A stretch of DNA of 64,000 nt from Defluviitaleaceae bacterium (GTDB lineage: Bacteria > Bacillota > Clostridia > Lachnospirales > UBA5962): NCBI GenBank assembly GCA_009779915.1, contig WRBA01000007.1, forward strand, positions 1 through 64,000, read 5' to 3'. Below, one piece after another: positions 1-64,000 of this stretch. Position 1 is the stretch's first letter. Every line of letters begins with the position of its first letter. Position numbers and translations under genes: made by a program. The notes under the pieces were generated by a model. That model was not told the DNA's origin. It worked only from the letters and a program-made list of their open reading frames with translations, and did not search any database.

Positions 1-13
1 TATAAATGCAAAT

Positions 14-140
14 TTTTTGCGGCTATGGGTCTTCGAGTTTTGCACATGGAATTTTTGAAACCGCCGCGAAAGAGGACGCAGCCTTACCGCAGTAAGGCAA
101 GGACAATGACAATGGCGGGGCTAAAATTCCACCGCAAAAC
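14..140. repeat. Nested inverted repeats in the left-edge non-coding region
   Basis: This stretch has no gene and can fold on itself. Three nested pairs of arms are visible: a TTTTGCGG / CCGCAAAA pair at its ends, a GGAATTTT / AAAATTCC pair at 48-55 and 123-130, and a central GCCTTAC / GTAAGGC hairpin at 81-98. Such nesting is typical of small palindromic extragenic elements or of a structured RNA. Nothing identifies a family. Bases 171-330 show nothing recognisable. Confidence 0.4.
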
Positions 141-148
141 CGCTCATT

Positions 149-170
149 GTTCGACTCTCCTTGACCTAAG
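149..170 (+). repeat. Dispersed 22-bp repeat, copy 1
   Basis: GTTCGACTCTCC followed by TTGACCTAAG recurs at 3343-3364 with one mismatch. Both copies flank the same PTS/hydrolase gene cluster, one beyond its 3' end and one between the IIC and IIB genes. The motif resembles a tRNA T-loop but no tRNA fold surrounds it. Confidence 0.45.
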
Positions 171-330
171 CATCAACTTTTAGAACCTGTAATCAATATC
201 TGTTAAATCATTTTGTGCAAATATAAAATCCTCATTATTATACTCTAAAACAATAACTCTTGTAAACAAGTCCTCGTGTATTGAATCGGCTTTTCTTTCC
301 ACCGACACATAACATGCAAGCCCAACACCC

Positions 331-359
331 AGGGGCTGACGCAAAACACACCAGCCCCT
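331..359 (-). terminator. Hairpin downstream of the ceramidase-like gene
   Basis: AGGGGCTG at 331-338 pairs with CAGCCCCT at 352-359, just beyond the stop codon of the minus-strand operon. There is no U-rich tail on either strand, so this is a candidate terminator or a 3'-end stabilising hairpin rather than a textbook intrinsic terminator. Confidence 0.35.
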
Positions 360-375
360 AACAAAGTGTTATACA

Positions 376-1662
376 CTACATTGACACAGCAATTTCCTTC
401 GCCTTCTCCATAAGCCTTTCGCCTTCCCCTCTTTCAAAGGGGCTGCACATAGCTTCATAAGTCTCATTGTCATAGGCAACCGTGTCACAGATATATCCAT
501 GAGTGCCTGTAAAATAAGTGCAAAACACAACTTTTTTACCAAGTTCTCTCCGCACAGGAAGTGATAAAGCAGAAAACAGCTCACCAGGCAGGAAAATAAA
601 CACAAAATCATTAAGCTTTAAAGCCTGAATCCTGATTGTCACATCTTTTTCACCTGCAAAGGATTTTGCCCTGGCAAGATTTAAAAATGCCCCTTCAGCT
701 CTTGATTCATACAGCCTAAGGGAGGTCTCGCCTCTGCTTTTGGCGTCCTCAACTTCTTTTTTATACTTGATAAGCTTCTGTTCTTCTTCCTCTATTGTTC
801 CAAAAGGTCTAAGCATCATTTTTTGAGTTAAATCCAAGGATTTAAGGGAAGTAATTTCTTCACCGGCAGCATCTTCAAGAGCTTTTTCAATATGAGAATA
901 AACCAGTTTTCCTATCCTCTCGGCTTCTTCAAAACTTGGCGCACTTCGGGTAAAGCGCGTACTTACATCGCCTGCGCTGCCGTTTAAAAACATTACCATT
1001 TCATACTTTTTACCTTCTGCAGATTTAACAACACCGTAAGGCCAGTCAGCCGTGTACTCGGTATTTGTAATATGAAGCACCGTCGGGTGGCATGAAAAGT
1101 TATAAAGCAGCAGCTTTTTGCCATCTTCTCGTATAAATTCCATAGCCAAAAGGGTTTTATCACAGGGAAGGGCTTTGTCATTGCGGTTTTCCCCGGCACC
1201 TTCCACTTCCGTAAAATTGTAATTTATACTTGAAGGGCTTTTACTCTCCACTGCCTCTAAAATAGATTTTTCAATGACTGCAAAGATTTTTTCGCACATT
1301 TGCGAGTCATAAGCACCGCGCATTCTGGAAGCCCCTTCTTCATTCATACCCATTGTGCTTTGCATTGTTCCTTTAGGTCCTGAATGAGTATGAGTCACAC
1401 CTACAAATACATTATCTTTATTTTTTATGCCGCATTTGTACGCAATATCTTTTACCCGCTCAGAAAAAGCGTAATCTATGCCGATTAAGTCATTTTGGAC
1501 AATAAGGTAGCTATCGCCGCTTTTTTCGATTAGCAAAACTCTCGTATGCAAATCGTCATGAACTGCTGTTGAAAGCCGGTTATCGGTGGCATATCCTGCC
1601 ATACCGAGCCCCAGCTTTGGAGTAATAACTCCAATAGAATAACCAACTGTAACTTTATCCAT
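376..1662 (-). CDS. Neutral/alkaline ceramidase-like hydrolase (cytoplasmic)
   Basis: The 428-residue protein resembles the catalytic N-terminal domain of neutral/alkaline non-lysosomal ceramidases, zinc amidohydrolases. THTHSGP at residues 90-96 and FSCHPTVL at 189-196 match the zinc-binding segments, and NGSAGDVS at 227-234 matches the segment holding the nucleophile. There is no signal peptide and no C-terminal immunoglobulin-like domain, so the enzyme should be cytoplasmic and its substrate is unlikely to be a membrane ceramide. ATG 1662 was chosen because GGAGGAG lies just upstream. It is the last gene of a PTS operon, which suggests that it acts on a phosphorylated, imported amide- or ester-bearing sugar; this is inference. 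Confidence 0.72.
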   Translation of the reverse strand: MDKVTVGYSIGVITPKLGLGMAGYATDNRLSTAVHDDLHTRVLLIEKSGDSYLIVQNDLIGIDYAFSERVKDIAYKCGIKNKDNVFVGVTHTHSGPKGTMQSTMGMNEEGASRMRGAYDSQMCEKIFAVIEKSILEAVESKSPSSINYNFTEVEGAGENRNDKALPCDKTLLAMEFIREDGKKLLLYNFSCHPTVLHITNTEYTADWPYGVVKSAEGKKYEMVMFLNGSAGDVSTRFTRSAPSFEEAERIGKLVYSHIEKALEDAAGEEITSLKSLDLTQKMMLRPFGTIEEEEQKLIKYKKEVEDAKSRGETSLRLYESRAEGAFLNLARAKSFAGEKDVTIRIQALKLNDFVFIFLPGELFSALSLPVRRELGKKVVFCTYFTGTHGYICDTVAYDNETYEAMCSPFERGEGERLMEKAKEIAVSM

Positions 1663-1672
1663 AAGCTCCTCC

Positions 1673-2479
1673 TTAGCCGAGTATCCCAAGACCTGCAAGA
1701 ATTATTGAAATAGCAATTATACCAAAGAGGATTTTAATGGTTCCCATGCCTCTTCTAACCAAAGTATATACACCGAAAGTAGCCAAAAGAGGCAAAAGAG
1801 CCGGTATTATACCTTCTAACAAGTCTTGGAACACCACTTGAAGCTCCCCTATCTCAAGGACATAGGCAATATTTATCCGGACCATTTGGGGAACCAGCCC
1901 TCCTATAATCATCAGACCTAAAATAGTTGCCATTGTAGTATATCTTTGGACTATTCTGTTATCACTGGCGTTTTCAATAAATTTAACACCCTGCTGATAA
2001 CCCATATGTATGCCGTAATATCTTATGCCTTGGTTAACAACGTTAAACATAACAAGTGCAATCAAAAGACCGATAGGATTTCCGGCAGCCAAAAAGGATG
2101 CACCTATACTAAAGCATATAGGTCTCCAAGTAAGCCAGATTATGGCATCACCAAGACCTGCAAGAGGGCCCATAAGACCAACTTTAAGTGCTGAAACAAC
2201 CGACCCTACTTCATTTTTCTGCTTTTCTTCGAGAGCGGCGTTTATACCTAAAATCGGGGCCGTGAAAGAAGGCATTGTATTAAAGAACTCCAAATGTCTT
2301 TGAATGGCTTTGGTTCTCTCTTCAGGGGACTCATCTTTGTAAATCTTCTTAAGTACAGGAAGAAATGAGTAGAAATAACCCAAGGACTGCATACGTTCAT
2401 AATTCCAAGAAGACTGGAGCATTTGCAATCTCCAAAAAACAGCATTAAGATCTTTTTTAGTAAGCTTTACTTCTGACAT
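1673..2479 (-). CDS. PTS mannose/fructose/sorbose family transporter, IID component
   Basis: This 268-residue protein begins with the soluble region typical of IID subunits and continues with several C-terminal hydrophobic segments. With IIC it forms the membrane channel of a mannose-class phosphotransferase system and takes part in sugar translocation. The start ATG overlaps the stop codon of the IIC gene by one base, with a GGAGGT site about ten bases upstream, so the two are translationally coupled. The substrate cannot be read from the sequence. Length is normal for the family. Confidence 0.9.
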   Translation of the reverse strand: MSEVKLTKKDLNAVFWRLQMLQSSWNYERMQSLGYFYSFLPVLKKIYKDESPEERTKAIQRHLEFFNTMPSFTAPILGINAALEEKQKNEVGSVVSALKVGLMGPLAGLGDAIIWLTWRPICFSIGASFLAAGNPIGLLIALVMFNVVNQGIRYYGIHMGYQQGVKFIENASDNRIVQRYTTMATILGLMIIGGLVPQMVRINIAYVLEIGELQVVFQDLLEGIIPALLPLLATFGVYTLVRRGMGTIKILFGIIAISIILAGLGILG

Positions 2480-3261
2480 TATAAATCATACCTCCCTTCA
2501 GCGTCTTTTTCGTCTGCCGCTGCAGCCGGTGCGCGGCCTTCTTGGTTTGAAAGCCTGTCATACAAAAAGGCAGATATTACACCGATTATAGCAATACCCA
2601 TAGTAGGTATTCCTAGATAAGCCGATAATACAAAGCCCATAAGGAAAAAGATCCCAATTCTTTTATCCATGAGTAAAGTTAAGAGAAGACCGAAGCCAAG
2701 AGCCGGCAATATATTCCCTGAAACTCTGAGTCCATCTAAAATGAAAGCAGGCATAGCACCGAACAATGCTTCAACATACTCAACACCGATTAATACAGCA
2801 AGAAAAACCGGTATTGCTCTTGTAAGCATAAAAATAGGAAGATTCATTAAATGATATCTTGCCGCTTTGTCAAAATCTCCTGTAAGAGCGGCTTTATCCG
2901 CTCTGTGAGTGAAAAATACAGCAAAAGTCCTTGCCATAATATCAAGCTGCTGAACCGCAACAGCTACAGGGATTGCAATAGCTATACCTGCCACAGCACC
3001 TTGCCCTGTAAGTATACCTACGGCTGTACCTACAACCGTTCCCGTAAGCGCGTCAGGGGGAACAAAAGCACCGATAGCCACTACCCCAAGCCACATAAGC
3101 TCAAGAGTGGCTCCGATTATCATGCCTTGGTAAAAATCACCAAGAATAAGACCTGAAACAGCTCCCGCTACAAGAGGTCTGCCAATCTGAATCTGAGCCG
3201 TAAAGCCATCGGCAGCAGCAATAGCAGTATAAAGAGCTAACAGTAACGCTGGTCCAAACAT
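2479..3261 (-). CDS. PTS mannose/fructose/sorbose family transporter, IIC component
   Basis: The 260-residue, very hydrophobic protein has the layout of mannose-family IIC: an N-terminal transmembrane segment and the conserved run around residues 25-60 (GRPLVAGAVSGLILGD, then LELMWLGVVAIGAFVPPD). It is the main substrate-binding membrane subunit. AAAAGGAGG sits before the ATG. It lies between IIB and IID in one operon. The last fifteen residues are Ala-, Asp- and Glu-rich and probably lie in the cytoplasm. Confidence 0.93.
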   Translation of the reverse strand: MFGPALLLALYTAIAAADGFTAQIQIGRPLVAGAVSGLILGDFYQGMIIGATLELMWLGVVAIGAFVPPDALTGTVVGTAVGILTGQGAVAGIAIAIPVAVAVQQLDIMARTFAVFFTHRADKAALTGDFDKAARYHLMNLPIFMLTRAIPVFLAVLIGVEYVEALFGAMPAFILDGLRVSGNILPALGFGLLLTLLMDKRIGIFFLMGFVLSAYLGIPTMGIAIIGVISAFLYDRLSNQEGRAPAAAADEKDAEGRYDL

Positions 3262-3341
3262 TTCTCTACCTCCTTTTAGTTATAAAATTATTTAGGAATC
3301 TGTGTTCATAGTTCATAGATGCTGGGGCTGGGGGCGTTCAA

Positions 3342-3364
3342 GGTTCGACTCTCCTAGACCTAAG
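3342..3364 (+). repeat. Dispersed 22-bp repeat, copy 2
   Basis: GGTTCGACTCTCC followed by TAGACCTAAG matches the copy at 149-170. It overlaps the stop codon of the IIB gene, so the repeat supplies the end of that reading frame. The surrounding 3262-3359 gap between IIB and IIC is otherwise featureless and is long for an operon of this type, consistent with an insertion. Confidence 0.45.
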
Positions 3365-3833
3365 TCAAAAGCGAAGCCAGTTTTGTGGGTTTTTCATTGG
3401 AGAGCATTCTTATCTCAACATCTACTCCCATTTCAATAATTTCTTTAAAAGCTTCCTTTTCTTCTGATGTCACTGAAACAGATTTGCTTAACCGCTCCTT
3501 TCCGTGAGTAAATTTCATTCCTCCCACATTTAAGAGATCAATTTTTACCCCTCCTTTAAGACATCTCAAAACCTCAATCGGATTAGTATATATGAGCATT
3601 GTCTTACGCTTAATAGGGTTAGAGCTGTAAATTTCAATAAATTCATCTGTTGCAAACAGATGCAGCTTTATCCCATCAGGTGCCGCCATATTAAGTATCT
3701 TTTTTTGAAGCGGGTCACCTGCATTTACGTCACTTACAACAATAACCTGCTCCATAGAAAGAGTCCTAATCCATGACGTTGCTACTTGTCCGTGTATCAG
3801 CCTATCGTCTATCCTTACCAACTCAACAGCCAT
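3360..3833 (-). CDS. PTS mannose/fructose/sorbose family transporter, IIB component
   Basis: The 157-residue cytoplasmic phosphotransfer subunit carries the family signature IDDRLIHGQVATSW at residues 8-21, with the phosphorylated histidine at His14. It would take phosphate from a IIA protein and pass it to the incoming sugar. A strong AAAGGGGGA site precedes the ATG. No IIA gene lies in the window, so IIA must be shared from elsewhere in the genome or lie beyond view. Confidence 0.93.
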   Translation of the reverse strand: MAVELVRIDDRLIHGQVATSWIRTLSMEQVIVVSDVNAGDPLQKKILNMAAPDGIKLHLFATDEFIEIYSSNPIKRKTMLIYTNPIEVLRCLKGGVKIDLLNVGGMKFTHGKERLSKSVSVTSEEKEAFKEIIEMGVDVEIRMLSNEKPTKLASLLT

Positions 3834-3847
3834 AACAAATCCCCCTT

Positions 3848-4546
3848 TTATTGTATTATCACATCTACATGATAATTATTACCATTAAAAATATCCCTTT
3901 CATATTCAATTGGATGTGTGTTTTTGTCATAGGCGATACCTTCAATATAAAGTGCCGTTGCTTTGTTTTTATTAAAAAGGAGCTTTGCATCTACTCCTGT
4001 AATGTCAATTGTAAAAATTTTCTGCTCAACTCGCGAAAGGCTTATACCATAATTTCTTTCAAGAATTTTATAAAGAGAGTCTTTGCTAAAATCGTAACTT
4101 AGGAAGTTTGGAAAAGCATCACATTTTAAATATACACTTTCGATACCTACAGGCTTTTCAAATATATAGCGCACCCGCTCCAAATTATACACATTTGAAC
4201 CTATAGGTACACGAAGATTTTCAGAAACACCTAAATCAGCCTCAACAATCTCAAATTTTCTTACAACTGTCCTAAAATTCACGCCTTTTTCAGTCATTAT
4301 TTGAGAGAAACCTTTTAGTGTATATTCTTTATATATTTCAAATTTGGATACAAAAGTCCCCTTGCCCTTGACTTTATATATAACACCTCTCTTAGACAGC
4401 TCTTCCAATGCTTTTCTTACAGTCATCCGGCTTGCATTAAACATCTCACACAGCTCGTTTTCTCCAGGAAGCATATATCCTTTCGGATATGTCCCATCTA
4501 CTATTTTATTCTCAAGGCTAAGGGCAATTTCTTTATAAATTAACAT
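3848..4546 (-). CDS. GntR/HutC-family transcriptional regulator (UTRA domain)
   Basis: The 232-residue protein has an N-terminal winged helix (about residues 1-70, with ENELCEMFNASRMTVRKALE as the recognition region) and a C-terminal UTRA ligand-binding domain of the HutC subfamily, which often senses phosphorylated sugars. It is the first gene before IIB-IIC-IID and the hydrolase, only 14 bases upstream of IIB, so it is very likely the local, self-regulating repressor. GCGAGGT precedes the ATG. Ligand unknown. Confidence 0.9.
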   Translation of the reverse strand: MLIYKEIALSLENKIVDGTYPKGYMLPGENELCEMFNASRMTVRKALEELSKRGVIYKVKGKGTFVSKFEIYKEYTLKGFSQIMTEKGVNFRTVVRKFEIVEADLGVSENLRVPIGSNVYNLERVRYIFEKPVGIESVYLKCDAFPNFLSYDFSKDSLYKILERNYGISLSRVEQKIFTIDITGVDAKLLFNKNKATALYIEGIAYDKNTHPIEYERDIFNGNNYHVDVIIQ

Positions 4547-4612
4547 AAAGTATACCTCGCACTATTATATTGATATTAATTTTTGATATAAACTAACCAG
4601 CTTGTGCATACA

Positions 4613-4630
4613 AATATGTATATACATGTT
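4613..4630. promoter_or_regulatory. Candidate GntR operator upstream of the PTS operon
   Basis: A perfect 12-bp palindrome, ATGTATATACAT at 4616-4627, extends to 18 bp with one mismatched pair and lies about 70 bases upstream of the regulator start codon. AT-rich palindromes in this position are typical targets of HutC-type repressors. The assignment is positional inference only. Confidence 0.35.
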
Positions 4631-4710
4631 GTATTGAATTTAGGTTACAACTTACTGCTTAAATTGTCAATAGATAAATGAAAATGTAATAATTTTTATA
4701 AGCTTTGCAC

Positions 4711-4745
4711 AAAAAAAGAAACACCATACAAGGTATGGCGTTTCT
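4711..4745 (-). terminator. Intrinsic terminator after the acetyltransferase gene
   Basis: On the minus strand a stem formed by AGAAACGCCATAC and TATGGTGTTTCT with a short loop is followed directly by a run of seven T residues. It ends the rsgA-acetyltransferase transcript and separates it from the PTS operon. Confidence 0.8.
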
Positions 4746-4815
4746 TCAAAGGTAATATTGCCTAAAACAATCCTTCAACACTAAAACAATTAGCTTAGCA
4801 ATGGTGCATTGACAC

Positions 4816-5622
4816 TTACCTTTTGCCCCATTTATAACCATATTCTTCCATAACTTTGCGTATAGTTTCAATATCCGAATCAGTAATGCCAGGCAATGCT
4901 CTTATATTACTTTCACTCATTGTATGAAAATAGTCTATGGTTTTTTTATCCAGCTTTTCAATTTCAGCCTGCGCCTTTGATTCTAACCGGTTTAGAAGCG
5001 CGTCTATTGGGGTTGGCTTAAAAGCTTCTTTTGGTGAGAAGCCTTTGTCAAACTCCAAAGCCTCTTCTTGAGTCAAATTATCATAAACAGGGTCAATATA
5101 ATATCGACCGCTTATCCCATCCAAAGCACCTTCGTAAAGAGGCAAAGCCATAAAAGGGTCAAATGTTTTACCGTCGGAAGTAGTAATGCCAAATTCGGCG
5201 GCACGCCTAAAGCCAACACGAGGATAATAGTCCGGATGACCGAAGATGATTACGCAACGATAACCCAGCTTCCTCGCCTCATCAAAACTGTGCCGCATAA
5301 GGGCTTTGCCAATACCTTTACTTTGGAATTCCGGCAGTACGCTAAGGGGTCCAAAAGTTAAGGTCTCATACTCATTACCATCATCATCCACTACTTTGCT
5401 TTTGGAATAAATTATATGCCCAACAATTTTGCCGTCTATTTCCGCAACAAAATCAAGCTCCGGCACAAAACCTTCCGCATTCCTAAGCTTGTGAACAAGC
5501 AAGTGTACATCTGTTATCTTTTGGTCGTTAATCCCCCAAAACCGCCAAAAGGCCTCACGGGTTATTTCTTCTACGGTACGGTAGTCTGCGGGTGTTTCTA
5601 TTCTTATATTTATATTGTTCAC
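4816..5622 (-). CDS. GNAT family N-acetyltransferase
   Basis: This 268-residue protein has a GNAT fold in its first 150 residues. The acetyl-CoA pyrophosphate-binding motif V-L-P-x-x-Q-x-x-G-I-G is at residues 95-105 and the following HPDYYPRVGF at 129-138 is typical of the YhbS-like subgroup. About 110 extra C-terminal residues are mostly charged helices of unknown role. The start is GTG, and it overlaps the rsgA stop as GTGA, with AAAAGG upstream, so the two genes are translationally coupled. Acceptor substrate unknown. Confidence 0.88.
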   Translation of the reverse strand: MNNINIRIETPADYRTVEEITREAFWRFWGINDQKITDVHLLVHKLRNAEGFVPELDFVAEIDGKIVGHIIYSKSKVVDDDGNEYETLTFGPLSVLPEFQSKGIGKALMRHSFDEARKLGYRCVIIFGHPDYYPRVGFRRAAEFGITTSDGKTFDPFMALPLYEGALDGISGRYYIDPVYDNLTQEEALEFDKGFSPKEAFKPTPIDALLNRLESKAQAEIEKLDKKTIDYFHTMSESNIRALPGITDSDIETIRKVMEEYGYKWGKR

Positions 5623-6692
5623 CTTTTAAATCCTCCGCTTTTCTTTTTCTTTTTGGTAAATTTGGAAATTTCCTTCGCCCATTCCTTTTTTTCACGCATA
5701 AACTCAGTTTTATCCTCTATAAACCGCACCTCTTTCACCTGTGTACAGTACCTCTCCCATTGTTCATGAGGCAGTGAGCCGTCCTCTAATGCTTTATTAA
5801 CCGCACAATCAGGCTCTGATACATGGCTGCAATTGGAAAAACGGCAGTTAGAAAAAAGCTCCTCTATATATGAAAAATTATGGCTTAACGCCTCCTCGGC
5901 TCCATACAGCCCAAGCTCTCGCATTCCCGGGGTGTCAATAACCATCCCCCCTGAAGACAGCATAAAAAGCTGGCGGTGAGTTGTGGTATGACGACCACGG
6001 CTGTCATCCTCCCGGATTGCTTTTACTGCCATAACATCCTCTCCCATAAGGACATTTAAAAGGGAGGACTTACCCACCCCTGACATACCAAGAAATACGA
6101 TGGTCTTTTCCGGCTCCAAATACTCTTCCAATTGCTCAAGCCCAAGCCCTGTATGACTTGAAATCCCATGGACAGGTACGCCCGATGCCGCATTTTCCAC
6201 CTTGGAGATAAATTCATCCGCATTCTCCACCAAATCCGCTTTTGTAAGGATAACAACGGGCTGGGCACCACTTTGCCATCCTTGGGTTAAATAGCGCACT
6301 ATACGGTTTACATTAAAATCATGGTTAAGAGAGGATATAATAAATACATAATCAAAATTTGCTGCTACAACCTGCTCTCTATCAGCTTTTATATGCCCAA
6401 TACTGCCGCTAAAAATATCTGCACGAGAAAATTTAGTCCGGCGTGGAAGCAATTTTTCAATTAAAGACGGGCCGCTTTCATTATACCTAATAAACACATA
6501 ATCCCCTACACAAGGCAAATCATCTTTAACTTTCGCCTCATGTACGAAAGAACCTTTTAAAACAGCCTGAACCTCTCCTTGGGGACAAATAACTATATAT
6601 TGACTTCTATGCTGCTCAACGACTCTTGCAGGTATTAAGCCATTTTCCGGCATTTCACTTTCCACATATCCGTATTGTTTTAAATCTATCAT
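5619..6692 (-). CDS. rsgA: Ribosome small subunit-dependent GTPase A
   Basis: RsgA (YjeQ/YloQ) is a circularly permuted GTPase that acts late in 30S subunit maturation. The 357-residue protein shows an N-terminal OB-like region, then G4 (TKAD, 150-153), G1 (GMSGVGKSS, 202-210) and G3 (DTPG, 253-256) in permuted order, and a C-terminal zinc site formed by Cys283, Cys288, His290 and Cys296. A lysine-rich tail makes it somewhat longer than the usual 300 residues. ATG 6692 is preferred over an upstream in-frame TTG because GGAG lies six bases before it. Confidence 0.95.
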   Translation of the reverse strand: MIDLKQYGYVESEMPENGLIPARVVEQHRSQYIVICPQGEVQAVLKGSFVHEAKVKDDLPCVGDYVFIRYNESGPSLIEKLLPRRTKFSRADIFSGSIGHIKADREQVVAANFDYVFIISSLNHDFNVNRIVRYLTQGWQSGAQPVVILTKADLVENADEFISKVENAASGVPVHGISSHTGLGLEQLEEYLEPEKTIVFLGMSGVGKSSLLNVLMGEDVMAVKAIREDDSRGRHTTTHRQLFMLSSGGMVIDTPGMRELGLYGAEEALSHNFSYIEELFSNCRFSNCSHVSEPDCAVNKALEDGSLPHEQWERYCTQVKEVRFIEDKTEFMREKKEWAKEISKFTKKKKKSGGFKR

Positions 6693-6709
6693 ATAAAACT
6701 CCAATCTTA

Positions 6710-6738
6710 AATATAGTGAATAAACTTTAGAACAGCAA
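6710..6738 (-). promoter_or_regulatory. Possible vegetative promoter of rsgA
   Basis: On the minus strand TTGCTG (6733-6738) and TATATT (6710-6715) are separated by 17 bases. The leader would be only about ten bases long, so the ribosome binding site would lie at the extreme 5' end. The -35 element sits inside the first hairpin of the adjacent structured region. Confidence 0.35.
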
Positions 6739-6912
6739 AATGAGCTTGCTCATTTGGGCTGTTTTAAAATTTATGAACGCTCCGAAATTCGTACATTTCT
6801 TTGAGTGCATCTACGATGCACTCAAAGAAATGTACGAATTCTCGAGGCTCGTTTAAGACCATTTTGGTCTTAAACGACTATAGTTTGTAGTTAAGCAACT
6901 TTAGAACAGCCC
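6724..6912. repeat. Array of strong intergenic hairpins with direct repeats at its ends
   Basis: Three palindromes follow one another: 6726-6769 (11-bp arms with one mismatch enclosing an AAATGAGC / GCTCATTT stem), 6786-6840 (perfect 26-bp arms with a three-base loop) and 6850-6876 (perfect 12-bp arms with a three-base loop). The segment is bounded by ACTTTAGAACAGC at both ends (about 6723-6735 and 6899-6910). There is no open reading frame. It may be a small mobile repeat or a composite regulatory structure. Confidence 0.6.
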
Positions 6913-6936
6913 AAAGAAAGGGCATAAAAACACCGC

Positions 6937-6962
6937 AAAAAAGCAGCCTCTTTAGAAGCTGC
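6937..6962 (-). terminator. Intrinsic terminator after the AraC-type regulator gene
   Basis: On the minus strand GCAGCTTCT pairs with AGAGGCTGC and is followed by six T residues. It lies about 210 bases downstream of the regulator stop codon. The bases between (6963-7172) show no gene or clear motif. Confidence 0.7.
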
Positions 6963-7172
6963 CAATTCACGGTTATAGTTAATCTAAGCAGTATTCACGA
7001 AAGGATACCTTTTGTGGCACAACAAAAACACATATAACTAATATGTCTTTGCTTCATGCCCTATATCTAGTTTTTAGTCTAAAATCACCAATAACACAGA
7101 CATAGACATCCCCTTTCGTACAATAATCTAGTGTTAGTATAAACAAAAGTTAAGCTTCTGTCAAGCAATCTC

Positions 7173-8780
7173 CTACGCATTCTTCCTATACAAATTCCTA
7201 TACTCCAAAGGGTTCATTTTCTCATGTTGTCTAAAAATCGCCTTGAAATACCGCCCGTCATCATACCCTATATTTACGGCAATAGATTTTTCATCCATCT
7301 CAGTTTCGGTTAAAAACTTTTTAGCTATTTCTATGCGTACCTTGGTTACATATTCAAAATACCCAATTTTTTCATAAGTCATAAAAAGTTTATTAAGGTA
7401 TTCCGGCGTTGTTTTAACCTCAAGTGCAACCTTTTGCAAAGATATTGTCTCATAATATTTCTTATCCACATAAGCCCTGGCATCCAAAAGCTTGTTGGAA
7501 TCATGGGCACGCCTGACTTCCATAACATATTCGCAAAATTTTTGCAAATTGGAAAACATATAAGTATAACCATCGTCAACACTCTTAATATTCATAGCAT
7601 CTGATGCGTTGAAAAAGCTGCCTACTTTAACGCTTTCATACTTGTTTTGTTCAATCAAATACCGCTCCATAGCAATAAGTATGCAAATAACTGTGTGCGC
7701 TATCAGCTTGCCAGGCAGCGGCTCTGATTTTCTAAGGGCGTTAAATATCTCATTAAGAAGATTTTTGCAATAACCAAACTCCCCCGAAGCGGCAGCAAAT
7801 ATGAGCTTGCGCTCCCTCCATGTAGGGTAGCGATAGGTGATATAATTATCCCCATCTACAAATTGTATAGGTATAACTGCATTGTATCCTATATAAAATC
7901 TTTGGCTGGTAGCAGATTCAGCCTCGTTATAGGTAGTTGATATATCCGCACAATTTTTATAAGTCCGCCCTACTCCTATAGTAACTGCCGTTTTAAGCTT
8001 AGAGCTTATTTCAATTTTAACATTTTCCAAAAGTTTCATAAGTTCATATATATCATCAGTGCCGGAAATAATCGCAGTAACGGCATTAAAACCGTTAATA
8101 AAACAAAAATGCTTATATTTAGCCAAGGACAAGTCAACAATATTAAAAATCCGATAAATGAGATAATGTTTCTCTTCTATAGACAGAGTCAAATTAACCG
8201 TCTTAAAATGGTCAATTTTAATCTGCACAGCTGTAAAATCGCTGTCTAAATTCAAATTAAAATGTCTAAAATTTTCTTTTATCTCATCTTCATCCGTTAT
8301 AACTCCCGAGATTAAAGAGTGCATAAAAAGAGAACGAAATTCATCGGTTTTTTGCCTAAAAGTTTCCCCAAGCTCTAAAAGCTGTTTGGTCCTATTTTCA
8401 AGTATCTCAAAATGACCTCTGGCACTTTCCAATGCCCTGCCAAGATCGGTAGGCTTTACAGGCTTGATTATATAGTCAACTTTCCTATCCTCTACAGAAT
8501 GCTCTAAATAGTCCAAGTCATTATAGCCGCCGTACAGTATAAATTTAACTTCCGGAAGGTTTTTAGCTATCTCTGCGAATATCCGCGGTCCGTTTACACC
8601 AAAAAAACGCACCTCAGCAATAATAAGTTGTGGGTCTGCCTTTGTAATATCGCCTAAATAATCCCCTTTAAGTCCGCTAAGGCTTTTAACCACCTTAAAA
8701 TCGGGATATGAGGCACTCATATATCTTCTAAAATTTTGGATTGTTTCCTGGTCTGTGTCAGCCAATAAAACTTTATACAT
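7173..8780 (-). CDS. YesN-like AraC-family regulator with a degenerate receiver domain
   Basis: The 535-residue protein has an N-terminal response-regulator receiver (residues 1-115), a long middle region and a C-terminal AraC double helix-turn-helix (about 430-530). The receiver keeps Asp8 and Lys106, but the phosphoacceptor position is Glu56 (in LIIAEVRFFG), the second acidic residue is Thr9, and the switch Ser/Thr is replaced by Gly in LYGGYND. No sensor kinase is adjacent. It may therefore act independently of phosphorylation. ATG 8780 follows AAAGGTGA; the in-frame GTG three codons upstream lies inside that site. Confidence 0.85.
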   Translation of the reverse strand: MYKVLLADTDQETIQNFRRYMSASYPDFKVVKSLSGLKGDYLGDITKADPQLIIAEVRFFGVNGPRIFAEIAKNLPEVKFILYGGYNDLDYLEHSVEDRKVDYIIKPVKPTDLGRALESARGHFEILENRTKQLLELGETFRQKTDEFRSLFMHSLISGVITDEDEIKENFRHFNLNLDSDFTAVQIKIDHFKTVNLTLSIEEKHYLIYRIFNIVDLSLAKYKHFCFINGFNAVTAIISGTDDIYELMKLLENVKIEISSKLKTAVTIGVGRTYKNCADISTTYNEAESATSQRFYIGYNAVIPIQFVDGDNYITYRYPTWRERKLIFAAASGEFGYCKNLLNEIFNALRKSEPLPGKLIAHTVICILIAMERYLIEQNKYESVKVGSFFNASDAMNIKSVDDGYTYMFSNLQKFCEYVMEVRRAHDSNKLLDARAYVDKKYYETISLQKVALEVKTTPEYLNKLFMTYEKIGYFEYVTKVRIEIAKKFLTETEMDEKSIAVNIGYDDGRYFKAIFRQHEKMNPLEYRNLYRKNA

Positions 8781-8843
8781 AAAAATCACCTTTGATAATA
8801 TATCGAACGCTCATTCTTAAACATTAGCCTTATTAAGCTAATA

Positions 8844-9527
8844 TTAGACCAAATCCAAAATTTGCCTTAAATCTTTTATTATGTAAGTCGGTTCTATGCC
8901 TTTGAGAGAAGGGCTATAAGCCGGATTAAACCAGCAAGTGTCTATCCCAAAGTCAGCACCGCCTTTAATATCGGCAGTTAAGGAGTCTCCTACTATTATA
9001 GTTTTATCTTTTTGTGCATCCGAGACCAAAGCCATCGCATATTGAAAGAAACGGTAATCGGGCTTAGGATAACCCACTTTCTCTGAAACAGCTACCCCCT
9101 TTATAAATGGCATTATCCCTGAGGATTCTATAACCATCATTTGTCCTTTCGCATCACCGTTTGTGGCGATTACTATATCTGCCCTTTTAGAAAGTGCTCC
9201 ACACAATTCCACCGATTCCGGAGGAATAACTTTACAGACCGGCAGTATTTGCATATATCTTTCACTAATCCGCTCCGCCTTGCCGCTATCTAAACCCATT
9301 TCCTCCAAAAAATTTGTAAAACGTGCAATAAAAAGTTCCTCTTTTGTTATAAGCCCTTTTTCAAACTCTTCCCAACAGCGTTTATTGGCTTTAACGTAGA
9401 CTTCAAGGGCTTTTTCACTATACACAATCCCAAATTCCCCTAAGGTTTTTTCAAATGCCTTTTCCTGTGCTTCCTCAAAGTTTAAAAGAGTACCATCTAA
9501 ATCAAGCAAAACCAAATCATATCCCAT
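8844..9527 (-). CDS. HAD-superfamily hydrolase, YjjG-like nucleotidase
   Basis: The 227-residue protein has HAD motif I DLDGT (residues 9-13), motif II around IATNGD (120-125), the motif III lysine in GYPKPD (152-157) and motif IV GDSLTADIKGG (180-190). Length and cap arrangement fit YjjG-type 5'-nucleotidases that remove phosphate from non-canonical pyrimidine nucleotides; a general sugar-phosphate phosphatase is also possible. AGGAGGG lies four to ten bases before ATG 9527, so a longer in-frame reading into the hairpin-rich upstream region is rejected. Confidence 0.87.
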   Translation of the reverse strand: MGYDLVLLDLDGTLLNFEEAQEKAFEKTLGEFGIVYSEKALEVYVKANKRCWEEFEKGLITKEELFIARFTNFLEEMGLDSGKAERISERYMQILPVCKVIPPESVELCGALSKRADIVIATNGDAKGQMMVIESSGIMPFIKGVAVSEKVGYPKPDYRFFQYAMALVSDAQKDKTIIVGDSLTADIKGGADFGIDTCWFNPAYSPSLKGIEPTYIIKDLRQILDLV

Positions 9528-9540
9528 AAAAACCCTCCTA

Positions 9541-9810
9541 AGCTTATTTAACTTGTAAAAATCACACAAGTTAAATAAAGGTAGAGTTCCAGCCAATACG
9601 CTAAAGCGTATTAGGCTTGAATCGGTGCTGTTGCACCGCCCGCCTGATGGCGGCTCTTTAATTGCTACACAATTCATCTGCCGCTCTACACCGGTGGTGT
9701 ATCACTGCAGGGTCGTTCATTAACTTTCAAAACACTCCCAGCAAGCTGTGGTGTTTTGAAAGTTAACTCACTAATAAACTAAATTCCCCTGCCGCTAAAG
9801 CAGGGGATGA
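9541..9810. repeat. Hairpin-dense intergenic region
   Basis: At least six hairpins lie in 270 bases without a gene: 9544-9578 (13-bp perfect arms), 9595-9612 (8-bp arms), 9623-9638, 9641-9652, about 9686-9702, 9720-9766 (16-bp perfect arms TTAACTTTCAAAACAC and its complement) and 9786-9806 (CCCCTGC / GCAGGGG). The first lies just upstream of the HAD gene ribosome site and could affect its translation. The last may serve as a weak terminator for the PspC gene. The density suggests one or more inserted repeat elements. Confidence 0.55.
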
Positions 9811-9831
9811 GTCAGATTAAAATTATTAATA

Positions 9832-10041
9832 CTACATACTATCATGATATTCCGGTTCTCTCGGCATTACTAATGAGCAAATAATATAAGCTATCACAAG
9901 TCCAATGTGTAAAAACAATCCTGCCACTATCCATATTATCCTCATCATAGTAGGATCCATAGCAAAGTAATCTGCAAGCCCTTTGCAAACTCCGTCTATT
10001 TTGGTGTCACGTCTGGCTTTATAAAGCTTTTTCTGTTGCAT
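9832..10041 (-). CDS. PspC domain membrane protein
   Basis: The 69-residue protein is essentially one PspC domain: a basic N-terminus (KKLYKARRDTKIDGVCKGLA), the DYFAMDP motif and one long hydrophobic stretch at about residues 33-59. PspC proteins are small inner-membrane components linked to envelope-stress responses. No other psp gene is adjacent, and the gene appears to be transcribed alone. The size is normal for stand-alone PspC proteins. Confidence 0.9.
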   Translation of the reverse strand: MQQKKLYKARRDTKIDGVCKGLADYFAMDPTMMRIIWIVAGLFLHIGLVIAYIICSLVMPREPEYHDSM

Positions 10042-10101
10042 TATTAATCAACCCTCTCATAAATTATTATAATCTTCTAACATACTAATATTATAGTGAA
10101 A

Positions 10102-10263
10102 ATAGTGAAATTACCTCAAAATAGTAACAGGAAAACGCAGGTGTTTTTTTGTAGATTGAGGAAACAGATTCATGGCATACCTGAAGGTATGGCAGGGTTC
10201 TGGTGACGATAAAATACGAAAAAACAACAAGTTTTTGTTACTGTTTTGAGGTTGTTTTACTAT
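10102..10263. mobile_element. MITE-like element, 162 bp with 28-bp terminal inverted repeats
   Basis: The ends ATAGTGAAATTACCTCAAAA... and its complement match at 24 of 28 positions (10102-10129 against 10236-10263), and pairing continues imperfectly inward to a central GGCATACC-TGAA-GGTATGGC-type hairpin at about 10174-10193. The element lies between the PspC gene and radC and has no plausible gene. Structure and size suit a miniature inverted-repeat element or a long cruciform. No target-site duplication was confirmed. Confidence 0.5.
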
Positions 10264-10291
10264 AAATACGTATATGACTTTTATTAGTTTT

Positions 10292-11011
10292 CTAGAAATG
10301 AAGTTTTTTCTCAATAAAGCTATAATATTTATTATCAGCGACTATAACATGATCCACAAGCTCAATATCAACTGTTGCAAGTGCCGCCCTAAGTCTTTTA
10401 GTAACTTCCATATCACTTTTTGAAGGCATAAGGGTGCCGCCGGGGTGATTATGGGCTAAAACAACGCAACCAGCCCGGTTTTTAAGTGCCGCCTCAACAA
10501 TAACCCTTGGATAAACCGCGGAAGAGTCAAGTCCACCTTCATGTACCAATTCAGCTCTAAGTAAACGCCTCCTGGTATCTAAGCATATTATATAAAAACA
10601 TTCATAATGAATACCAACAAATAAGGAAATACAGTATTCTCCAACTAATTTTGAGTTGCTCATAGAATCTTTTAAGTGAAATTTCCCTGTCAAATAAGCC
10701 TTGGAAAGATGCGGCACTAAAGATACCAATATCGCAACCCGTTCAGACACATTACAGCGCTTGGCAATCTCTCTTGGAGAAGCATCCACAAGCCTTGAAA
10801 AACTCCCAAATTCCTTAATCATTTTATGGGCTGTTTCATTTGTGTCTTGTCTTGCATAACAATAATACAGCAAAAACTCAAGAATCTCGTGCTCTTTCAT
10901 ATGCTCGAGATTGCCGTTGTTTATGTATTTTTCTCTGACACGCTCTCTATGCCCTTCATGTATGTTTTTATCTTTAATCTCTTTATTTTTATCCAATTTA
11001 ATTACCTTCAA
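10292..11011 (-). CDS. radC: RadC-like JAB/MPN domain protein
   Basis: This 239-residue RadC/YicR-type protein has a helix-hairpin-helix-like N-terminus (residues about 15-100) and a C-terminal JAB1/MPN metal site with the signature AHNHPGG...PSKSD. The biochemical role of RadC is unsettled; the old repair assignment is doubtful. No ATG is available before residue 38. TTG 11011 overlaps the preceding gene by 14 bases, and a second TTG at 10996 with GAAGGT seven to eight bases upstream is an equally good start. It is the last gene of the M23/alarmone synthetase/DUF402 group. Confidence 0.85.
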   Translation of the reverse strand: MKVIKLDKNKEIKDKNIHEGHRERVREKYINNGNLEHMKEHEILEFLLYYCYARQDTNETAHKMIKEFGSFSRLVDASPREIAKRCNVSERVAILVSLVPHLSKAYLTGKFHLKDSMSNSKLVGEYCISLFVGIHYECFYIICLDTRRRLLRAELVHEGGLDSSAVYPRVIVEAALKNRAGCVVLAHNHPGGTLMPSKSDMEVTKRLRAALATVDIELVDHVIVADNKYYSFIEKKLHF

Positions 11012-11462
11012 TTAAATCCATTAGTTTGCCTTCATATATTATTTTAAGGAGTGCATCAAGTTTTGTTAAAGCATCCTTAGCCTGGTCTATATTTATGAGT
11101 GCTAAATCAAGTGCCTCCGGGATTTCACCAACATCCAAAACCTGTACCGACCCATCATTATATATAATTACATCAACAAGTAGGTCGTTGAAAATATAGG
11201 AGTTATCCAAGCCGTTATATTCATGCTCCACAATATCACAATATATGTAGTGAAGCTCCCCTGACACTTTGAAAAACTTACTGACTTTAAACCCTTCATT
11301 AAGGAAATACCAAGATATCCCATGAGAAAAATCATCCCGTGGTTTTATAACATTCCATTCGGTTTTAATTAAGCTGTCGCTTATATAAACTATTTTGTCA
11401 TTTTTCAAATTAACAATTTCATCCGGTATAAATCTTCTTCGATGCAATGTGGGATAAGCCAA
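10998..11462 (-). CDS. DUF402 domain protein
   Basis: The 154-residue protein matches the DUF402 family: a beta-rich N-terminus and the conserved FNDLLVDVIIYNDGS...VLDVGEIPEALD region (about residues 90-120). Characterised relatives include nucleoside tri- and diphosphate phosphatases and RNA-binding FAU-1-type proteins; the exact activity here is unknown. The start is TTG, supported by AAAGGGG seven bases upstream. It lies between the alarmone synthetase and radC, so a role in nucleotide metabolism is plausible. Confidence 0.78.
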   Translation of the reverse strand: MAYPTLHRRRFIPDEIVNLKNDKIVYISDSLIKTEWNVIKPRDDFSHGISWYFLNEGFKVSKFFKVSGELHYIYCDIVEHEYNGLDNSYIFNDLLVDVIIYNDGSVQVLDVGEIPEALDLALINIDQAKDALTKLDALLKIIYEGKLMDLIEGN

Positions 11463-11495
11463 TAAAATACCCCTTTCAAATAAGCTTTAGCAATT

Positions 11496-12308
11496 TTAAT
11501 ACCTTACCTTATATACATCAACCAAAACCTTAATCCGCTCTTTAAACCCAAGGAGTTTATCTATATTGTTAGATTGATAAATTTCAATAAACTCTCTGTT
11601 CATTTTATTAACCTTATCCATTTCAGCCACTTCATAGAGCCTTTGAAGGTTGTTAAGTATTTCATTTACAGCATTTTGTAATGTTAAGCTAATCCGCTGG
11701 GCTTCCGTAATTTCATCTCTTATATTACTCATTTCCCTATCAAGCTGAAAAGCCGCTTCAGCAGAAGATTTCAGCCTCTCTTGAACATAATCAGGTATAT
11801 TGCCATTATACTTATAACGCAGCGAATGCTCAATTGTTGCCCAAAAATTCATACTCATAGTACGTATCTGTATTTCGACTTTTAAATTCTTTCTTCCTCC
11901 TAAAGCAACAACAGGGTATTCCACAATTAAATGATAGCTTCTGTATCCGCTGCTTTTAGTGTTGTTTATGTAGTCCCGCTCCACTAAAACTGTCATATCA
12001 AAATCTTTGCGATCATAAATCATTTGCACGACTTTTTCAATATCTTCAACAAAACGGCAAATTATCCGTAGTCCTGCAATATCTTCAACTTTTTCCCCAA
12101 TATCTTCCAAGGATATGCCTTTTTTTTCAGCCTTTTGTAAAATAGAGCCAACACTTTTAACACGCCCTTCAATCACTTCAACAGGGCAATGTTTATACGT
12201 AGCTTCATACTGCTTGGTCACATTTTCGAGTTTAAGCTTAATTTCAGCCACCGCTTGCTCGTAGGGAAGCAAAAAATCATTCCAGTTGATTATCAGCACA
12301 AATATCAT
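11496..12308 (-). CDS. Small alarmone synthetase, (p)ppGpp synthetase domain only
   Basis: The 270-residue protein consists of a RelA/SpoT-type synthetase domain without hydrolase, TGS or ACT domains, like RelP/RelQ. Visible motifs are WNDFLLPYEQAV near the start, EDIAGLRIICRF (75-86), KSSGYRSYHLIVEYP (118-132) and VEIQIRTMSMNFWATIEH (144-161), which carry the ATP- and GTP-binding and catalytic residues. It transfers pyrophosphate from ATP to GDP or GTP. Start is uncertain: ATG 12308 precedes the conserved domain, but a TTG at 12362 overlaps the stop of the upstream peptidase gene as TTGA. Confidence 0.9.
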   Translation of the reverse strand: MIFVLIINWNDFLLPYEQAVAEIKLKLENVTKQYEATYKHCPVEVIEGRVKSVGSILQKAEKKGISLEDIGEKVEDIAGLRIICRFVEDIEKVVQMIYDRKDFDMTVLVERDYINNTKSSGYRSYHLIVEYPVVALGGRKNLKVEIQIRTMSMNFWATIEHSLRYKYNGNIPDYVQERLKSSAEAAFQLDREMSNIRDEITEAQRISLTLQNAVNEILNNLQRLYEVAEMDKVNKMNREFIEIYQSNNIDKLLGFKERIKVLVDVYKVRY

Positions 12309-12358
12309 CTCGATTCGGGGTAATGTAGTCTTTAGTATAACATTTTTTATATAAAACT

Positions 12359-13279
12359 TCAATGCTCAACATTTCTTAATAGCATATAAGGATTAACCCA
12401 AAACATACCCTCTGTAAAAGGGGCGTTATAAGCAATGCCCACATGTAAGTGAACCGGAAAGTTCCCTGTAGTGCCTTCAATAATGGAATATCCGGTATCT
12501 CCCATAAATCCCAATAAATCCCCGGCTAAAACTTCTGTCCCCACATCAATCCCCTGGGCAAATTCATACAAATGAGCATAGTAATAATATGTTCCGCTTT
12601 CGCTTACTACCCCAATATGAAAGCCTCCAAGTTCATTCCAGCCCATATGTAATATCCGGCCATCAGTCATTGAAACAATTGGGATGCGCCCTCTAATATT
12701 TCTTACATCCATTATATCCGTGCCTAAATGAATGCGCTCGCCGCCGTAATCCCGCCCTGCTCCCCAAGTATCACTAAATATATAGCCTGTAAAACCGGCA
12801 GGTATTGGAAAATTAACAACCTCTGTAAGTAACGTACTAAACATTTTTTCGAGAGGCTCTACATCGCTCCTTCGATAAGCTGACCTTATTCTTCGGAAAT
12901 TGGCAAGAAACTCTGTTTGTAAAAACTCCTCACTGTTAACAGTAGGCACTCCTCTAAAAAAGTTGTTTTCAACGAAATAATAAGCTAAAATTTGGGGGAA
13001 ATCCATATTGTTTTCAGAGCTTAGCCTCTTAAGAGTGCTAAAGTCATTGTAAGAAACCCTCATAGAGGCTATATAAGCTGCATTTTCCGCAAGGTTTACC
13101 CTTTTTTCCGTTAGCGAATTATAAATAATAACCGAAAGAATTGCCACCAAAACCAAAGCAGTAATATTAACTGCCAAATTAATCAGCTTTTCTTTTTTCC
13201 TGCTTTTTGCGTATTTATTTTTATAGCTATACCTACGTATAGGCACTCTTTTATAGGGTTTTACTTTTCTTAAGGACAT
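12359..13279 (-). CDS. Membrane-anchored M23 family metallopeptidase
   Basis: This 306-residue protein has a very basic cytoplasmic N-terminus, one transmembrane helix (about residues 33-53), a linker and a C-terminal M23/LytM domain. The zinc ligands are His184 and Asp188 (HLGTD) and His279 in HLH (277-279), with His236 in YAHL. All are present, so it should be an active endopeptidase on peptidoglycan cross-bridges, acting outside the membrane. It heads an operon with an alarmone synthetase, an unusual pairing of wall hydrolysis and stress signalling. Confidence 0.9.
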   Translation of the reverse strand: MSLRKVKPYKRVPIRRYSYKNKYAKSRKKEKLINLAVNITALVLVAILSVIIYNSLTEKRVNLAENAAYIASMRVSYNDFSTLKRLSSENNMDFPQILAYYFVENNFFRGVPTVNSEEFLQTEFLANFRRIRSAYRRSDVEPLEKMFSTLLTEVVNFPIPAGFTGYIFSDTWGAGRDYGGERIHLGTDIMDVRNIRGRIPIVSMTDGRILHMGWNELGGFHIGVVSESGTYYYYAHLYEFAQGIDVGTEVLAGDLLGFMGDTGYSIIEGTTGNFPVHLHVGIAYNAPFTEGMFWVNPYMLLRNVEH

Positions 13280-13343
13280 ATAATCACCAATATCAATAAT
13301 TCACTATAAAAGATTATATGTCCTTAAGATAGCATGTATACCT

Positions 13344-14480
13344 CTATAACTTTGTCCAGTAGCCGCATAGCAGCACCGTACGCTCAAGGGACTTTTCTAC
13401 ATCTACATACTCACTAAGGGCATGACCCCCATCCCCAACAGCTCCCAGCCCGTCTATAGTCGGTATACCGGCATATGAAGTGAAATTGCCGTCAGAAGCC
13501 CCGCCGGTAGCAATGTCAAATATTTCTAAATCCATATCTTTTGCAAGTTCTTCAAGTTTTTTGTACAATGCCATATTGCCAGGGGTCTTTTCAAATGGCG
13601 GGCGTTCGAGGTTTGCTTTAATATCAAGCTTAATGCCTTCTCTACTCGGTTTAATTAATGAGATTTTTTCCAGCAGCTTATCTCCTTCAACTGCTGTTTT
13701 AACCCTAAAATCAACAGTTAAGGAGCACTCTGCCGCTACAACATTTCGCCTTGTTCCGCCTTTGATAATGCCTACATTAACTGTTGTGCCTTTTTCATAG
13801 TCAGTAAGCGAGTGCAAATACCCCGTTATCCTAGCCGCCTCATCTATGGCTGATATCCCTGCTTCATGGTTAGAGCCGGAATGGCTTGCAAGCCCTGTTA
13901 TATGTACATCGACTGTGCCTACGCCTTTGCGTTCGGTTTTAATCCCGCCGTTAAATGAAGGCTCCAGTACTAAAGCCGCCTCGTACTGCTCCGCATTTTC
14001 AAGGATAATCGGCTTTGAGGTTGGGCTTCCCACTTCTTCGTCGGAATTATAAAGAAGATACACGGTCTTATCGTCAAAGGGCAGCTTCAAGTCAAATACA
14101 GCCTTAAGTGACCATATAGATGATATAATGCCGTATTTCATATCAAATACGCCCGCTCCTTTAACTATATTGCCTTCAAAAACTGTAGGTTTAGCCCCAA
14201 CATCCCATACCGTATCATAATGCCCTATCAGTATAAACTTCTTCCCTCCATCACCGATTTTAAACATTACATGATCCCCAAACTCTTCCTGGGGAAACCT
14301 TTTACCCTCTACCCCTAAACGCCTTTTAACAATGCCGCATAATACATCACAGCAGCGGTTTGCATACTCCTTGTCATTTGACGGGCTGTCAGCCGCAACA
14401 AACTCGTGAAGGTCTGCAAGAAGATCAGCTTTGTGGGTAATAAAGTACTCCTTGATTTGATTTGCCAGTTGCTTTTCCAT
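13344..14480 (-). CDS. M20 family zinc metallopeptidase (glutamate carboxypeptidase-like)
   Basis: The 378-residue protein shows the M20 metal-site residues: GHYDTV with His87 and Asp89, bridging Asp113 in FDMKYG, the catalytic acid in SDEEVG (Glu148-149), Glu173 in LEPS and a C-terminal histidine in GGHALSE. It resembles the ArgE/CPG2 subgroup that removes acyl or glutamyl groups from amino acids or peptides; the substrate is not predictable. ATG 14480 is supported by AAGGAG seven bases upstream, so an in-frame extension upstream is rejected. It is a single-gene unit facing a divergent gene at 14633. Confidence 0.9.
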   Translation of the reverse strand: MEKQLANQIKEYFITHKADLLADLHEFVAADSPSNDKEYANRCCDVLCGIVKRRLGVEGKRFPQEEFGDHVMFKIGDGGKKFILIGHYDTVWDVGAKPTVFEGNIVKGAGVFDMKYGIISSIWSLKAVFDLKLPFDDKTVYLLYNSDEEVGSPTSKPIILENAEQYEAALVLEPSFNGGIKTERKGVGTVDVHITGLASHSGSNHEAGISAIDEAARITGYLHSLTDYEKGTTVNVGIIKGGTRRNVVAAECSLTVDFRVKTAVEGDKLLEKISLIKPSREGIKLDIKANLERPPFEKTPGNMALYKKLEELAKDMDLEIFDIATGGASDGNFTSYAGIPTIDGLGAVGDGGHALSEYVDVEKSLERTVLLCGYWTKL

Positions 14481-14632
14481 GTTAAGACTCCTTTCCAAAT
14501 ACAGATTCTTAGATATAATCAGTATAAACTTTGAGTAAGACAAAGTCAATTAAGGTCTTTCTTTTAATTTATGTTTGCGCTATACTAGGTTTATATAAAA
14601 AACGTTGAGTAAATATTAAGGAGGTGTCTAAT

Positions 14633-15367
14633 ATGACTTCAATAATAGATACTACTTTCACAATGCATTCAGACACTCCCCCGAAAGATGCGGACACTTG
14701 GAGCCCTACATTACGTAACTATCACCAGGTATTGTGGAGCAAGGTACTGCCAAACGGAAAAATATTTGACCTCACAAGCAGCCAAAAACCACCTTATTAT
14801 CACTATCACAGTTCTGATTTAGGTGATTTTTGCTTGTCCAGTGACGCCATAATACATACCTACTCTAAATGGAGAAGAAAATCAATGGTTACAATAATAG
14901 AGACCTTTCCAAAAGCAGAAATTGACGCCTTTTATAATTTAAGCAATACTATCGGCAGCTACATACTTTTTCCTGCAAATAAAATTGAAGGAATACAGAC
15001 CATCAACCAAGCACGGGGAATGATGACTTATAAAATAGGTGATCGCTTCGATTTAACTCTTGAATGTATTCGACGTAGTTACCTCGGTATAGAAAACCCT
15101 TTATCTGCACATATAAATGGGTATAGCAATTTCTTTAAACTCTTCGAGAACTTTCAAGGTTATGTGAATTTTTTCCTCCTCGACGACCTTATAGATATGG
15201 ATACAGGTAAAATTCGTTTTTGGCTTCCATTTACTGAGTTTGGAGAAAGAGATGCTGTACCTACCAGTACAGAGGAATACCGGGAGTATATGAAAAATGC
15301 ATCTGAATTCGCCAAAGCCCGCAATATTAGGATAGCGGAATGGGCAAATATAAATCTTAATAATTAG
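14633..15367 (+). CDS. DUF6994-like conserved protein of unknown function
   Basis: The 244-residue soluble protein begins TSIIDTTFTMHSDTPP and contains HQVLWSKVLPNGKIFDL, features I associate with the DUF6994 family; the match is from memory and not verified. No catalytic motif or membrane segment is evident. Many aromatic and acidic residues and the later IDMDTGKIRFWLPF segment suggest a compact alpha/beta fold. ATG 14633 has AAGGAGG eight bases upstream; an in-frame GTG lies inside that site. It is followed after 11 bases by a radical SAM gene in the same operon. Confidence 0.65.
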   Translation: MTSIIDTTFTMHSDTPPKDADTWSPTLRNYHQVLWSKVLPNGKIFDLTSSQKPPYYHYHSSDLGDFCLSSDAIIHTYSKWRRKSMVTIIETFPKAEIDAFYNLSNTIGSYILFPANKIEGIQTINQARGMMTYKIGDRFDLTLECIRRSYLGIENPLSAHINGYSNFFKLFENFQGYVNFFLLDDLIDMDTGKIRFWLPFTEFGERDAVPTSTEEYREYMKNASEFAKARNIRIAEWANINLNN

Positions 15368-15378
15368 GATGTGTGTTA

Positions 15379-16248
15379 ATGAGATACGTTGGCAGGATAT
15401 TCAGACCTCCAAGTGAGGCTCACAGCTTAATAGTTCAATCTACAATAGGCTGCAGCCATAACAAATGTGATTTTTGCGATATGTATAAAGAAAAATTGTT
15501 TCGTATACGGGAAATTCAGTCGGTTTTAGATGACCTTACCGAGGCTCGGCAAAAATACAGGAGTGTTTGGCGTATTTTCATAGCTGATGGGGATGCCCTT
15601 GTACGTACTACTGAGGATTGGATTAAAATCCTCGAACATATCCGTGCCTTCTTTCCCGAATGTGAGCGAGTAAGCTCTTATGGAACACCACGTAGTGTTT
15701 TAAATAAATCAAATGAAGATTTAGAGCTTTTGCACTCACTTGGGCTTTATATGATTTATATGGGCTTAGAGTCCGGCAGTGATGCTGTACTTGAGAGTAT
15801 AAATAAAGGTGAAACAGTAGATGAGATTGTGGACGCCGGCATTAAAATTAAAGAATCTGGCATTAAAGCCTCTGTTACTGTAATATCCGGTCTTGGAGGG
15901 ACAGGTCTTTGGGAGGATCACGCCATAAAAACAAGTAAAGCCCTGTCCCTAATAAAGCCTGACTATATTGGACTCCTGACTTTAATGCTTGTTGAGGGAA
16001 CCCCTCTTTACGAAAGAAATGCCCGGGGGGAATTTGAAGTGCCAAACCCTATGGAAATTGCCGCAGAGACCCTTTTAATGCTATCAAATATTGACAGCGA
16101 GGGAAGTGTTTTTCGCTCTAACCACGCTTCCAATTATCTATCCCTTGGAGGTACGCTGAATAAAGATATTGAGACTATGAAAACAGTTTTAAAAGAGGCT
16201 TTGGAAGGGAAAGTTGTTTATAAAAATGAGTGGTTAAGAGGATTATAA
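15379..16248 (+). CDS. Radical SAM protein
   Basis: The 289-residue protein carries the cluster-binding motif GCSHNKCDFC at residues 24-33. Cys25, Cys30 and Cys33 are spaced CX4CX2C rather than the usual CX3CX2C. A glycine-rich SAM-binding strand (YMGLESGSD) follows the TIM-barrel order, with a GTPRSVL segment before it. There is no SPASM or B12 domain. Substrate unknown. ATG 15379 is preferred with AGGA upstream. It is co-transcribed with the preceding unknown protein, which may be its partner or substrate. Confidence 0.88.
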   Translation: MRYVGRIFRPPSEAHSLIVQSTIGCSHNKCDFCDMYKEKLFRIREIQSVLDDLTEARQKYRSVWRIFIADGDALVRTTEDWIKILEHIRAFFPECERVSSYGTPRSVLNKSNEDLELLHSLGLYMIYMGLESGSDAVLESINKGETVDEIVDAGIKIKESGIKASVTVISGLGGTGLWEDHAIKTSKALSLIKPDYIGLLTLMLVEGTPLYERNARGEFEVPNPMEIAAETLLMLSNIDSEGSVFRSNHASNYLSLGGTLNKDIETMKTVLKEALEGKVVYKNEWLRGL

Positions 16249-16340
16249 GCTCTGGTTACGCTTTTCCACTGGCGAAACAAAAATTGATATTGCGCCAGAG
16301 TATTTATATCATAATGCTTTAACAACGGAGGTGTAAATCA

Positions 16341-17486
16341 ATGAAAAAAGACATTGTAAGCTTTGCTATGGGCAACGAAGCCATTACAGAGGGAGCTTTA
16401 GCGGCAGGGGCGCGGTTTTACGCGGGATATCCTATCACCCCTTCGTCGGAGGTGGCGGAGTTTTCTTCCATACGCTTGCCTAAGCTTGGTGGTATGTACA
16501 TACAAATGGAGGATGAAATTGCAAGTATAGCAGCGATTATCGGTGCTTCCGCAAGCGGCGTTAAATCCTTCACGGCAACCAGCGGACCCGGCTTTTCTCT
16601 TATGCAAGAGAATTTAGGGGTAGCCATTATGGGGGAAGTGCCTTGCGTAATAATCAATGTTATGCGCTCAGGACCAAGTACGGGGCTTGCCACAAAACCT
16701 GCTCAAGGGGATGTAATGCAGGCCAGGTGGGGCACTCATGGTGACCATGGCATTATCGCGCTCTCCCCTTCCACCGTACAGGAGTGCTTTGACTTTACGG
16801 TTAAGGCTTTCAATTTATCCGAACGTTACCGTACACCTGTTATTATACTTACGGACGAAACTGTGGGACATATGCGGGAGGGGTATGTAAGGCGCGAGCT
16901 TTCGCCAGGGGAAATACTTAATCGAAAAGAGCCAACCTGCACCCCTGCTGATTATAAACCTTACAATTTTGAAGCCGAAGAAGATGGCATTGCACCACTG
17001 GCCGCCTACGGCAGTAAATATGTGTTTAGGATAAACGGCAGTGGCCACGATGAATCCGGCGACCCTTGTGCAAGGCCTGACAACGCGGATAAATTTATAA
17101 GACATTACACGGAAAAATTTATAAAAAACCGCAAAGATATTGTGGAAGTTAAAGAGTTTGAAATGGATGATGCGGAATATGCCATAATCGCTTATGGCTG
17201 CTCAGTCCGGGGCGCAAAAGCGGCTATGAAACTGGCACGGGAAAATGGTATTAAAGTCGGGCTGCTCCAACTTATAACTATCTGGCCTTTTGCTGATTTG
17301 GAAGTCCTTGAAATTTGCAAAAAAGTTAAAGCTGTAGTTGTACCTGAGATGAATTTAGGACAAATCCTTGGTGAAGTTATAAAAGTTGGTCAAAACTATA
17401 CTAAAATAGCAGGCGTCAATCGTATTGATTCACAAATTATCACCCCTTATGAAATTCTTGCGAAATTAGAGGAGGTGGCAAAATGA
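16341..17486 (+). CDS. korA: 2-oxoacid:acceptor oxidoreductase, alpha subunit
   Basis: The 381-residue subunit has the alpha-domain signature GARFYAGYPITPSSEVAEF (near residues 22-40) and a C-terminal domain ending with REWGL-like elements typical of KorA/VorB. With the beta and gamma genes it forms an oxygen-sensitive enzyme that oxidises a 2-oxoacid such as 2-oxoglutarate to acyl-CoA and CO2 and reduces ferredoxin, or runs in reverse. The substrate (2-oxoglutarate or branched-chain) is not certain. It overlaps korB by four bases (ATGA). No separate ferredoxin-type delta subunit is present. Confidence 0.88.
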   Translation: MKKDIVSFAMGNEAITEGALAAGARFYAGYPITPSSEVAEFSSIRLPKLGGMYIQMEDEIASIAAIIGASASGVKSFTATSGPGFSLMQENLGVAIMGEVPCVIINVMRSGPSTGLATKPAQGDVMQARWGTHGDHGIIALSPSTVQECFDFTVKAFNLSERYRTPVIILTDETVGHMREGYVRRELSPGEILNRKEPTCTPADYKPYNFEAEEDGIAPLAAYGSKYVFRINGSGHDESGDPCARPDNADKFIRHYTEKFIKNRKDIVEVKEFEMDDAEYAIIAYGCSVRGAKAAMKLARENGIKVGLLQLITIWPFADLEVLEICKKVKAVVVPEMNLGQILGEVIKVGQNYTKIAGVNRIDSQIITPYEILAKLEEVAK

Positions 17487-18304
17487 AATATATGGACTAT
17501 TTAAGGACAGAGCTGTTCCCCTTATTTTGGTGCGGCGGCTGCGGCAACGGCGCGGTACTTGGTGCTATTGCCCGCTCTTTTGAAACTTTAGGCTATACCA
17601 AAGAAAACACTGTTGTTGTAACAGGCATCGGCTGCTGGGGCAAAGCGGATGATTATGTGAAAACCAACGCTTTCCACGGCACTCATGGGCGGGCTATCGC
17701 TTTTGCTACCGGTATAAAACTTGCCAACCCAAGCCTTAATGTTATTGCCCTAATGGGGGATGGGGACGGTGCCACAATCGGCGGCAATCACTTTATCCAT
17801 GGGGCTCGCCGTAATGTTGATATTACCGCGGTTATAGTAAATAATTACAATTACGGCATGACCGGCGGGCAGCTTTCAGGTACCACACCGGAAAATTCCA
17901 AAACCACCACCTCCCGCTACGGGCATATTGAAGGTGCATTTGATATATGCAAATTAGCTGAAGCGGCAGGGGCTCCTTATGTAGCACGCGCCACAACGGA
18001 TAACCCTGTAGTTATGCAGCACTTAATCACAGATGGGCTTAAAAAGAAAAGTTTTGCATTTATTGAGGCTATAGCCCCCTGCCCTACTCATTTCGGGCGC
18101 AACAACGGCATGCCGGACGCGGTTAGCCTTATGAATTGGGTTAAAGATAAATCCGTATCTGCCCAGCAGGCTAAAACCATGTCTGCGGAGTCACTTGAGG
18201 ATAAGCTTATTACAGGCAAACTTGTAGATAAAGAATGTGAAGACTATGGCACAAAATATCAAAAAATCGTTGAATCGCTGCGGGTAAAGGAGGCAAGCTC
18301 ATGA
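17483..18304 (+). CDS. korB: 2-oxoacid:acceptor oxidoreductase, beta subunit (thiamine diphosphate-binding)
   Basis: The 273-residue subunit binds thiamine diphosphate: the conserved GDGDGATIGGNHFIHG segment with the downstream VNNYNYGMTGGQ closes the GDG-to-NN cofactor motif. WCGGCGNGAVLG near residue 14 and GIGCWGKAD contain cysteines found in Kor/Por beta subunits that hold an iron-sulfur cluster. FHGTHGRAIAFATGIKLANP is typical of 2-oxoglutarate and 2-oxoisovalerate enzymes. Start and stop overlap both neighbours by four bases, indicating coupled translation. Confidence 0.92.
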   Translation: MKYMDYLRTELFPLFWCGGCGNGAVLGAIARSFETLGYTKENTVVVTGIGCWGKADDYVKTNAFHGTHGRAIAFATGIKLANPSLNVIALMGDGDGATIGGNHFIHGARRNVDITAVIVNNYNYGMTGGQLSGTTPENSKTTTSRYGHIEGAFDICKLAEAAGAPYVARATTDNPVVMQHLITDGLKKKSFAFIEAIAPCPTHFGRNNGMPDAVSLMNWVKDKSVSAQQAKTMSAESLEDKLITGKLVDKECEDYGTKYQKIVESLRVKEASS

Positions 18305-18831
18305 AAGCATGGCAGATAATACTAAGCGGTGTAGGCGGGCAAGGGCTGATGCTTTCAGGGAATTTGCTGGGCAGTGCCGCTACTGTATACGAAGGGAAAA
18401 AAGCCGCCATGACCTCCGCTTTTGGTGTGGAAACAAGAGGCACTTTTGCCAAATCCGATGTAATTGTAAGCGATAGCGAAATCGACTTTCCGGAAGTCCT
18501 TAAAGCCGATGTGGTAATCGCCCTTGATATGATAGCTTATAAAAAATACGCGGACTCTTTAGGGGAGGGAAGCCTCCTTATTTACGATGAATCTTTTGAG
18601 CATATAGACTGTAAGGCAAAACAATCGGCTTTTCCTATATTTAAAATCGCGAAGGATAAAGGCAATCCGGCGGCAGCTAATATTGCGGCTTTAGGGATTT
18701 TGGTTAAGTTGACTGGACTCGTATCTGAAGAAGCGGTCAGAAGTGCGATTAGAGATGAGTTTGGCACAAGAGAACGGCTTGTTGATTTAAATCTTGCAGT
18801 ATTTGAAGCAGCACTGGAAGCCGTTAAGTGA
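18301..18831 (+). CDS. korC: 2-oxoacid:acceptor oxidoreductase, gamma subunit
   Basis: The 176-residue subunit begins with the family motif SGVGGQGLMLSGNLLG (near residues 8-23) and has the TSAFGVETRGTFAKSDV segment shared by KorC/PorC subunits. It completes the korABC set. It overlaps korB by four bases. The following unknown gene starts 13 bases after its stop with a clear ribosome site, so the operon probably continues into the Cys-rich protein and the ROK kinase. Confidence 0.92.
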   Translation: MKAWQIILSGVGGQGLMLSGNLLGSAATVYEGKKAAMTSAFGVETRGTFAKSDVIVSDSEIDFPEVLKADVVIALDMIAYKKYADSLGEGSLLIYDESFEHIDCKAKQSAFPIFKIAKDKGNPAAANIAALGILVKLTGLVSEEAVRSAIRDEFGTRERLVDLNLAVFEAALEAVK

Positions 18832-18844
18832 AGGAGAGAACCCT

Positions 18845-19339
18845 ATGCCCAAAGAAATAATTACTTTTGAACAGTTCCTAAGCACTGTTAACCTAAAATA
18901 CCAAGGTTTTATACAAGAGTTGCATAATTACTTGCTCGATAACAACTGTAAGCCAACTTTCGAACAAAAAAGCAATGGCTATTTTGTTTCCTATAAAGAG
19001 GGTAAACCCCAAAAATCAATCGCTAACTTCCTTTTCAGGAAAAAGGGGCTTATTGTCCGCGTTTATGGGGAAAATATATGCGAATACCTTGGTCTTTTGG
19101 AAACATTGCCTGATGAAATGGCTAAAGCTATCGAAAAAGCACCTATTTGCAAAAGATTTACTGACCCTACTGTTTGTAATCAAAAATGCATAGGTTATGA
19201 CTTTACTATGAATGGCAAGCATTTCCAAAAATGTAAAATTGGCTGTTTTATGTTTTTTGTAAACGACGAAAATAATCCTTATATTAAAAAATTTACCCAA
19301 AATGAAATTGAGAGGAGGAAAAACCAATGTATAACATAG
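18845..19339 (+). CDS. Conserved hypothetical protein with a Cys-rich C-terminal half
   Basis: I do not recognise this 164-residue soluble protein. The N-terminal half (ITFEQFLSTVNLKYQGFIQELH) looks helical, with a basic middle part (FRKKGLIVRVYGEN). The C-terminal half has six cysteines within about 40 residues (ICKRF, VCNQKC, QKCKIGC), which could bind zinc or an iron-sulfur cluster. AAGGAGAG supports ATG 18845. It overlaps the downstream ROK kinase by 13 bases, so it belongs to the same transcript as korABC and the kinase. Confidence 0.7.
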   Translation: MPKEIITFEQFLSTVNLKYQGFIQELHNYLLDNNCKPTFEQKSNGYFVSYKEGKPQKSIANFLFRKKGLIVRVYGENICEYLGLLETLPDEMAKAIEKAPICKRFTDPTVCNQKCIGYDFTMNGKHFQKCKIGCFMFFVNDENNPYIKKFTQNEIERRKNQCIT

Positions 19340-20274
19340 GCATAGACCTTGGGGGAACCAATATTGCAGGAGGTATTGTTGACAGCGACGGAAAGCTTGT
19401 GCATAAAAAGTCCATCCCTACCCTCCATGCTCGCGGGGCGGATACGGTAATTACTGATATTATCACTTTATGCAAGGATTTAGCACAAGAAAGCTCAATA
19501 AATTTCGACCAAATTAAATCCATCGGCATAGGCTGTCCGGGCATTGTAAACCCACCTGACGGTATACTTATTTATGCTACTAATCTTAATTTCAAAGATG
19601 TATCTATCGGTGAGAAAGTAAGCAAAGTGCTTAATCTCCCGGTATATATCGAAAATGACGCTAATTGTGCCGCTTTGGGAGAGAGTATGTTCGGCGCGGC
19701 AAAAGGAAGCAAGCATTCGGTTGCCGTTACTCTCGGCACGGGTGTAGGTGGTGGTATTATTATTGACGGATCTATTTATTCCGGTCCATTTTTTGGTGCA
19801 GGGGAGCTTGGGCATCATATTATCCGCATAGGCGGCGAGCTTTGCGGCTGCGGCGGTATGGGCTGTTGGGAAGCCTATGCTTCTGCCACAGCCCTTATTC
19901 GCGAAACCGTAAAAGAAGCCAAAAACAACCCTAACAGTATTATAAACCGCTGCGTATCCGGCAATTTAGATAAAATCACAGCAAAAACAGCCTTTGACGC
20001 CGCGGCAGAAGGAGATGCAACAGCTAAAGAAGTTGTAAATAACTATCTCGACCATTTATGTGTCGGTCTTTCAAATATTATTAACCTCCTCCAGCCTGAA
20101 ATTATTGTAATCGGCGGCGGCATAAGCGGACAAGGGAATACACTTATTACTGCTATAGAAGACCGCGTAAGCGAAACCGTTCTTGGAGGCAGCTTAAAAA
20201 CCCGCTTTGTAATAGCACAGCTAGGTAATGACGCAGGGATTGTCGGCGCCGCAATGCTTGGAAAAGATTCTTAG
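19327..20274 (+). CDS. ROK family glucokinase
   Basis: The 315-residue protein has the ATP-binding DLGGTN motif (residues 7-12), a catalytic ENDANCAALGE segment, LGTGVGGG, GELGHH and the ROK zinc motif CGCGGMGCWEAYAS. It most likely phosphorylates glucose at C6 in the cytoplasm and resembles GlkA-type glucokinases; other hexoses or N-acetyl sugars are possible. No DNA-binding domain is present, so it is a kinase and not a NagC/XylR repressor. GAGAGGAGG precedes the ATG. It closes the kor operon. Confidence 0.92.
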   Translation: MYNIGIDLGGTNIAGGIVDSDGKLVHKKSIPTLHARGADTVITDIITLCKDLAQESSINFDQIKSIGIGCPGIVNPPDGILIYATNLNFKDVSIGEKVSKVLNLPVYIENDANCAALGESMFGAAKGSKHSVAVTLGTGVGGGIIIDGSIYSGPFFGAGELGHHIIRIGGELCGCGGMGCWEAYASATALIRETVKEAKNNPNSIINRCVSGNLDKITAKTAFDAAAEGDATAKEVVNNYLDHLCVGLSNIINLLQPEIIVIGGGISGQGNTLITAIEDRVSETVLGGSLKTRFVIAQLGNDAGIVGAAMLGKDS

Positions 20275-20376
20275 CTACCCTTCTAAATTCATAAAAATAT
20301 AAAACAAAAAACATATTTTTGCCATAATTTTATTTTATACTATCTATGATTATCATATAAGAACGGAGGCATCAAT

Positions 20377-20640
20377 TTGAAAAAGAAATTAGCAGTAATA
20401 GGACTAGTTATAGTTATGACTCTAGGCGTGAGTACAACCGCATTTGCAAATCAGAACCGCGGCGGCGGCAGAAGGGGATTTAGCTGTGAAATCCGTATGA
20501 CTACCGACATTGGCAATGGATTTAGACATGGAGCATGTATTTTTGACGGTGAAGGCTTATGCCAAAGAAATCCAGGACGCGCATTAAGTCCGCGAGGAAT
20601 GATGCTTAGAGATGGCTCTTGCTATGTAGCAGGGCAGTAA
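20377..20640 (+). CDS. Small secreted Cys-containing protein
   Basis: The 87-residue product has a clear Sec signal peptide: KKK, a hydrophobic core (about residues 5-18) and a likely cleavage after AFA at residue 25. The mature part of about 62 residues is Gly- and Arg-rich and has four cysteines (SCEIR, GACIF, LCQRN, SCYVA) that could form two disulfides. The start is TTG with GGAGG upstream. No family is recognised. It has its own ribosome site after a 102-base gap and ends at a strong terminator. Confidence 0.7.
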   Translation: MKKKLAVIGLVIVMTLGVSTTAFANQNRGGGRRGFSCEIRMTTDIGNGFRHGACIFDGEGLCQRNPGRALSPRGMMLRDGSCYVAGQ

Positions 20641-20654
20641 TAATTTAACAAAGT

Positions 20655-20692
20655 AAAAAGCCCAAGTTATACAATACATAATTTGGGCTTTT
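20655..20692. terminator. Bidirectional intrinsic terminator
   Basis: AAAAGCCCAAGTTAT pairs with ATAATTTGGGCTTTT around a seven-base loop, with one mismatch. The A-run and T-run flank the stem symmetrically, so it can stop both the plus-strand transcript ending in the secreted protein gene and the minus-strand ATP synthase transcript ending in atpC. Confidence 0.88.
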
Positions 20693-20704
20693 AAAATTAT
20701 AAGT

Positions 20705-21139
20705 TTAATTTTTAGGCTTAGCCATTTCAATAATGCCTTTGTATTTACTAACTTCAAGCCTAATTTTGGCACGGTGTAAATCACGTTTAGCTGCCTCAAT
20801 AACATCAGCAGCTGTACCGCTTTCTATCTCTCTTGTGGCTTTATCAATAGCGTCTTGGGCTCTCTCAGCATCAATTTCATCAGGCCATTCAGCCACATCG
20901 GATACTATAACAATAAGGTTTTGAGAAATTTCCGCAAAGCCGCTCATAACAGAGGCTCTTACAAAACTGCCATCGTCTTTTATATCCACCATAGAGTCCA
21001 CCAAAAGGCACACCATAGGAGCGTGACCTGGCAAAATACCACGCTCGCCAAAAGGTGTTCTAATAGAAACCATATCTACTTCTTTGTCAAAAATCTGCCT
21101 CGCTGGAGTTATGATACGAAGCCTGGTTTTGGATGCCAT
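20705..21139 (-). CDS. atpC: F-type ATP synthase epsilon subunit
   Basis: The 144-residue epsilon subunit belongs to the central stalk of F1 and modulates ATPase activity. The N-terminal beta sandwich shows TPFGERGILPGHAP (residues about 28-41) and the C-terminal part is a helical hairpin. The start at ATG 21139 fits the family; it lies one base after the atpD stop codon, and an upstream in-frame extension overlaps atpD. It is the last gene of the atp operon, before a strong terminator. Confidence 0.93.
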   Translation of the reverse strand: MASKTRLRIITPARQIFDKEVDMVSIRTPFGERGILPGHAPMVCLLVDSMVDIKDDGSFVRASVMSGFAEISQNLIVIVSDVAEWPDEIDAERAQDAIDKATREIESGTAADVIEAAKRDLHRAKIRLEVSKYKGIIEMAKPKN

Positions 21140-21140
21140 A

Positions 21141-22601
<1,461 letters not shown>

Positions 22602-22638
22602 CTATACCTATTACCTATACTGCTTAACCTTAACACCT

Positions 22639-23502
22639 CTAGTTCAGCGCGTTGGCACCGGCAACAACCTCGATAATTTCTTTTGTTATAACACTTTGAC
22701 GCGCCCTATTGTAACTTAGGGTCATATCTTCAATACGTTCATCAGCATTTTTCGTAGCACTATCCATACTTGCGGTACGTGAGGCAAGCTCACATGCGGC
22801 AGCCTCAAGCATGGCATCAAACAAAAGTACATTAACATATTTAGGCAGCAAATGATTTAAAACCATTTCCGCCTTAGGTTCAAACTCCATTACATCGTTA
22901 AATTCTTTTTTATCATCATCCTCAAATGTAAAGCTTGCAGTATCAACAGGCAGCATAGTTTCAACAGTCACTTCGTAGCTTAACATGGACAAAAATTTAG
23001 TATAAACCACCACAACCTCATCAATATCGCCCATTGCAAACATTTCAAGGGCTATATTACTTATTTCAGTTGCATCCTCATAAAAAGGTTTGTCCGAAAT
23101 ACCTGTTACAAACTTGATAATATCATAATTTTTATCAGAGAAAAACTTTAATGTTTTACCCCCAAGGGCAATTACTTTCACAGATTTGCGGCTGTTTATA
23201 ACTTTAACGGCTTCTTTAAGCACATTAGAATTATAAGCACCACAAAGACCGCGATCCCCTGCTATAACTATAACGAGAGAATTTTCAACAGGTCTTTTAT
23301 CAATATAGGCATTATGAATTTCCTCTGTTTGCAATATAATATTAGAAAGTACCCTTCTAATTTCTAATAAGAAGGGTCTTGCTGCTACTACGCGGCCTTT
23401 AATTTTTTGTAATTTGCTGGATGCCACAAGATTCATTGCCTTAGTTATCTGCTGTGTGCTTTTTGTGGACTTTATTCTTTGCTTAATATCTCTAAGCCCC
23501 AT
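22639..23502 (-). CDS. atpG: F-type ATP synthase gamma subunit
   Basis: The 287-residue rotor shaft subunit begins with the typical MGLRDIKQRIKSTKSTQQIT and ends with the conserved helical run YNRARQSVITKEIIEVVAGANAL. IVIAGDRGLCGAYN near residues 78-91 is a family signature. Both terminal helices form the coiled coil that turns inside the alpha/beta hexamer. GGGGGT precedes the ATG. Position between atpA and atpD is canonical. Confidence 0.96.
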   Translation of the reverse strand: MGLRDIKQRIKSTKSTQQITKAMNLVASSKLQKIKGRVVAARPFLLEIRRVLSNIILQTEEIHNAYIDKRPVENSLVIVIAGDRGLCGAYNSNVLKEAVKVINSRKSVKVIALGGKTLKFFSDKNYDIIKFVTGISDKPFYEDATEISNIALEMFAMGDIDEVVVVYTKFLSMLSYEVTVETMLPVDTASFTFEDDDKKEFNDVMEFEPKAEMVLNHLLPKYVNVLLFDAMLEAAACELASRTASMDSATKNADERIEDMTLSYNRARQSVITKEIIEVVAGANALN

Positions 23503-23528
23503 GTTTTGTTACCCCCAAGCTAGCATAC

Positions 23529-25046
23529 TTACTTATTCCTGGCATCAAATAACTTTCTAAATTTATACAGGGCTTTTATAAGCTCATCTTCAACCTCAGG
23601 AAGTATTTCTTTATTTGTCTTTACGGATTCGAGTATTTCATTCTTCTGCTCTTCCATAAATTTTAATAGTTCATGCTCGTATTCCTTAACTTCTTCCACA
23701 GGGATAGTCATAAGGAATTTATGAGTAACTGCGTACAAGAGAACTATCTGTTTTTCAATTTCCAAGGTCTCATATTGAGGCTGCTTCAAAATTTCCATAA
23801 TACGCCTGCCCTGCTCAAGACGCTCCAAAGAGTTTTTATCAAGATCCGAACCAAATTGAGCGAAATTAGCAAGCTCCCTATACTGAGCAAGCTCAACCCT
23901 AAGGGTACCTGAAACCTTTTTCATACCCTTAACCTGAGCTGAACCCCCAACACGAGAAACAGAAAGCCCTGCGTTAATAGCCGGACGCATACCAGAATTA
24001 AAAAGCTCTGTTTCCAAATATATTTGCCCATCTGTAATTGAAATAACATTTGTCGGTATATAAGCCGAAACGTCCCCTGCCTGAGTCTCAATTATAGGCA
24101 AAGCGGTTATAGAGCCGCCGCCATACTCTTTAGCAACACGGCAAGCCCGCTCTAATAGCCTTGAATGGAGATAGAAAACATCCCCCGGGAAAGCTTCCCT
24201 GCCAGGAGGGCGGCGAAGTAAAAGGCTCATCTCGCGATATGCAGCGGCATGCTTGGACAAATCATCATAAACAATAAGCACATCCTTGCCTTCTTCCATC
24301 CATTCTTCCGCCATGGCACAACCTGAATACGGTGCCATATATTGCATTGGCGCAGGTTCACCGGCAGATGCGAAAACAATAGTGGTATAATCCATTGCAC
24401 CTGCGTTTTCCAAAACATTGTGTATACCGGCTACAGTCGAAGCTTTTTGACCTATAGCCACATAAATGCAAAGGCAATCTTTACCTTTTTGATTTATAAT
24501 AGTATCTATACATATTGCCGTTTTCCCGGTTTGCCTATCCCCAAGTACAAGCTCCCTCTGACCACGCCCAATGGGTATCATCGCATCTATCGCTTTGATA
24601 CCTGTTTGAAGAGGCACATTAACTTCCTGTCTTCTAATTACACCCGGAGCGACTCGCTCTATAGGGCGATAAGCTGCAGCGTTAATAGAACCCTTGCCGT
24701 CAATAGGCTGTCCAAGAGCGTTTACAACTCTTCCTATAACAACATCCCCAACAGGAACCTCAACAACTCTGCCTGTTAAACGGACAGGATCCCCTTCTCT
24801 AATCAACTTGTCAGAACCCAATATAACCGCGCCTACAGAATCTTCCTGTAAGCTTAGAGCCATACCATATACACCCTCGGGAAACTCTAAAAGTTCCCCT
24901 GCCATACAGTCACTTAGACCGTAAACCTGGGCAATACCGTCACCAACCTGCACGGTAGTACCTGTTTTAGTAATATCTACCTTGGTAGTAAAGCCCTTAA
25001 TTTGTTCCTTTATCATAGCACTGATTTCTTCAGGCCTTATCTCCAT
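23529..25046 (-). CDS. atpA: F-type ATP synthase alpha subunit
   Basis: The 505-residue regulatory subunit of F1 has the P-loop GDRQTGKT, the [20 protein letters not shown] region and the signature [17 protein letters not shown]. It carries non-catalytic nucleotide sites and contributes the arginine finger to the beta sites. GTGGAG precedes ATG 25046. Length and gene order are standard. Confidence 0.97.
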
Positions 25047-25087
25047 CTATATACTCCACTCCTTTACAAACTCCAAAGCCTGTCTGT

Positions 25088-25633
25088 TTATTGCATACGA
25101 CCAGTCTCTAAGAGTGAACTTCTCATATCGTTAATATCCTTCTTTATACTCGTATCTATCAAATTATCTCCAATATAAACCTTAAAACCTGCAATAACCG
25201 ATGTGTCTATTTCTTCTTCAAGTCTTATTTCTTTTTTGAACTTGCTCATAAGCATACTCTTAATCCGCTCAAGCTGTTCTTCGCTTAATTTTTCAGCAGA
25301 GACAACTTCAGCAAAAATTACATTGTTACGCTCATCAACAAGTTTCATATATTCATCGATTACCGTAGACAAAATATCTGCCCTGCCACGCTCCACCAAA
25401 AGACGGAGAAAACCCAGAACCTCATTGGGCGCATTATCCGCAAGGTAGTGTTTTAATATGGCAAATTTTTCATCCGCTTCAATTTGAGGGTGAGCCAAAG
25501 CAAGGCAAAAGTCACTATGAGCGATTACCTTTTTTATACTAAGAAGATTGTCCGAAACCGCGTCAAATTGATTAGTCTCCAATGCGAGTTCAAACAAACC
25601 ACGGGCGTATTGAGCAGCTACTAATTGAGCCAT
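25088..25633 (-). CDS. atpH: F-type ATP synthase delta subunit
   Basis: The 181-residue protein is the OSCP/delta subunit that joins the top of F1 to the peripheral stalk. It has the expected helical N-terminal domain (VAAQYARGLFELALETNQ) and the C-terminal signature VIAGFKVYIGDNLIDTSIKK. Its start overlaps the end of atpF by 13 bases, with a GGGTGATG site, so atpF and atpH are coupled. Confidence 0.94.
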   Translation of the reverse strand: MAQLVAAQYARGLFELALETNQFDAVSDNLLSIKKVIAHSDFCLALAHPQIEADEKFAILKHYLADNAPNEVLGFLRLLVERGRADILSTVIDEYMKLVDERNNVIFAEVVSAEKLSEEQLERIKSMLMSKFKKEIRLEEEIDTSVIAGFKVYIGDNLIDTSIKKDINDMRSSLLETGRMQ

Positions 25634-26145
25634 GTAGCATCACCCAACCCATCGATAGCTTCATCAAGGAGTCTGTTGCCTGTTTGCTCGTCCATTCTCT
25701 CTTGAATATATCTTTCAGCTATTATTGCAGATATTTCGACAATATTTCTTCGAATTTCTTCCTTGGAATCTTCTTTTGCTTTAGCCATTTCACGCAAAGT
25801 ACGCTCAACTATATCATGAGCTTCTTTCCTTGCCTCACTTATTATTTTCTCTTCCATTTTTGCGGCACGCGCCTTTGCACTATCTAACACGTCTCTTCTT
25901 CTTGCCTCAATATCTGCAATCTGCTCATCATAGTACATTTTATAATCTTCAGCGTGTTCAAGTGCTTCTTTCGATTCTAATAAGGTTCGGCTGATTCTTT
26001 CTTTTCTTTCATGTAAAACTTTCTTTACAGGATTATAAAGAACTTTACTTAACACAAAAGCCAAGAAAGCTGCATTTAAAAGCTGTACAGCCATTTGCAA
26101 TAATAATTGCGTATCAAATGCTAATATTCTTCCAACTTCATCCAA
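25621..26145 (-). CDS. atpF: F-type ATP synthase b subunit
   Basis: The 174-residue peripheral stalk subunit has one N-terminal membrane segment (about residues 10-32, QLLLQMAVQLLNAAFLAFVL) followed by a long charged helix rich in Glu, Lys and Ala. The start is TTG, with GGAGGGG seven bases upstream, and no better ATG exists before the membrane segment. Only one b-type gene is present, as expected for a homodimer. Confidence 0.93.
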   Translation of the reverse strand: MDEVGRILAFDTQLLLQMAVQLLNAAFLAFVLSKVLYNPVKKVLHERKERISRTLLESKEALEHAEDYKMYYDEQIADIEARRRDVLDSAKARAAKMEEKIISEARKEAHDIVERTLREMAKAKEDSKEEIRRNIVEISAIIAERYIQERMDEQTGNRLLDEAIDGLGDATWLN

Positions 26146-26188
26146 AAGAAAACCCCTCCTTTCCTCAAATTTTCAAATACGAGGCTTT

Positions 26189-26503
26189 TTAATAAAGACC
26201 CATTTGAGTAATAAAGCTTAAGAATGCGTTAAAGAAAGGATTGAGGAAAATAAGAAGTAAGGCAATCATCAAGCCGTAAATACCACCGGTTTCTGCAAGA
26301 GCACAACCAACAAGAAGAGTACTTGTAATACCACCGTGCGCTTCAGGCTGCCTTCCTATGGACTCAACCGCTTTACCAACCGCATAACCTTGACCAAAAG
26401 CAGTTGAGAAAGCAGGTGCCAAAGCAAGAGTAGCAGCGGCAGCTGTAACTATAAGTATCCATGTACCTGATTGAATAAGTTGAATTTGAAGTTCTAAAGC
26501 CAT
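26189..26503 (-). CDS. atpE: F-type ATP synthase c subunit, with a sodium-type ligand set
   Basis: The 104-residue rotor-ring subunit has two membrane helices joined by the GRQPEA loop. The ion-binding residues appear to be Gln38 (FGQGYAVGKA), Glu71, Thr72 and Tyr76 (ALAETGGIYG). They align with Gln32, Glu65, Ser66 and Tyr70 of the sodium-driven Ilyobacter ring with a constant offset of six. This suggests Na+ coupling, which fits an anaerobe. The protein is longer than the usual 75-90 residues because of extensions at both ends. GGAGG precedes the ATG. Confidence 0.94.
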   Translation of the reverse strand: MALELQIQLIQSGTWILIVTAAAATLALAPAFSTAFGQGYAVGKAVESIGRQPEAHGGITSTLLVGCALAETGGIYGLMIALLLIFLNPFFNAFLSFITQMGLY

Positions 26504-26568
26504 TTTAAAATCCTCCTTAAGTAAAAAATTAATATATTAATTTTATATAATTATATAAAAATTAATTT

Positions 26569-27270
26569 CTAAGTCTTAAGCTTATTGCCAACAAATGTCA
26601 TACTAAGCATACAAAATATAAGTGCCTGAATAACTCCCGCAAACAAATCAAAGTAGAAACTAAGGGCTGCCCCAAATCCAATTGTGGCAAACCATGGCAG
26701 CAGACCATATACCAGACCCATTAATATTGTACCTGCCAAAATATTACCAAAAATACGAAAACCTAAAGATATAATTATCGCAAGCTCACCTATTATATTC
26801 ATAGGCAGGAATATAGGAAATGGTTGAACAAGGCTCTTCAGATGCGCTTTTGGCTCAAATCTTAGAGCCATTATCTGTACAATAAGAAATGTTGCCGTAG
26901 ACAGGGCTAATGTTGTTGCCGCGTCCGCAGTTGGCGGTCTAAAAGTTAAAAGACCGCTTATATTAGAAAATATAAGGAATGCAAGAAGCATAAAAAACCA
27001 GTTGTCAAGCCACAAATATTTCTTACCTAAGGGTCCGGTTGCAAGTTTTTCCATAGTTTCTACAATAAGCTCTACAGCATTTTGTAGATTGGATTCAGGG
27101 ACTCCATCTTTTTTTGCCTTTGCCTTTTCAAAGAAATGCCGCAAAACAAAAGCACCAATTATCATAAAAGCCATGATAATCCATGTATTTACTATGGTTT
27201 CGGTTATTTGTATCTCAATACCGAAAGGATAAATTGTTGTAACAGTCCTGATACTAAAATCTATTTCCAT
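26569..27270 (-). CDS. atpB: F-type ATP synthase a subunit
   Basis: The 233-residue membrane protein forms the ion half-channels against the c ring. The essential arginine lies in SLGFRIFGNILAG, and the PMNIIGELA segment before it and a C-terminal QALIFCMLSMTF helix are family features. Several hydrophobic helices are present. A GGTGGTG site precedes ATG 27270. Together with AtpE it decides the coupling ion. Confidence 0.95.
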   Translation of the reverse strand: MEIDFSIRTVTTIYPFGIEIQITETIVNTWIIMAFMIIGAFVLRHFFEKAKAKKDGVPESNLQNAVELIVETMEKLATGPLGKKYLWLDNWFFMLLAFLIFSNISGLLTFRPPTADAATTLALSTATFLIVQIMALRFEPKAHLKSLVQPFPIFLPMNIIGELAIIISLGFRIFGNILAGTILMGLVYGLLPWFATIGFGAALSFYFDLFAGVIQALIFCMLSMTFVGNKLKT

Positions 27271-27293
27271 AGATACACCACCTGCAAAAATTT

Positions 27294-27710
27294 CTACTCT
27301 ACTTTAGGTTCTTCTTTATTAAAAAGCTTAAATATATAAGCCCCTATCATCATATTAGAAAGTCCGATTAGCACAGATACAATATTCACAAAATAAGGAT
27401 GCAGTAAAAAGCTAACAATTAATATTGCCACCGTCATAAGAGCCCTCAAAAAATAACGAAGGCGAAAATATCTCACAGAAGCAGTCTTGTCCTGCATCGC
27501 CAGTGATTTATTAATACTTTTCTCCAGATGTATTAATCTAAAAACGGAAGCCCCAGAGCCAACAATAATACCAATAATATGCCCCGGTATAAGTGAGGTG
27601 CTAAAAAAAGCAGCGAAAAGAATAAGAATCAAACCTAAAACAACTTCCACAGCACCTAATATAATAATATTCCTTATTATAACCTTTGCAGTTGCGGATA
27701 AGTTAGACAT
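27294..27710 (-). CDS. atpI: ATP synthase subunit I (AtpI-like) membrane protein
   Basis: The 138-residue protein has four predicted membrane helices, consistent with an ATP synthase I family chaperone that helps assemble the c ring. Sequence conservation in this family is low and the call leans on position as first gene of the atp operon and on size. GAGGT precedes the ATG. The gap 27711-27861 upstream should hold the operon promoter, but no convincing consensus was found. Confidence 0.8.
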   Translation of the reverse strand: MSNLSATAKVIIRNIIILGAVEVVLGLILILFAAFFSTSLIPGHIIGIIVGSGASVFRLIHLEKSINKSLAMQDKTASVRYFRLRYFLRALMTVAILIVSFLLHPYFVNIVSVLIGLSNMMIGAYIFKLFNKEEPKVE

Positions 27711-27861
27711 AATAACCTCATTTTAATTCATTGCTCCCCCAGCTAAATCTTACCTAAATTTAATTGGCAAAGCAACAACCTTAATAATTGTAAATGATTT
27801 TTCAGTAAAAATCCAGCTTTTTTTACAAAAAATTTCACAAAATAAAAAATATCAATATTTT

Positions 27862-29016
27862 CTACTTAAAATCATCAGGTCTTTTATCGATAATTTTGAA
27901 ACAGTACTTAATAATTTCTGCAATTCTCTTAGATGCGAATCCATCACCAAAAGGATTTTTTGCCATTGCCATCCGATTGTATTCGGAAGGGTTTTTAAGA
28001 AGCTCATTAGTCATTTTCACTATAATATCTTTATCTGTACCTGCAAGTTTCAACGTTCCCGCATCTAAGCCCTCAGGGCGCTCCGTAACTTCCCGTAATA
28101 CAAGTACAGGCTTATTAAATGCCGGTGCTTCCTCTTGGAGCCCTCCTGAGTCGGTCAAAATCAGATATGACCTAGCCATAAGGTTATGCAAATCAACAAA
28201 ATCCAAGGCTTCTGTAAGATAAATACCTTTAATTTCACTAAGGATACTGTAAACTGTATTTTTAACTGCCGGATTAGGGTGTACCGGATAAATTACTAAA
28301 ACATCGTCATTTTCATCGGCTATAATCCGCAAGGCTTTGCAAATATTTTCAAGCGGTTCTCCCAAATTTTCCCTTCTGTGTGCTGTTACGGTTATAATTT
28401 TTTTGCCTTTGTAATCTATATCATTAAGTATGTCCCTTTTAAAAATAAAATTATCTTTAAAAGAATCTTTCACACAATCAACCGCAGTATTGCCTGTTAC
28501 AAAAATATCATTTGGATTTATATTTTCCTTATACAAATTTTCCTTGGCTTTATGAGTCGGCGCGAAATGAATATCGGCAAGTACCCCTGTAAGCTTTCTG
28601 TTCATCTCCTCAGGGTAAGGTCTGAGCTTATCATAAGATCGAAGACCGGCCTCAACATGCCCAAGTTTAACCCCTCTGTAAAAAGCTGCAAGAGAACCTG
28701 CAAAGCTGGTCGTAGTATCCCCGTGAACTAACAGTAAATCCGGCTTCGCCTCATCAATAACCTTACACAGCCCATTTAGGGCACTTGTGGTAATGTACTC
28801 CAGCGATTGACCCTCTTTCATAATATCAAGGTCATAATCAGGCTTAATGTCAAATATCTCCAAAACCTCGTCAAGCATACCTCTATGCTGTGCCGTAACG
28901 CATACAATGCTTGAAAACGCATCATCTTTTTCAAGAACTTTTACAAGGGGACCCATTTTTGTTGCCTCAGGTCTGGTCCCGAAGACACTCATAACTTTTA
29001 TTTTATCCTTTTGCAT
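27862..29016 (-). CDS. wecB: UDP-N-acetylglucosamine 2-epimerase, non-hydrolysing
   Basis: The 384-residue enzyme interconverts UDP-GlcNAc and UDP-ManNAc for wall teichoic acid or surface polysaccharide synthesis. Conserved parts are VFGTRPEATKMGPLVK at the start, HGDTTTSFAGSLAAFY, HVEAGLRSYD and the nucleotide-binding TDSGGLQEEAP near residue 290. ATG 29016 has GAGG nine bases upstream; an in-frame TTG at 29031 has no site. It overlaps the end of the phosphohexomutase gene by 14 bases, so the two are expressed together. Confidence 0.95.
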   Translation of the reverse strand: MQKDKIKVMSVFGTRPEATKMGPLVKVLEKDDAFSSIVCVTAQHRGMLDEVLEIFDIKPDYDLDIMKEGQSLEYITTSALNGLCKVIDEAKPDLLLVHGDTTTSFAGSLAAFYRGVKLGHVEAGLRSYDKLRPYPEEMNRKLTGVLADIHFAPTHKAKENLYKENINPNDIFVTGNTAVDCVKDSFKDNFIFKRDILNDIDYKGKKIITVTAHRRENLGEPLENICKALRIIADENDDVLVIYPVHPNPAVKNTVYSILSEIKGIYLTEALDFVDLHNLMARSYLILTDSGGLQEEAPAFNKPVLVLREVTERPEGLDAGTLKLAGTDKDIIVKMTNELLKNPSEYNRMAMAKNPFGDGFASKRIAEIIKYCFKIIDKRPDDFK

Positions 29017-30748
29017 TTTTTCTATCCTCAAAAGAAGCCATTGCTTCTTTTACCATCTCTTCAAGTTTATCTCTGCACTCATCAACTGATTTATTGTACG
29101 CACCAAAATACACTTTAATCTTAGGTTCCGTACCTGACGGTCTTATACACATCCACGAATCATTCTCGCCGTCATAATAAAGCACATTAGATTTTGGCAG
29201 TGCAGTTTTTTCTATTTGCCCGCTAAGCAAATTTTTTACCTCACCGGCACCAAAGTCAATCGCCTTAACTACCCTGTCTCTTCCTAAAGATACAGGAGGC
29301 GAGCCACGGAAAGAATCCATAATTTTTTTCATAAGTGCCGTACCTTCGATACCGGGAAGGGTTATAGACTTAACTTCTTCCATATAACATCCATATTTTT
29401 CATATATTTCAATAAGCCCGTCATACAATGTCATACCGCGCATTTTGTATGCTGCAGCCATTTCACATATTAAGTATGCTGTACAAACCGCGTCTTTATC
29501 CCTTGCGTGAGTTCCGGCAAGATAGCCGTAACTTTCCTCAAAGCCAAAAAGATATGTGCCTTTACCGGCTTCATCCATATCCTTAATTTTCTCACCAATG
29601 TATTTAAAGCCCGTTAATACCTCCATGTAATCCATACCATAATAATTTGCAATCACTCGGGTTAAATTTGTTGAGACTATAGTGGAAATAACCGCCCCAT
29701 CAGCAGGAAGCCGCCCTTGTTCTTTAAAATGAGACAATATATATTCCGTCAATAAAACCCCTGTCATATTGCCGTTTAAAAATATATATCCCTGAGATTT
29801 ATCCTTTATCGCAGCACCAATACGATCAGCGTCCGGGTCAGTAGCTATTATAACCTCAGCATTAACCTTATCCGCAAGTTCCAAAGCCAGTTTGAAAACA
29901 TTCGGATCCTCAGGGTTTGGATAACCTACGGTTGAAAACTCGCTGTCCGGCTCTTCCTGCTCTTTAACTATATGGACATTTTTAAAACCTGCAAGCCTTA
30001 AAACCTCCCGCACAGGTAAATTTCCCGTACCATGAAGAGGGGTAAATACAATATTTAAGCTATCTCCAAGTTCTTTGACAGCATTTTTATTAACCGATTG
30101 ATTTAAAACCGCGTTGTAATAAGCTTCATCCACTTCACTGCCTGTATAAACGAGCATACCGTCTTTGACAGCCTTGTCTTTATCGGCTATACTTACTTTC
30201 TCCCAGCTGTCAACCCTATTAACTTCTTCAATAATTTCAATATCTTTAGGAAAAGGTACCTGCCCTCCGTCAGAGCCGTATACCTTATAACCATTATACT
30301 CCGGCGGGTTATGGCTTGCAGTAATTACAACACCTCCCGAAAGCCCTAAATATCTCACACCAAAACTAAGCTGAGGAGTTGAGCGCAAAGAGTCATAAAT
30401 ATAGGCTTTTATGCCGTTTCCGCACATTACAAGAGCCGCTTCTTCTGCAAATACCTTTGAAAACCTGCGGGAATCATAGGCAAATAAAACCCCCAGTTCT
30501 TTATCTTTAATTTCTTTTTTTAAATAATTGGCAAATCCCTGAGTTGCTTTACGGACAGTATAAATATTCATCCTATTTGTACCAGCGCCTATAATTCCTC
30601 TAAGTCCTCCGGTACCAAACTCTAAGTCTTTATGAAAACGCTCCTCAATTTCTGAAAAATTATCTCGTAAAAGAGCAAGTTCGCTTCTCGTTTCCTCATC
30701 AAAAAAGCTGTCACCTAACCAGCTTTCATATCTTTTTATATAATCCAT
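29003..30748 (-). CDS. Phosphoglucomutase/phosphomannomutase (alpha-D-phosphohexomutase)
   Basis: The 581-residue enzyme has the phosphoserine loop ITASHNPPEYNGYK with Ser145, the metal loop ATDPDADRIG, the sugar-binding GFEESYG and the phosphate-binding RPSGTEPKIKVY near the C-terminus. It resembles the PgcA-type phosphoglucomutases of Bacillota, making glucose-1-phosphate for nucleotide-sugar synthesis. Pairing with wecB points to cell-surface polysaccharide supply. GGGAGTGA precedes ATG 30748. Confidence 0.93.
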   Translation of the reverse strand: MDYIKRYESWLGDSFFDEETRSELALLRDNFSEIEERFHKDLEFGTGGLRGIIGAGTNRMNIYTVRKATQGFANYLKKEIKDKELGVLFAYDSRRFSKVFAEEAALVMCGNGIKAYIYDSLRSTPQLSFGVRYLGLSGGVVITASHNPPEYNGYKVYGSDGGQVPFPKDIEIIEEVNRVDSWEKVSIADKDKAVKDGMLVYTGSEVDEAYYNAVLNQSVNKNAVKELGDSLNIVFTPLHGTGNLPVREVLRLAGFKNVHIVKEQEEPDSEFSTVGYPNPEDPNVFKLALELADKVNAEVIIATDPDADRIGAAIKDKSQGYIFLNGNMTGVLLTEYILSHFKEQGRLPADGAVISTIVSTNLTRVIANYYGMDYMEVLTGFKYIGEKIKDMDEAGKGTYLFGFEESYGYLAGTHARDKDAVCTAYLICEMAAAYKMRGMTLYDGLIEIYEKYGCYMEEVKSITLPGIEGTALMKKIMDSFRGSPPVSLGRDRVVKAIDFGAGEVKNLLSGQIEKTALPKSNVLYYDGENDSWMCIRPSGTEPKIKVYFGAYNKSVDECRDKLEEMVKEAMASFEDRKNAKG

Positions 30749-30807
30749 AATATCACTCCCATTATTTCCCTATTATATATTATAGACAAATAAGAAGTAA
30801 ATTACAA

Positions 30808-30851
30808 TAAAAAAATAAGGGAATGTAACGTTTTTTACAACGTCCACTCCC
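30808..30851 (-). terminator. Intrinsic terminator after rpsR
   Basis: On the minus strand GGGAGTGGACGTT pairs imperfectly with AACGTTACATTCCC and is followed by TTATTTTTTTATT. It lies immediately after the rpsR stop codon and ends the rpsF-ssb-rpsR operon. Confidence 0.8.
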
Positions 30852-30858
30852 CTAATTA

Positions 30859-31089
30859 TTAATCTTGTGTGTATGGAAGTAAGGCAATATGCCTTGATCT
30901 TTTAATAGACACAGTAAGTGCCCTTTGATGCTTAGCGCAATTTCCCGTTATTCTTCTTGGCAATATTTTGCCTCTTTCGGAAATAAACCTTCTAAGCCTT
31001 GGAGCATCTTTGTAATCGATATCGTTTATTTTATCGGCACAAAAAGCACATACGCGTTTTTTTCTGCGCCCACGTTTCTTATGAACCAT
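30859..31089 (-). CDS. rpsR: 30S ribosomal protein S18
   Basis: The 76-residue protein has the usual basic start, the CAFCADK pair of cysteines seen in zinc-type S18, and the conserved [18 protein letters not shown] stretch (residues about 31-48). S18 binds S6 on the platform of the 30S subunit. Order rpsF-ssb-rpsR is the standard operon of Bacillota. Two C-terminal histidines and Cys51 may complete a zinc site. Confidence 0.97.
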
Positions 31090-31113
31090 ATTTTGCCTCC
31101 TGATTTGGAATTT

Positions 31114-31557
31114 TTAAAATGGCAGATCTTCATCATCTATGGTTTCAGATATAGCGGCAAATCCTTCCGGTTCCCCCATTGGCACATCCATAGGGGCGTC
31201 CGATTTAGCACCGCTGCCGCCTCTCGACTGGAAGGATGATTTGCTTTCCGCAAAATCCTGCTCTTCCAAAACAACTTCTGTTGACCATCTTTTCTGCCCT
31301 TGCTGGTCTTCCCAGCTTCTAACCTGTATCCTGCCTGATACGCAAACCATCATGCCCTTTTTAAACCATCGCTCGGCAAATTCACCTGCTCTGCCAAATG
31401 CTACACATGGTATAAAATCCGCCTCCGGCTCACCATCTCTTTTAAAGCGGCGATTTACAGCTATGGTATATCGAGCTATACACAATGGCTCGTTTGACTG
31501 TGAATACCTTATTTCAGGGTCTTTCGTAAGCCGCCCCATAAGCACTGCCTTATTCAT
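31114..31557 (-). CDS. ssb: Single-stranded DNA-binding protein
   Basis: The 147-residue protein has the SSB OB fold (MNKAVLMGRLTKDPEIRYS, then RYTIAVNRRF and DFIPCVAFGRAGEFA) in its first 105 residues, a flexible Ser/Gly-rich linker and the acidic tip DDEDLPF that binds partner proteins. It protects single-stranded DNA in replication and repair. Its place between rpsF and rpsR marks it as the housekeeping SsbA type. Confidence 0.97.
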   Translation of the reverse strand: MNKAVLMGRLTKDPEIRYSQSNEPLCIARYTIAVNRRFKRDGEPEADFIPCVAFGRAGEFAERWFKKGMMVCVSGRIQVRSWEDQQGQKRWSTEVVLEEQDFAESKSSFQSRGGSGAKSDAPMDVPMGEPEGFAAISETIDDEDLPF

Positions 31558-31575
31558 AAGGAAACCCCCTTAGAT

Positions 31576-31863
31576 TTAAGCCTCAAGCTTAACAATAAGA
31601 TACCTTAGCACATTTTCACGAAGACGGATTCTTGACTCAACTTCAGCCGGCATAGAAGCTTCAGCCGAAATTGTAAAGAAACGGTAAAAGCCTTCGTTAA
31701 GCTTTTGAATTTCATAAGCTAATCTGCGCTTACCCCAGTCATCAACCTTTTCAACTGTGCCGCCAAATCTCTCAATAAGTTCCTGAGCATGAGCAAATTC
31801 AGCATTGGTCGCCTCTTCTTCCAAATTAGGTTTGACAACTACTGTAATTTCATACTTATTCAT
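31576..31863 (-). CDS. rpsF: 30S ribosomal protein S6
   Basis: The 95-residue protein begins MNKYEITVVVKPNLEEE and includes the VEKVDDWGKRRLAYEI segment typical of S6. ATG 31863 follows AAGGAGG and fits the family length; four extra in-frame codons upstream lie in the leader. The leader (31864-31930 on the minus strand) could hold the S6:S18 autoregulatory site known for this operon, but the structure was not resolved. Confidence 0.96.
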   Translation of the reverse strand: MNKYEITVVVKPNLEEEATNAEFAHAQELIERFGGTVEKVDDWGKRRLAYEIQKLNEGFYRFFTISAEASMPAEVESRIRLRENVLRYLIVKLEA

Positions 31864-32057
31864 TGTACAACGCACCTCCTTCTGGTCTAATGGCCCTTTT
31901 TCTTAGAAAAGAGCAAGGAATGGGTTCTAAAATTTTCTAAAATCCAAACAATTTTGTATTTTAACATATAAGTTATTATTTGGCAAGAAAAATTAACCTA
32001 ATTTTCAATAAAATCATAGTATATAAAAGCAGCTTAACTTTTTAAGGAGTGGAATTA

Positions 32058-32528
32058 ATGAATATACAAAATCATGAAATTAAAACCGGAGATATACAAG
32101 TGGCAAGCGCAAACGAACCTCCCGAGATCCTTGCCGAAAACCATGCCGCAAATATGAGACCCGGTGTAATGCCGCCTCCAGGTTCTATGCCCGGCACTAG
32201 ACCCGGCTCTATACCGCACCCACGCCCTCCTCATGAGCCAAGCCGCAGACCTGGTCCGGAAGGTTCAAGACCCCATTACAATACAAGACCTCACCATGCT
32301 CCTCCTGTATCTGCTCCGGGCAGAGGGGGCAGGCTTAACCCTGAGCGTGCCGCCCTTCAAAGGTGTGTTGGGCATACTATCCATGTTTGGCTAAAAAGCG
32401 GTCGGGAATTTTGGTTTTATCCGGTATATATCGGAAGGACTACTGTAGCCGGATATGCGTGGAAAAGGAACGGTTGGGTTTATACAGGATTTAGTATACA
32501 TTCGATTGAGTTTTTTGTAAAGCTGTAA
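32058..32528 (+). CDS. Proline-rich hypothetical protein with a C-terminal beta-rich domain
   Basis: The 156-residue protein has no signal peptide. Residues 33-90 form a disordered region rich in Pro, Gly, Arg and His with repeats of the form M/I-P-x-P-G-S/T. Residues 91-156 look like a compact beta domain (HTIHVWLKSGREFWFYPVYI, then AGYAWKRNGWVYTGF), with many aromatics. The layout recalls small spore or envelope proteins of Clostridia, but I do not recognise the family. AAGGAG lies eight bases before ATG 32058. Confidence 0.7.
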   Translation: MNIQNHEIKTGDIQVASANEPPEILAENHAANMRPGVMPPPGSMPGTRPGSIPHPRPPHEPSRRPGPEGSRPHYNTRPHHAPPVSAPGRGGRLNPERAALQRCVGHTIHVWLKSGREFWFYPVYIGRTTVAGYAWKRNGWVYTGFSIHSIEFFVKL

Positions 32529-32552
32529 AATTTCTTTGCAGCTTTACAAAAA
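32512..32552. terminator. Hairpin overlapping the 3' end of the proline-rich protein gene
   Basis: TTTTTGTAAAGCTG pairs with CAGCTTTACAAAAA. The left arm includes the last codons and stop of the gene. On the plus strand the right arm ends in A residues and not T, so plus-strand termination is doubtful, although the stem is strong. Confidence 0.45.
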
Positions 32553-32589
32553 TTTTACATCCTTCTTACGTCATATTGGTTTTTTTTCA

Positions 32590-32619
32590 TTGCGCTGCTG
32601 GGGTAAAATGTTATATAGT
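32590..32619 (+). promoter_or_regulatory. Candidate promoter of the two-component operon
   Basis: TTGCGC (32590-32595) and TATAGT (32614-32619) are separated by 18 bases and lie 27 bases before the response regulator ATG. Both boxes deviate from consensus, as expected for a regulated promoter. Confidence 0.4.
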
Positions 32620-32645
32620 AATAGTAAGAACCCTTGGGAGACCCT

Positions 32646-33320
32646 ATGAAACCAATAATTTACGCAGTAGAAGACGATGCCGCTATAGCGGAACTTTATA
32701 CTTTTACACTTGAAAATGAATTTGACTGCCACTGTTTTGAAGATGGCAATTCTCTTTTTGCTGCACTCTCCAAAACTATGCCCGACCTTGTTTTGCTTGA
32801 TATTATGCTGCCCGGTGATGATGGCTTTAAAATTTTATCCCTTTTAAAAGGTGATAAATCAACCTCTCATATTCCCGTTTTGATGGTGTCTGCAAAAGGG
32901 GAGGAGCTTTCAAAGGTTAAAGGGCTTAATATGGGGGCTGATGACTATATATCCAAGCCTTTTGGCATTTTAGAGTTTGTGGCTCGCATTAAAGCAAATT
33001 TACGAAAGCGAATGCAGCCGGATACGGATAGTCTTGTTTATAAAGATATTACAATCGACTTTTCCAAACGGCAAGTAATAATAGACGGCATACATATTCA
33101 AACTACGCTTAAAGAATTTAGCCTTATTTGTTTGTTGTGCGAAGGTGCCGGAAAAGTTCAGGAGCGGGAAAATATTTTCAATCAAGTATGGGGCTATAGT
33201 TTCGCCGGTGAAACAAGAACTCTTGATATCCATATTAAAGAACTTAGAAAAAAACTCGCAGAAACCGGCAGCGACGCCTCTATCCAAACTATTAGAGGGG
33301 TGGGCTATATGCTGATATGA
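32646..33320 (+). CDS. OmpR/PhoB family response regulator
   Basis: The 224-residue regulator has an intact receiver: acidic pair at Asp10-Asp11, phosphoacceptor Asp52 in LLDIMLPGDDG, Ser82 and Lys104 in SKPF. The C-terminal winged helix (about residues 128-222) includes LDIHIKELRKKL and the final TIRGVGYML typical of OmpR-type DNA-binding domains. It overlaps its kinase by four bases (ATGA). ATG 32646 follows GGGAG. Target genes unknown; the nearby polysaccharide deacetylase is a candidate. Confidence 0.94.
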   Translation: MKPIIYAVEDDAAIAELYTFTLENEFDCHCFEDGNSLFAALSKTMPDLVLLDIMLPGDDGFKILSLLKGDKSTSHIPVLMVSAKGEELSKVKGLNMGADDYISKPFGILEFVARIKANLRKRMQPDTDSLVYKDITIDFSKRQVIIDGIHIQTTLKEFSLICLLCEGAGKVQERENIFNQVWGYSFAGETRTLDIHIKELRKKLAETGSDASIQTIRGVGYMLI

Positions 33321-34999
33321 AGAAGAGGTTGTTTATATACCCAACTCTAATACTGCTGCTGGGGCTTTTAAGTTATTTTGCCCTATCTATTTATATAACT
33401 CAAACCAATAATATGAATATCGCAAAAGACAATGTGATGGAAACAACTAAAATCCTGGCGGATTTTTTTGACGAGGATATGGATATATCCTTTTTTGTTA
33501 ATGTTGGTCAAGATATACGTATAACAATCATTTCTCCTGAGGGCTATATTCTCTCAGACAGCCTCCCCCTCGATTTATATTTGCAAGAAAACCGTCTGCT
33601 TAGACCGGAAATACAAGCAGCCCTGGCAGGCACCCCAACTGCCTATGTCCGTTACTCTGAAACTTTTGAGGTGAATTTTGTTTACTATGCAATAAAGGTA
33701 GCTGCGGCTGACAGTTATGTGTTTATACGAACTGCCCTGCCTGCTCAAAGGATTGATACGTATTTATCCCAGTCTCTCCCTTTACTTGTACTCTTAATTT
33801 TTATAATCGCTTTACTTTGTTTCTTGTTCACCCGCGGTCTTGTAAATCGAATAACAAAACCTTTTGAATCTATAGAACAAAAACTCCGTTCCCTTTCGGA
33901 AGGTAAATATACTCAAAGCACCGTAGCCGGAAGTTATGAGGAAATAGACGCGATAACTTATAAAATAGATGAAGTTGCTCTTATGCTGCAAAGCAGCTTC
34001 ACTGCTCTTAAGGATGAAAAGTTTAAACTTGAATATATACTAAATAATATTGGTGACGGTATTTTTGTTGTAGATGAAAACAAGAATATTGTACTTATAA
34101 ATGACGCCGCCAGCCGTATTTTCGAGCGAGGCACCAATATAGTAGGTAAAAGCCTCATCCGCCTATCCTTTGACAAAGCTCTTGTAAAAGCCGTTGATGA
34201 GTGTTTAGAACAGGATAAAAATGCCCTATTTGAACTTAATATTAACAGCCAAATATTTTTTATTGCTATAAAAAGGCTCCCTGACACAAGTCTTATTCTT
34301 GCTGCATTATCTGATGTTACTGAAAATCGCGAAAACGCAAAAAGACGAGAAGAATTTTTTGCAAACGCTTCCCATGAGTTAAAGACCCCTTTAACTGCCA
34401 TAAAGGGGTTTAATGAACTAATGTCAATAAACAACAAAGATGAAGGTATGGATAAATATATATCCGGAGTTGCGCGTGAAACAGACCGCATGCTGATATT
34501 AATAAGTGATATGCTTAAGCTTTCCGAACTTGAAAATGTTCCAAATATTAATCCTGCACCTGTATCTTTGTCGGACACAGTAAGCGAGGTTTCAGAAGCT
34601 TTATCTATTGCAATTAGCGAAAAATCTATAATTTTTGAAACTAAAGGTGATGCTGTTGTATATACCGACCCGGAACATATTTACGAGCTTGTGAAAAATC
34701 TTATAGAAAACGCCATACGTTATAATAATCAAGGGGGCAAAGTTTCTGTTGCAATCATAGATGGTAAAAACCAAGCCAGGCTTTTAGTGTCAGACAATGG
34801 GATAGGCATATCTCAAGGAGAGCAAATACGGATATTTGAAAGATTTTACAGAGTTGAAAAAAGCCGTTCGGAACGGGGCGGAGGTACAGGCTTAGGGCTT
34901 TCTATTGTAAAACACATTTGTGCTTTATACGGTTGGAGACTGTCCCTAAAAAGCAAACTCGGCTACGGAACAGAGATAACAATTATATTCGGAGATTAA
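33317..34999 (+). CDS. PhoR-like sensor histidine kinase
   Basis: The 560-residue membrane kinase has a first transmembrane helix (about 7-29), an extracytoplasmic sensor (30-152), a second helix (153-173), HAMP (172-225), a PAS domain (about 235-335), HisKA with the phosphorylated His353 in FFANASHELKTPLTA, and an HATPase domain with N box LIENAIRYN, DNGIGI and GGTGLGLSI. It is a complete kinase cognate to the preceding regulator. The sensor region matches no ligand class that I recognise. Confidence 0.94.
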   Translation: MKKRLFIYPTLILLLGLLSYFALSIYITQTNNMNIAKDNVMETTKILADFFDEDMDISFFVNVGQDIRITIISPEGYILSDSLPLDLYLQENRLLRPEIQAALAGTPTAYVRYSETFEVNFVYYAIKVAAADSYVFIRTALPAQRIDTYLSQSLPLLVLLIFIIALLCFLFTRGLVNRITKPFESIEQKLRSLSEGKYTQSTVAGSYEEIDAITYKIDEVALMLQSSFTALKDEKFKLEYILNNIGDGIFVVDENKNIVLINDAASRIFERGTNIVGKSLIRLSFDKALVKAVDECLEQDKNALFELNINSQIFFIAIKRLPDTSLILAALSDVTENRENAKRREEFFANASHELKTPLTAIKGFNELMSINNKDEGMDKYISGVARETDRMLILISDMLKLSELENVPNINPAPVSLSDTVSEVSEALSIAISEKSIIFETKGDAVVYTDPEHIYELVKNLIENAIRYNNQGGKVSVAIIDGKNQARLLVSDNGIGISQGEQIRIFERFYRVEKSRSERGGGTGLGLSIVKHICALYGWRLSLKSKLGYGTEITIIFGD

Positions 35000-35357
35000 T
35001 ACAATATATCGACAATATCTTTTGTCAATAACAAAGATGTACTTTTTGCTATAAAGCTGAGTGCTTCTTTTTTATACAAAATAGTTGTTTTAGCTTTACT
35101 TTTTTGTGTGGATTTCAGTATTATTACGCGAAAATACAGTCGATATAAGTCGTATCTAATATATTAAGAGGTCTATTAAAGTCGATGTAATTTTGTTGTA
35201 AAATAATGCATTTTTTTACCGGATATTGTATACTTGCTTTATATGAAGGTATGCAATTCGTTTTTTCCAAGAAAAAACGAGGCAGCCAAAGCTTATATAT
35301 GCCATACTAAAGACAAGTAGTTCTATAGTCAAGTGCGACTATAATAAGGAGAACTTT
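35000..35357 (+). promoter_or_regulatory. Intergenic region with repeated GTCGATRTAA-like sites and a hairpin
   Basis: No gene is seen here. AGTCGATATAAG (35138-35149) and AGTCGATGTAAT (35180-35191) are direct repeats 42 bases apart, about four helical turns, and ATATCGACA near 35007-35015 is a related site in reverse. They may be operators for the adjacent two-component regulator. A TCGTTTTTT / AAAAAACGA hairpin lies at 35258-35280, and AAGGAG precedes the deacetylase start. Confidence 0.4.
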
Positions 35358-36275
35358 ATGAAATATAGATTGAAACATAAATTATTTACCGCATTTTTAA
35401 TATCTTTGTTTGTTTTTTATCTCAACCCATCTACATATGGATATTATGTTAGTTATGGGGAAGTAATGGCCTTTGAACAGCCTGAATACGAGTATGCACA
35501 TACAGCTGCTTCGTCAGCTGATATCAGTGTGCAAACCGACAATCGGATAATAGATAATTGGGATAGTCTTGAATTTCTTTCAAACCCTATAAACAGCGTA
35601 TATATACATGATGAATATGAGCCAAAATATGATGACCTTAATTTTATTTCTTTGCCGGTTGATTCGGACAAACCTATGGTAGCGTTAACTTTTGATGATG
35701 GTCCCGGTAAAAATACGGAAAGAATATTGGATATTTTGGACAATTATCCGGCACATGCAACATTTTGCGTTATAGGGAGGAGCATAGCAAAATATGAAGA
35801 TACAGTAAGGCGCACATTTGATGCCGGACATGAAATAATCGGTCATTCGTGGGATCATACAAGGTATACTATACTTTCGCGAGCCGGTATAGAAAGACAA
35901 ATTGTAGAAACAAACAACGAAATTTACAGAGTGACAGGCATCATGCCCACCTTTCACAGACCTCCCTATGGGGCTATGAATCATTCTGTTAAGTCTGTGT
36001 CTCGGGAGCTTGATATGGCTATATTAATGTGGTCTGTGGATCCGCGGGATTGGGAAACAAATGCCACATCAGATAGGATTTTCGAGCATATTATGGACAA
36101 TGTAGTTGACGGCAGTATACTGTTATTCCATGATATTCACGATGTTACCGTATATGCTATAGAAAAAATTGTACCCGCGCTAATAGAGCGGGGTTACCGT
36201 TTAGTAACCGTCTCGGAACTTATGAGCCATTCGGAAAATCCTGTTGAAGCAGGTAATGTTTATAGACATAGATAG
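35358..36275 (+). CDS. Polysaccharide deacetylase (NodB/CE4 domain), membrane-anchored or secreted
   Basis: The 305-residue protein has an N-terminal signal or anchor (about residues 8-25), a linker of about 80 residues, and a CE4 deacetylase domain. Catalytic parts are TFDDGP with Asp113-Asp114, the metal ligands His163 and His167 in HSWDH, RPPYG (201-205) and the final LLFHDIH with His258. It probably removes acetyl groups from peptidoglycan or another amino sugar polymer outside the cell. It follows the two-component system and could be under its control. Confidence 0.93.
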   Translation: MKYRLKHKLFTAFLISLFVFYLNPSTYGYYVSYGEVMAFEQPEYEYAHTAASSADISVQTDNRIIDNWDSLEFLSNPINSVYIHDEYEPKYDDLNFISLPVDSDKPMVALTFDDGPGKNTERILDILDNYPAHATFCVIGRSIAKYEDTVRRTFDAGHEIIGHSWDHTRYTILSRAGIERQIVETNNEIYRVTGIMPTFHRPPYGAMNHSVKSVSRELDMAILMWSVDPRDWETNATSDRIFEHIMDNVVDGSILLFHDIHDVTVYAIEKIVPALIERGYRLVTVSELMSHSENPVEAGNVYRHR

Positions 36276-36290
36276 CTCTAAACGACATAT

Positions 36291-36330
36291 AAAAAGGCTG
36301 ATGAGATTTAATTACCATCAATCATCAGCC
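36291..36330 (-). terminator. Intrinsic terminator downstream of efp
   Basis: On the minus strand GGCTGATGA pairs with TCATCAGCC around a 17-base loop, followed by TTTTTATATG. It lies about 185 bases after the efp stop and also separates it from the convergent deacetylase gene. The 36331-36514 stretch between shows nothing else. Confidence 0.7.
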
Positions 36331-36514
36331 CCGGCGTGCATAAGCACAAAACCGAATTTCTTGCATATTACAAAATCTCAAAACCTCTCACAGTTTTGTC
36401 ATACCCTTCGAACTCTTAAGTTCTTAATTATATTAACCCAATATAAGCAAAATAATTCTAATTTTTCTATGCATTTTATATGCAATTTTGGAAAAAGCTG
36501 GTTAATGTTACTCC

Positions 36515-37072
36515 TTACACTCTCCCCAAATACTCCCCAGTTCTTGTATCTATTTTAACCATATCGCCAATATTTATAAATAATGGCACAGCCACAACAG
36601 CCCCTGTTTCCAGAGTAGCCGGTTTTGTTGCGCCTGTTGCGGTGTCACCTTTAAAGCCCGGCTCCGTTTCGGTAATTTCGAGTTCAACAAACATAGCCGC
36701 CTCAATACCAAATACTTTTCCGTTATGTGACAGTACCTTTACCGTGTCATTTTCTTTAACATATTTAAGGGAATCACCTACGTCTTTTGCGTCTATCTCA
36801 GACTGTTCATAGCTTTCCGTGTCCATAAAGTAGTAGAGATTACCGTCTTTATAGAGATACTGCATATCTTTTCGCTCAATATGGGCTTTTGGCATTTTTT
36901 CCGAAGGTCTGAAAGTCTTTTCAAGTATACTTCCGCTAACCAAATTCCTGATTTTAGTACGCACAAAAGCCGCACCTTTGCCCGGCTTTACATGCTGGAA
37001 CTCAATAATTACATAAATATCTCCGTCAACTTCAATTGTAATACCATTTCTAAATTCACTTGCAGAAATCAT
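36515..37072 (-). CDS. efp: Translation elongation factor P
   Basis: The 185-residue three-domain protein matches EF-P in length and sequence. The tip of domain I reads [10 protein letters not shown], so the residue that can be modified is a lysine. C-terminal [20 protein letters not shown] is the classic domain III signature. EF-P relieves ribosome stalling at polyproline, which is relevant for the Pro-rich protein at 32.1 kb. No modification enzyme is seen nearby. Confidence 0.97.
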
Positions 37073-37101
37073 ATTAATCCTCCCACTCTGACCCGAATAT
37101 A

Positions 37102-37539
37102 TTATCCCACTATATCATTTAAAGCATGCAAGCCCAAAATATATGAAAACCCGCCAAATCCCGCAATATGACCTGCACAAACAGGCGCGGTTACACTTAT
37201 CCTTCTAAATTCCTCTCTTGCGGAAATATTAGACAAATGCACCTCTACCACAGGAAAATTTATTGAATCAATGGCGTCCCTAATAGCGTAACTATAATGA
37301 GTAAAAGCCCCAGGATTGATTATAGCACCGTCAACACCTTCATAATGGCAGCTTTGTATGTAATTAATAATCTCGCCTTCAGAATTGGACTGAAATACTT
37401 CCAAATCCATATCAAGCCCGGTCGCCGCGTCTAATATCTGTTGATTAATATCTTCAATAAATTCACTGCCGTAAATATTTTTATCCCTAAGACCTGTAAA
37501 GTTTAGGTTCGCCCCATGAATAACACGAATTTTTTTCAT
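37102..37539 (-). CDS. aroQ: 3-dehydroquinate dehydratase, type II
   Basis: The 145-residue enzyme catalyses the third step of the shikimate pathway. It has [16 protein letters not shown] at residues 9-24 with the catalytic tyrosine near its end, [17 protein letters not shown], and [15 protein letters not shown] with the catalytic histidine region; GHIAGFG follows. Start at ATG 37539 gives the normal family length. The pairing with efp is common in Bacillota. Confidence 0.95.
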
Positions 37540-37572
37540 ATAGCCGCCACCCTTCAATCATAACCTAAGCAG

Positions 37573-37836
37573 CTAATGCCTAGGATTTTTAGATACTAAC
37601 ATCACAGCATTCATAGTAGCGGCAAGTACATCCACTTCAAATTGTTGCGCCAGTAATGAAGTTTTTGCATAAACTCCACCTTCATCTGTAACTATATATT
37701 TACTTGGTAAATTATTTAATGCCAGAGCCATTATATCCATACGGCACCTATCACATAAACAGCAATTGATATTTTGTGCGATTGTATCAAGGCTGTTTTC
37801 AACCAAATCACTCATGTAATTTTTGATAGCAATCAT
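37573..37836 (-). CDS. ComFB-like late competence protein
   Basis: The 87-residue protein has the ComFB domain: KNYMSDLVENSLDTI, then CCLCDRCRMDIMALALNNLPSKYIV, with four closely spaced cysteines suited to metal binding. ComFB proteins are small factors of uncertain role encoded with competence or pilus genes. A prepilin peptidase gene lies less than 1 kb upstream in the same direction. ATG 37836 follows GGAGG nine bases upstream. Confidence 0.85.
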   Translation of the reverse strand: MIAIKNYMSDLVENSLDTIAQNINCCLCDRCRMDIMALALNNLPSKYIVTDEGGVYAKTSLLAQQFEVDVLAATMNAVMLVSKNPRH

Positions 37837-37947
37837 ATATTTAACCCTCCGCATCATCTTCAGATTGCTTGCTTATGTTTTTAATAATATAACATAAACT
37901 TGGCAAGCAAGCAAGGGTTTAAGCAACCAAGCGTCATATCCTTTTGC

Positions 37948-37997
37948 TAGGGTGTGTCGACAATAGATTTTTCGAAAGCCATTGTCGACACACCCTA
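37948..37997. repeat. Perfect inverted repeat with 17-bp arms
   Basis: TAGGGTGTGTCGACAAT (37948-37964) and its exact complement (37981-37997) are separated by 16 bases. It lies alone in the 37837-38073 gap between the ComFB-like and YqeG genes. Neither strand shows a T-run after the stem, so it is not an ordinary terminator. It may be the residue of a transposon end pair or a protein-binding site. Confidence 0.55.
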
Positions 37998-38073
37998 ATA
38001 ACAATAACCAGCAATAAATAAACTGCAACCTTGCTTTTCGGCTTATTTTCACCCACTAATTCAGATTCGCCTA

Positions 38074-38577
38074 TTATTGACCTCTGGTTCTTAAATATTT
38101 GTCGATTATTTTCCTTTCTATCCCTCTCTTAAGACGGACGCTAAATTCGTCACGAGTAGCAATTGGTTTTACCAAAATAGCATAAATACCTAAGCGTCTT
38201 GCACACCAAATATCTGTAAATACTTGATCACCTATAAAAACCGTATTATCCGTCATTGCTTGTGCTTCCCGCATAACTTCTCTAACAGCCTTGCGAAACG
38301 GTTTTCTTGCCCTAAACTTCGCCGGTAATTTAAGCTCTTCATTAAATTTATCTACACGGCTTTTAGAGTTGTTGGAAACCAAGAGTACCGCAAATCCCAT
38401 ACCTTTAAGCCTCGAAAGCAAATCCATATTTTTGGAGGAAGGCTTGGGGATATCATAGGGCTCTATAGTATTATCAATGTCGAATATTAGGTTTTTTATG
38501 CCCTTTTTTAGTAAGTCATCATAATCTATGTGGTTAATACTATCCACATATTCATCAGGGAAAAATCGTTCAATCAT
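38074..38577 (-). CDS. YqeG family HAD-IIIA phosphatase
   Basis: The 167-residue protein belongs to the HAD IIIA type: motif I is NLIFDIDNTIEPYD (near residues 29-42), motif II is VLLVSNNSKSRV, a lysine lies in ARKPF, and motif IV is VFIGDQVFTDIWCARRLG. YqeG-type proteins are small phosphatases whose physiological substrate is not settled. ATG 38577 follows GGAG six bases upstream. It overlaps the prepilin peptidase gene by four bases (ATGA), so expression is coupled. Confidence 0.92.
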   Translation of the reverse strand: MIERFFPDEYVDSINHIDYDDLLKKGIKNLIFDIDNTIEPYDIPKPSSKNMDLLSRLKGMGFAVLLVSNNSKSRVDKFNEELKLPAKFRARKPFRKAVREVMREAQAMTDNTVFIGDQVFTDIWCARRLGIYAILVKPIATRDEFSVRLKRGIERKIIDKYLRTRGQ

Positions 38578-39224
38578 ATTATTCTCCAAAGTTTTATAAA
38601 AAAGTTATCAAAGCAAATGGCAAAAACAAATGCTGCCGCAGCAAAAGGTGCAAGAGGAATCTCCGCCTTTCGGGCGGCTTTGCCAAAAATAAGCAATAAT
38701 ACCGACATTAAAGCGGCAAGAACAAATGTAGTTACAAAAAACCCTAAAGCAAGCCATGTACCTAAGTAAAACCCTGCGGAAAACATAAGCTTAATATCAC
38801 CGCTGCCTATCTGAGCACCTAATAGTCTTGCGGCAGCAGGCAAAATACTTGCCAATACACCGCCTGTAAAAGCCTCTAATATATGCCTATCGCCATATAT
38901 CCAAAAAAACATAGGACACATAACTATTATAAACACTAATTCATTGGGAATTTTGCGAAAACTTAAATCCACCGATGAAATTATCAGCAAAAGGGATGTT
39001 ACAATCAAGTTCACTGCCAAATACATGCCTTCGCCGCCTAGTAAAAACATTGCCGCAAAAGCGGCTGCTGTTACAGTAAAACCAATGGCTAATATAAGAG
39101 GTGACAGCCCTTCTGTACCGGACTCTTCCGCATATTTGCCCTTATAGTGCGGCAAAAGCAATTTAGCATAAAAAACACAAAGTATTGCGGATAGTGCCAG
39201 TGACCACCCTAAGAACTGCATCAT
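38574..39224 (-). CDS. A24 family prepilin peptidase
   Basis: The 216-residue membrane protein has the two catalytic aspartates of type IV prepilin peptidases, in SSVDLSFRKIPNELV and GSGDIKLM. It has about seven hydrophobic helices. The N-terminal cytoplasmic methylase domain with CXXC pairs is missing, so it should cleave prepilin-like leader peptides without N-methylation, or rely on another protein. It follows alaS with a four-base overlap. Confidence 0.9.
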   Translation of the reverse strand: MMQFLGWSLALSAILCVFYAKLLLPHYKGKYAEESGTEGLSPLILAIGFTVTAAAFAAMFLLGGEGMYLAVNLIVTSLLLIISSVDLSFRKIPNELVFIIVMCPMFFWIYGDRHILEAFTGGVLASILPAAARLLGAQIGSGDIKLMFSAGFYLGTWLALGFFVTTFVLAALMSVLLLIFGKAARKAEIPLAPFAAAAFVFAICFDNFFIKLWRII

Positions 39225-41872
39225 TTTATCACCTGAGATTTAATAAGCTCACGAGCTTTTGCAATAGCTTCGTCTACTTTGGAAGCATCCGAGCCTCCCG
39301 CCTGCGCCATATTGGGCTTGCCGCCGCCCCTGCCTGATACAATTGGGGCAACCTCTTTAACTATATTGCCGGCGTGGAGCCCTTTAGCCGCCAAATCATC
39401 ACTTGCCATAACCAAGATACTAACCTTGCCATCCAAAACACCAAAAAGTGCCAAAGCACCGGCACCTTTTGCTTTATCCCGTATCTTATCACCAAGAGTC
39501 CGCAATGCCGCCGCATCAATATTGTCAACCTTAGCGGCAATAATATGCACGCCGTTTACCTCCTCATGAGCATCACTTGCCCATAAATCGTCAACTATAT
39601 TTGCCGAGCCTTCTGTTTTAGCCTTTTCAAGCTCTTTTTGCAGTTCTTTAAGCTGTACCATTGTACTTTCAGCTTTCTGAAAAACACTGTCAGCCGTCGT
39701 TTTCATGGAAGCTGCAAGGGCTTTTATTTTCACATCCTGCCCTTTGTAATAATCAAGCGCCGATTTACCTGAAAGTGCCTCAATCCTCCTAACGCCGGCG
39801 GAAACAGAGCTTTCCGACAATATTTTAAACAAACCTATTTGAGAGGTGTTGCTTACATGAGTCCCTCCGCACAGCTCGGCACATAAGCTTCCTATATTAA
39901 CAACCCTAACTACATCGCCGTATTTTTCGCCGAATAAAGCCATTGCGCCCATATTTGCAGCCGATTCAATATCCGTATTAACCGTATTAACATCTAATGC
40001 TTCAAAAATGGCGTCGTTTACCATATTCTCTATTTTATCAAGCTCTTCATAGGTTATAGGTTCAAAATGGGTCAAATCAAAGCGCAGCCGTTCAGATGAA
40101 ACATAAGAACCTGCCTGAGTTACATGCCCTCCAAGAACTTCTCTGAGAGCTTTATGGAGTAAATGAGTAGCTGTATGGTTACGCATAGTTGATTTGCGGC
40201 ATTTTTCGTCTACGGATACCGTGCATCTTCCTCCAACTTCAATTTTTCCCGAACGTACTTTCCCTATATGGATATATTTATCTCCATCCACTTTTTTACA
40301 GTCGCATACTTCAAAAACGCCGCTCTCAGTGGTTATCGTCCCAATATCCCCTACCTGACCACCACCCTCAGCGTAAAAGGTTGTCATATCTAGGACGATA
40401 ATCCCTTCTGCACCTTCTCCAAGTTCTTTAGTCTCTTTTCCTTCTATTATCAAAGAAATGACTTTAGGGGTATTTGCGCTGATACAGTCATAGCCTGCAA
40501 ATTCAGTCGCAGGGATATCCATTGTACTGTAAATTTCAGTATCTGAACCCATAAAAGTACTCTCTTCCCTGCTGCCACGAGACATTTCACGCTGTTTTTC
40601 CATTTCAGTATTAAAGCCTTCTTCATCTACCTGAAGGTTTGCTTCCTCCAAAATCTCCTTCATAAGTTCAAGAGGGAAGCCGTAGGTATCATAGAGCTTA
40701 AAAGCATCAGCACCACCGAGTATTTTTGTACCATTCTTCATCCCCTCAATATGATTCATTAAATACTCCAGCCCTTGGTCAAGGGTTTCGTAAAAGCGAT
40801 TTTCCTCAACGGAAAGTATTTTAAGTATATATTCCTTATGAGCGTTAAGCTCAGGGTATGCATCACCAAATTGGCTGACTACAACCTGGCATAATTCTGG
40901 CATAAATGTACGGTCTATACCCAGCTGTTTGCCATGCCTTGCGGCTCTCCTAAGAAGCCTTCTAAGTACATAGCCCCGCCCTTCATTGTTTGGAAGCACC
41001 CCGTCCGCAAGTAAAAAGCTTACAGCCCTTATATGGTCTGTAATAATCCTTACGGATATATCCTTATTTTCAGAACTGCCGTAAGCGTAGCCGCTCATAG
41101 TGCAAACAGCGTCCCTGATACTTTTCATAGTATCAATATCCATTATGGATTTAACGCCCTGCATAATAACACCCATACGTTCAAGCCCCATACCTGTGTC
41201 TATATTAGGACTTGCTAAAGGCTCATAAGACCCGTCTTCTTTTTTGTCGAATTGGGTAAATACCAAATTCCAAAATTCAGTATAGCGGTCACAGTCGCAG
41301 CCAACTGTACAACCCTCTTTACCGCAGCCAAATTCAGGTCCCAAATCGAAATAAATTTCCGAACATGGGCCACAGGGACCAACAGTGCCAACTTCCCAAA
41401 AATTATCCTCTTTACCCATTCTAAATATTCTATCTTTTGGGATGCCTACTTTTTTATACCAAATATCGAAAGCTTCGTCATCCTCAAAATAAACCGATGG
41501 ATAAAGCTTATCCACAGGCATTTCAAGTACTTCCGTGCAAAATTCCCAAGCCCAAGGTATCACTTCATTTTTAAAATAATCACCAAATGAAAAGTTCCCA
41601 AGCATTTCAAAAAAAGTAGCATGGCGGTTGGTTATGCCTACATTTTCAATATCCCCTGTCCTTATACATTTCTGGCAGGTTGCAATCCTTTTAGATGGCG
41701 GTGTTGAAAGCCCTGTAAAATATGCCTTCATAGGTGCCATACCGGCGTTTATTAAAAGCAGGCTCTTATCATTTTCGGGCACTAATGAATAGCTTTTAAG
41801 TCTTAAATGCTCTTTTTCCTCAAAAAATTTAAGAAAAGCTTCTCTAATCTCACTTACACTCATGTATTTCAT
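39221..41872 (-). CDS. alaS: Alanine--tRNA ligase
   Basis: The 883-residue class II synthetase has motif 1-2 elements (RHATFFEMLGNFSFGDYF), the C-x-x-G-C zinc-like insert near residues 166-195, the editing-domain HTATHLLHKAL and CGGTHVSNT motifs and the C-Ala domain ending GGGKPNMAQAGG. It charges tRNA-Ala and clears Ser/Gly mischarging. GGAGGG precedes ATG 41872. Expression is under the T-box upstream. Confidence 0.97.
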   Translation of the reverse strand: MKYMSVSEIREAFLKFFEEKEHLRLKSYSLVPENDKSLLLINAGMAPMKAYFTGLSTPPSKRIATCQKCIRTGDIENVGITNRHATFFEMLGNFSFGDYFKNEVIPWAWEFCTEVLEMPVDKLYPSVYFEDDEAFDIWYKKVGIPKDRIFRMGKEDNFWEVGTVGPCGPCSEIYFDLGPEFGCGKEGCTVGCDCDRYTEFWNLVFTQFDKKEDGSYEPLASPNIDTGMGLERMGVIMQGVKSIMDIDTMKSIRDAVCTMSGYAYGSSENKDISVRIITDHIRAVSFLLADGVLPNNEGRGYVLRRLLRRAARHGKQLGIDRTFMPELCQVVVSQFGDAYPELNAHKEYILKILSVEENRFYETLDQGLEYLMNHIEGMKNGTKILGGADAFKLYDTYGFPLELMKEILEEANLQVDEEGFNTEMEKQREMSRGSREESTFMGSDTEIYSTMDIPATEFAGYDCISANTPKVISLIIEGKETKELGEGAEGIIVLDMTTFYAEGGGQVGDIGTITTESGVFEVCDCKKVDGDKYIHIGKVRSGKIEVGGRCTVSVDEKCRKSTMRNHTATHLLHKALREVLGGHVTQAGSYVSSERLRFDLTHFEPITYEELDKIENMVNDAIFEALDVNTVNTDIESAANMGAMALFGEKYGDVVRVVNIGSLCAELCGGTHVSNTSQIGLFKILSESSVSAGVRRIEALSGKSALDYYKGQDVKIKALAASMKTTADSVFQKAESTMVQLKELQKELEKAKTEGSANIVDDLWASDAHEEVNGVHIIAAKVDNIDAAALRTLGDKIRDKAKGAGALALFGVLDGKVSILVMASDDLAAKGLHAGNIVKEVAPIVSGRGGGKPNMAQAGGSDASKVDEAIAKARELIKSQVIK

Positions 41873-41889
41873 TATTAAATCATCCCTCC

Positions 41890-42121
41890 AAATAAAAAAC
41901 GCCCCTAAAATAGGGGCGAAATAATCCGCGGTACCACCCTGATTGCGCTTATAAAATAAGCACCACTCATAACCGATTAACGCTCAGCACACGCCCATAG
42001 GGAAGTTGTATGAAAAGCAGCTTCAGCAACACGCTTGTCCGAAAACCTTTCAGCTATAAGTTTTCTCTCTTTAGGAGGCGTAATTACCTACTCATCTTTT
42101 CCTCTTTTGCTATATTTACCT
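41890..42121 (-). promoter_or_regulatory. T-box riboswitch upstream of alaS
   Basis: On the minus strand the T-box core GGTGGTACCGCGG (41926-41938) is followed by an intrinsic terminator, CGCCCCTATTTTAGGGGCG with TTTTTTATT (41891-41918), just before the alaS ribosome site. Upstream lies a long structured leader of about 180 bases. Uncharged tRNA pairs with the leader and favours the antiterminator, so alaS is read only when alanyl-tRNA is short. The specifier codon was not assigned with certainty. Confidence 0.95.
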
Positions 42122-42127
42122 ACTTTA

Positions 42128-42156
42128 ATTATAGTCACAAGGCTTGCCCTTGTAAA
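42128..42156 (-). promoter_or_regulatory. Vegetative promoter of the alaS T-box transcript
   Basis: On the minus strand TTTACA (42151-42156) and the perfect -10 TATAAT (42128-42133) are 17 bases apart. Transcription would start near 42121, at the beginning of the T-box leader. The AAGGCTT / AAGCCTT repeat around it overlaps the -35 region. Confidence 0.82.
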
Positions 42157-42166
42157 GCCTTTTTAT

Positions 42167-42532
42167 TTATTTTTTTTGCTTAGGCTCCTTCGGATTAAAT
42201 ATAAGTGAAGCGATATAACTAAACACCACTGCTGCCGCAACGCCCCCTGCCATAGCTTTAAAAGCCCCTGTAAATATGCCCATAAAGCCTGCTTCATCTA
42301 TCTCATTCATCACCCCTCTGGCGAGAATATGCCCAAAGCCCGGCAGAGGAACCGTAGCACCGGCACCGCCAAAGTCCACTAATGGCTGATACAGCCCAAC
42401 AGCCGATAGAATGCAGCCTATTACTACAAAGCTCACCAATATTTTAGGCATGGTCATTTTTGTTTTATCCACCAATATTTGGGCTATAACGCATATAAGC
42501 CCGCCTACTAAAAACGCCTTCATATACTCCAT
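42167..42532 (-). CDS. spoVAE: Stage V sporulation protein AE
   Basis: The 121-residue membrane protein resembles SpoVAE(b): FLVGGLICVIAQILVDKTK at the start, GLYQPLVDFGGAGATVPLPGFG and a final hydrophobic helix. It belongs to the SpoVA channel that moves dipicolinic acid into the forespore and out at germination. It shares its plan with SpoVAC, to which it is paralogous. GAGGTGA precedes the ATG. It is the last spoVA gene here; no spoVAF follows. Confidence 0.92.
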   Translation of the reverse strand: MEYMKAFLVGGLICVIAQILVDKTKMTMPKILVSFVVIGCILSAVGLYQPLVDFGGAGATVPLPGFGHILARGVMNEIDEAGFMGIFTGAFKAMAGGVAAAVVFSYIASLIFNPKEPKQKK

Positions 42533-42536
42533 AAAA

Positions 42537-43550
42537 TCACCTCGTATTTTCTATAGCCACGGCGTGAGCTATGCCCGGTATACTTTGTCCTTGCTGGCTG
42601 GATGTGGGACTTAAAAGTGCCCCTGTAGGTACAAATAAGATTTTGTTTAGAGTCTGTTCTTTAAGAGCATTAAATAAATAGCCTGCAAAAGTAACTGCTG
42701 AGCAAGCGCAGCCTGAGCCGCCTGAATGGGTATCCTGCTTTGCTTTATCAAATATTTTTATACCGCAGTCTGTGTAGGTATCGTCAAGTTGATATCCTTT
42801 GTCTCCCATCAGTCTAAACGCCAATTCTCTGCCTATATAGCCTAAATCACCAGTTATAATTAAGTCATAGTAGGAAGGCTCCCGTCTTGTGTCTCTGAAA
42901 TGGGCGGCAATTGTGTCAGCGGCGGCAGGTGCCATTGCAGCACCCATATTTGCGGCATCCACTACACCAAAGTCAACAATTTTACCTACGGTAGCATGAG
43001 TTATAAAAGGTCCATCCTGGCTATTTGAAAGAATAGTGCATCCGCTGCCTGTCACAGTCCATGTTGATGTAGGGGCGCGCTGGTTACCAAGCTCTAAAGG
43101 GGTTCTAAACTGCTTTTCCGCGGAACAAAAATGGCTTGAAGCTCCTGCTATAATTTTTTCTGCCGCACCTGAATCAATGGTAAGCGCACCTATACTCATA
43201 GCTTGCCCTATATTTGAGCAGGCGGAGAAAATTCCCCAAAAAGGCCTGTTTAAATGCATTACACCAAATGTAGAGCCTGTATTTTGATCCAATAAGTCCC
43301 CCGCTATGATAATATCAATATCCCGAGAGGATAAATCAGCTTTTTCTATCACTTTATTCAAGGCTGTTTCCACAATTTTAGACTCGGCCTTCTCCCAGCT
43401 TTCGCACCCATGAAGTATATCATCAAGTACCACATCAAAATATCTGGCAAGAGGCCCTTGCCCTTCCTTTGGCCCTACTACAGATGCGGTGTTTATAATC
43501 GACACGGGATTATCTATTTTAATAGTCTGCTCTCCCAAACGCTTAGCCAT
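42537..43550 (-). CDS. spoVAD: Stage V sporulation protein AD
   Basis: The 337-residue soluble protein has a thiolase-like fold and binds dipicolinic acid in the SpoVA complex. Conserved parts include GPLARYFDVVLDD, DLLDQNTGSTFGVMHL, FSACSNIGQAMSIGA and the C-terminal HSGGSGCACSAVTFAGY. ATG 43550 follows GGAGGG at eight bases and overlaps the spoVAC stop by one base. Confidence 0.96.
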   Translation of the reverse strand: MAKRLGEQTIKIDNPVSIINTASVVGPKEGQGPLARYFDVVLDDILHGCESWEKAESKIVETALNKVIEKADLSSRDIDIIIAGDLLDQNTGSTFGVMHLNRPFWGIFSACSNIGQAMSIGALTIDSGAAEKIIAGASSHFCSAEKQFRTPLELGNQRAPTSTWTVTGSGCTILSNSQDGPFITHATVGKIVDFGVVDAANMGAAMAPAAADTIAAHFRDTRREPSYYDLIITGDLGYIGRELAFRLMGDKGYQLDDTYTDCGIKIFDKAKQDTHSGGSGCACSAVTFAGYLFNALKEQTLNKILFVPTGALLSPTSSQQGQSIPGIAHAVAIENTR

Positions 43551-43993
43551 CAAAGCAGCCCTCCCTTTGAAAAGTAGTAAAAAACGCCTACAATCATAGA
43601 GGTAAATGTGCCAAAAACTATAACCGGTCCGGCTAAAATAAACATTCTGGCGCCTACACCCATTATATGCCCTTCTTTTTTAAACTCAATAGCCGGTGAT
43701 GCAACCGCATTGGCAAAACCTGTTATAGGTACTGCCGAGCCGGCTCCGGCAAACTTACCAATCCTTTGATACAGCCCAAGACCTGTAAGGAGTACACCTA
43801 TAAATATTAAAACAATTGATGTATATGTTGCCGCCGAATCCTGGGCTATACCGGCACTTTTAAATGTATTTAATATAAACTGACCGCCTATGGAAAAAAG
43901 ACCGCCTATTAAAAAAGCTTTAAGAGTATTACTTATTATTTTTGAATTTGGGGATAATTCATTTACCAATTCTTGATACTTAGTTTTCTCCAT
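43550..43993 (-). CDS. spoVAC: Stage V sporulation protein AC
   Basis: The 147-residue membrane protein matches SpoVAC, proposed to be the mechanosensitive pore of the dipicolinic acid channel. It has FLIGGLFSIGGQFILN, GLYQRIGKFAGAGSAVPITGF and four or more hydrophobic segments. GAAAGGGAG precedes the ATG. It lies 16 bases after spoVAB and is coupled to spoVAD. Confidence 0.95.
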   Translation of the reverse strand: MEKTKYQELVNELSPNSKIISNTLKAFLIGGLFSIGGQFILNTFKSAGIAQDSAATYTSIVLIFIGVLLTGLGLYQRIGKFAGAGSAVPITGFANAVASPAIEFKKEGHIMGVGARMFILAGPVIVFGTFTSMIVGVFYYFSKGGLL

Positions 43994-44009
43994 TAATTAA
44001 AACTCCCTT

Positions 44010-44435
44010 TCACTGAGGGTCAAAAAAACCCGGAATAAGAAAATATACAAGAGAGCCTGCCGCCTTGCCTATAGCAAGGCATACCAAAAGCACTGCAAGC
44101 CCCCGCTTAAGATTAGCCCGCCTTGCCATTATAGGTATTACATTTAATGTTTCGGCCAAGGAGACGGCTAAACAACCGTAAAAGACCCCAGCCATAAGCC
44201 CTATTAGCCCCATTAGCGGTCTGCTTATATTAATATTAAAATTCAAAAGCCCAATAACAGTCCCAAAAATGCCGCCTGCTATAATAGCTTCCTCATATAG
44301 TATGATTTGACTTTGAGTACTGGTTTTTTGCGCTAATCTCGTTATTAAACCTATTTTGACTATAAAAGCAAACACTGCCCCTGATATTACCGCCCCTGAT
44401 GCTGCCCCTATAATTATAACTGCTATATATCCCAT
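44010..44435 (-). CDS. spoVAB: Stage V sporulation protein AB
   Basis: The 141-residue hydrophobic protein matches SpoVAB in length and in IIGAASGAVISGAVFAF at the start and LYEEAIIAGGIFGT in the middle. ATG 44435 was chosen because GGAGTAAT precedes it and it lies one base after the spoVAA stop; an upstream in-frame extension overlaps spoVAA. It is a less conserved part of the SpoVA complex. Confidence 0.92.
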   Translation of the reverse strand: MGYIAVIIIGAASGAVISGAVFAFIVKIGLITRLAQKTSTQSQIILYEEAIIAGGIFGTVIGLLNFNINISRPLMGLIGLMAGVFYGCLAVSLAETLNVIPIMARRANLKRGLAVLLVCLAIGKAAGSLVYFLIPGFFDPQ

Positions 44436-44436
44436 A

Positions 44437-45039
44437 TTACTCCTTTTCCCTTGGTGTACTAATTGTTTCAACTATAGTTTCAGTTACATCTTTTTCATAC
44501 AAAGACATTTCTACTTGGACAGGAGTTGGGTCATTGGTTAACTTTTTCCCTCCAAAATGGTTGAAAAACGCAATTATCCCTACAGCAAGCCCAATAGAAT
44601 AGGATACTTGTATAACAGCAATATTGCCGCTTTCTCCTAAAAAAAGCTCTGTGTATTTCTCAAAGACCTTTCCCATTTGAGAGTCCGTATGAAAGGTCAT
44701 TATTGCAGTTGAGGCACCTACAAATAAGATGATACTTACAGCCGCTATCTTAATAAATGTTACAAGCTTATTTTCCTTTTTCTTATCAGCCCATTCTACG
44801 AGAACCTCTTTTTCACCGGTATTGACTATAGTTGCTTTAGGATGTTTTTTATGGATTGCTTTTACTATATCATTAAACTTTATAGCTTCATGAAACCTAT
44901 CTGTTTTTTGCAGCAGTTCTATCCGTTCTATCTCTTGTTTTAAAGCTTGAGGCGCCTCTATATCAGCCACATCTTTAATACGAATGATGCTTTTATCTAT
45001 AAAATGTACTTTCTTTTTGGTGTTTACATATATTTCCAT
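44437..45039 (-). CDS. spoVAA: Stage V sporulation protein AA
   Basis: The 200-residue protein has a soluble N-terminal domain (residues 1-90, starting EIYVNTKKKVHF) and two C-terminal membrane helices, the layout of SpoVAA. It is the first gene of the operon AA-AB-AC-AD-AE. GAGGTGA precedes the ATG. Such operons are usually read by sigma-G in the forespore, but no clear sigma-G promoter was confirmed upstream. Confidence 0.93.
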   Translation of the reverse strand: MEIYVNTKKKVHFIDKSIIRIKDVADIEAPQALKQEIERIELLQKTDRFHEAIKFNDIVKAIHKKHPKATIVNTGEKEVLVEWADKKKENKLVTFIKIAAVSIILFVGASTAIMTFHTDSQMGKVFEKYTELFLGESGNIAVIQVSYSIGLAVGIIAFFNHFGGKKLTNDPTPVQVEMSLYEKDVTETIVETISTPREKE

Positions 45040-45120
45040 ATTTCACCTCATCTTTGCAAGAATAGTTTTTTCTTTGGAGAGCAAATTATACTTTAGAAAT
45101 TGTTGGATTTATATTTAAAT

Positions 45121-45176
45121 TCATCTAAAATAGTATCAGCTTTATAGCAAGCTATTGCTGATGCTGTTTTAGATGA
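45121..45176. repeat. Long inverted repeat between the spoVA and GGDEF genes
   Basis: TCATCTAAAATAGTATCAGC pairs with GCTGATGCTGTTTTAGATGA at 18 of 20 positions, and the interior TAGCAAGCTA is itself palindromic. The stem lies about 80 bases upstream of spoVAA, so it could be a regulatory or structural element of that leader. Confidence 0.5.
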
Positions 45177-45254
45177 GAGCTGTACTGTGCAAGCCGTGCG
45201 GCTTATCTAGATAAAATGGTAAAGGTTTTATTATTATTTTGTTCGGATTTAAGT

Positions 45255-45312
45255 ATATAGCTAAAAAAGCTCTCTATCCATAATTTAGATAGAGAGCTTT
45301 TTTTAGCTATAT
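45255..45312 (-). terminator. Strong intrinsic terminator after the GGDEF gene
   Basis: ATATAGCTAAAAAAGC...TCTCTATC (45255-45278) pairs with its complement at 45288-45312 with one bulged T. On the minus strand AGAGAGC is followed by TTTTTTAGC. It begins at the GGDEF stop codon, and its symmetry may let it act in both directions. Confidence 0.88.
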
Positions 45313-46538
45313 TACATATTATTTTCCTGCTTGGATTTTTTTCTCATTCGTTTGTTTTCATACATTTTTTCATCAGCTATACCCAAAATTTCCCCTGCGG
45401 TCAACTCATTGTCCGATTCAACTGCAACAATGCCAAAACTTATGCTGTATGAATATGTTTTATCTTCCAAAAATTTATCATTTTTAAAACTATCATAAAT
45501 CACATTCATTTTTTCATAAGCCTCTTCATAATTAATAGCCGGCGCAAGAATCATAAATTCGTCACCACCAAGGCGGCAAGCCATAGCATCAGGCGAAAAA
45601 TCTCTCAAATGCTTTGCAGCATTTTTAATGTATACATCCCCTTCGTTATGCCCAAATTCATCATTTATATATTTTAAATTATCCAAATCTGTAAAAATCA
45701 AAGTAAAACTCTTTTTTTCATTTATCCAGTTATTAAAAGTAAGCATACCAAAAGATCTGTTATACAACCCTGTAAGGTTGTCCTGAAAAGCTTGTATTTC
45801 AAGCTCTTCTATTTTGTTCTTTGTCTCAGATATATCATTTATTACAAATACTTCTGCATTTGAATTGTTCCAGTCAAGTAAATAAGTGTTAATCATAAAG
45901 CTGCGTAGATTGCCGTTTTGGTCATATGCAATTTCAATTTCGCTTTTACTTTTACTGCCCAACCCATAATGGCTAGATATAATCCCAACAAGATTTTCTA
46001 TATAACTAGCATCATTATTTACTTCACTTTCAGCTATATCGTTCATAAATAGTATTTCATGGGTGGATATATCTATAACAATAATCTGCAAAGGCACATT
46101 ATGCATCAAAGCACTAAGCAAAAGGCTGCCTTGCTGAATTTGATTTATTTTACCCTCAAGGCTTTTTTGCCTTTCATCCATTTGCTCAACCATCAAATTA
46201 AAAGCATCAGAAAATTCTCCCATAAAATCAACCCGCTGCTGATAGTCACCTTGGGCAATTTGCTGTGCCTGCCAAGTCAAATGTCTTAAGGAAGCATGCA
46301 GTGATTTAAGGGGCGCAGCGATTTCATTACCCCTTGACGGCTGCTTACTATCCAACTCACCCCTGGAGAGAGCCAATGCCATAGCCTTAGCCTCTATGGC
46401 GCACTCAGCAAAATACTGAATACCACTAGCAAACTCCTGAATATCTTCAGGCAATTTCTCAATATCTAAAACGGCATTTGCCGGATTGTACAGAACATCA
46501 CGTAAATAATTAAATAAAATTTCCAAATTCAGCTCCAT
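45312..46538 (-). CDS. Soluble diguanylate cyclase (HAMP-like, PAS, GGDEF)
   Basis: The 408-residue protein should make cyclic di-GMP. It has an N-terminal helical part with a HAMP-like segment (about 88-125), a PAS-like domain (145-240) and a GGDEF domain (250-405) with FTDLDNLKYINDEFGH and an intact GGDEF motif at 324-328. No transmembrane helix is visible despite the HAMP-like region. The RxxD inhibitory site expected five residues before the motif is absent. Start is ATG 46538 or TTG 46544. It is co-transcribed with a V4R-domain gene 42 bases upstream. Confidence 0.9.
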   Translation of the reverse strand: MELNLEILFNYLRDVLYNPANAVLDIEKLPEDIQEFASGIQYFAECAIEAKAMALALSRGELDSKQPSRGNEIAAPLKSLHASLRHLTWQAQQIAQGDYQQRVDFMGEFSDAFNLMVEQMDERQKSLEGKINQIQQGSLLLSALMHNVPLQIIVIDISTHEILFMNDIAESEVNNDASYIENLVGIISSHYGLGSKSKSEIEIAYDQNGNLRSFMINTYLLDWNNSNAEVFVINDISETKNKIEELEIQAFQDNLTGLYNRSFGMLTFNNWINEKKSFTLIFTDLDNLKYINDEFGHNEGDVYIKNAAKHLRDFSPDAMACRLGGDEFMILAPAINYEEAYEKMNVIYDSFKNDKFLEDKTYSYSISFGIVAVESDNELTAGEILGIADEKMYENKRMRKKSKQENNM

Positions 46539-46579
46539 CTCCAAGCACCGCCATTTGCATAACGATTAATCGCAATATC

Positions 46580-47116
46580 CTACTTTAATACAGCTCCATT
46601 AAATCTGCAAACCCTATCACCACTTGCCCAGCAATCAATTTCGCGAACATCGTATTTTTTTCCTGTATATGCTTCTAATATACCTGCAATAAAGCCCTCA
46701 TCATAAATACAAACATTTTCATTGGTAATAGGAAGACCGCTGCAATCTAAATCCTGTCCTACAGTAAGTACAATATCGCCTGTTTCCGGATTAAAGCTCT
46801 CCATACGCAAAATGCCGATTTTTAAATCCATCAAAGTCTTTTGCAAATTAGCTACAAATGCATTAAAGTCCACTGTTAAATCTAATACGTTTTTAGAAAA
46901 TTCCATCCCTGCTAAAAATCCAGCCTGACGGAAATATTCATTCGCTTGGTCGAGACCATTAGCCTTACTGAGGACATCTAACATTGTAAATTGCATGAGC
47001 CTGTAAACAAGCACCGGCATCTCTTCACCTAAGTCCCCGCGCCCTTCTTTAATATTGCCTAAAGCCTCCCATGAAAATTCCTCATGTCCTTTGTTTTTCA
47101 TAAATACATTTTTCAT
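46580..47116 (-). CDS. V4R (4-vinyl reductase) domain protein
   Basis: The 178-residue protein matches the V4R domain: LVYRLMQFTMLDVLSKANGL, FLAGMEFSKNVL, and the C-terminal YDEGFIAGILEAYTGKKYDVREIDCWASGDRVCRF with two cysteines near the end. V4R domains are small-molecule binding modules related to bacteriochlorophyll reductase components. Pairing with the GGDEF gene suggests that it senses a ligand or redox state and acts on cyclic di-GMP synthesis; this is inference. AAGGAGGG precedes the ATG. Confidence 0.85.
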   Translation of the reverse strand: MKNVFMKNKGHEEFSWEALGNIKEGRGDLGEEMPVLVYRLMQFTMLDVLSKANGLDQANEYFRQAGFLAGMEFSKNVLDLTVDFNAFVANLQKTLMDLKIGILRMESFNPETGDIVLTVGQDLDCSGLPITNENVCIYDEGFIAGILEAYTGKKYDVREIDCWASGDRVCRFNGAVLK

Positions 47117-47316
47117 TATTGCCCTCCTTATTTTTATAAATGAAAATAGTTAAACAACCTGAAAGGTCGACTGTAATAAAAACCAAGTTTAGCGTTTGGG
47201 GGTTTTAGCTTGTTTGATTATAAGACAAATAAATATACCGTTCAATAAAATATACCACAAAACAATCATATTTTCAATCGTTCTTTTAATGTTAATTTAT
47301 TAACTAATGAAAATTT

Positions 47317-47361
47317 GCCACTGTTTTGACCCGATATTTACATTCGTGCCAAAACAGTGGC
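47317..47361 (-). terminator. Hairpin terminator after the flotillin gene
   Basis: GCCACTGTTTTG (47317-47328) pairs perfectly with CAAAACAGTGGC (47350-47361) around a 21-base loop. The minus-strand tail AAATTTTC is only moderately T-rich. It lies ten bases past the flotillin stop codon. Confidence 0.65.
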
Positions 47362-47370
47362 TTTATGTTT

Positions 47371-48840
47371 TTACTCTACTGTTTCATCCTGCTGCTTATT
47401 TTCGTTTTTTGTTAAATTTGAGTTGGCCGAAGTTGCTCCTTTTAAAACATCAATAAGATTCACACCGGTTAATGCTTCAACTGTTTCAGGTAACTGAGCA
47501 ATAATATCAGTAACATATCCTGCTACTTTGGAAGCACCGGCAGGTTTGCCCTGACCACCGCCTCCTTGGTCTATAACTACAATCTTTTCAGTTTGAGCTA
47601 TTGGGCTTGCAACATTCTTAGCAATCTCAGGCAAACGCTCAATCATCATTTGGATAACCGCGGCATCATTGTACTGCTTAAAGGCTTCCGCTTTCTTCAT
47701 CATCGCTTCCGCCTCAGCAAGACCTTTTGCCTGTATAGCTTCCGCTTCCGCTTGACCTTGCACCCTTATCGCTTCCGCCCTTGCCGAGCCTTCAAGCTTA
47801 ACCGCTTCCGCCTCCGCCTGGGCTCTGGTTACCTGTTCAAATTTCCTGGCTTCCGCAAGGCGTTCCTGACGGTATCTGTCTGCGTCGGCTTGTTTATTAA
47901 CAGTGGCTTCAAGCTCTTTTTCCCTACGCTTAGCTTCCTGCTCGGCAAGTTCCGTTTCACGCTGTCTTCTTAAAAGCTCAACTTGCAATTCCGTTTCCGT
48001 TACTTCTTTTTTTACTTTGTTTTCCTCGATTTGATAAGCAGAGTCAGCAATAGCTTTTGCTGTTTCCTGCTCTTTTCTGTATGCCTGAATCTTAAGCTCT
48101 TTTTCCTTTGAGGCTTCCGCAACTTGAGTTTCCGCTAAAAGTTTAGCTTCTGCCCCAAGACGGGTGGCTTCTGCTGTTTTTACAACAGTTTCGCGCTCTG
48201 CGTCCGCTTCGGCTATTTGTGCATCACGCTTAACCTCAGAAATCCTCTTACGGCCAAGTGCTTCCAAATAACCGTTTGTATCATCAATAGACATAACTGT
48301 GAATGCTTTAATCTCAAGACCCATTTCAGCAAGGGCAATAGCGGCATTTTCCTGTACTTCGCTTGAGAATTTATCTTTATCCTGATAAATTTCCTCAACT
48401 GTCATTTTCGCAATAATTTCACGAAGTTTACCTACCAAAACATAACTGGATTGAGTAGCAATTTCCTGGCTGGTTTTATCAGTTGCCCCTCTAAAAAACT
48501 GCTCAACAGCTGAGTAGATAGACTCGTCATCAGAGCGTACTTTAACTACCGCAACACTTCTTACAGTTACCGGAACCCCTTGGCTTGAAATAGCGTTGTC
48601 AATATCCAGAGGTATCTTAATATTCTCCAATGAAATTACGTCATAACGCTGAAAAATCGGGACTACAATACCGCCGCCGCCGGAAATTATTTTCTTTTTC
48701 CCTACCCCTGTAACTACGGCTGCCTTGTTTTGCGGAATCTTTTTCAAAAGTGCGGTAAACATAAATATTGCACCAAATATAACCGCTAAAATCCCTACAA
48801 CTACAGCAAGGTTAGGTATCACTTCAAGAAACTGATCCAT
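47371..48840 (-). CDS. floT: Flotillin family protein
   Basis: The 489-residue protein has an N-terminal membrane segment (about 10-33), a PHB/SPFH domain (about 35-200) and a long coiled coil with many Ala-Glu repeats (about 205-395), then the conserved MIERLPEIAKNVASPIAQTEKIVVID stretch, typical of FloT/YuaG. It scaffolds functional membrane microdomains. The gene follows an NfeD gene, the standard partner. GGAGG sites precede the start. Confidence 0.93.
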   Translation of the reverse strand: MDQFLEVIPNLAVVVGILAVIFGAIFMFTALLKKIPQNKAAVVTGVGKKKIISGGGGIVVPIFQRYDVISLENIKIPLDIDNAISSQGVPVTVRSVAVVKVRSDDESIYSAVEQFFRGATDKTSQEIATQSSYVLVGKLREIIAKMTVEEIYQDKDKFSSEVQENAAIALAEMGLEIKAFTVMSIDDTNGYLEALGRKRISEVKRDAQIAEADAERETVVKTAEATRLGAEAKLLAETQVAEASKEKELKIQAYRKEQETAKAIADSAYQIEENKVKKEVTETELQVELLRRQRETELAEQEAKRREKELEATVNKQADADRYRQERLAEARKFEQVTRAQAEAEAVKLEGSARAEAIRVQGQAEAEAIQAKGLAEAEAMMKKAEAFKQYNDAAVIQMMIERLPEIAKNVASPIAQTEKIVVIDQGGGGQGKPAGASKVAGYVTDIIAQLPETVEALTGVNLIDVLKGATSANSNLTKNENKQQDETVE

Positions 48841-48871
48841 TTTTTAAACTCCTCCTTTTTATTAAATATAA

Positions 48872-49363
48872 TCACTGCTTTTTAACAAAATAAGTACTGC
48901 CTTCTACTTGAGTTATCTCAACGCTTTCGCCTTTGTTAACGGCATCCCCGTCCTCACTTTTAGCCGGACTTGTAACAACAGAGCCGCTTACACTAAAACT
49001 GATTTTACCATACCCGCCTTGAGGTATTGGGGAGATAACTTTAGCAATTTGACCAATTGTATCCTTTTTATTAAAAGTGCTTGTATTTTGCGCCCTTAGT
49101 AAGGGCTTTATCACAAAAAAATTTAACAAAGTAGCAATCAAAAAACCGCTTAAAAGGCTTATGGCTAAGACAATGCCGGAGCCTGCCGTTCCATAAAACC
49201 TGGGAGTCAATAATAACCCCATTCCTCCTGCTACAGTTAAAAAAACGGCTATCAAAATCGGCTTAAAAAAGGCAAATGCGCCCCCTTCAGTATCCAAAAG
49301 CCCTCCAAGTAAAAGGGATATGACTATAAACCCAACTCCCACTCCAAAAAAAACAAAATACAT
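48872..49363 (-). CDS. NfeD-like membrane protein (flotillin partner)
   Basis: The 163-residue protein has three membrane segments (about 5-22, 30-50 and 58-85) and a C-terminal OB-fold domain (from about 95; GQIAKVISPIPQGGYGKISFSVSGS). This short NfeD1b/YuaF form lacks the protease domain of full-length NfeD. It is encoded just upstream of the flotillin gene, and the two probably act together in membrane organisation. Confidence 0.9.
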   Translation of the reverse strand: MYFVFFGVGVGFIVISLLLGGLLDTEGGAFAFFKPILIAVFLTVAGGMGLLLTPRFYGTAGSGIVLAISLLSGFLIATLLNFFVIKPLLRAQNTSTFNKKDTIGQIAKVISPIPQGGYGKISFSVSGSVVTSPAKSEDGDAVNKGESVEITQVEGSTYFVKKQ

Positions 49364-49502
49364 TTATGCACCTCCTTGCTTATGAAGACCATTTTCTACC
49401 TATCATATATGATACTAGAAATACAGCAATAAAGCAACAATATTGTTTACATCAAGATACAATTGAATTAAAATGGAAATATCAAAGTCTTGTGAGGAAA
49501 AA

Positions 49503-50600
49503 ATGGAAACTTTTTTGATGTTAATAGTCACAATAACTATAGGGATAATAGGCGGTGTTGGTGCTAAGAAGCTTAAATTCATACCTGCCGCTTATATGCT
49601 GGGAGCCTTACTACTTGTTACAGTTTGGAATTTAACTGTAGGCTTTGCCTTTTTCCCTCAGGAGCTTAGGGTTGCAACTCAAATACTGGCAGGCACTTAT
49701 TTGGGTCTTAGTATTGACAAAAGCAATCTTTATTCTATCAGGACTCTTATAAAGCCAATAAGTATTATTTTAACCTTGTTTTTTATAAACGCCCTTGTAT
49801 TTGGCTATATTGTTCACAGATTTTTTGGTACGGACTTAGTAACGGCATTGTACAGCTTTGCCCCCGGCGGCGTTGCTGAAATGGCTATAATAGCCGACAG
49901 CTTTGGTGCTGATGCCGGTATGATTACAGCAATGCAGCTTTTGCGGCTTATAACGGCATTTACATTTTATCCCTTTTTGTTTCAGATACTTGAAAAGAAA
50001 GGCATTATACAGACAAATAGAAAAGATGAGCCTCAAAAAACACCTGAAAAGCTTGAAAAATCAGCTAAAATCATTGATGTAGATTTAAGCAGGCAGGAAA
50101 AAATCAAGGGCTGTGTCATTGCTTTATCCTTTTCCTCAATCGGCGGTATAATAGGGCTTATTTCAGGAGTACCTGCGGGAGCTATGGTTTTTGCCATGGC
50201 AAGCGGGGTTATGGTAAATATATTCTACCCAAAAGCTTACATGCCCCTGCAAATGCGCTTTATGGCTCAAATTATGGCTGGGATTTTTCTTGGTATGCGT
50301 ATCACTCCCGAAAGTGTCGAAGGTATAACCCGCTCAGGAGGACCTGCTTTGGTTATGGTTTTAAGTATGATAAGCGTACCGCTGCTCATAGGCTGTATAG
50401 TCCATAAATTAACCAAAATGAAACTTGGGACAAGCCTTTTTTGCTCAACTCCCGGAGGGATGTCTGAAATGAGCCTTTTGGCAAAGGATATGGGCTTTGA
50501 TTTTATGACGGTTTCAATCACTCATTTAGCACGGATAATAGCTGTAATTATTGTATTTCCCCAGTTAATAAATTTATTTTTAAGGATTATACCCGGCTAA
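49503..50600 (+). CDS. AbrB family (AimA-type) membrane transporter
   Basis: The 365-residue protein has about ten membrane helices in two similar halves. Each half has an LGxxLG segment and a PGG(V/M)xEMxxxA motif (SFAPGGVAEMAIIA and CSTPGGMSEMSLLA). This is the AbrB duplication of permeases once called ammonia monooxygenase-like; some relatives export or import amino acids. Substrate unknown. ATG 49503 follows GAGG; an earlier in-frame ATG at 49473 lacks a site. The stop codon lies within a repeat element. Confidence 0.88.
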   Translation: METFLMLIVTITIGIIGGVGAKKLKFIPAAYMLGALLLVTVWNLTVGFAFFPQELRVATQILAGTYLGLSIDKSNLYSIRTLIKPISIILTLFFINALVFGYIVHRFFGTDLVTALYSFAPGGVAEMAIIADSFGADAGMITAMQLLRLITAFTFYPFLFQILEKKGIIQTNRKDEPQKTPEKLEKSAKIIDVDLSRQEKIKGCVIALSFSSIGGIIGLISGVPAGAMVFAMASGVMVNIFYPKAYMPLQMRFMAQIMAGIFLGMRITPESVEGITRSGGPALVMVLSMISVPLLIGCIVHKLTKMKLGTSLFCSTPGGMSEMSLLAKDMGFDFMTVSITHLARIIAVIIVFPQLINLFLRIIPG

Positions 50601-50740
50601 CAACAAAGCAATTTTTTGAGATTTTTTTCGTATAGCAAGGAAGCACCGACGACGCATATGCGTAGCTAATCTGCTAGGAGGGGCTGACGTAGCAATACGA
50701 GAAAAAGCCAAAAAAGGGCGACGTTTTTAGCCGGGTATAA
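50587..50740. repeat. Repeat element bounded by perfect 14-bp inverted repeats
   Basis: TTATACCCGGCTAA (50587-50600) and its exact complement (50727-50740) bound 154 bases with a GC-richer interior holding GACGCATATGCGTAGC and GGAGGGGCTGACGTAGC. The left arm supplies the last codons and stop of the AbrB gene. There is no gene inside. The pattern resembles extragenic repeats of Clostridia with AGGAAGC and GACGCAGC-like cores; the family was not verified. Confidence 0.5.
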
Positions 50741-50762
50741 GCCGAAGGGATTGTGATGTGAG

Positions 50763-52016
50763 ATGACAATGAAATTACGAAAAGATGCCGCTTATGTAAT
50801 CGAAAACACTTTGAAAGAAATTAACCCCCATAAAGCGGTACAGGACGCGCTTAAGGATTATACCGAAAAAGCTTATATCTTTGCCATTGGAAAAGCCGCT
50901 TGGACAATGGGAAAGGCTGCTTGGGAAGCCTTGGGTGAGCGCGCCCTTGGAGGGGTTGTAATAACAAAATACGACCATAGTATGGGCGAAATTGGTAACT
51001 TGCACATTTTCGAGGCAGGTCACCCTTTGCCTGACGAAAACTCTGTGGCGGCAAGTGAGTATGCCCTTAATTTATTCGGTTCTCTCAATGAAGGTGATAA
51101 TATTATTTTCCTAATATCCGGCGGCGGCTCGGCTCTCTTTGAGTCCCCTGAGGATGGGGTTAGCTTGAAAGATGTTGAAGGGCTTTCTAAAGAGCTTATA
51201 CTCAGCGGCGCGGATATAAAACAGATAAACACTGTAAGAAAGCGGATTTCAAGAGTAAAAGGCGGGAAATTTGCGAAAATTTGTGATCCTGTAAAGATTT
51301 ATTCGATTATTTTGTCTGATGTTTTGGGGGACGATCCGGGCTTTATCGCCTCAGGACCTGCTTACGCGGATTCAAGCGGTGTTGATGCAGCCATTAAAAT
51401 AATAGAAAAATACGACATTAAAGCCTCCGGTCATTTAATGCCCTTTCTTAAAAAAGAATTGCCGGCAACAGTTACAAATGCCGAAACCCGCATAATCGGC
51501 TCCGTGGCACAGCTTTGTAAAACTGTATCAGAGATTTTAGAGGGTTTAGGCTACACCCCTTATGTTTTAACGGAAAATATGTCCTGCCAAGCACGAGAGG
51601 CAGGGGCTTTAATAGGCTCTATCGCTGCTAAAAACGCTGTTGATCCGGCGTTTAAGACCCCTTGCGCCATAATATTCGGAGGTGAAACTGTTGTAAAAGT
51701 TACAGGCAAAGGTAGCGGTGGCAGAAATCAGGAAATTGCCCTGTCTGCGGCTTCTCATATAGGAGGACTGCCTAATGTATGCATTTTCTCCCTTGGCTCC
51801 GACGGCACAGACGGACCCACAGATGCGGCAGGGGGCGTGGTAGACGGGACTTCTTACAAAAAATATTTAGATTTTGGCACAACACCTGAGGAGTGTCTAA
51901 ACGATAACGACGCTTACAACCTCCTTAAAGCTTGCGGTGACTTGCTTGTCACAGGTCCTACAGGCACAAATGTCAATGATGTGACTGTTATATTAATCTC
52001 AGGGGAGGCAAAGTGA
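50763..52016 (+). CDS. Glycerate 2-kinase, type II (MOFRL family)
   Basis: The 417-residue protein has the two-domain layout of GckA/TtuD glycerate kinases: an N-terminal domain with IFAIGKAAWTMGKAA, FEAGHPLPDENSVAAS and FLISGGGSALFE, and a C-terminal MOFRL domain with GGETVVKV, GSGGRNQEIALS and SLGSDGTDGPTDAAGG. It phosphorylates D-glycerate at C2, linking glycerate or tartronate breakdown to glycolysis. The ribosome site is weak, and either ATG 50763 or ATG 50769 may be the start. Confidence 0.94.
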   Translation: MTMKLRKDAAYVIENTLKEINPHKAVQDALKDYTEKAYIFAIGKAAWTMGKAAWEALGERALGGVVITKYDHSMGEIGNLHIFEAGHPLPDENSVAASEYALNLFGSLNEGDNIIFLISGGGSALFESPEDGVSLKDVEGLSKELILSGADIKQINTVRKRISRVKGGKFAKICDPVKIYSIILSDVLGDDPGFIASGPAYADSSGVDAAIKIIEKYDIKASGHLMPFLKKELPATVTNAETRIIGSVAQLCKTVSEILEGLGYTPYVLTENMSCQAREAGALIGSIAAKNAVDPAFKTPCAIIFGGETVVKVTGKGSGGRNQEIALSAASHIGGLPNVCIFSLGSDGTDGPTDAAGGVVDGTSYKKYLDFGTTPEECLNDNDAYNLLKACGDLLVTGPTGTNVNDVTVILISGEAK

Positions 52017-52022
52017 GAAGCT

Positions 52023-52781
52023 ATGGAAAACAAACAGGTGTTCGATGATTATGTTTTGCAATATGATAAATATAGGTCTACATATGTCAAGGAATTATTT
52101 GATGATTTGTTTAGCTACTCAAATTGCAATAAGGATAGCTTCGTTGTTGAAGTTGGCTGCGGAACGGGACAGGCTACTTCCTGGGTGCTTAAAACCGGCT
52201 GTGCCTTAAAAGCAATTGAAATAGGCAAAAATTTATGCGAATTTACAAAAGAAAAATTTAAAGATCACAATAATTTAGAGGTTATAAATATGCCTTTCGA
52301 GGATTATGAAGTGAAAGAAAACAGTGTGGATTTAATATATTCCGCATCGGCTTTTCATTGGATTCCTGAGGATATCGGCTACCCTAAAGTGTACAAAGCC
52401 CTAAAACAAGGGGGTTCTTTTGCAATATTCGGCTGCCCTGTTGAAATATCTGATGAAAATAAAAAGTTGAAAGACGAAATAGAAGAGCTGGAAATGGAGT
52501 ATTTCCCTGCTAAAAATACGCTTACACATGAAGATGAAAACCTGACCATACAACAACAATATGAAAAATATGGCTTTAGGGACTATTTTTACAAACAGTA
52601 CTCCACATTCAGAGGGCTTGAGGCTAATGAGTATATTGGATTGCTACTGTCTGTCTCCGCATACGGTAAACTTGATAATAATATTAGAGATGCGCTTTTT
52701 GAGAAAATGCGAGGTAAAATTAATAAATATGGCAGGGTTCAAGTCCATGATAAGATTGATTTGCATATTTGCAGGAAATAA
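52023..52781 (+). CDS. Class I SAM-dependent methyltransferase
   Basis: The 252-residue protein has the SAM-binding motif VVEVGCGTGQATSW (about residues 41-54), an acidic strand KAIEIG and the DLIYSASAFHWIP segment typical of methyltransferase type 11. Acceptor unknown; the sequence resembles general small-molecule methyltransferases. It starts six bases after the glycerate kinase stop and probably shares its transcript. Confidence 0.88.
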   Translation: MENKQVFDDYVLQYDKYRSTYVKELFDDLFSYSNCNKDSFVVEVGCGTGQATSWVLKTGCALKAIEIGKNLCEFTKEKFKDHNNLEVINMPFEDYEVKENSVDLIYSASAFHWIPEDIGYPKVYKALKQGGSFAIFGCPVEISDENKKLKDEIEELEMEYFPAKNTLTHEDENLTIQQQYEKYGFRDYFYKQYSTFRGLEANEYIGLLLSVSAYGKLDNNIRDALFEKMRGKINKYGRVQVHDKIDLHICRK

Positions 52782-53114
52782 GCGGTAAAAATTTACTTAT
52801 AAGGAGTTTTCTCTTGAATTTCTATAGCTATATATACTTGTGATTTTATGCGTTGCTGTGCGTCAAAAACGTACAGGGGGAGACGGTGCCTATCACCCGC
52901 TTTTTCAAAGTGTGTGACTCACTCTGACACTTTCCGCAAGGGGCAAAAGATGCCTACGGGCTCTGCCGAGGGCTTAGACCTCGCCGCCGTTGGCGGTGGT
53001 GTTGCTGCATAAATGGAAAAATGAGGATTAGAGATGACTCTATAAAAACATTCTTGTTTTGTTGCTTACACGAACAGATCGCCCAGCGATTTATATTAAA
53101 CATGGAGGTTACCA
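52782..53114. other. Gene-free stretch of unusual composition
   Basis: No open reading frame is supported here. From about 52850 to 53010 the GC content rises clearly above the neighbourhood. It contains AAAGTGT / ACACTTT (52905-52931) and CCGCC / GGCGG hairpins. With the GC-richer gene that follows it may mark an acquired segment. A GGAGG site at its end serves the next gene. Confidence 0.4.
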
Positions 53115-53627
53115 ATGACGGAATTCACCCTAACTCCACAGCAAGCGGACAACATCCAAAATAAATTCCGCCGCTGCCGCAACATCCAAACGGTGATTGT
53201 GAGTGTTGTGTTGGTCGCATTCATTGTGGGTGGCGTGCTGTTCACCATCCACGTTGCGCGTATGCCAGGATTAATAATGACTATTTTTTGCAGCTCCCTT
53301 GGCACGCTGGCGCTGTTTGGCTCGGTAAAAAATACGCGTAACGGTTATTGGGATAATCTTGCCATACTCAAGTTCTTCGCAATAAAAATCACCACATGGG
53401 AAGAACGCAAAGTCGTCCTTGACCGCGGGAACGTTGTCGATGTCCGGTGGGTATATACGTTCACCTACATCAATGAGGCAGGCGTGACGCAAACCGACGA
53501 ATGGCGCACAGCGGTGCGAGTGAAGGACTTTGGCTCCGGAGACACGCTCATCGTCATCCAAAATGCCAACGGTGCGAAGGAACGTATGCCGCAACGGGAA
53601 TTTAATCAACGGTATTTGGGTGAATAA
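53115..53627 (+). CDS. Hypothetical membrane protein, probably acquired
   Basis: The 170-residue protein has two membrane helices (about 24-46 and 50-68) and a soluble C-terminal domain (about 80-170; KVVLDRGNVVDVRWVYTFTY) that looks beta-rich. I do not recognise the family. Codon choice differs from the neighbours: many GTG, GCG, CGC, ACG and ATC codons and GC near one half. ATGGAGG precedes the ATG. It is followed by its own terminator. Transfer from a GC-richer relative is likely. Confidence 0.7.
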   Translation: MTEFTLTPQQADNIQNKFRRCRNIQTVIVSVVLVAFIVGGVLFTIHVARMPGLIMTIFCSSLGTLALFGSVKNTRNGYWDNLAILKFFAIKITTWEERKVVLDRGNVVDVRWVYTFTYINEAGVTQTDEWRTAVRVKDFGSGDTLIVIQNANGAKERMPQREFNQRYLGE

Positions 53628-53789
53628 TAAACGGGAGGTCGCCGTGATTGTAATAATTATGAGTTTTAGAAAATATGCCATACATGATTGAAGTTAGGCT
53701 AAAACCTAATTGAAAAATTTGTATATATCAAAGAACATGGAAGTGAAAAATTTATGGAGCAGTTTGAAAATAAGTAAGTCCTATAATCC

Positions 53790-53823
53790 AAAACGGACAT
53801 CTCGCAAGTGTCCGTTTTCTGTA
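53790..53823 (+). terminator. Intrinsic terminator after the acquired membrane protein gene
   Basis: AAAACGGACA (53790-53799) pairs with TGTCCGTTTT (53809-53818), and the T-run continues into TTTCTGT. It lies about 160 bases after the stop codon on the plus strand. Confidence 0.7.
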
Positions 53824-53947
53824 TTATTCCGTGATTTTCCCAACGAGTACAGCCCCATCTTATTAGTGTCTTTTCTTACACCTGCTTAGGTATGTAGTGT
53901 CTTGCATCTTGCGATTTATTGCGAAGAATTATAGGTAAAGATAAAGT

Positions 53948-53972
53948 GGGCTGACGTATTTTACGTCAGCCC
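53948..53972 (-). terminator. Hairpin terminator after mecA
   Basis: GGGCTGACGTA and TACGTCAGCCC form a perfect 11-bp stem with a three-base loop, nine bases downstream of the mecA stop. The minus-strand tail ACTTTATCTTT is moderately T-rich. Confidence 0.7.
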
Positions 53973-53981
53973 TAACAATTT

Positions 53982-54617
53982 CTAAATTTTCGCCAATATT
54001 TGCACAGCCTCTTCCGGTATTATAATTTCCCCATGTTCCATCAAATGGTATTTGGTAATTACCCCGGAAATATATTTTTGTCCGTATTCATTCAAAACGG
54101 CTTCAAACGTCCGGTAGCTTTGGGCACTTAATTGGTTATCAAAAACCATAAAATATTCACCGTTATATTTATACATACTGCTTTCTCCATTAAAGCTGTC
54201 AAAAAGCCTTGACGAAAGATTAATCGCATCATCCATTTGCTTAAACGAATAGATATAAATATTTGTCTTTACCGGTCGTGAATATCTTTCATAAGGATTT
54301 TCTCTTCTAGGAAACTTATTATGTTCTCTTGTTTTTGGTAAAAGATTAAATTTAGACTCAATATCCTCACTTGAAGAAACTTTTGTCACAATAATCATAA
54401 TACTATCAACAGCAACGGGAATAGCCTCTATCATAAGAGGGGTATTTTCAGCTTCAAAGCCGCATTGGTCGTAGGCTTTTTCCATCATCTCTCTAAAAAG
54501 ATCCTGAGTTTTTTCAGAACCATAAGCAAGTTCAGTTATTTTTATATCTTTCTCAACTAAATCCGCTTTGTTTAAAACGAACTTTACTTGATTATCGCTA
54601 ATTTTTTCAATTTTCAT
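53982..54617 (-). CDS. mecA: Adaptor protein MecA
   Basis: The 211-residue protein has the MecA layout: an N-terminal substrate-binding part (MKIEKISDNQVKFVLNKADL) and a C-terminal ClpC-binding domain (from about residue 120, IYIYSFKQMDDAINLSSRLF). MecA delivers substrates such as ComK to ClpCP and helps ClpC assemble. A charged linker (around 85-115) is Arg/Pro-rich. It is transcribed alone, with a GGACGTG site before ATG. Confidence 0.93.
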   Translation of the reverse strand: MKIEKISDNQVKFVLNKADLVEKDIKITELAYGSEKTQDLFREMMEKAYDQCGFEAENTPLMIEAIPVAVDSIMIIVTKVSSSEDIESKFNLLPKTREHNKFPRRENPYERYSRPVKTNIYIYSFKQMDDAINLSSRLFDSFNGESSMYKYNGEYFMVFDNQLSAQSYRTFEAVLNEYGQKYISGVITKYHLMEHGEIIIPEEAVQILAKI

Positions 54618-54866
54618 ATTATCACGTCCTTAAGTTCTCTACAAGTAATTTATCGCCAAAAGCTATACATTACTACAGTAGTAATAATCTCCAAATAAGA
54701 CATGAAAGGGGTTAGGCATACCTTCACACGCTAAGTATATACAAAATTTCATATCCTGTAAAGAGGTAATAAATTTTGTAAGCTCAAATTAAGAATATTG
54801 TAATACAAAAAAACAGTTTTTTTGAGCTTATTTTACTATATTTATGAAAAATAAATGAATTGTGAG
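54618..54866. other. Intergenic region between divergent mecA and the LysM gene
   Basis: This AT-rich gap holds the divergent promoters. A short palindrome TTACTACAGTAGTAA lies at 54669-54683, near the expected mecA promoter. No RNA gene or open reading frame is supported. Confidence 0.4.
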
Positions 54867-54895
54867 TTGACATGTATAATTTAAGGCACTAAAAT
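54867..54895 (+). promoter_or_regulatory. Vegetative promoter of the LysM-rho operon
   Basis: A perfect -35 TTGACA (54867-54872) and a -10 TAAAAT (54890-54895) are separated by exactly 17 bases, leaving a leader of about 70 bases before the TTG start at 54971. Confidence 0.75.
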
Positions 54896-54970
54896 ATAAT
54901 AGTAGAAGATAAAGATATATAATCGGGAATAGTTTAGGTTGATTAAAATCTAGACTAAGGAGGGTACAAA

Positions 54971-56236
54971 TTGAGCAAAGATTATTTTAAAGATAAAAAT
55001 GATGAAAATACAGATTATGACTATGATGATGAAATGAGCCGTAAAGCAGTAGGGAAGCTTATGACAGGGTTGGATGACGATGGAGGGGACAATGGTCCTC
55101 TTTCTGTACCTGGTAAACCTGTTGTGCGCGCTATTAGGATTAACAGCGAAAAGATTAAACAGGAAAAAATCAGCACAAGTGTTTATGATGAAAGCCGTGC
55201 CATAAGACCAAATACTTCTGATGATGCTATCGTAACCGGCTTTAAAGAAGAGGAAGTGGAAGAAACCCCGCCGGAAATTGAAGTGCCTCCTCCTGTGCCG
55301 GAAGAAGATATAGGTGATAAAGTTAGAACAAGGCGTCCTAATATATTAAGAGAAGAATCCAGCGGTGACCGTGAAGAGCGAGAGAAATATAGAAAGCAAT
55401 TTTTGGGGGGATACACCGATCATAGGAGAAAAGGGCTTGATTTGATGACAGGCGCGGCTCCGGAAAATGGTGAGACCAGAAGAAGACCTGCCGTACCCTT
55501 GGAAGATGAGCCGGTTAAGAGAGTGACTTCTTTTGATAGCGAGCTTGATAAAATAGAAAAAGAGCCTGAAAGCGTACCTCGCAGAAGACCGCGGGAAAAC
55601 ACTTTAGATGCTGCTGATATAAAACAGCCTAAAAGACCACGGAGGCAAAGAGAATCTTCGGAAGAGGATGGTGCAATTGTTACCTCAAAACGCTCTGAAA
55701 GAAAAGAAAGGCAGCCTATGTACGCTGCAAATGCTGCTGCCCAGCCTGTTTCTTATGACGCGCCTATATTTAAGATAATAGCTGCTGTTTTTGTTGTCAT
55801 GCTTGTTTTAATGGTGATTCTTGTAATTAATATTAATGGTGCAAACAGCCGCGTAAGAGAACTGGAAGCTGAAATAGTTCAATTTGAGGAAGATGTTGAG
55901 GAATTAGATGCTTTAAGAGCGCAAAATTCATCTTTCCAATCACAAGTAGGTAATTTAACGGAAGAGCGCGCTTCGCTGCAATTACAGCTTGCGGACTTGG
56001 AGGCACGGCTTATGGCTGCGGATGCCAGTAACGTGCCGCAGATTTACACTCCGGGCAGCGAACCGGTTATACCCGGCGGCACCCAAAGCTATACTGTCCG
56101 CTCTGGTGACAATCTTTCAAGGATTGCGGCAAGCTTTAATTTAGGTCCTAATGGGGTTGATGCTATAATGCAAGCTAACGGTCTTCCCAACACTAATATT
56201 ACGGTAGGTCAAACTTTGATAATACCGAGTCCGTAA
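54971..56236 (+). CDS. LysM domain membrane protein with a long cytoplasmic disordered region
   Basis: The 421-residue protein has three parts: residues 1-262 are highly charged and low in hydrophobics (acidic blocks, RRRPRE and KRPRRQR clusters), 266-287 is a single membrane helix, and the outside part has a coiled coil (about 292-345) and a C-terminal LysM domain (374-421; YTVRSGDNLSRIAASF). LysM binds peptidoglycan, so the protein should tether the wall to an intracellular charged tail. TTG start with AAGGAGGG upstream. No family name is recognised. Confidence 0.85.
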   Translation: MSKDYFKDKNDENTDYDYDDEMSRKAVGKLMTGLDDDGGDNGPLSVPGKPVVRAIRINSEKIKQEKISTSVYDESRAIRPNTSDDAIVTGFKEEEVEETPPEIEVPPPVPEEDIGDKVRTRRPNILREESSGDREEREKYRKQFLGGYTDHRRKGLDLMTGAAPENGETRRRPAVPLEDEPVKRVTSFDSELDKIEKEPESVPRRRPRENTLDAADIKQPKRPRRQRESSEEDGAIVTSKRSERKERQPMYAANAAAQPVSYDAPIFKIIAAVFVVMLVLMVILVININGANSRVRELEAEIVQFEEDVEELDALRAQNSSFQSQVGNLTEERASLQLQLADLEARLMAADASNVPQIYTPGSEPVIPGGTQSYTVRSGDNLSRIAASFNLGPNGVDAIMQANGLPNTNITVGQTLIIPSP

Positions 56237-56240
56237 AAGT

Positions 56241-56282
56241 TTTCGCGGTTTTTCTTTAGCACAGCTTTAGAAAACCGCGAAA
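56241..56282 (+). terminator. Hairpin between the LysM gene and rho
   Basis: TTTCGCGGTTTT pairs with AAAACCGCGAAA around an 18-base interior. The tail TTATTTAT is weakly T-rich, so this may be a leaky terminator or attenuator in front of rho, which is often autoregulated. Confidence 0.5.
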
Positions 56283-56308
56283 TTATTTATATATAAAAGG
56301 AGAGTATA

Positions 56309-57736
56309 ATGGATCCAGAAAGTATGAGTTTGAATGATTTACGCGAGGCGGCAAAAGAATTAGGTATTAAAAACATAGCAAAATACAGAAAAAAAGAATT
56401 GATAGAACTTATTAATGAAGAACGCAAAAAGCAGAGCGCGGGGAAAAAAGAGGAAGTTGAAAAACCTATTGAAAAGCCTGTCGAAAAACCCGTGGCAAAT
56501 GTTCCTGTTATAAAGAAAATATCCCCTGCCCGCGAACCGGAAAAAGTTGACAGTATAGGCTTTGCCAAACAACAAGGTATAGAGCAGCTGGACAGTGGTA
56601 TTACAGAAGAAGGCGTACTTGAAATTATGGCTGATGGATTTGGATTTTTGCGGATGTCAAATTTTCTGCCGGGGCCTAAGGATATCTATATATCTCCATC
56701 ACAAATCAGGCGTTTCAACTTAAAAACCGGTGATTTAATCATGGGCAATATACGGATTCCTAAAGAGAATGAAAAATTCGCAGCACTTCTTTATGTTAAA
56801 ACTATCAACGGCGACCTGCCGGAAACCGCCCGTAAACGTAAAAATTTCGAAGATCTTATTCCAATTTACCCTTTAGAAAAAATACAATTAGAAACTGAGG
56901 GCAGTGAGCTTTCCACAAGGCTTATTGATTTAATTGCGCCTATAGGCAAAGGTCAGAGGGGCATGATTGTTGCGCCGCCAAAAGCCGGTAAGACCATACT
57001 TCTTAAAAAAATAGCCAATGCTATAAAAATAAATCACCCTGATATGCATTTAATAGTACTGCTCATAGACGAGAGACCTGAGGAAGTAACTGATATGCAG
57101 CGCTCTATCGAAGGTCCTAATGTGGATGTTATCTACTCTACCTTTGATGAGCAGCCGGAACACCATAAACGAGTTGCCGAAATGGTTTTGGAGCGTGCTA
57201 AGAGACTTGTTGAGCAAGGTAAAAACTTGACTATACTCCTTGACTCTATCACAAGGCTTTCAAGGGCGTATAATTTAACAATCCCTCCAAGCGGGAGAAC
57301 TCTATCTGGCGGGCTTGACCCTGCGGCACTTCATATGCCCAAGAAATTCTTCGGCGCAGCCAGAAATATTGAAGGCGGCGGCTCTTTAACAATACTTGCC
57401 ACAGCCCTTGTGGACACCGGCTCAAAAATGGATGATGTTGTTTTTGAGGAGTTTAAAGGCACCGGAAATATGGAGCTTGTACTTGACAGAAAGCTTTCGG
57501 AAAAGCGAATTTTCCCTGCCATAGATATAAATAAATCCGGCACAAGAAGAGAGGAAAATCTACTTAACCAAAGAGAGCTTGAAGCCGTATATTCAATCAG
57601 AAGAGTTATGAGCAAAATGACAACCGAAGATATGACTGAGAGCATTATTGATATGCTTATTAAAACCCAAACTAATGAGGAGTTTGTGCAAAGAGTGCCT
57701 GCACTTGAGAATATTTATAACGCTCGAGTAAAATAA
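56309..57736 (+). CDS. rho: Transcription termination factor Rho
   Basis: The 475-residue helicase has an N-terminal Rho_N/SAP-like helix pair ([17 protein letters not shown]), a Lys/Pro/Val-rich insert (about 45-80), the RNA-binding cold-shock domain ([16 protein letters not shown]) and the RecA-type motor with the P-loop [20 protein letters not shown] and [22 protein letters not shown] precedes the ATG. The insert with [11 protein letters not shown] repeats makes it longer than the 420 residues of minimal Rho. Confidence 0.97.
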
Positions 57737-57795
57737 ACCACCCTACCACAAAAAGCAAGCATGGGAGCTTTTATGAGCAAGATACATCGCATATC

Positions 57796-58093
57796 GTCAT
57801 TAATGTTGTAGTGAAATTAGCGTTCGCACTGTCATTAGATATGTACCGAAATTGAATTTTGCTGGTCATTAGAGTTGTAGCGAATTAGATTTTTGCTCGT
57901 CATTGCTAGGAGCCTAATGCGCTGAAAGCGTGTTGGCACAAAGTGCGTTAGCGACGGGTTAATCTATAACCTATTACGTGATGAGATTGCTTAAGGCTCC
58001 CGCTACCCATTAAAGCAAAGCTTTAATGGGTTCCCGCTCGCCCTCGCAATGACGAATGACGAGCAAAGAAGTTAATTTCGTTACAACTCTAAT
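57796..58093. repeat. Composite repeat element: degenerate 34-bp tandem units and flanking inverted repeats
   Basis: The 57737-58115 gap has no gene. Units starting GTCATT at 57796, 57831, 57865 and 57899 have a period of 34-35 bases. The stretch 57868-57906 is matched in reverse at 58046-58093 (ATTAGAGTTGTAGCGAATT against AATTTCGTTACAACTCTAAT). Inside are TCATTGCTAGGAGCC and CTCGCAATGACG, like the GTCATTGCGAGGAGC repeats seen in many bacterial genomes, and a CCCATTAAAGC / GCTTTAATGGG hairpin (about 58007-58031). Confidence 0.6.
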
Positions 58094-58115
58094 TACAGAT
58101 AAGCAAATTATCCCT

Positions 58116-58850
58116 TCACATTTTCCTAGCTTTAATTACAAAAGTTACGGGAAAGATTTTAGCTTTCCTTGCTAAAACACCGCTGCCCTTTCTGAGCATA
58201 TTTTCATCGGATTCCTCTATCACTTTTTCAATTAAAAAACCTGCTTTTGCCAAGGCATTTAAATAGGTAGACAGCTTATAATCCGCCAGCATAAGAGTAC
58301 CCTCACCAAGAACCAGCGGATACCTGGACTCATCAAAATAGCATTTTTTAAATACAAATTCATCATTCTCTGCGGCAACACATTTATGTATAGGATGTGA
58401 CCAGCTGAAAATAAATACGCCGTCTTTTTTTAAATAAGAAGCAATCTTAGAAAAAGTAATGTCAAGATTAGTACTCCATCCTATAGCGTAAATCGAATAA
58501 ACAAAGTCGAAATAATCTGTTGGTATGCCACACTCCTCTTCCATAGGAGAACATATAAATTTTGCCGTAAAACTGTGTTTATCCAAAAGTTGTTTCGCTT
58601 TTTCGATTTGATTTTCTGATATATCCATACCCCACATTTCAGCGGGTTTCCGCTCTCCGATATACTTTAAAGAGCCGCCGTTTCCACAGCCTATCTCCAG
58701 CAGTTTTTTCCCTGAAATGTCGCCAAAGAGTTGATGTTTTTCCTCCGAAACAAATAATCCGTATTCAGGCAGTACAATCGCGCTTAAAATCTCATTCCCT
58801 CTCGTGCTCCAATATAAGGCGTTTGTTTTATAAACCTCATCTTTTTCCAT
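58116..58850 (-). CDS. Class I SAM-dependent methyltransferase (operon member)
   Basis: The 244-residue protein has SAM-binding motif I LLEIGCGNGGSLKYIG, GMDISENQIEKAKQLL as the second strand, and FDFVYSIYAIGWSTN. It resembles small-molecule methyltransferases of type 11/25; the acceptor is unknown. It starts one base after the LeuD-like stop, so it belongs to the aminotransferase/hydro-lyase operon and probably modifies the same metabolite. Another in-frame ATG at 58871 would overlap the preceding gene. Confidence 0.87.
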   Translation of the reverse strand: MEKDEVYKTNALYWSTRGNEILSAIVLPEYGLFVSEEKHQLFGDISGKKLLEIGCGNGGSLKYIGERKPAEMWGMDISENQIEKAKQLLDKHSFTAKFICSPMEEECGIPTDYFDFVYSIYAIGWSTNLDITFSKIASYLKKDGVFIFSWSHPIHKCVAAENDEFVFKKCYFDESRYPLVLGEGTLMLADYKLSTYLNALAKAGFLIEKVIEESDENMLRKGSGVLARKAKIFPVTFVIKARKM

Positions 58851-58851
58851 A

Positions 58852-59364
58852 TTACACCGGCAGCCTTTCATATTTATTCACATATTCAATCAACCCGCCC
58901 ACCTCATAGAGGGCTTTATTTATGAGGCTTAATTTACCTAAATTTGCTAAAATTTTGCCTTGGGTAATCCCTGTCAATAAGCCGTTTTCATCCAGTTCAA
59001 TCTCCAAAAAATCCCCATCCTGAAAAAAGTCTGTATTCCCTTCAATCAGCAATATCCCATTGTTCATAGCATTGCGATAAAAACTGCGGGCGAAAGATTT
59101 TGCGATAACTACATCAAAACCCGCCGCTTTAACCACCATAGCAGCCACTTCCATAGCCGAACCGCAGCCGAAATTATGCCCTGCCGATAATATATCACCC
59201 TGTTGGATTCTTTCAAAAAAACCTTCGGCTATATCGGCGAAAATATACTTCTTCAAAATATCACAATCCGTTGTATCACGCTTATGCCTCGAGGAAATTA
59301 TATAATCCGTATTAATATCATCGCCAAATTTATGGACAAAGCCTTTTTTTATACTCTCACCCAT
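58852..59364 (-). CDS. Aconitase/isopropylmalate dehydratase-like small (swivel) subunit
   Basis: The 170-residue protein resembles LeuD and homoaconitase small subunits: DDINTDYIISSRHKRDTTD (15-33) is the substrate loop region and IAKSFARSFYRNAMNNG a conserved stretch. However, the usual NFGCGSSRE(H/Q)A motif reads NFGCGSAMEVA (64-74): Met replaces the catalytic Arg. Either the substrate is unusual or activity differs. ATG 59364 follows GGAGG and overlaps the large-subunit gene by eight bases. Confidence 0.82.
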   Translation of the reverse strand: MGESIKKGFVHKFGDDINTDYIISSRHKRDTTDCDILKKYIFADIAEGFFERIQQGDILSAGHNFGCGSAMEVAAMVVKAAGFDVVIAKSFARSFYRNAMNNGILLIEGNTDFFQDGDFLEIELDENGLLTGITQGKILANLGKLSLINKALYEVGGLIEYVNKYERLPV

Positions 59365-60616
59365 TAATAACATCCTCCGGATTTGTAATTTCACCTGTTA
59401 TAACGGCGGCGGCACACACTAAAGGGGAGGACAGGTAAATATCTGATTTAATATTACCCATTCTCCCTAAAAAGTTACGGTTAGCAGTGGATAAAACCAC
59501 CTCACCATCTCCGGGCACCCCTGCACTGCTGCCGCAGCATGGTCCGCAGCCCGGCGGCAGTATCATTGCGCCGTGGTCTAAAAATATATTGATATATCCT
59601 GCTTTTACAGCTTCACTATACACATCTTTACTGCCCGGCACTACTAAAAAGCGCACTTTACCTGTAGATTTATGTTCTCTAAGCAATCCGGCTGCCACAG
59701 CCAAGTCCTTCAAGCTGCCGTTTGTACAAGTGCCGAGAAGTACCATATCAACTTTCACACCAATGACATCACTAACAGGTGCGTAAGCGTCAACCTTGTG
59801 AGGCCGCGCCACGCTGCAAGTTACATCAGATAAATTTATTAACAATTCTTTTTCATAAACCGCAGTCTCATCAGGGTGTACTACACCTGATGGATCCAGC
59901 CCCTTATCCAAACACCACGCCTCAGTCACCTTATCAAAAGGCATGATTCCAAATTTCGCGCCGCACTCAACTGCCATATTACAAATGGTGAACCTATCCT
60001 CCATATCAAGAGCAGCAATACCAGAGCCATGATACTCCAAAGCATCGTATAAGGCACCTGAAGCTCTTAACTGCCCTGTTATATACAGTGCAACATCTTT
60101 TACAGTTACATAGCTTTTAAGCTCTCCTTCCAAAACAACTTTTACGGAATGAGGAACTTTAAACCACAACTCCCCAAAATGCATTGCAACCGCCGCGTCA
60201 GTAGCCCCAATCCCAGTCCCAAGAGCTGATACAGCACCATAGGAACATGAGTGTGAGTCCGCGCCGATAAAAAGCCCGCCAGGATATATATGCCCCTTTT
60301 CAAACATAAGCCGGTGGCATATACCCTCACCGCTTTCGTACAGGCGCGTACCGTACTCTTTACAAAACTGTCTAATCATATCATGATGCGCCGCAACTGA
60401 CGCATTAGGGCAAGGTACATAATGATCGATTATAAAACCAATTTTATCTTTATCAAACACCTTTTGATTTTTCAGTTTGTTAAAAACCTCTATAACCCAT
60501 GGTCCTTGGGCGTCGGGTACCATTACAAAATCGACTTTGGAGGTAACTATATCGCCGTGTGCTACCTGGCGGCCGCTTTTTATTGATAGTATTTTCTCTA
60601 CAATAGTTTTACCCAT
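59357..60616 (-). CDS. Aconitase/isopropylmalate dehydratase-like large subunit
   Basis: The 419-residue protein has the archaeal-type LeuC/homoaconitase layout. The 4Fe-4S ligands are Cys297 (LGTCTNGS), Cys357 and Cys360 (GCGPCCG); IGADSHSCSYGA (118-129) is the active-site region. With the small subunit it should isomerise or dehydrate a 2- or 3-hydroxy acid. No leuA or leuB is nearby, so leucine synthesis is not supported by context. ATG 60616 follows GGAG at seven bases. It overlaps the aminotransferase gene. Confidence 0.87.
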   Translation of the reverse strand: MGKTIVEKILSIKSGRQVAHGDIVTSKVDFVMVPDAQGPWVIEVFNKLKNQKVFDKDKIGFIIDHYVPCPNASVAAHHDMIRQFCKEYGTRLYESGEGICHRLMFEKGHIYPGGLFIGADSHSCSYGAVSALGTGIGATDAAVAMHFGELWFKVPHSVKVVLEGELKSYVTVKDVALYITGQLRASGALYDALEYHGSGIAALDMEDRFTICNMAVECGAKFGIMPFDKVTEAWCLDKGLDPSGVVHPDETAVYEKELLINLSDVTCSVARPHKVDAYAPVSDVIGVKVDMVLLGTCTNGSLKDLAVAAGLLREHKSTGKVRFLVVPGSKDVYSEAVKAGYINIFLDHGAMILPPGCGPCCGSSAGVPGDGEVVLSTANRNFLGRMGNIKSDIYLSSPLVCAAAVITGEITNPEDVING

Positions 60617-61889
60617 TGGCAATCTCCATAGTTGCTTTCAAAAACTCGTCCACTTCATCAGCTGTATTAAAATGCATAGGGGAAATACGGACAAGCGAAT
60701 CAAGCCCAAGTGCTTTAAGCTGCCTGCCGGACAAGATATTAGTAACAGCCCTGTCAAACACCACAATACCCTTGTCAATATACTCTTTCACAGCCTCCGA
60801 GCCGGATTTGTTTGCGAATGTAATAGGCAAAATACAATCCCTGTTTGTTAAATCCTCACCGATAAAATGAGTTTTTGCCCCTTTTATATTTTTAAGCCCT
60901 TTGGCTTTATCCGAGCCGTTTAGCATCCTATGAAGTATAGCGCGTTCGTGGAGTGCTATCCCTTCCATTGCTGTGAGAATGCGCTCTCTTCTGTCCGCGC
61001 CTGCACCGAGAGATTCACCGAGCCAATCAAGGTAATCCACAACAACAGACCAGCAGCCCCATGCGGCAGGTTCCGCCGAACCAACTTCCCAATCGGTAAT
61101 ATCCCGCTCTAAAGTACGCTCATGAGGCAGCCTTGCACACCTATCAGACACCCAGCCAATACCTTGCCCCCGCTTGCCAAGCATTTTGTAAGGGGTAAAG
61201 CCTACAGCGTCCACCCCAAGCTCTAAAACGTCCGTAGGACCGTGAGGGACATGTTGGGTTAAATCCAGCAATATGTACAAATCAGGCTTGATTTTCCGCG
61301 CTTCTTCTATAATGGTTTTAGCGTCGCACAGTACGCCGGTGATATTTGAAGCATATATAAATGATAAAAGACAAGTATCTTTATCAATATGTTTAAGTAT
61401 CTCCTCAGGCTTTACCGTGCCGGTTTGGGGGTATGTTTTTGCCACTCTAAGCTCTTTGCCTGCAATGCCGGCATAATATTTTGCGGAATCATATGATGCG
61501 GGATGCTCCAAGTCTGTGGTGACTACATTTGAGCCTTCCACACCAAAAATAATAGCCTGTGTCATATGATATAAAACCCTTGACGCCGTTTGAGAAGAAA
61601 ACACAATGCCGGAATCCTTTGCACCGAGAAAAAGCCTTGTATCCTCCACTCCTTTTACCATCATTTCCTTAAGATGCGCCGAGGCTTTAGACGGTCTGTT
61701 AGGAGAGTCCGGAAAAGCCGTTTCTTTTGCGATAAACTCAGAAACTTTCTTAAGACGCAAAGAGCCTCCCGCGTTTTCAAAATAAATCCTTTTGCCTGCG
61801 TATGGGTCATAATCTACATAATCCAGCCGGGAGCGTATCTGTGCCAATAATTCAGGCGAAAAAAACTCCCCTTGTTTGTACTTGTCCAT
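60609..61889 (-). CDS. Class V aminotransferase / cysteine desulfurase-like PLP enzyme
   Basis: The 426-residue protein has the class V fold: FENAGGS near residue 38, the VVTTDLEHPAS stretch with His129, ILLDLTQHVPHG with Asp209, and the likely PLP lysine Lys235 in GFTPYKMLGKRGQG. The lysine context differs from classical NifS (SxHK), so an aminotransferase or lyase acting on a special amino acid is more likely than a housekeeping desulfurase. It lies between the aldo/keto reductase and LeuC-like genes, overlapping the latter by eight bases. Confidence 0.88.
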   Translation of the reverse strand: MDKYKQGEFFSPELLAQIRSRLDYVDYDPYAGKRIYFENAGGSLRLKKVSEFIAKETAFPDSPNRPSKASAHLKEMMVKGVEDTRLFLGAKDSGIVFSSQTASRVLYHMTQAIIFGVEGSNVVTTDLEHPASYDSAKYYAGIAGKELRVAKTYPQTGTVKPEEILKHIDKDTCLLSFIYASNITGVLCDAKTIIEEARKIKPDLYILLDLTQHVPHGPTDVLELGVDAVGFTPYKMLGKRGQGIGWVSDRCARLPHERTLERDITDWEVGSAEPAAWGCWSVVVDYLDWLGESLGAGADRRERILTAMEGIALHERAILHRMLNGSDKAKGLKNIKGAKTHFIGEDLTNRDCILPITFANKSGSEAVKEYIDKGIVVFDRAVTNILSGRQLKALGLDSLVRISPMHFNTADEVDEFLKATMEIANG

Positions 61890-61906
61890 AACTAGACCTC
61901 CAAATA

Positions 61907-63097
61907 TTATGATTTCATCAGCTCTTCAAAGTTCTTCAAAGCTTCCGGTATATCAATATTTTGCGGACACAATGGGCTGCATAAACCGCAGGATATACAA
62001 TCGGAAGGTCGCTCCCCTTCTTTTAAGGCACCAAAAGCCGACCTTAACATCCAAGCTATTTCAAACCCTGCTTCATTATACATAGTTAAAAGCATAGGTA
62101 TATTAAGACCTTTAGGGCAGGCTTCCATGCAGTATTGGCAGGCTGTACAGGGGGCAAGCTCTGTTACAGTTTCCGCTATTTGCAATAAAGTTTCGGTTTC
62201 ATCTTTCGTCATTGGGTCGTACTTTTCAAATATACTCAAGTTTTCCTTAAGCTGCTCCAGCGTACTCATGCCGCTTATTATAACAGGCAGATTATCAAGG
62301 GACTGTAAGTATCTAAACGCCCAAGCCGCCTGAGAGTCATTAGGACGAAGGGCTTTTAATATATCGTCAACTTTTGTACCTAAATTTGCCAGTTTGCCGC
62401 CGCGCATTGGCTCCATAGAAAGGACGGACAAGCCGTTCTTTGTTAAAACATCATATTTCTTATTAGCTTCCTGAAGGATCCAGTCTAAATAATTTAGCTG
62501 TATCATAGCAAATTCAAACTCTTCTTTACAATTTTTAGCTTTTAAATACTCAAGAAATTTGGCAATCGTATCATGACGGCCGTGAGAAGAAAATCCCAAA
62601 TGACGTATGCGCCCTTTTGCTTTCTCTTTTAAGAGACTATCAACAATACCTATTTCCTCATTGGTATAAATGTTATATGTAGTTTCCGAAACATTGTGCA
62701 GAAGATAAAAATCAAAATAATCAACGCCGCATTTTTCAAGCTGATACTCAAAAATCTCTGTTGGGGACGAGTAGGTTTTGCTATCTAAATTAAAGCCCCC
62801 TACTTCGAGCTTGCCTTCCGCGTATTTTAACATATTGCCCGGCATTTTAGATGCAAGATACCAGCTGTCGCGAGGGTATTTTGACAGAGCCTTGCCAATA
62901 AACACTTCCGAATCGCCGTTATGGTAGAAATATGAAGTGTCAAAATAATTAACCCCATGCTCGTAAGCGTACTCAATAAGCTCTGTGGCTTTTTTGTAAT
63001 CAATAGGGGCACCGTAACCCTGCTCTGTCGCAGGAAGACGCATAACCCCCATACCAAGCCATGAAAGCTTTAAATCTTTAAATTGTTTGTAAATCAT
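61907..63097 (-). CDS. Aldo/keto reductase with C-terminal 4Fe-4S ferredoxin domain
   Basis: The 396-residue protein has an AKR barrel (FDTSYFYHNGDSE with the catalytic Tyr, ASKMPG with the Lys, FYLLHNV with the His) and a C-terminal part with two clusters of the form CxxCxxCxxxCP (CTACQYCMEACP and CISCGLCSPLCP). Such fusions are common in anaerobes and may take electrons from ferredoxin. Substrate unknown. It lies 17 bases before the aminotransferase gene, so it opens the metabolic operon or sits within it. AAAGGAGG precedes the ATG. Confidence 0.93.
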   Translation of the reverse strand: MIYKQFKDLKLSWLGMGVMRLPATEQGYGAPIDYKKATELIEYAYEHGVNYFDTSYFYHNGDSEVFIGKALSKYPRDSWYLASKMPGNMLKYAEGKLEVGGFNLDSKTYSSPTEIFEYQLEKCGVDYFDFYLLHNVSETTYNIYTNEEIGIVDSLLKEKAKGRIRHLGFSSHGRHDTIAKFLEYLKAKNCKEEFEFAMIQLNYLDWILQEANKKYDVLTKNGLSVLSMEPMRGGKLANLGTKVDDILKALRPNDSQAAWAFRYLQSLDNLPVIISGMSTLEQLKENLSIFEKYDPMTKDETETLLQIAETVTELAPCTACQYCMEACPKGLNIPMLLTMYNEAGFEIAWMLRSAFGALKEGERPSDCISCGLCSPLCPQNIDIPEALKNFEELMKS

Positions 63098-63134
63098 GAA
63101 TTTTCCTCCTTTAGGGCTATGAGTGGTAAACTAA

Positions 63135-63959
63135 TTAGCCTATAAACCCAAACAAATTAAACTCCGTAAGCCCCAACGCCAAGGAAACAGCGGCTATAAG
63201 GGCAAGGTGCAGTGGATATGCGATATAAAACAGCCATTTAGCTTTTTTGCCCCGCTCCCCGTTATAATTTCTTATAAGAATCGCGCCTAAAAAGCAGCCA
63301 ATGGCAAATGTAGGCATTGCTAAGGCAACTTCCGGCGCAAAACCAAAGCTGTCAAGGAGATATTGAGCATCTGCTTCCATGCCGGGGGTATTTTTCATTG
63401 CCATTATTGCCATTACTCCAAATGCAGACAGGACGCCGATAACTCCCCAGATTGTCCCTGAAATAACGCCGGGCAAAGTGCGTCTTTTGCTTTCTTCTTT
63501 TATTGTGTAATACCAAAGAGGCACTAAAATACCTATAAACATTAAATCCATAAACATAGCCACTACGCAAGCAACAATAAATAAAAGCCAAAACAAAAAG
63601 CGTGATTTTATATTGTCATACATAAGCAAAACTATAAGGCTTAAATTTATAGTAAACAAAATGTTTAGAAACGGACCGGGCATAACTGCGGTTATGCCAA
63701 GTACCATTGGATGAAATGCTTGAGCTATAAGTCCAAATATTAATAGTCTGGACATATATTTTTTCAAATTAGAAGTATGCTTATAACCTTCCACTACAAA
63801 AAATGCCATTATAGTATAAGTTAAGCCCCCGGCACCATAGAACAGCAAAAGTGCCCCAAAGGGCAAAATCGAAGCCCACGCAATAGCTATATGGTTTAAA
63901 ACCATACCAATTACCGCAATCCATTTTAGTGTATACGCATCAAAAGATAAATTTTTCAT
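63135..63959 (-). CDS. TraX family membrane protein
   Basis: The 274-residue protein has about eight hydrophobic helices and the TraX-type start (LSFDAYTLKWIAVIGMVLNHIA). TraX proteins are related to acyltransferases; the F-plasmid member acetylates pilin, while chromosomal copies in Bacillota have unknown roles, perhaps O-acetylation of surface polymers. There is no conjugation gene nearby. It lies 37 bases upstream of the reductase gene and may be the first gene of that operon. Confidence 0.9.
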   Translation of the reverse strand: MKNLSFDAYTLKWIAVIGMVLNHIAIAWASILPFGALLLFYGAGGLTYTIMAFFVVEGYKHTSNLKKYMSRLLIFGLIAQAFHPMVLGITAVMPGPFLNILFTINLSLIVLLMYDNIKSRFLFWLLFIVACVVAMFMDLMFIGILVPLWYYTIKEESKRRTLPGVISGTIWGVIGVLSAFGVMAIMAMKNTPGMEADAQYLLDSFGFAPEVALAMPTFAIGCFLGAILIRNYNGERGKKAKWLFYIAYPLHLALIAAVSLALGLTEFNLFGFIG

Positions 63960-64000
63960 TTTTCAACCTCTTTCATTATATTATTTATACATTAAGTATA

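Follow-up and report, generated by a model that had tools for sequence, protein, structure and literature searches.

Gene layout of the locus

Near the end of the window (the whole stretch of 64,000 nucleotides that was analysed) lies a compact run of genes. We verified all five open reading frames between 58116 and 63097; all are on the minus strand, and their Pfam matches bear out the families originally assigned to them. The locus comprises the following features.

58116..58850, minus strand: class I SAM-dependent methyltransferase, 244 aa, ATG at 58850 (PF08241, 59 bits)
58852..59364, minus strand: LeuD-like small subunit (remodelled), ATG at 59364 (PF00694 Aconitase_C; TIGR02087 LeuD/DmdB, 146 bits)
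59149..59163, minus strand: GSAME in LeuD, at the position of the substrate-binding motif GSSRE (LeuD alignment rows)
59272..59286, minus strand: LeuD substrate-recognition loop HKRDT (YKFKT, YTKT or YLxT in other LeuD alignment rows)
59357..60616, minus strand: LeuC-like large subunit, ATG at 60616 (PF00330 Aconitase, 297 bits), cluster cysteines C297, C357 and C360
60609..61889, minus strand: class V PLP enzyme (PF00266, 96 bits), Schiff-base K235, without the desulfurase cysteine
61907..63097, minus strand: aldo/keto reductase (AKR) with a C-terminal 2x[4Fe-4S] ferredoxin domain (PF00248, 124 bits, and Fer4)
63135..63959, minus strand: TraX-family membrane protein (PF05857, 77 bits)
63985..64000 (63985-65277 on the contig), minus strand: 3' end, inside the window, of a CitMHS-family carboxylate permease (PF03600, 194 bits)

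As evidenced by the junctions, the five genes form one operon, as had been predicted. The PLP and LeuC genes overlap by 8 nt (ATGGGTAA), as do LeuC and LeuD (ATGGGTGA); the methyltransferase ATG at 58850 lies 1 nt past the LeuD stop, and the 17 nt between AKR and PLP enzyme contain a GGAGG site. The span given for the originally named genes was too short: the TraX gene (37 nt before AKR) and the CitMHS permease gene (25 nt before TraX) precede AKR on the same strand, the latter running beyond the window end. The TraX-family protein is probably part of the same transcript, and the permease is the probable first gene of the operon. No T-box or riboswitch was found near the operon. The original prediction had missed this permease, the altered substrate-binding motif of LeuD and a threonine-dehydratase-like partner found elsewhere. 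The host is described as a gut-type anaerobe.

The methyltransferase reached no NCBIfam equivalog cut-off. Its assignment as a trans-aconitate methyltransferase was rejected, since it scores 30 bits where the cut-off is 297.

The hydro-lyase subunits and their known relatives

Automatic annotation as LeuC and LeuD would suggest that this genome encodes part of the leucine pathway, although searches did not find the remaining enzymes in it. The LeuC-like subunit is the sole aconitase-family (PF00330) protein of the 2.45 Mb genome. Family searches of the assembly, which is 93.6% complete, found neither a LeuB/isocitrate-dehydrogenase homolog (PF00180) nor a LeuA-like, HMGL-type synthase; the only HMGL-like protein resembles an oxaloacetate decarboxylase/pyruvate carboxylase-type subunit. 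The lack of leucine genes originally noted near the locus holds across the whole assembly. Both subunits also score below the 3-isopropylmalate dehydratase equivalogs (TIGR02083, 434.8 against a cut-off of 610.65; TIGR02084, 124.2 against 245.85) and below the homoaconitase (HacAB) equivalogs (NF040615, 419 against 550; NF040604, 126.5 against 230).

Phylogenetic trees of each subunit, the check proposed for the large one, place the window, two Synergistales loci (L004 and L005) and L090 in one clade (SH-aLRT 99) outside clostridial LeuC and LeuD. A topology that forces the window and L004 to group with LeuC is rejected, if weakly (AU p=0.039). A leucine-pathway or citramalate/2-oxobutyrate-pathway LeuCD displaced into a new operon would account for the annotation and for the 43% identity to clostridial LeuC, but it is highly improbable given the missing LeuB-family enzyme and LeuA-type synthase, the scores below the leucine cut-offs, the tree positions and the alteration of both loop and GSSRE. 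On these sequence grounds leucine biosynthesis is ruled out.

The pair retains the hallmarks of LeuCD-type members of the aconitase superfamily, namely the cluster cysteines C297, C357 and C360, with which the large subunit would bind the cluster, and a serine in GSAME, the first of GSSRE, which presumably still acts as the general base. GSSRE is a highly conserved substrate-binding motif (PMC7308503), described as shared by isopropylmalate isomerases and the aconitases related to them. All four distinct clade members (window, L004, L005 and L090) carry GSAME in its place, while every other LeuD row examined has GSSRE or GSSRQ; the KRDT/S loop is likewise restricted to this clade among the rows examined. 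The loss of Ser and Arg after the GSAME serine and the gain of K, R and D suggest a substrate that presents another head group, unlike the usual 3-substituted malates or citrate.

The solved 3-isopropylmalate isomerase (MJ0499/MJ1277) has the same fold family, cluster cysteines and two subunits as the window pair, whereas its YLxT loop and GSSRE are lost here, in a genome without the leucine pathway. Among solved relatives, methanogen homoaconitase (MJ1003/MJ1271) matches the small subunit best, at 124 bits, but keeps a YLRT loop and GSSRE, and the window pair falls under the HacA/HacB cut-offs. 2,3-Dimethylmalate dehydratase (DmdAB), known from nicotinate fermentation, falls within the broad LeuD/DmdB model TIGR02087, as does the window LeuD. 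Aconitase X (cis-3-hydroxyproline or phosphomevalonate dehydratase) provides a precedent within the superfamily for an enzyme whose active site has been remodelled and whose substrate is an amino acid (PMC8184944), although its subfamily is unrelated by sequence to the LeuCD-type enzyme of the window.

In the nearest other LeuCD clade (L091-L097) the pair has a NifV-type homocitrate/Re-citrate-type synthase on one side and isocitrate dehydrogenase on the other; its members are presumably two-subunit aconitases. Like the window pair, these have separate subunits, TDYII at the loop start and a charged loop residue; unlike it, they have YKFKT instead of KRDT and GSSRE instead of GSAME, with LeuC identities of ~45-49%. 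The window pair could accordingly be an aconitase for citrate or isocitrate imported by the CitMHS permease of the same run, with the PLP enzyme merely a neighbor and the charged loop (K/R) suiting a third carboxylate. In the best tree, which has few clade members, the clade stands outside the two-subunit aconitases; placement inside them is not rejected (AU p=0.106). We consider an aconitase unlikely: isocitrate dehydrogenase family members, CitF and an HMGL-type synthase were not found in the genome, leaving the operon without either partner seen in L091-L097, all two-subunit aconitase-type rows have GSSRE, and the adjacency of PLP enzyme and LeuCD repeats with two LeuCD lineages.

The PLP enzyme

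The PLP enzyme displays the class V residues: the Schiff-base lysine K235, the stacking histidine H129, the aspartate D209 and the carboxylate-binding arginine R401. In an alignment of 21 relatives Y234-K235, H129, D209, Q212 and R401 are invariant. The catalytic cysteine that SufS/IscS-type cysteine desulfurases carry in the C-terminal loop is absent, and no conserved cysteine was found across the 21 relatives. An AlphaFold model built from three sequences had a pLDDT of 41.

Solved full-length relatives include FGM3 (~106 bits), a retro-aldol PLP lyase (PMC10367076), but SufS-type desulfurases score equally high against the PLP profile; for the retro-aldol reaction the resemblance is one of motifs. 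Shared with both FGM3 and UstD are an N-A-G-G-S motif, the tyrosine preceding the lysine, R-x-S-x-x-H-[YF]-N-T close to the C terminus and the lack of the desulfurase cysteine. With SufS/NifS among its top solved relatives, the enzyme might instead act on a sulphur amino acid, either as a desulfurase or as a beta-lyase, with LeuCD taking the resulting thio- or hydroxy-acid. This seems improbable in view of the missing catalytic cysteine, the lack of any conserved cysteine in the relatives and the absence of a SufU/IscU-like partner from the operon.

Conserved core and proposed route

Close PLP relatives (72-73% identity) occur in the two Synergistales genomes, L004 and L005, where the PLP gene is directly followed by LeuC-LeuD. 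This repeated adjacency upholds the predicted functional link between PLP enzyme and hydro-lyase. Between L004 and L005 the PLP enzymes are 84% identical and the LeuC subunits just 47%, indicating that two hydro-lyase lineages fill the same slot; both share the LeuD signature of KRDT/S loop and GSAME. The pairing is not obligatory, as the 10 kb contig of G1058 encodes the same LeuCD type but lacks a PLP gene. Plasmid searches returned relatives only at <43% (LeuC) and <=46% identity (PLP enzyme), and a literature search found no paper on the PLP-LeuCD gene pair.

AKR and methyltransferase were looked for in L004 and L005 and not found; other transporters and a threonine-dehydratase-like gene take their place. 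The latter has weak matches only in the window genome (E about 1e-5). Since PLP-LeuC-LeuD recurs without them, these three genes are the conserved core, and the reductase and methyltransferase, originally counted as pathway parts, are lineage-specific additions at best. CitF is present in both Synergistales genomes and missing here, which argues against citrate/citramalate cleavage as a shared step of the module.

Each of the three cores adjoins a transporter (CitMHS, TRAP-TAXI and Dpp-type ABC), and PLP relatives neighbor uptake systems, a racemase and oxidoreductases. Both observations count against a biosynthetic operon in which PLP enzyme, LeuCD, reductase and methyltransferase make a secreted or cell-bound metabolite with an unusual amino acid, as does the absence from the operon of NRPS/PKS, ligase and HMGL-type chain-extension synthase genes. 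LeuCD-like enzymes are used for chain extension in specialised metabolism, and a SAM methyltransferase coupled to LeuD, with an AKR also present, would suit such a role; we nevertheless regard it as quite unlikely.

We favor, with roughly even confidence, a catabolic role: the operon would serve to break down an anionic compound taken up by the cell, an amino di- or tricarboxylic acid being the most likely. The earlier suggestion of a pathway for an unusual amino or hydroxy acid is plausible. Since close homologs of the operon's enzymes have not been characterised, we can only infer the reaction. In the catabolic route the CitMHS-type permease would import an acidic amino acid, to be degraded by the remodelled [4Fe-4S] hydro-lyase and the PLP lyase. 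The altered pocket may hold an amino-acid head, with D facing the ammonium and K/R the carboxylate, while the hydro-lyase would add, remove or shift a side-chain hydroxyl. The PLP enzyme could then cleave the hydroxy-amino acid, either between Cbeta and Cgamma (retro-aldol) or by beta-elimination, and the reductase may take off electrons or an aldehyde/keto product.

More tentatively, and with considerable doubt, a two-subunit LeuCD-type aconitase with a GSSRE site changed to act on an amino acid may, with a PLP C-C lyase catalysing a consecutive step, constitute an undescribed amino-acid fermentation common to this clostridium and Synergistales. If true, the GSSRE-replacing clade with its PLP partner would represent a new aconitase-superfamily reaction and an undescribed anaerobic degradation route. 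Among specific substrates we considered a putative 4-methyleneglutamate route, hydration followed by an aldolase, which is chemically attractive. RraA-type aldolase genes are present in L004.

Operon layout

All five reading frames predicted at 58116-63097 were confirmed at these positions on the minus strand, and family assignment of each ORF bore out the named families: an aldo/keto reductase with a ferredoxin domain (AKR), a class V PLP enzyme, LeuC, LeuD and a methyltransferase. The genes had been described as overlapping or abutting, and their coupling is closer than claimed, with two shared-base junctions and a single base separating LeuD from the methyltransferase.

Junctions within the operon
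PLP/LeuC junction, minus strand: shared sequence ATGGGTAA
LeuC/LeuD junction, minus strand: shared sequence ATGGGTGA
58850, minus strand: ATG start of the methyltransferase, one base past the LeuD stop

AKR is not the first gene: upstream of it the same run continues with a TraX-family membrane protein and then, beyond the window, a permease of the CitMHS family (194 bits), at intervals of 37 and 25 nt. The gene 5' of the permease lies on the opposite strand, thus the operon promoter is probably located at contig positions 65278-65634. No excess of consensus promoters was found within the region. Between rho and the methyltransferase, 57740-58110 is non-coding with repeated-looking segments (GTCATTAGA...). 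Rfam gave a single match across the window, its contig locus L101 and the comparison loci L004, L005 and L090: a T-box leader at 41909-42107 on the minus strand (RF00230, 97.9 bits). Two adjoining M14 zinc carboxypeptidase genes lie 5' of the operon, past the window (L101, contig C7 66269-69605, minus strand).

Conserved core and PLP enzyme

Scanning ~85,000 species genomes with short peptide patterns, which see close relatives only and give counts as lower bounds, yielded at least two close relatives of the PLP enzyme (72-73% identity), both from Synergistales. Their loci, L004 and L005, share the gene order threonine-dehydratase-like, PLP, LeuC, LeuD. In L005 the core is followed by a TRAP permease in fused form and by a TAXI binding protein; the L004 core faces a Dpp-type ABC operon carrying two RraA-type aldolase genes. 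An M14-like protein is encoded after the TRAP genes of L005 (16107-18938). Neither AKR nor the methyltransferase was detected in L004 or L005, therefore the conserved core is PLP, LeuC and LeuD. The original prediction of one small pathway is supported for these three, which recur together, but AKR and the methyltransferase are unproven candidate members.

Between L004 and L005, identity is 84% for PLP and 81% for the dehydratases but only 47% for LeuC and 46% for LeuD. The same slot adjoining the same PLP enzyme is therefore filled by two different LeuCD lineages, our strongest evidence that PLP and LeuCD function together. Literature searches found no publications on this gene pairing. More distant PLP relatives (33-46%) turned up in three sets of other genomes: the class (3 of 390), the order (8 of 391) and Synergistota (3 of 186). 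Among the neighbourhoods inspected none contained LeuCD; symporters, amino-acid ABC transporters and racemase or oxidoreductase genes were found instead.

Across 21 aligned relatives the PLP lysine, stacking His, Asp, Gln and Arg are invariant, and the Arg is expected to bind the alpha-carboxylate. The desulfurase cysteine is missing from the C-terminal loop and no cysteine is conserved across these relatives. The relatives with solved structures are of SufS/NifS type or FGM3; the latter catalyzes a retro-aldol reaction on a gamma-hydroxylated arginine (PMC10367076). The likeness to FGM3 is a motif resemblance, both having N-A-G-G-S and a Tyr immediately before the lysine, a possible counterpart of the catalytic Tyr discussed for FGM3.

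LeuCD clade and leucine pathway

The claim that no leucine genes are near extends to the whole assembly (2.45 Mb, 93.6% complete), in which the window LeuC is the sole Aconitase-family protein and full leu genes were not found elsewhere. The Iso_dh family is absent, so there is neither LeuB nor an isocitrate dehydrogenase of that family. CitF was not found, and the one HMGL-like protein looks like a subunit of oxaloacetate decarboxylase/pyruvate carboxylase. Leucine biosynthesis is ruled out by the lone Aconitase-family protein, the missing Iso_dh family and the lack of any HMGL-like protein but this decarboxylase/carboxylase-like one; assembly gaps might conceal one of these genes, hardly all of them.

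The window, L004, L005 and L090 (genome G1058) form a single clade for LeuC and again for LeuD (SH-aLRT 99), separate from both clostridial LeuC/LeuD and the LeuCD type adjoining NifV/Re-citrate-type synthase and isocitrate dehydrogenase. All these trees were built quickly and contain several long branches. In constrained analyses, joining the window and L004 to LeuC was weakly rejected (p=0.039) and joining them to the aconitase type was not (p=0.106).

In the small subunit, the loop that recognises substrate reads KRDT in the clade (KRDS in L090) and YKFKT, YTKT or YLxT elsewhere. The clade carries GSAME, every other aligned LeuD GSSRE or GSSRQ; compared with GSSRE, the first serine is retained and the following Ser and Arg are gone. 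The first serine of GSSRE corresponds to Ser642 of mitochondrial aconitase, and the Arg, two residues further, contacts a carboxylate of the substrate. GSSRE binds substrate and is conserved in the small subunits of IPMI and in related aconitases (PMC7308503), and Ser642 is the general base of the mitochondrial enzyme (PMC8184944). The predicted LeuC/D-like hydro-lyase thus stands as to aconitase superfamily and LeuCD architecture, but judged by sequence the pair represents a clade with a different substrate-binding motif and is not filed as LeuCD. The clade's type is rare in our sample: of 398 phylum genomes, the window genome and G1058 alone have a LeuC clearly separate from other LeuC types, and in Synergistota 2 of 188 genomes do. 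In L090 (2784-4552) a lone GSAME-type LeuCD is flanked on one side by an M20 amidohydrolase and on the other by an Hsp33-like gene, and its 10 kb contig has no PLP gene.

Proposed pathway and other LeuCD variants

The gene run, its recurrence, the genome context and the motif changes are the observed basis of the following reading. An anionic compound would be taken up and its side chain hydrated, dehydrated or isomerised by LeuCD. In one possible order of steps, the PLP enzyme would next act by cleavage or elimination, and the ferredoxin-type AKR may reduce a product. Conjecturally, the K/R/D loop of LeuD could seat an amino-acid head group. The 'gut-type' habitat is suggested by the relatives and general make-up.

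Other LeuCD variants were met during the comparison. At L096 (7105-11028) and L097 (6673-10928), a NifV/Re-citrate-type synthase, LeuCD with a YKFKT loop and isocitrate dehydrogenase stand in a row; this pair is probably a two-subunit aconitase, easy to misannotate as LeuCD. The variant at L098 (2418-8484; loop YKFQS) has, by eye, fumarase-, malic enzyme-, lyase-family and tripartite tricarboxylate transporter-like neighbours. A second LeuCD of the Synergistales genome G397 (L032, 934-4531; loop YLAET) lies, by eye, 3' of a PrpF-like and an HD-type gene. Many Synergistota LeuD (L111-L125) have another loop type, IIAGKYTKTL, with GSSRE retained.
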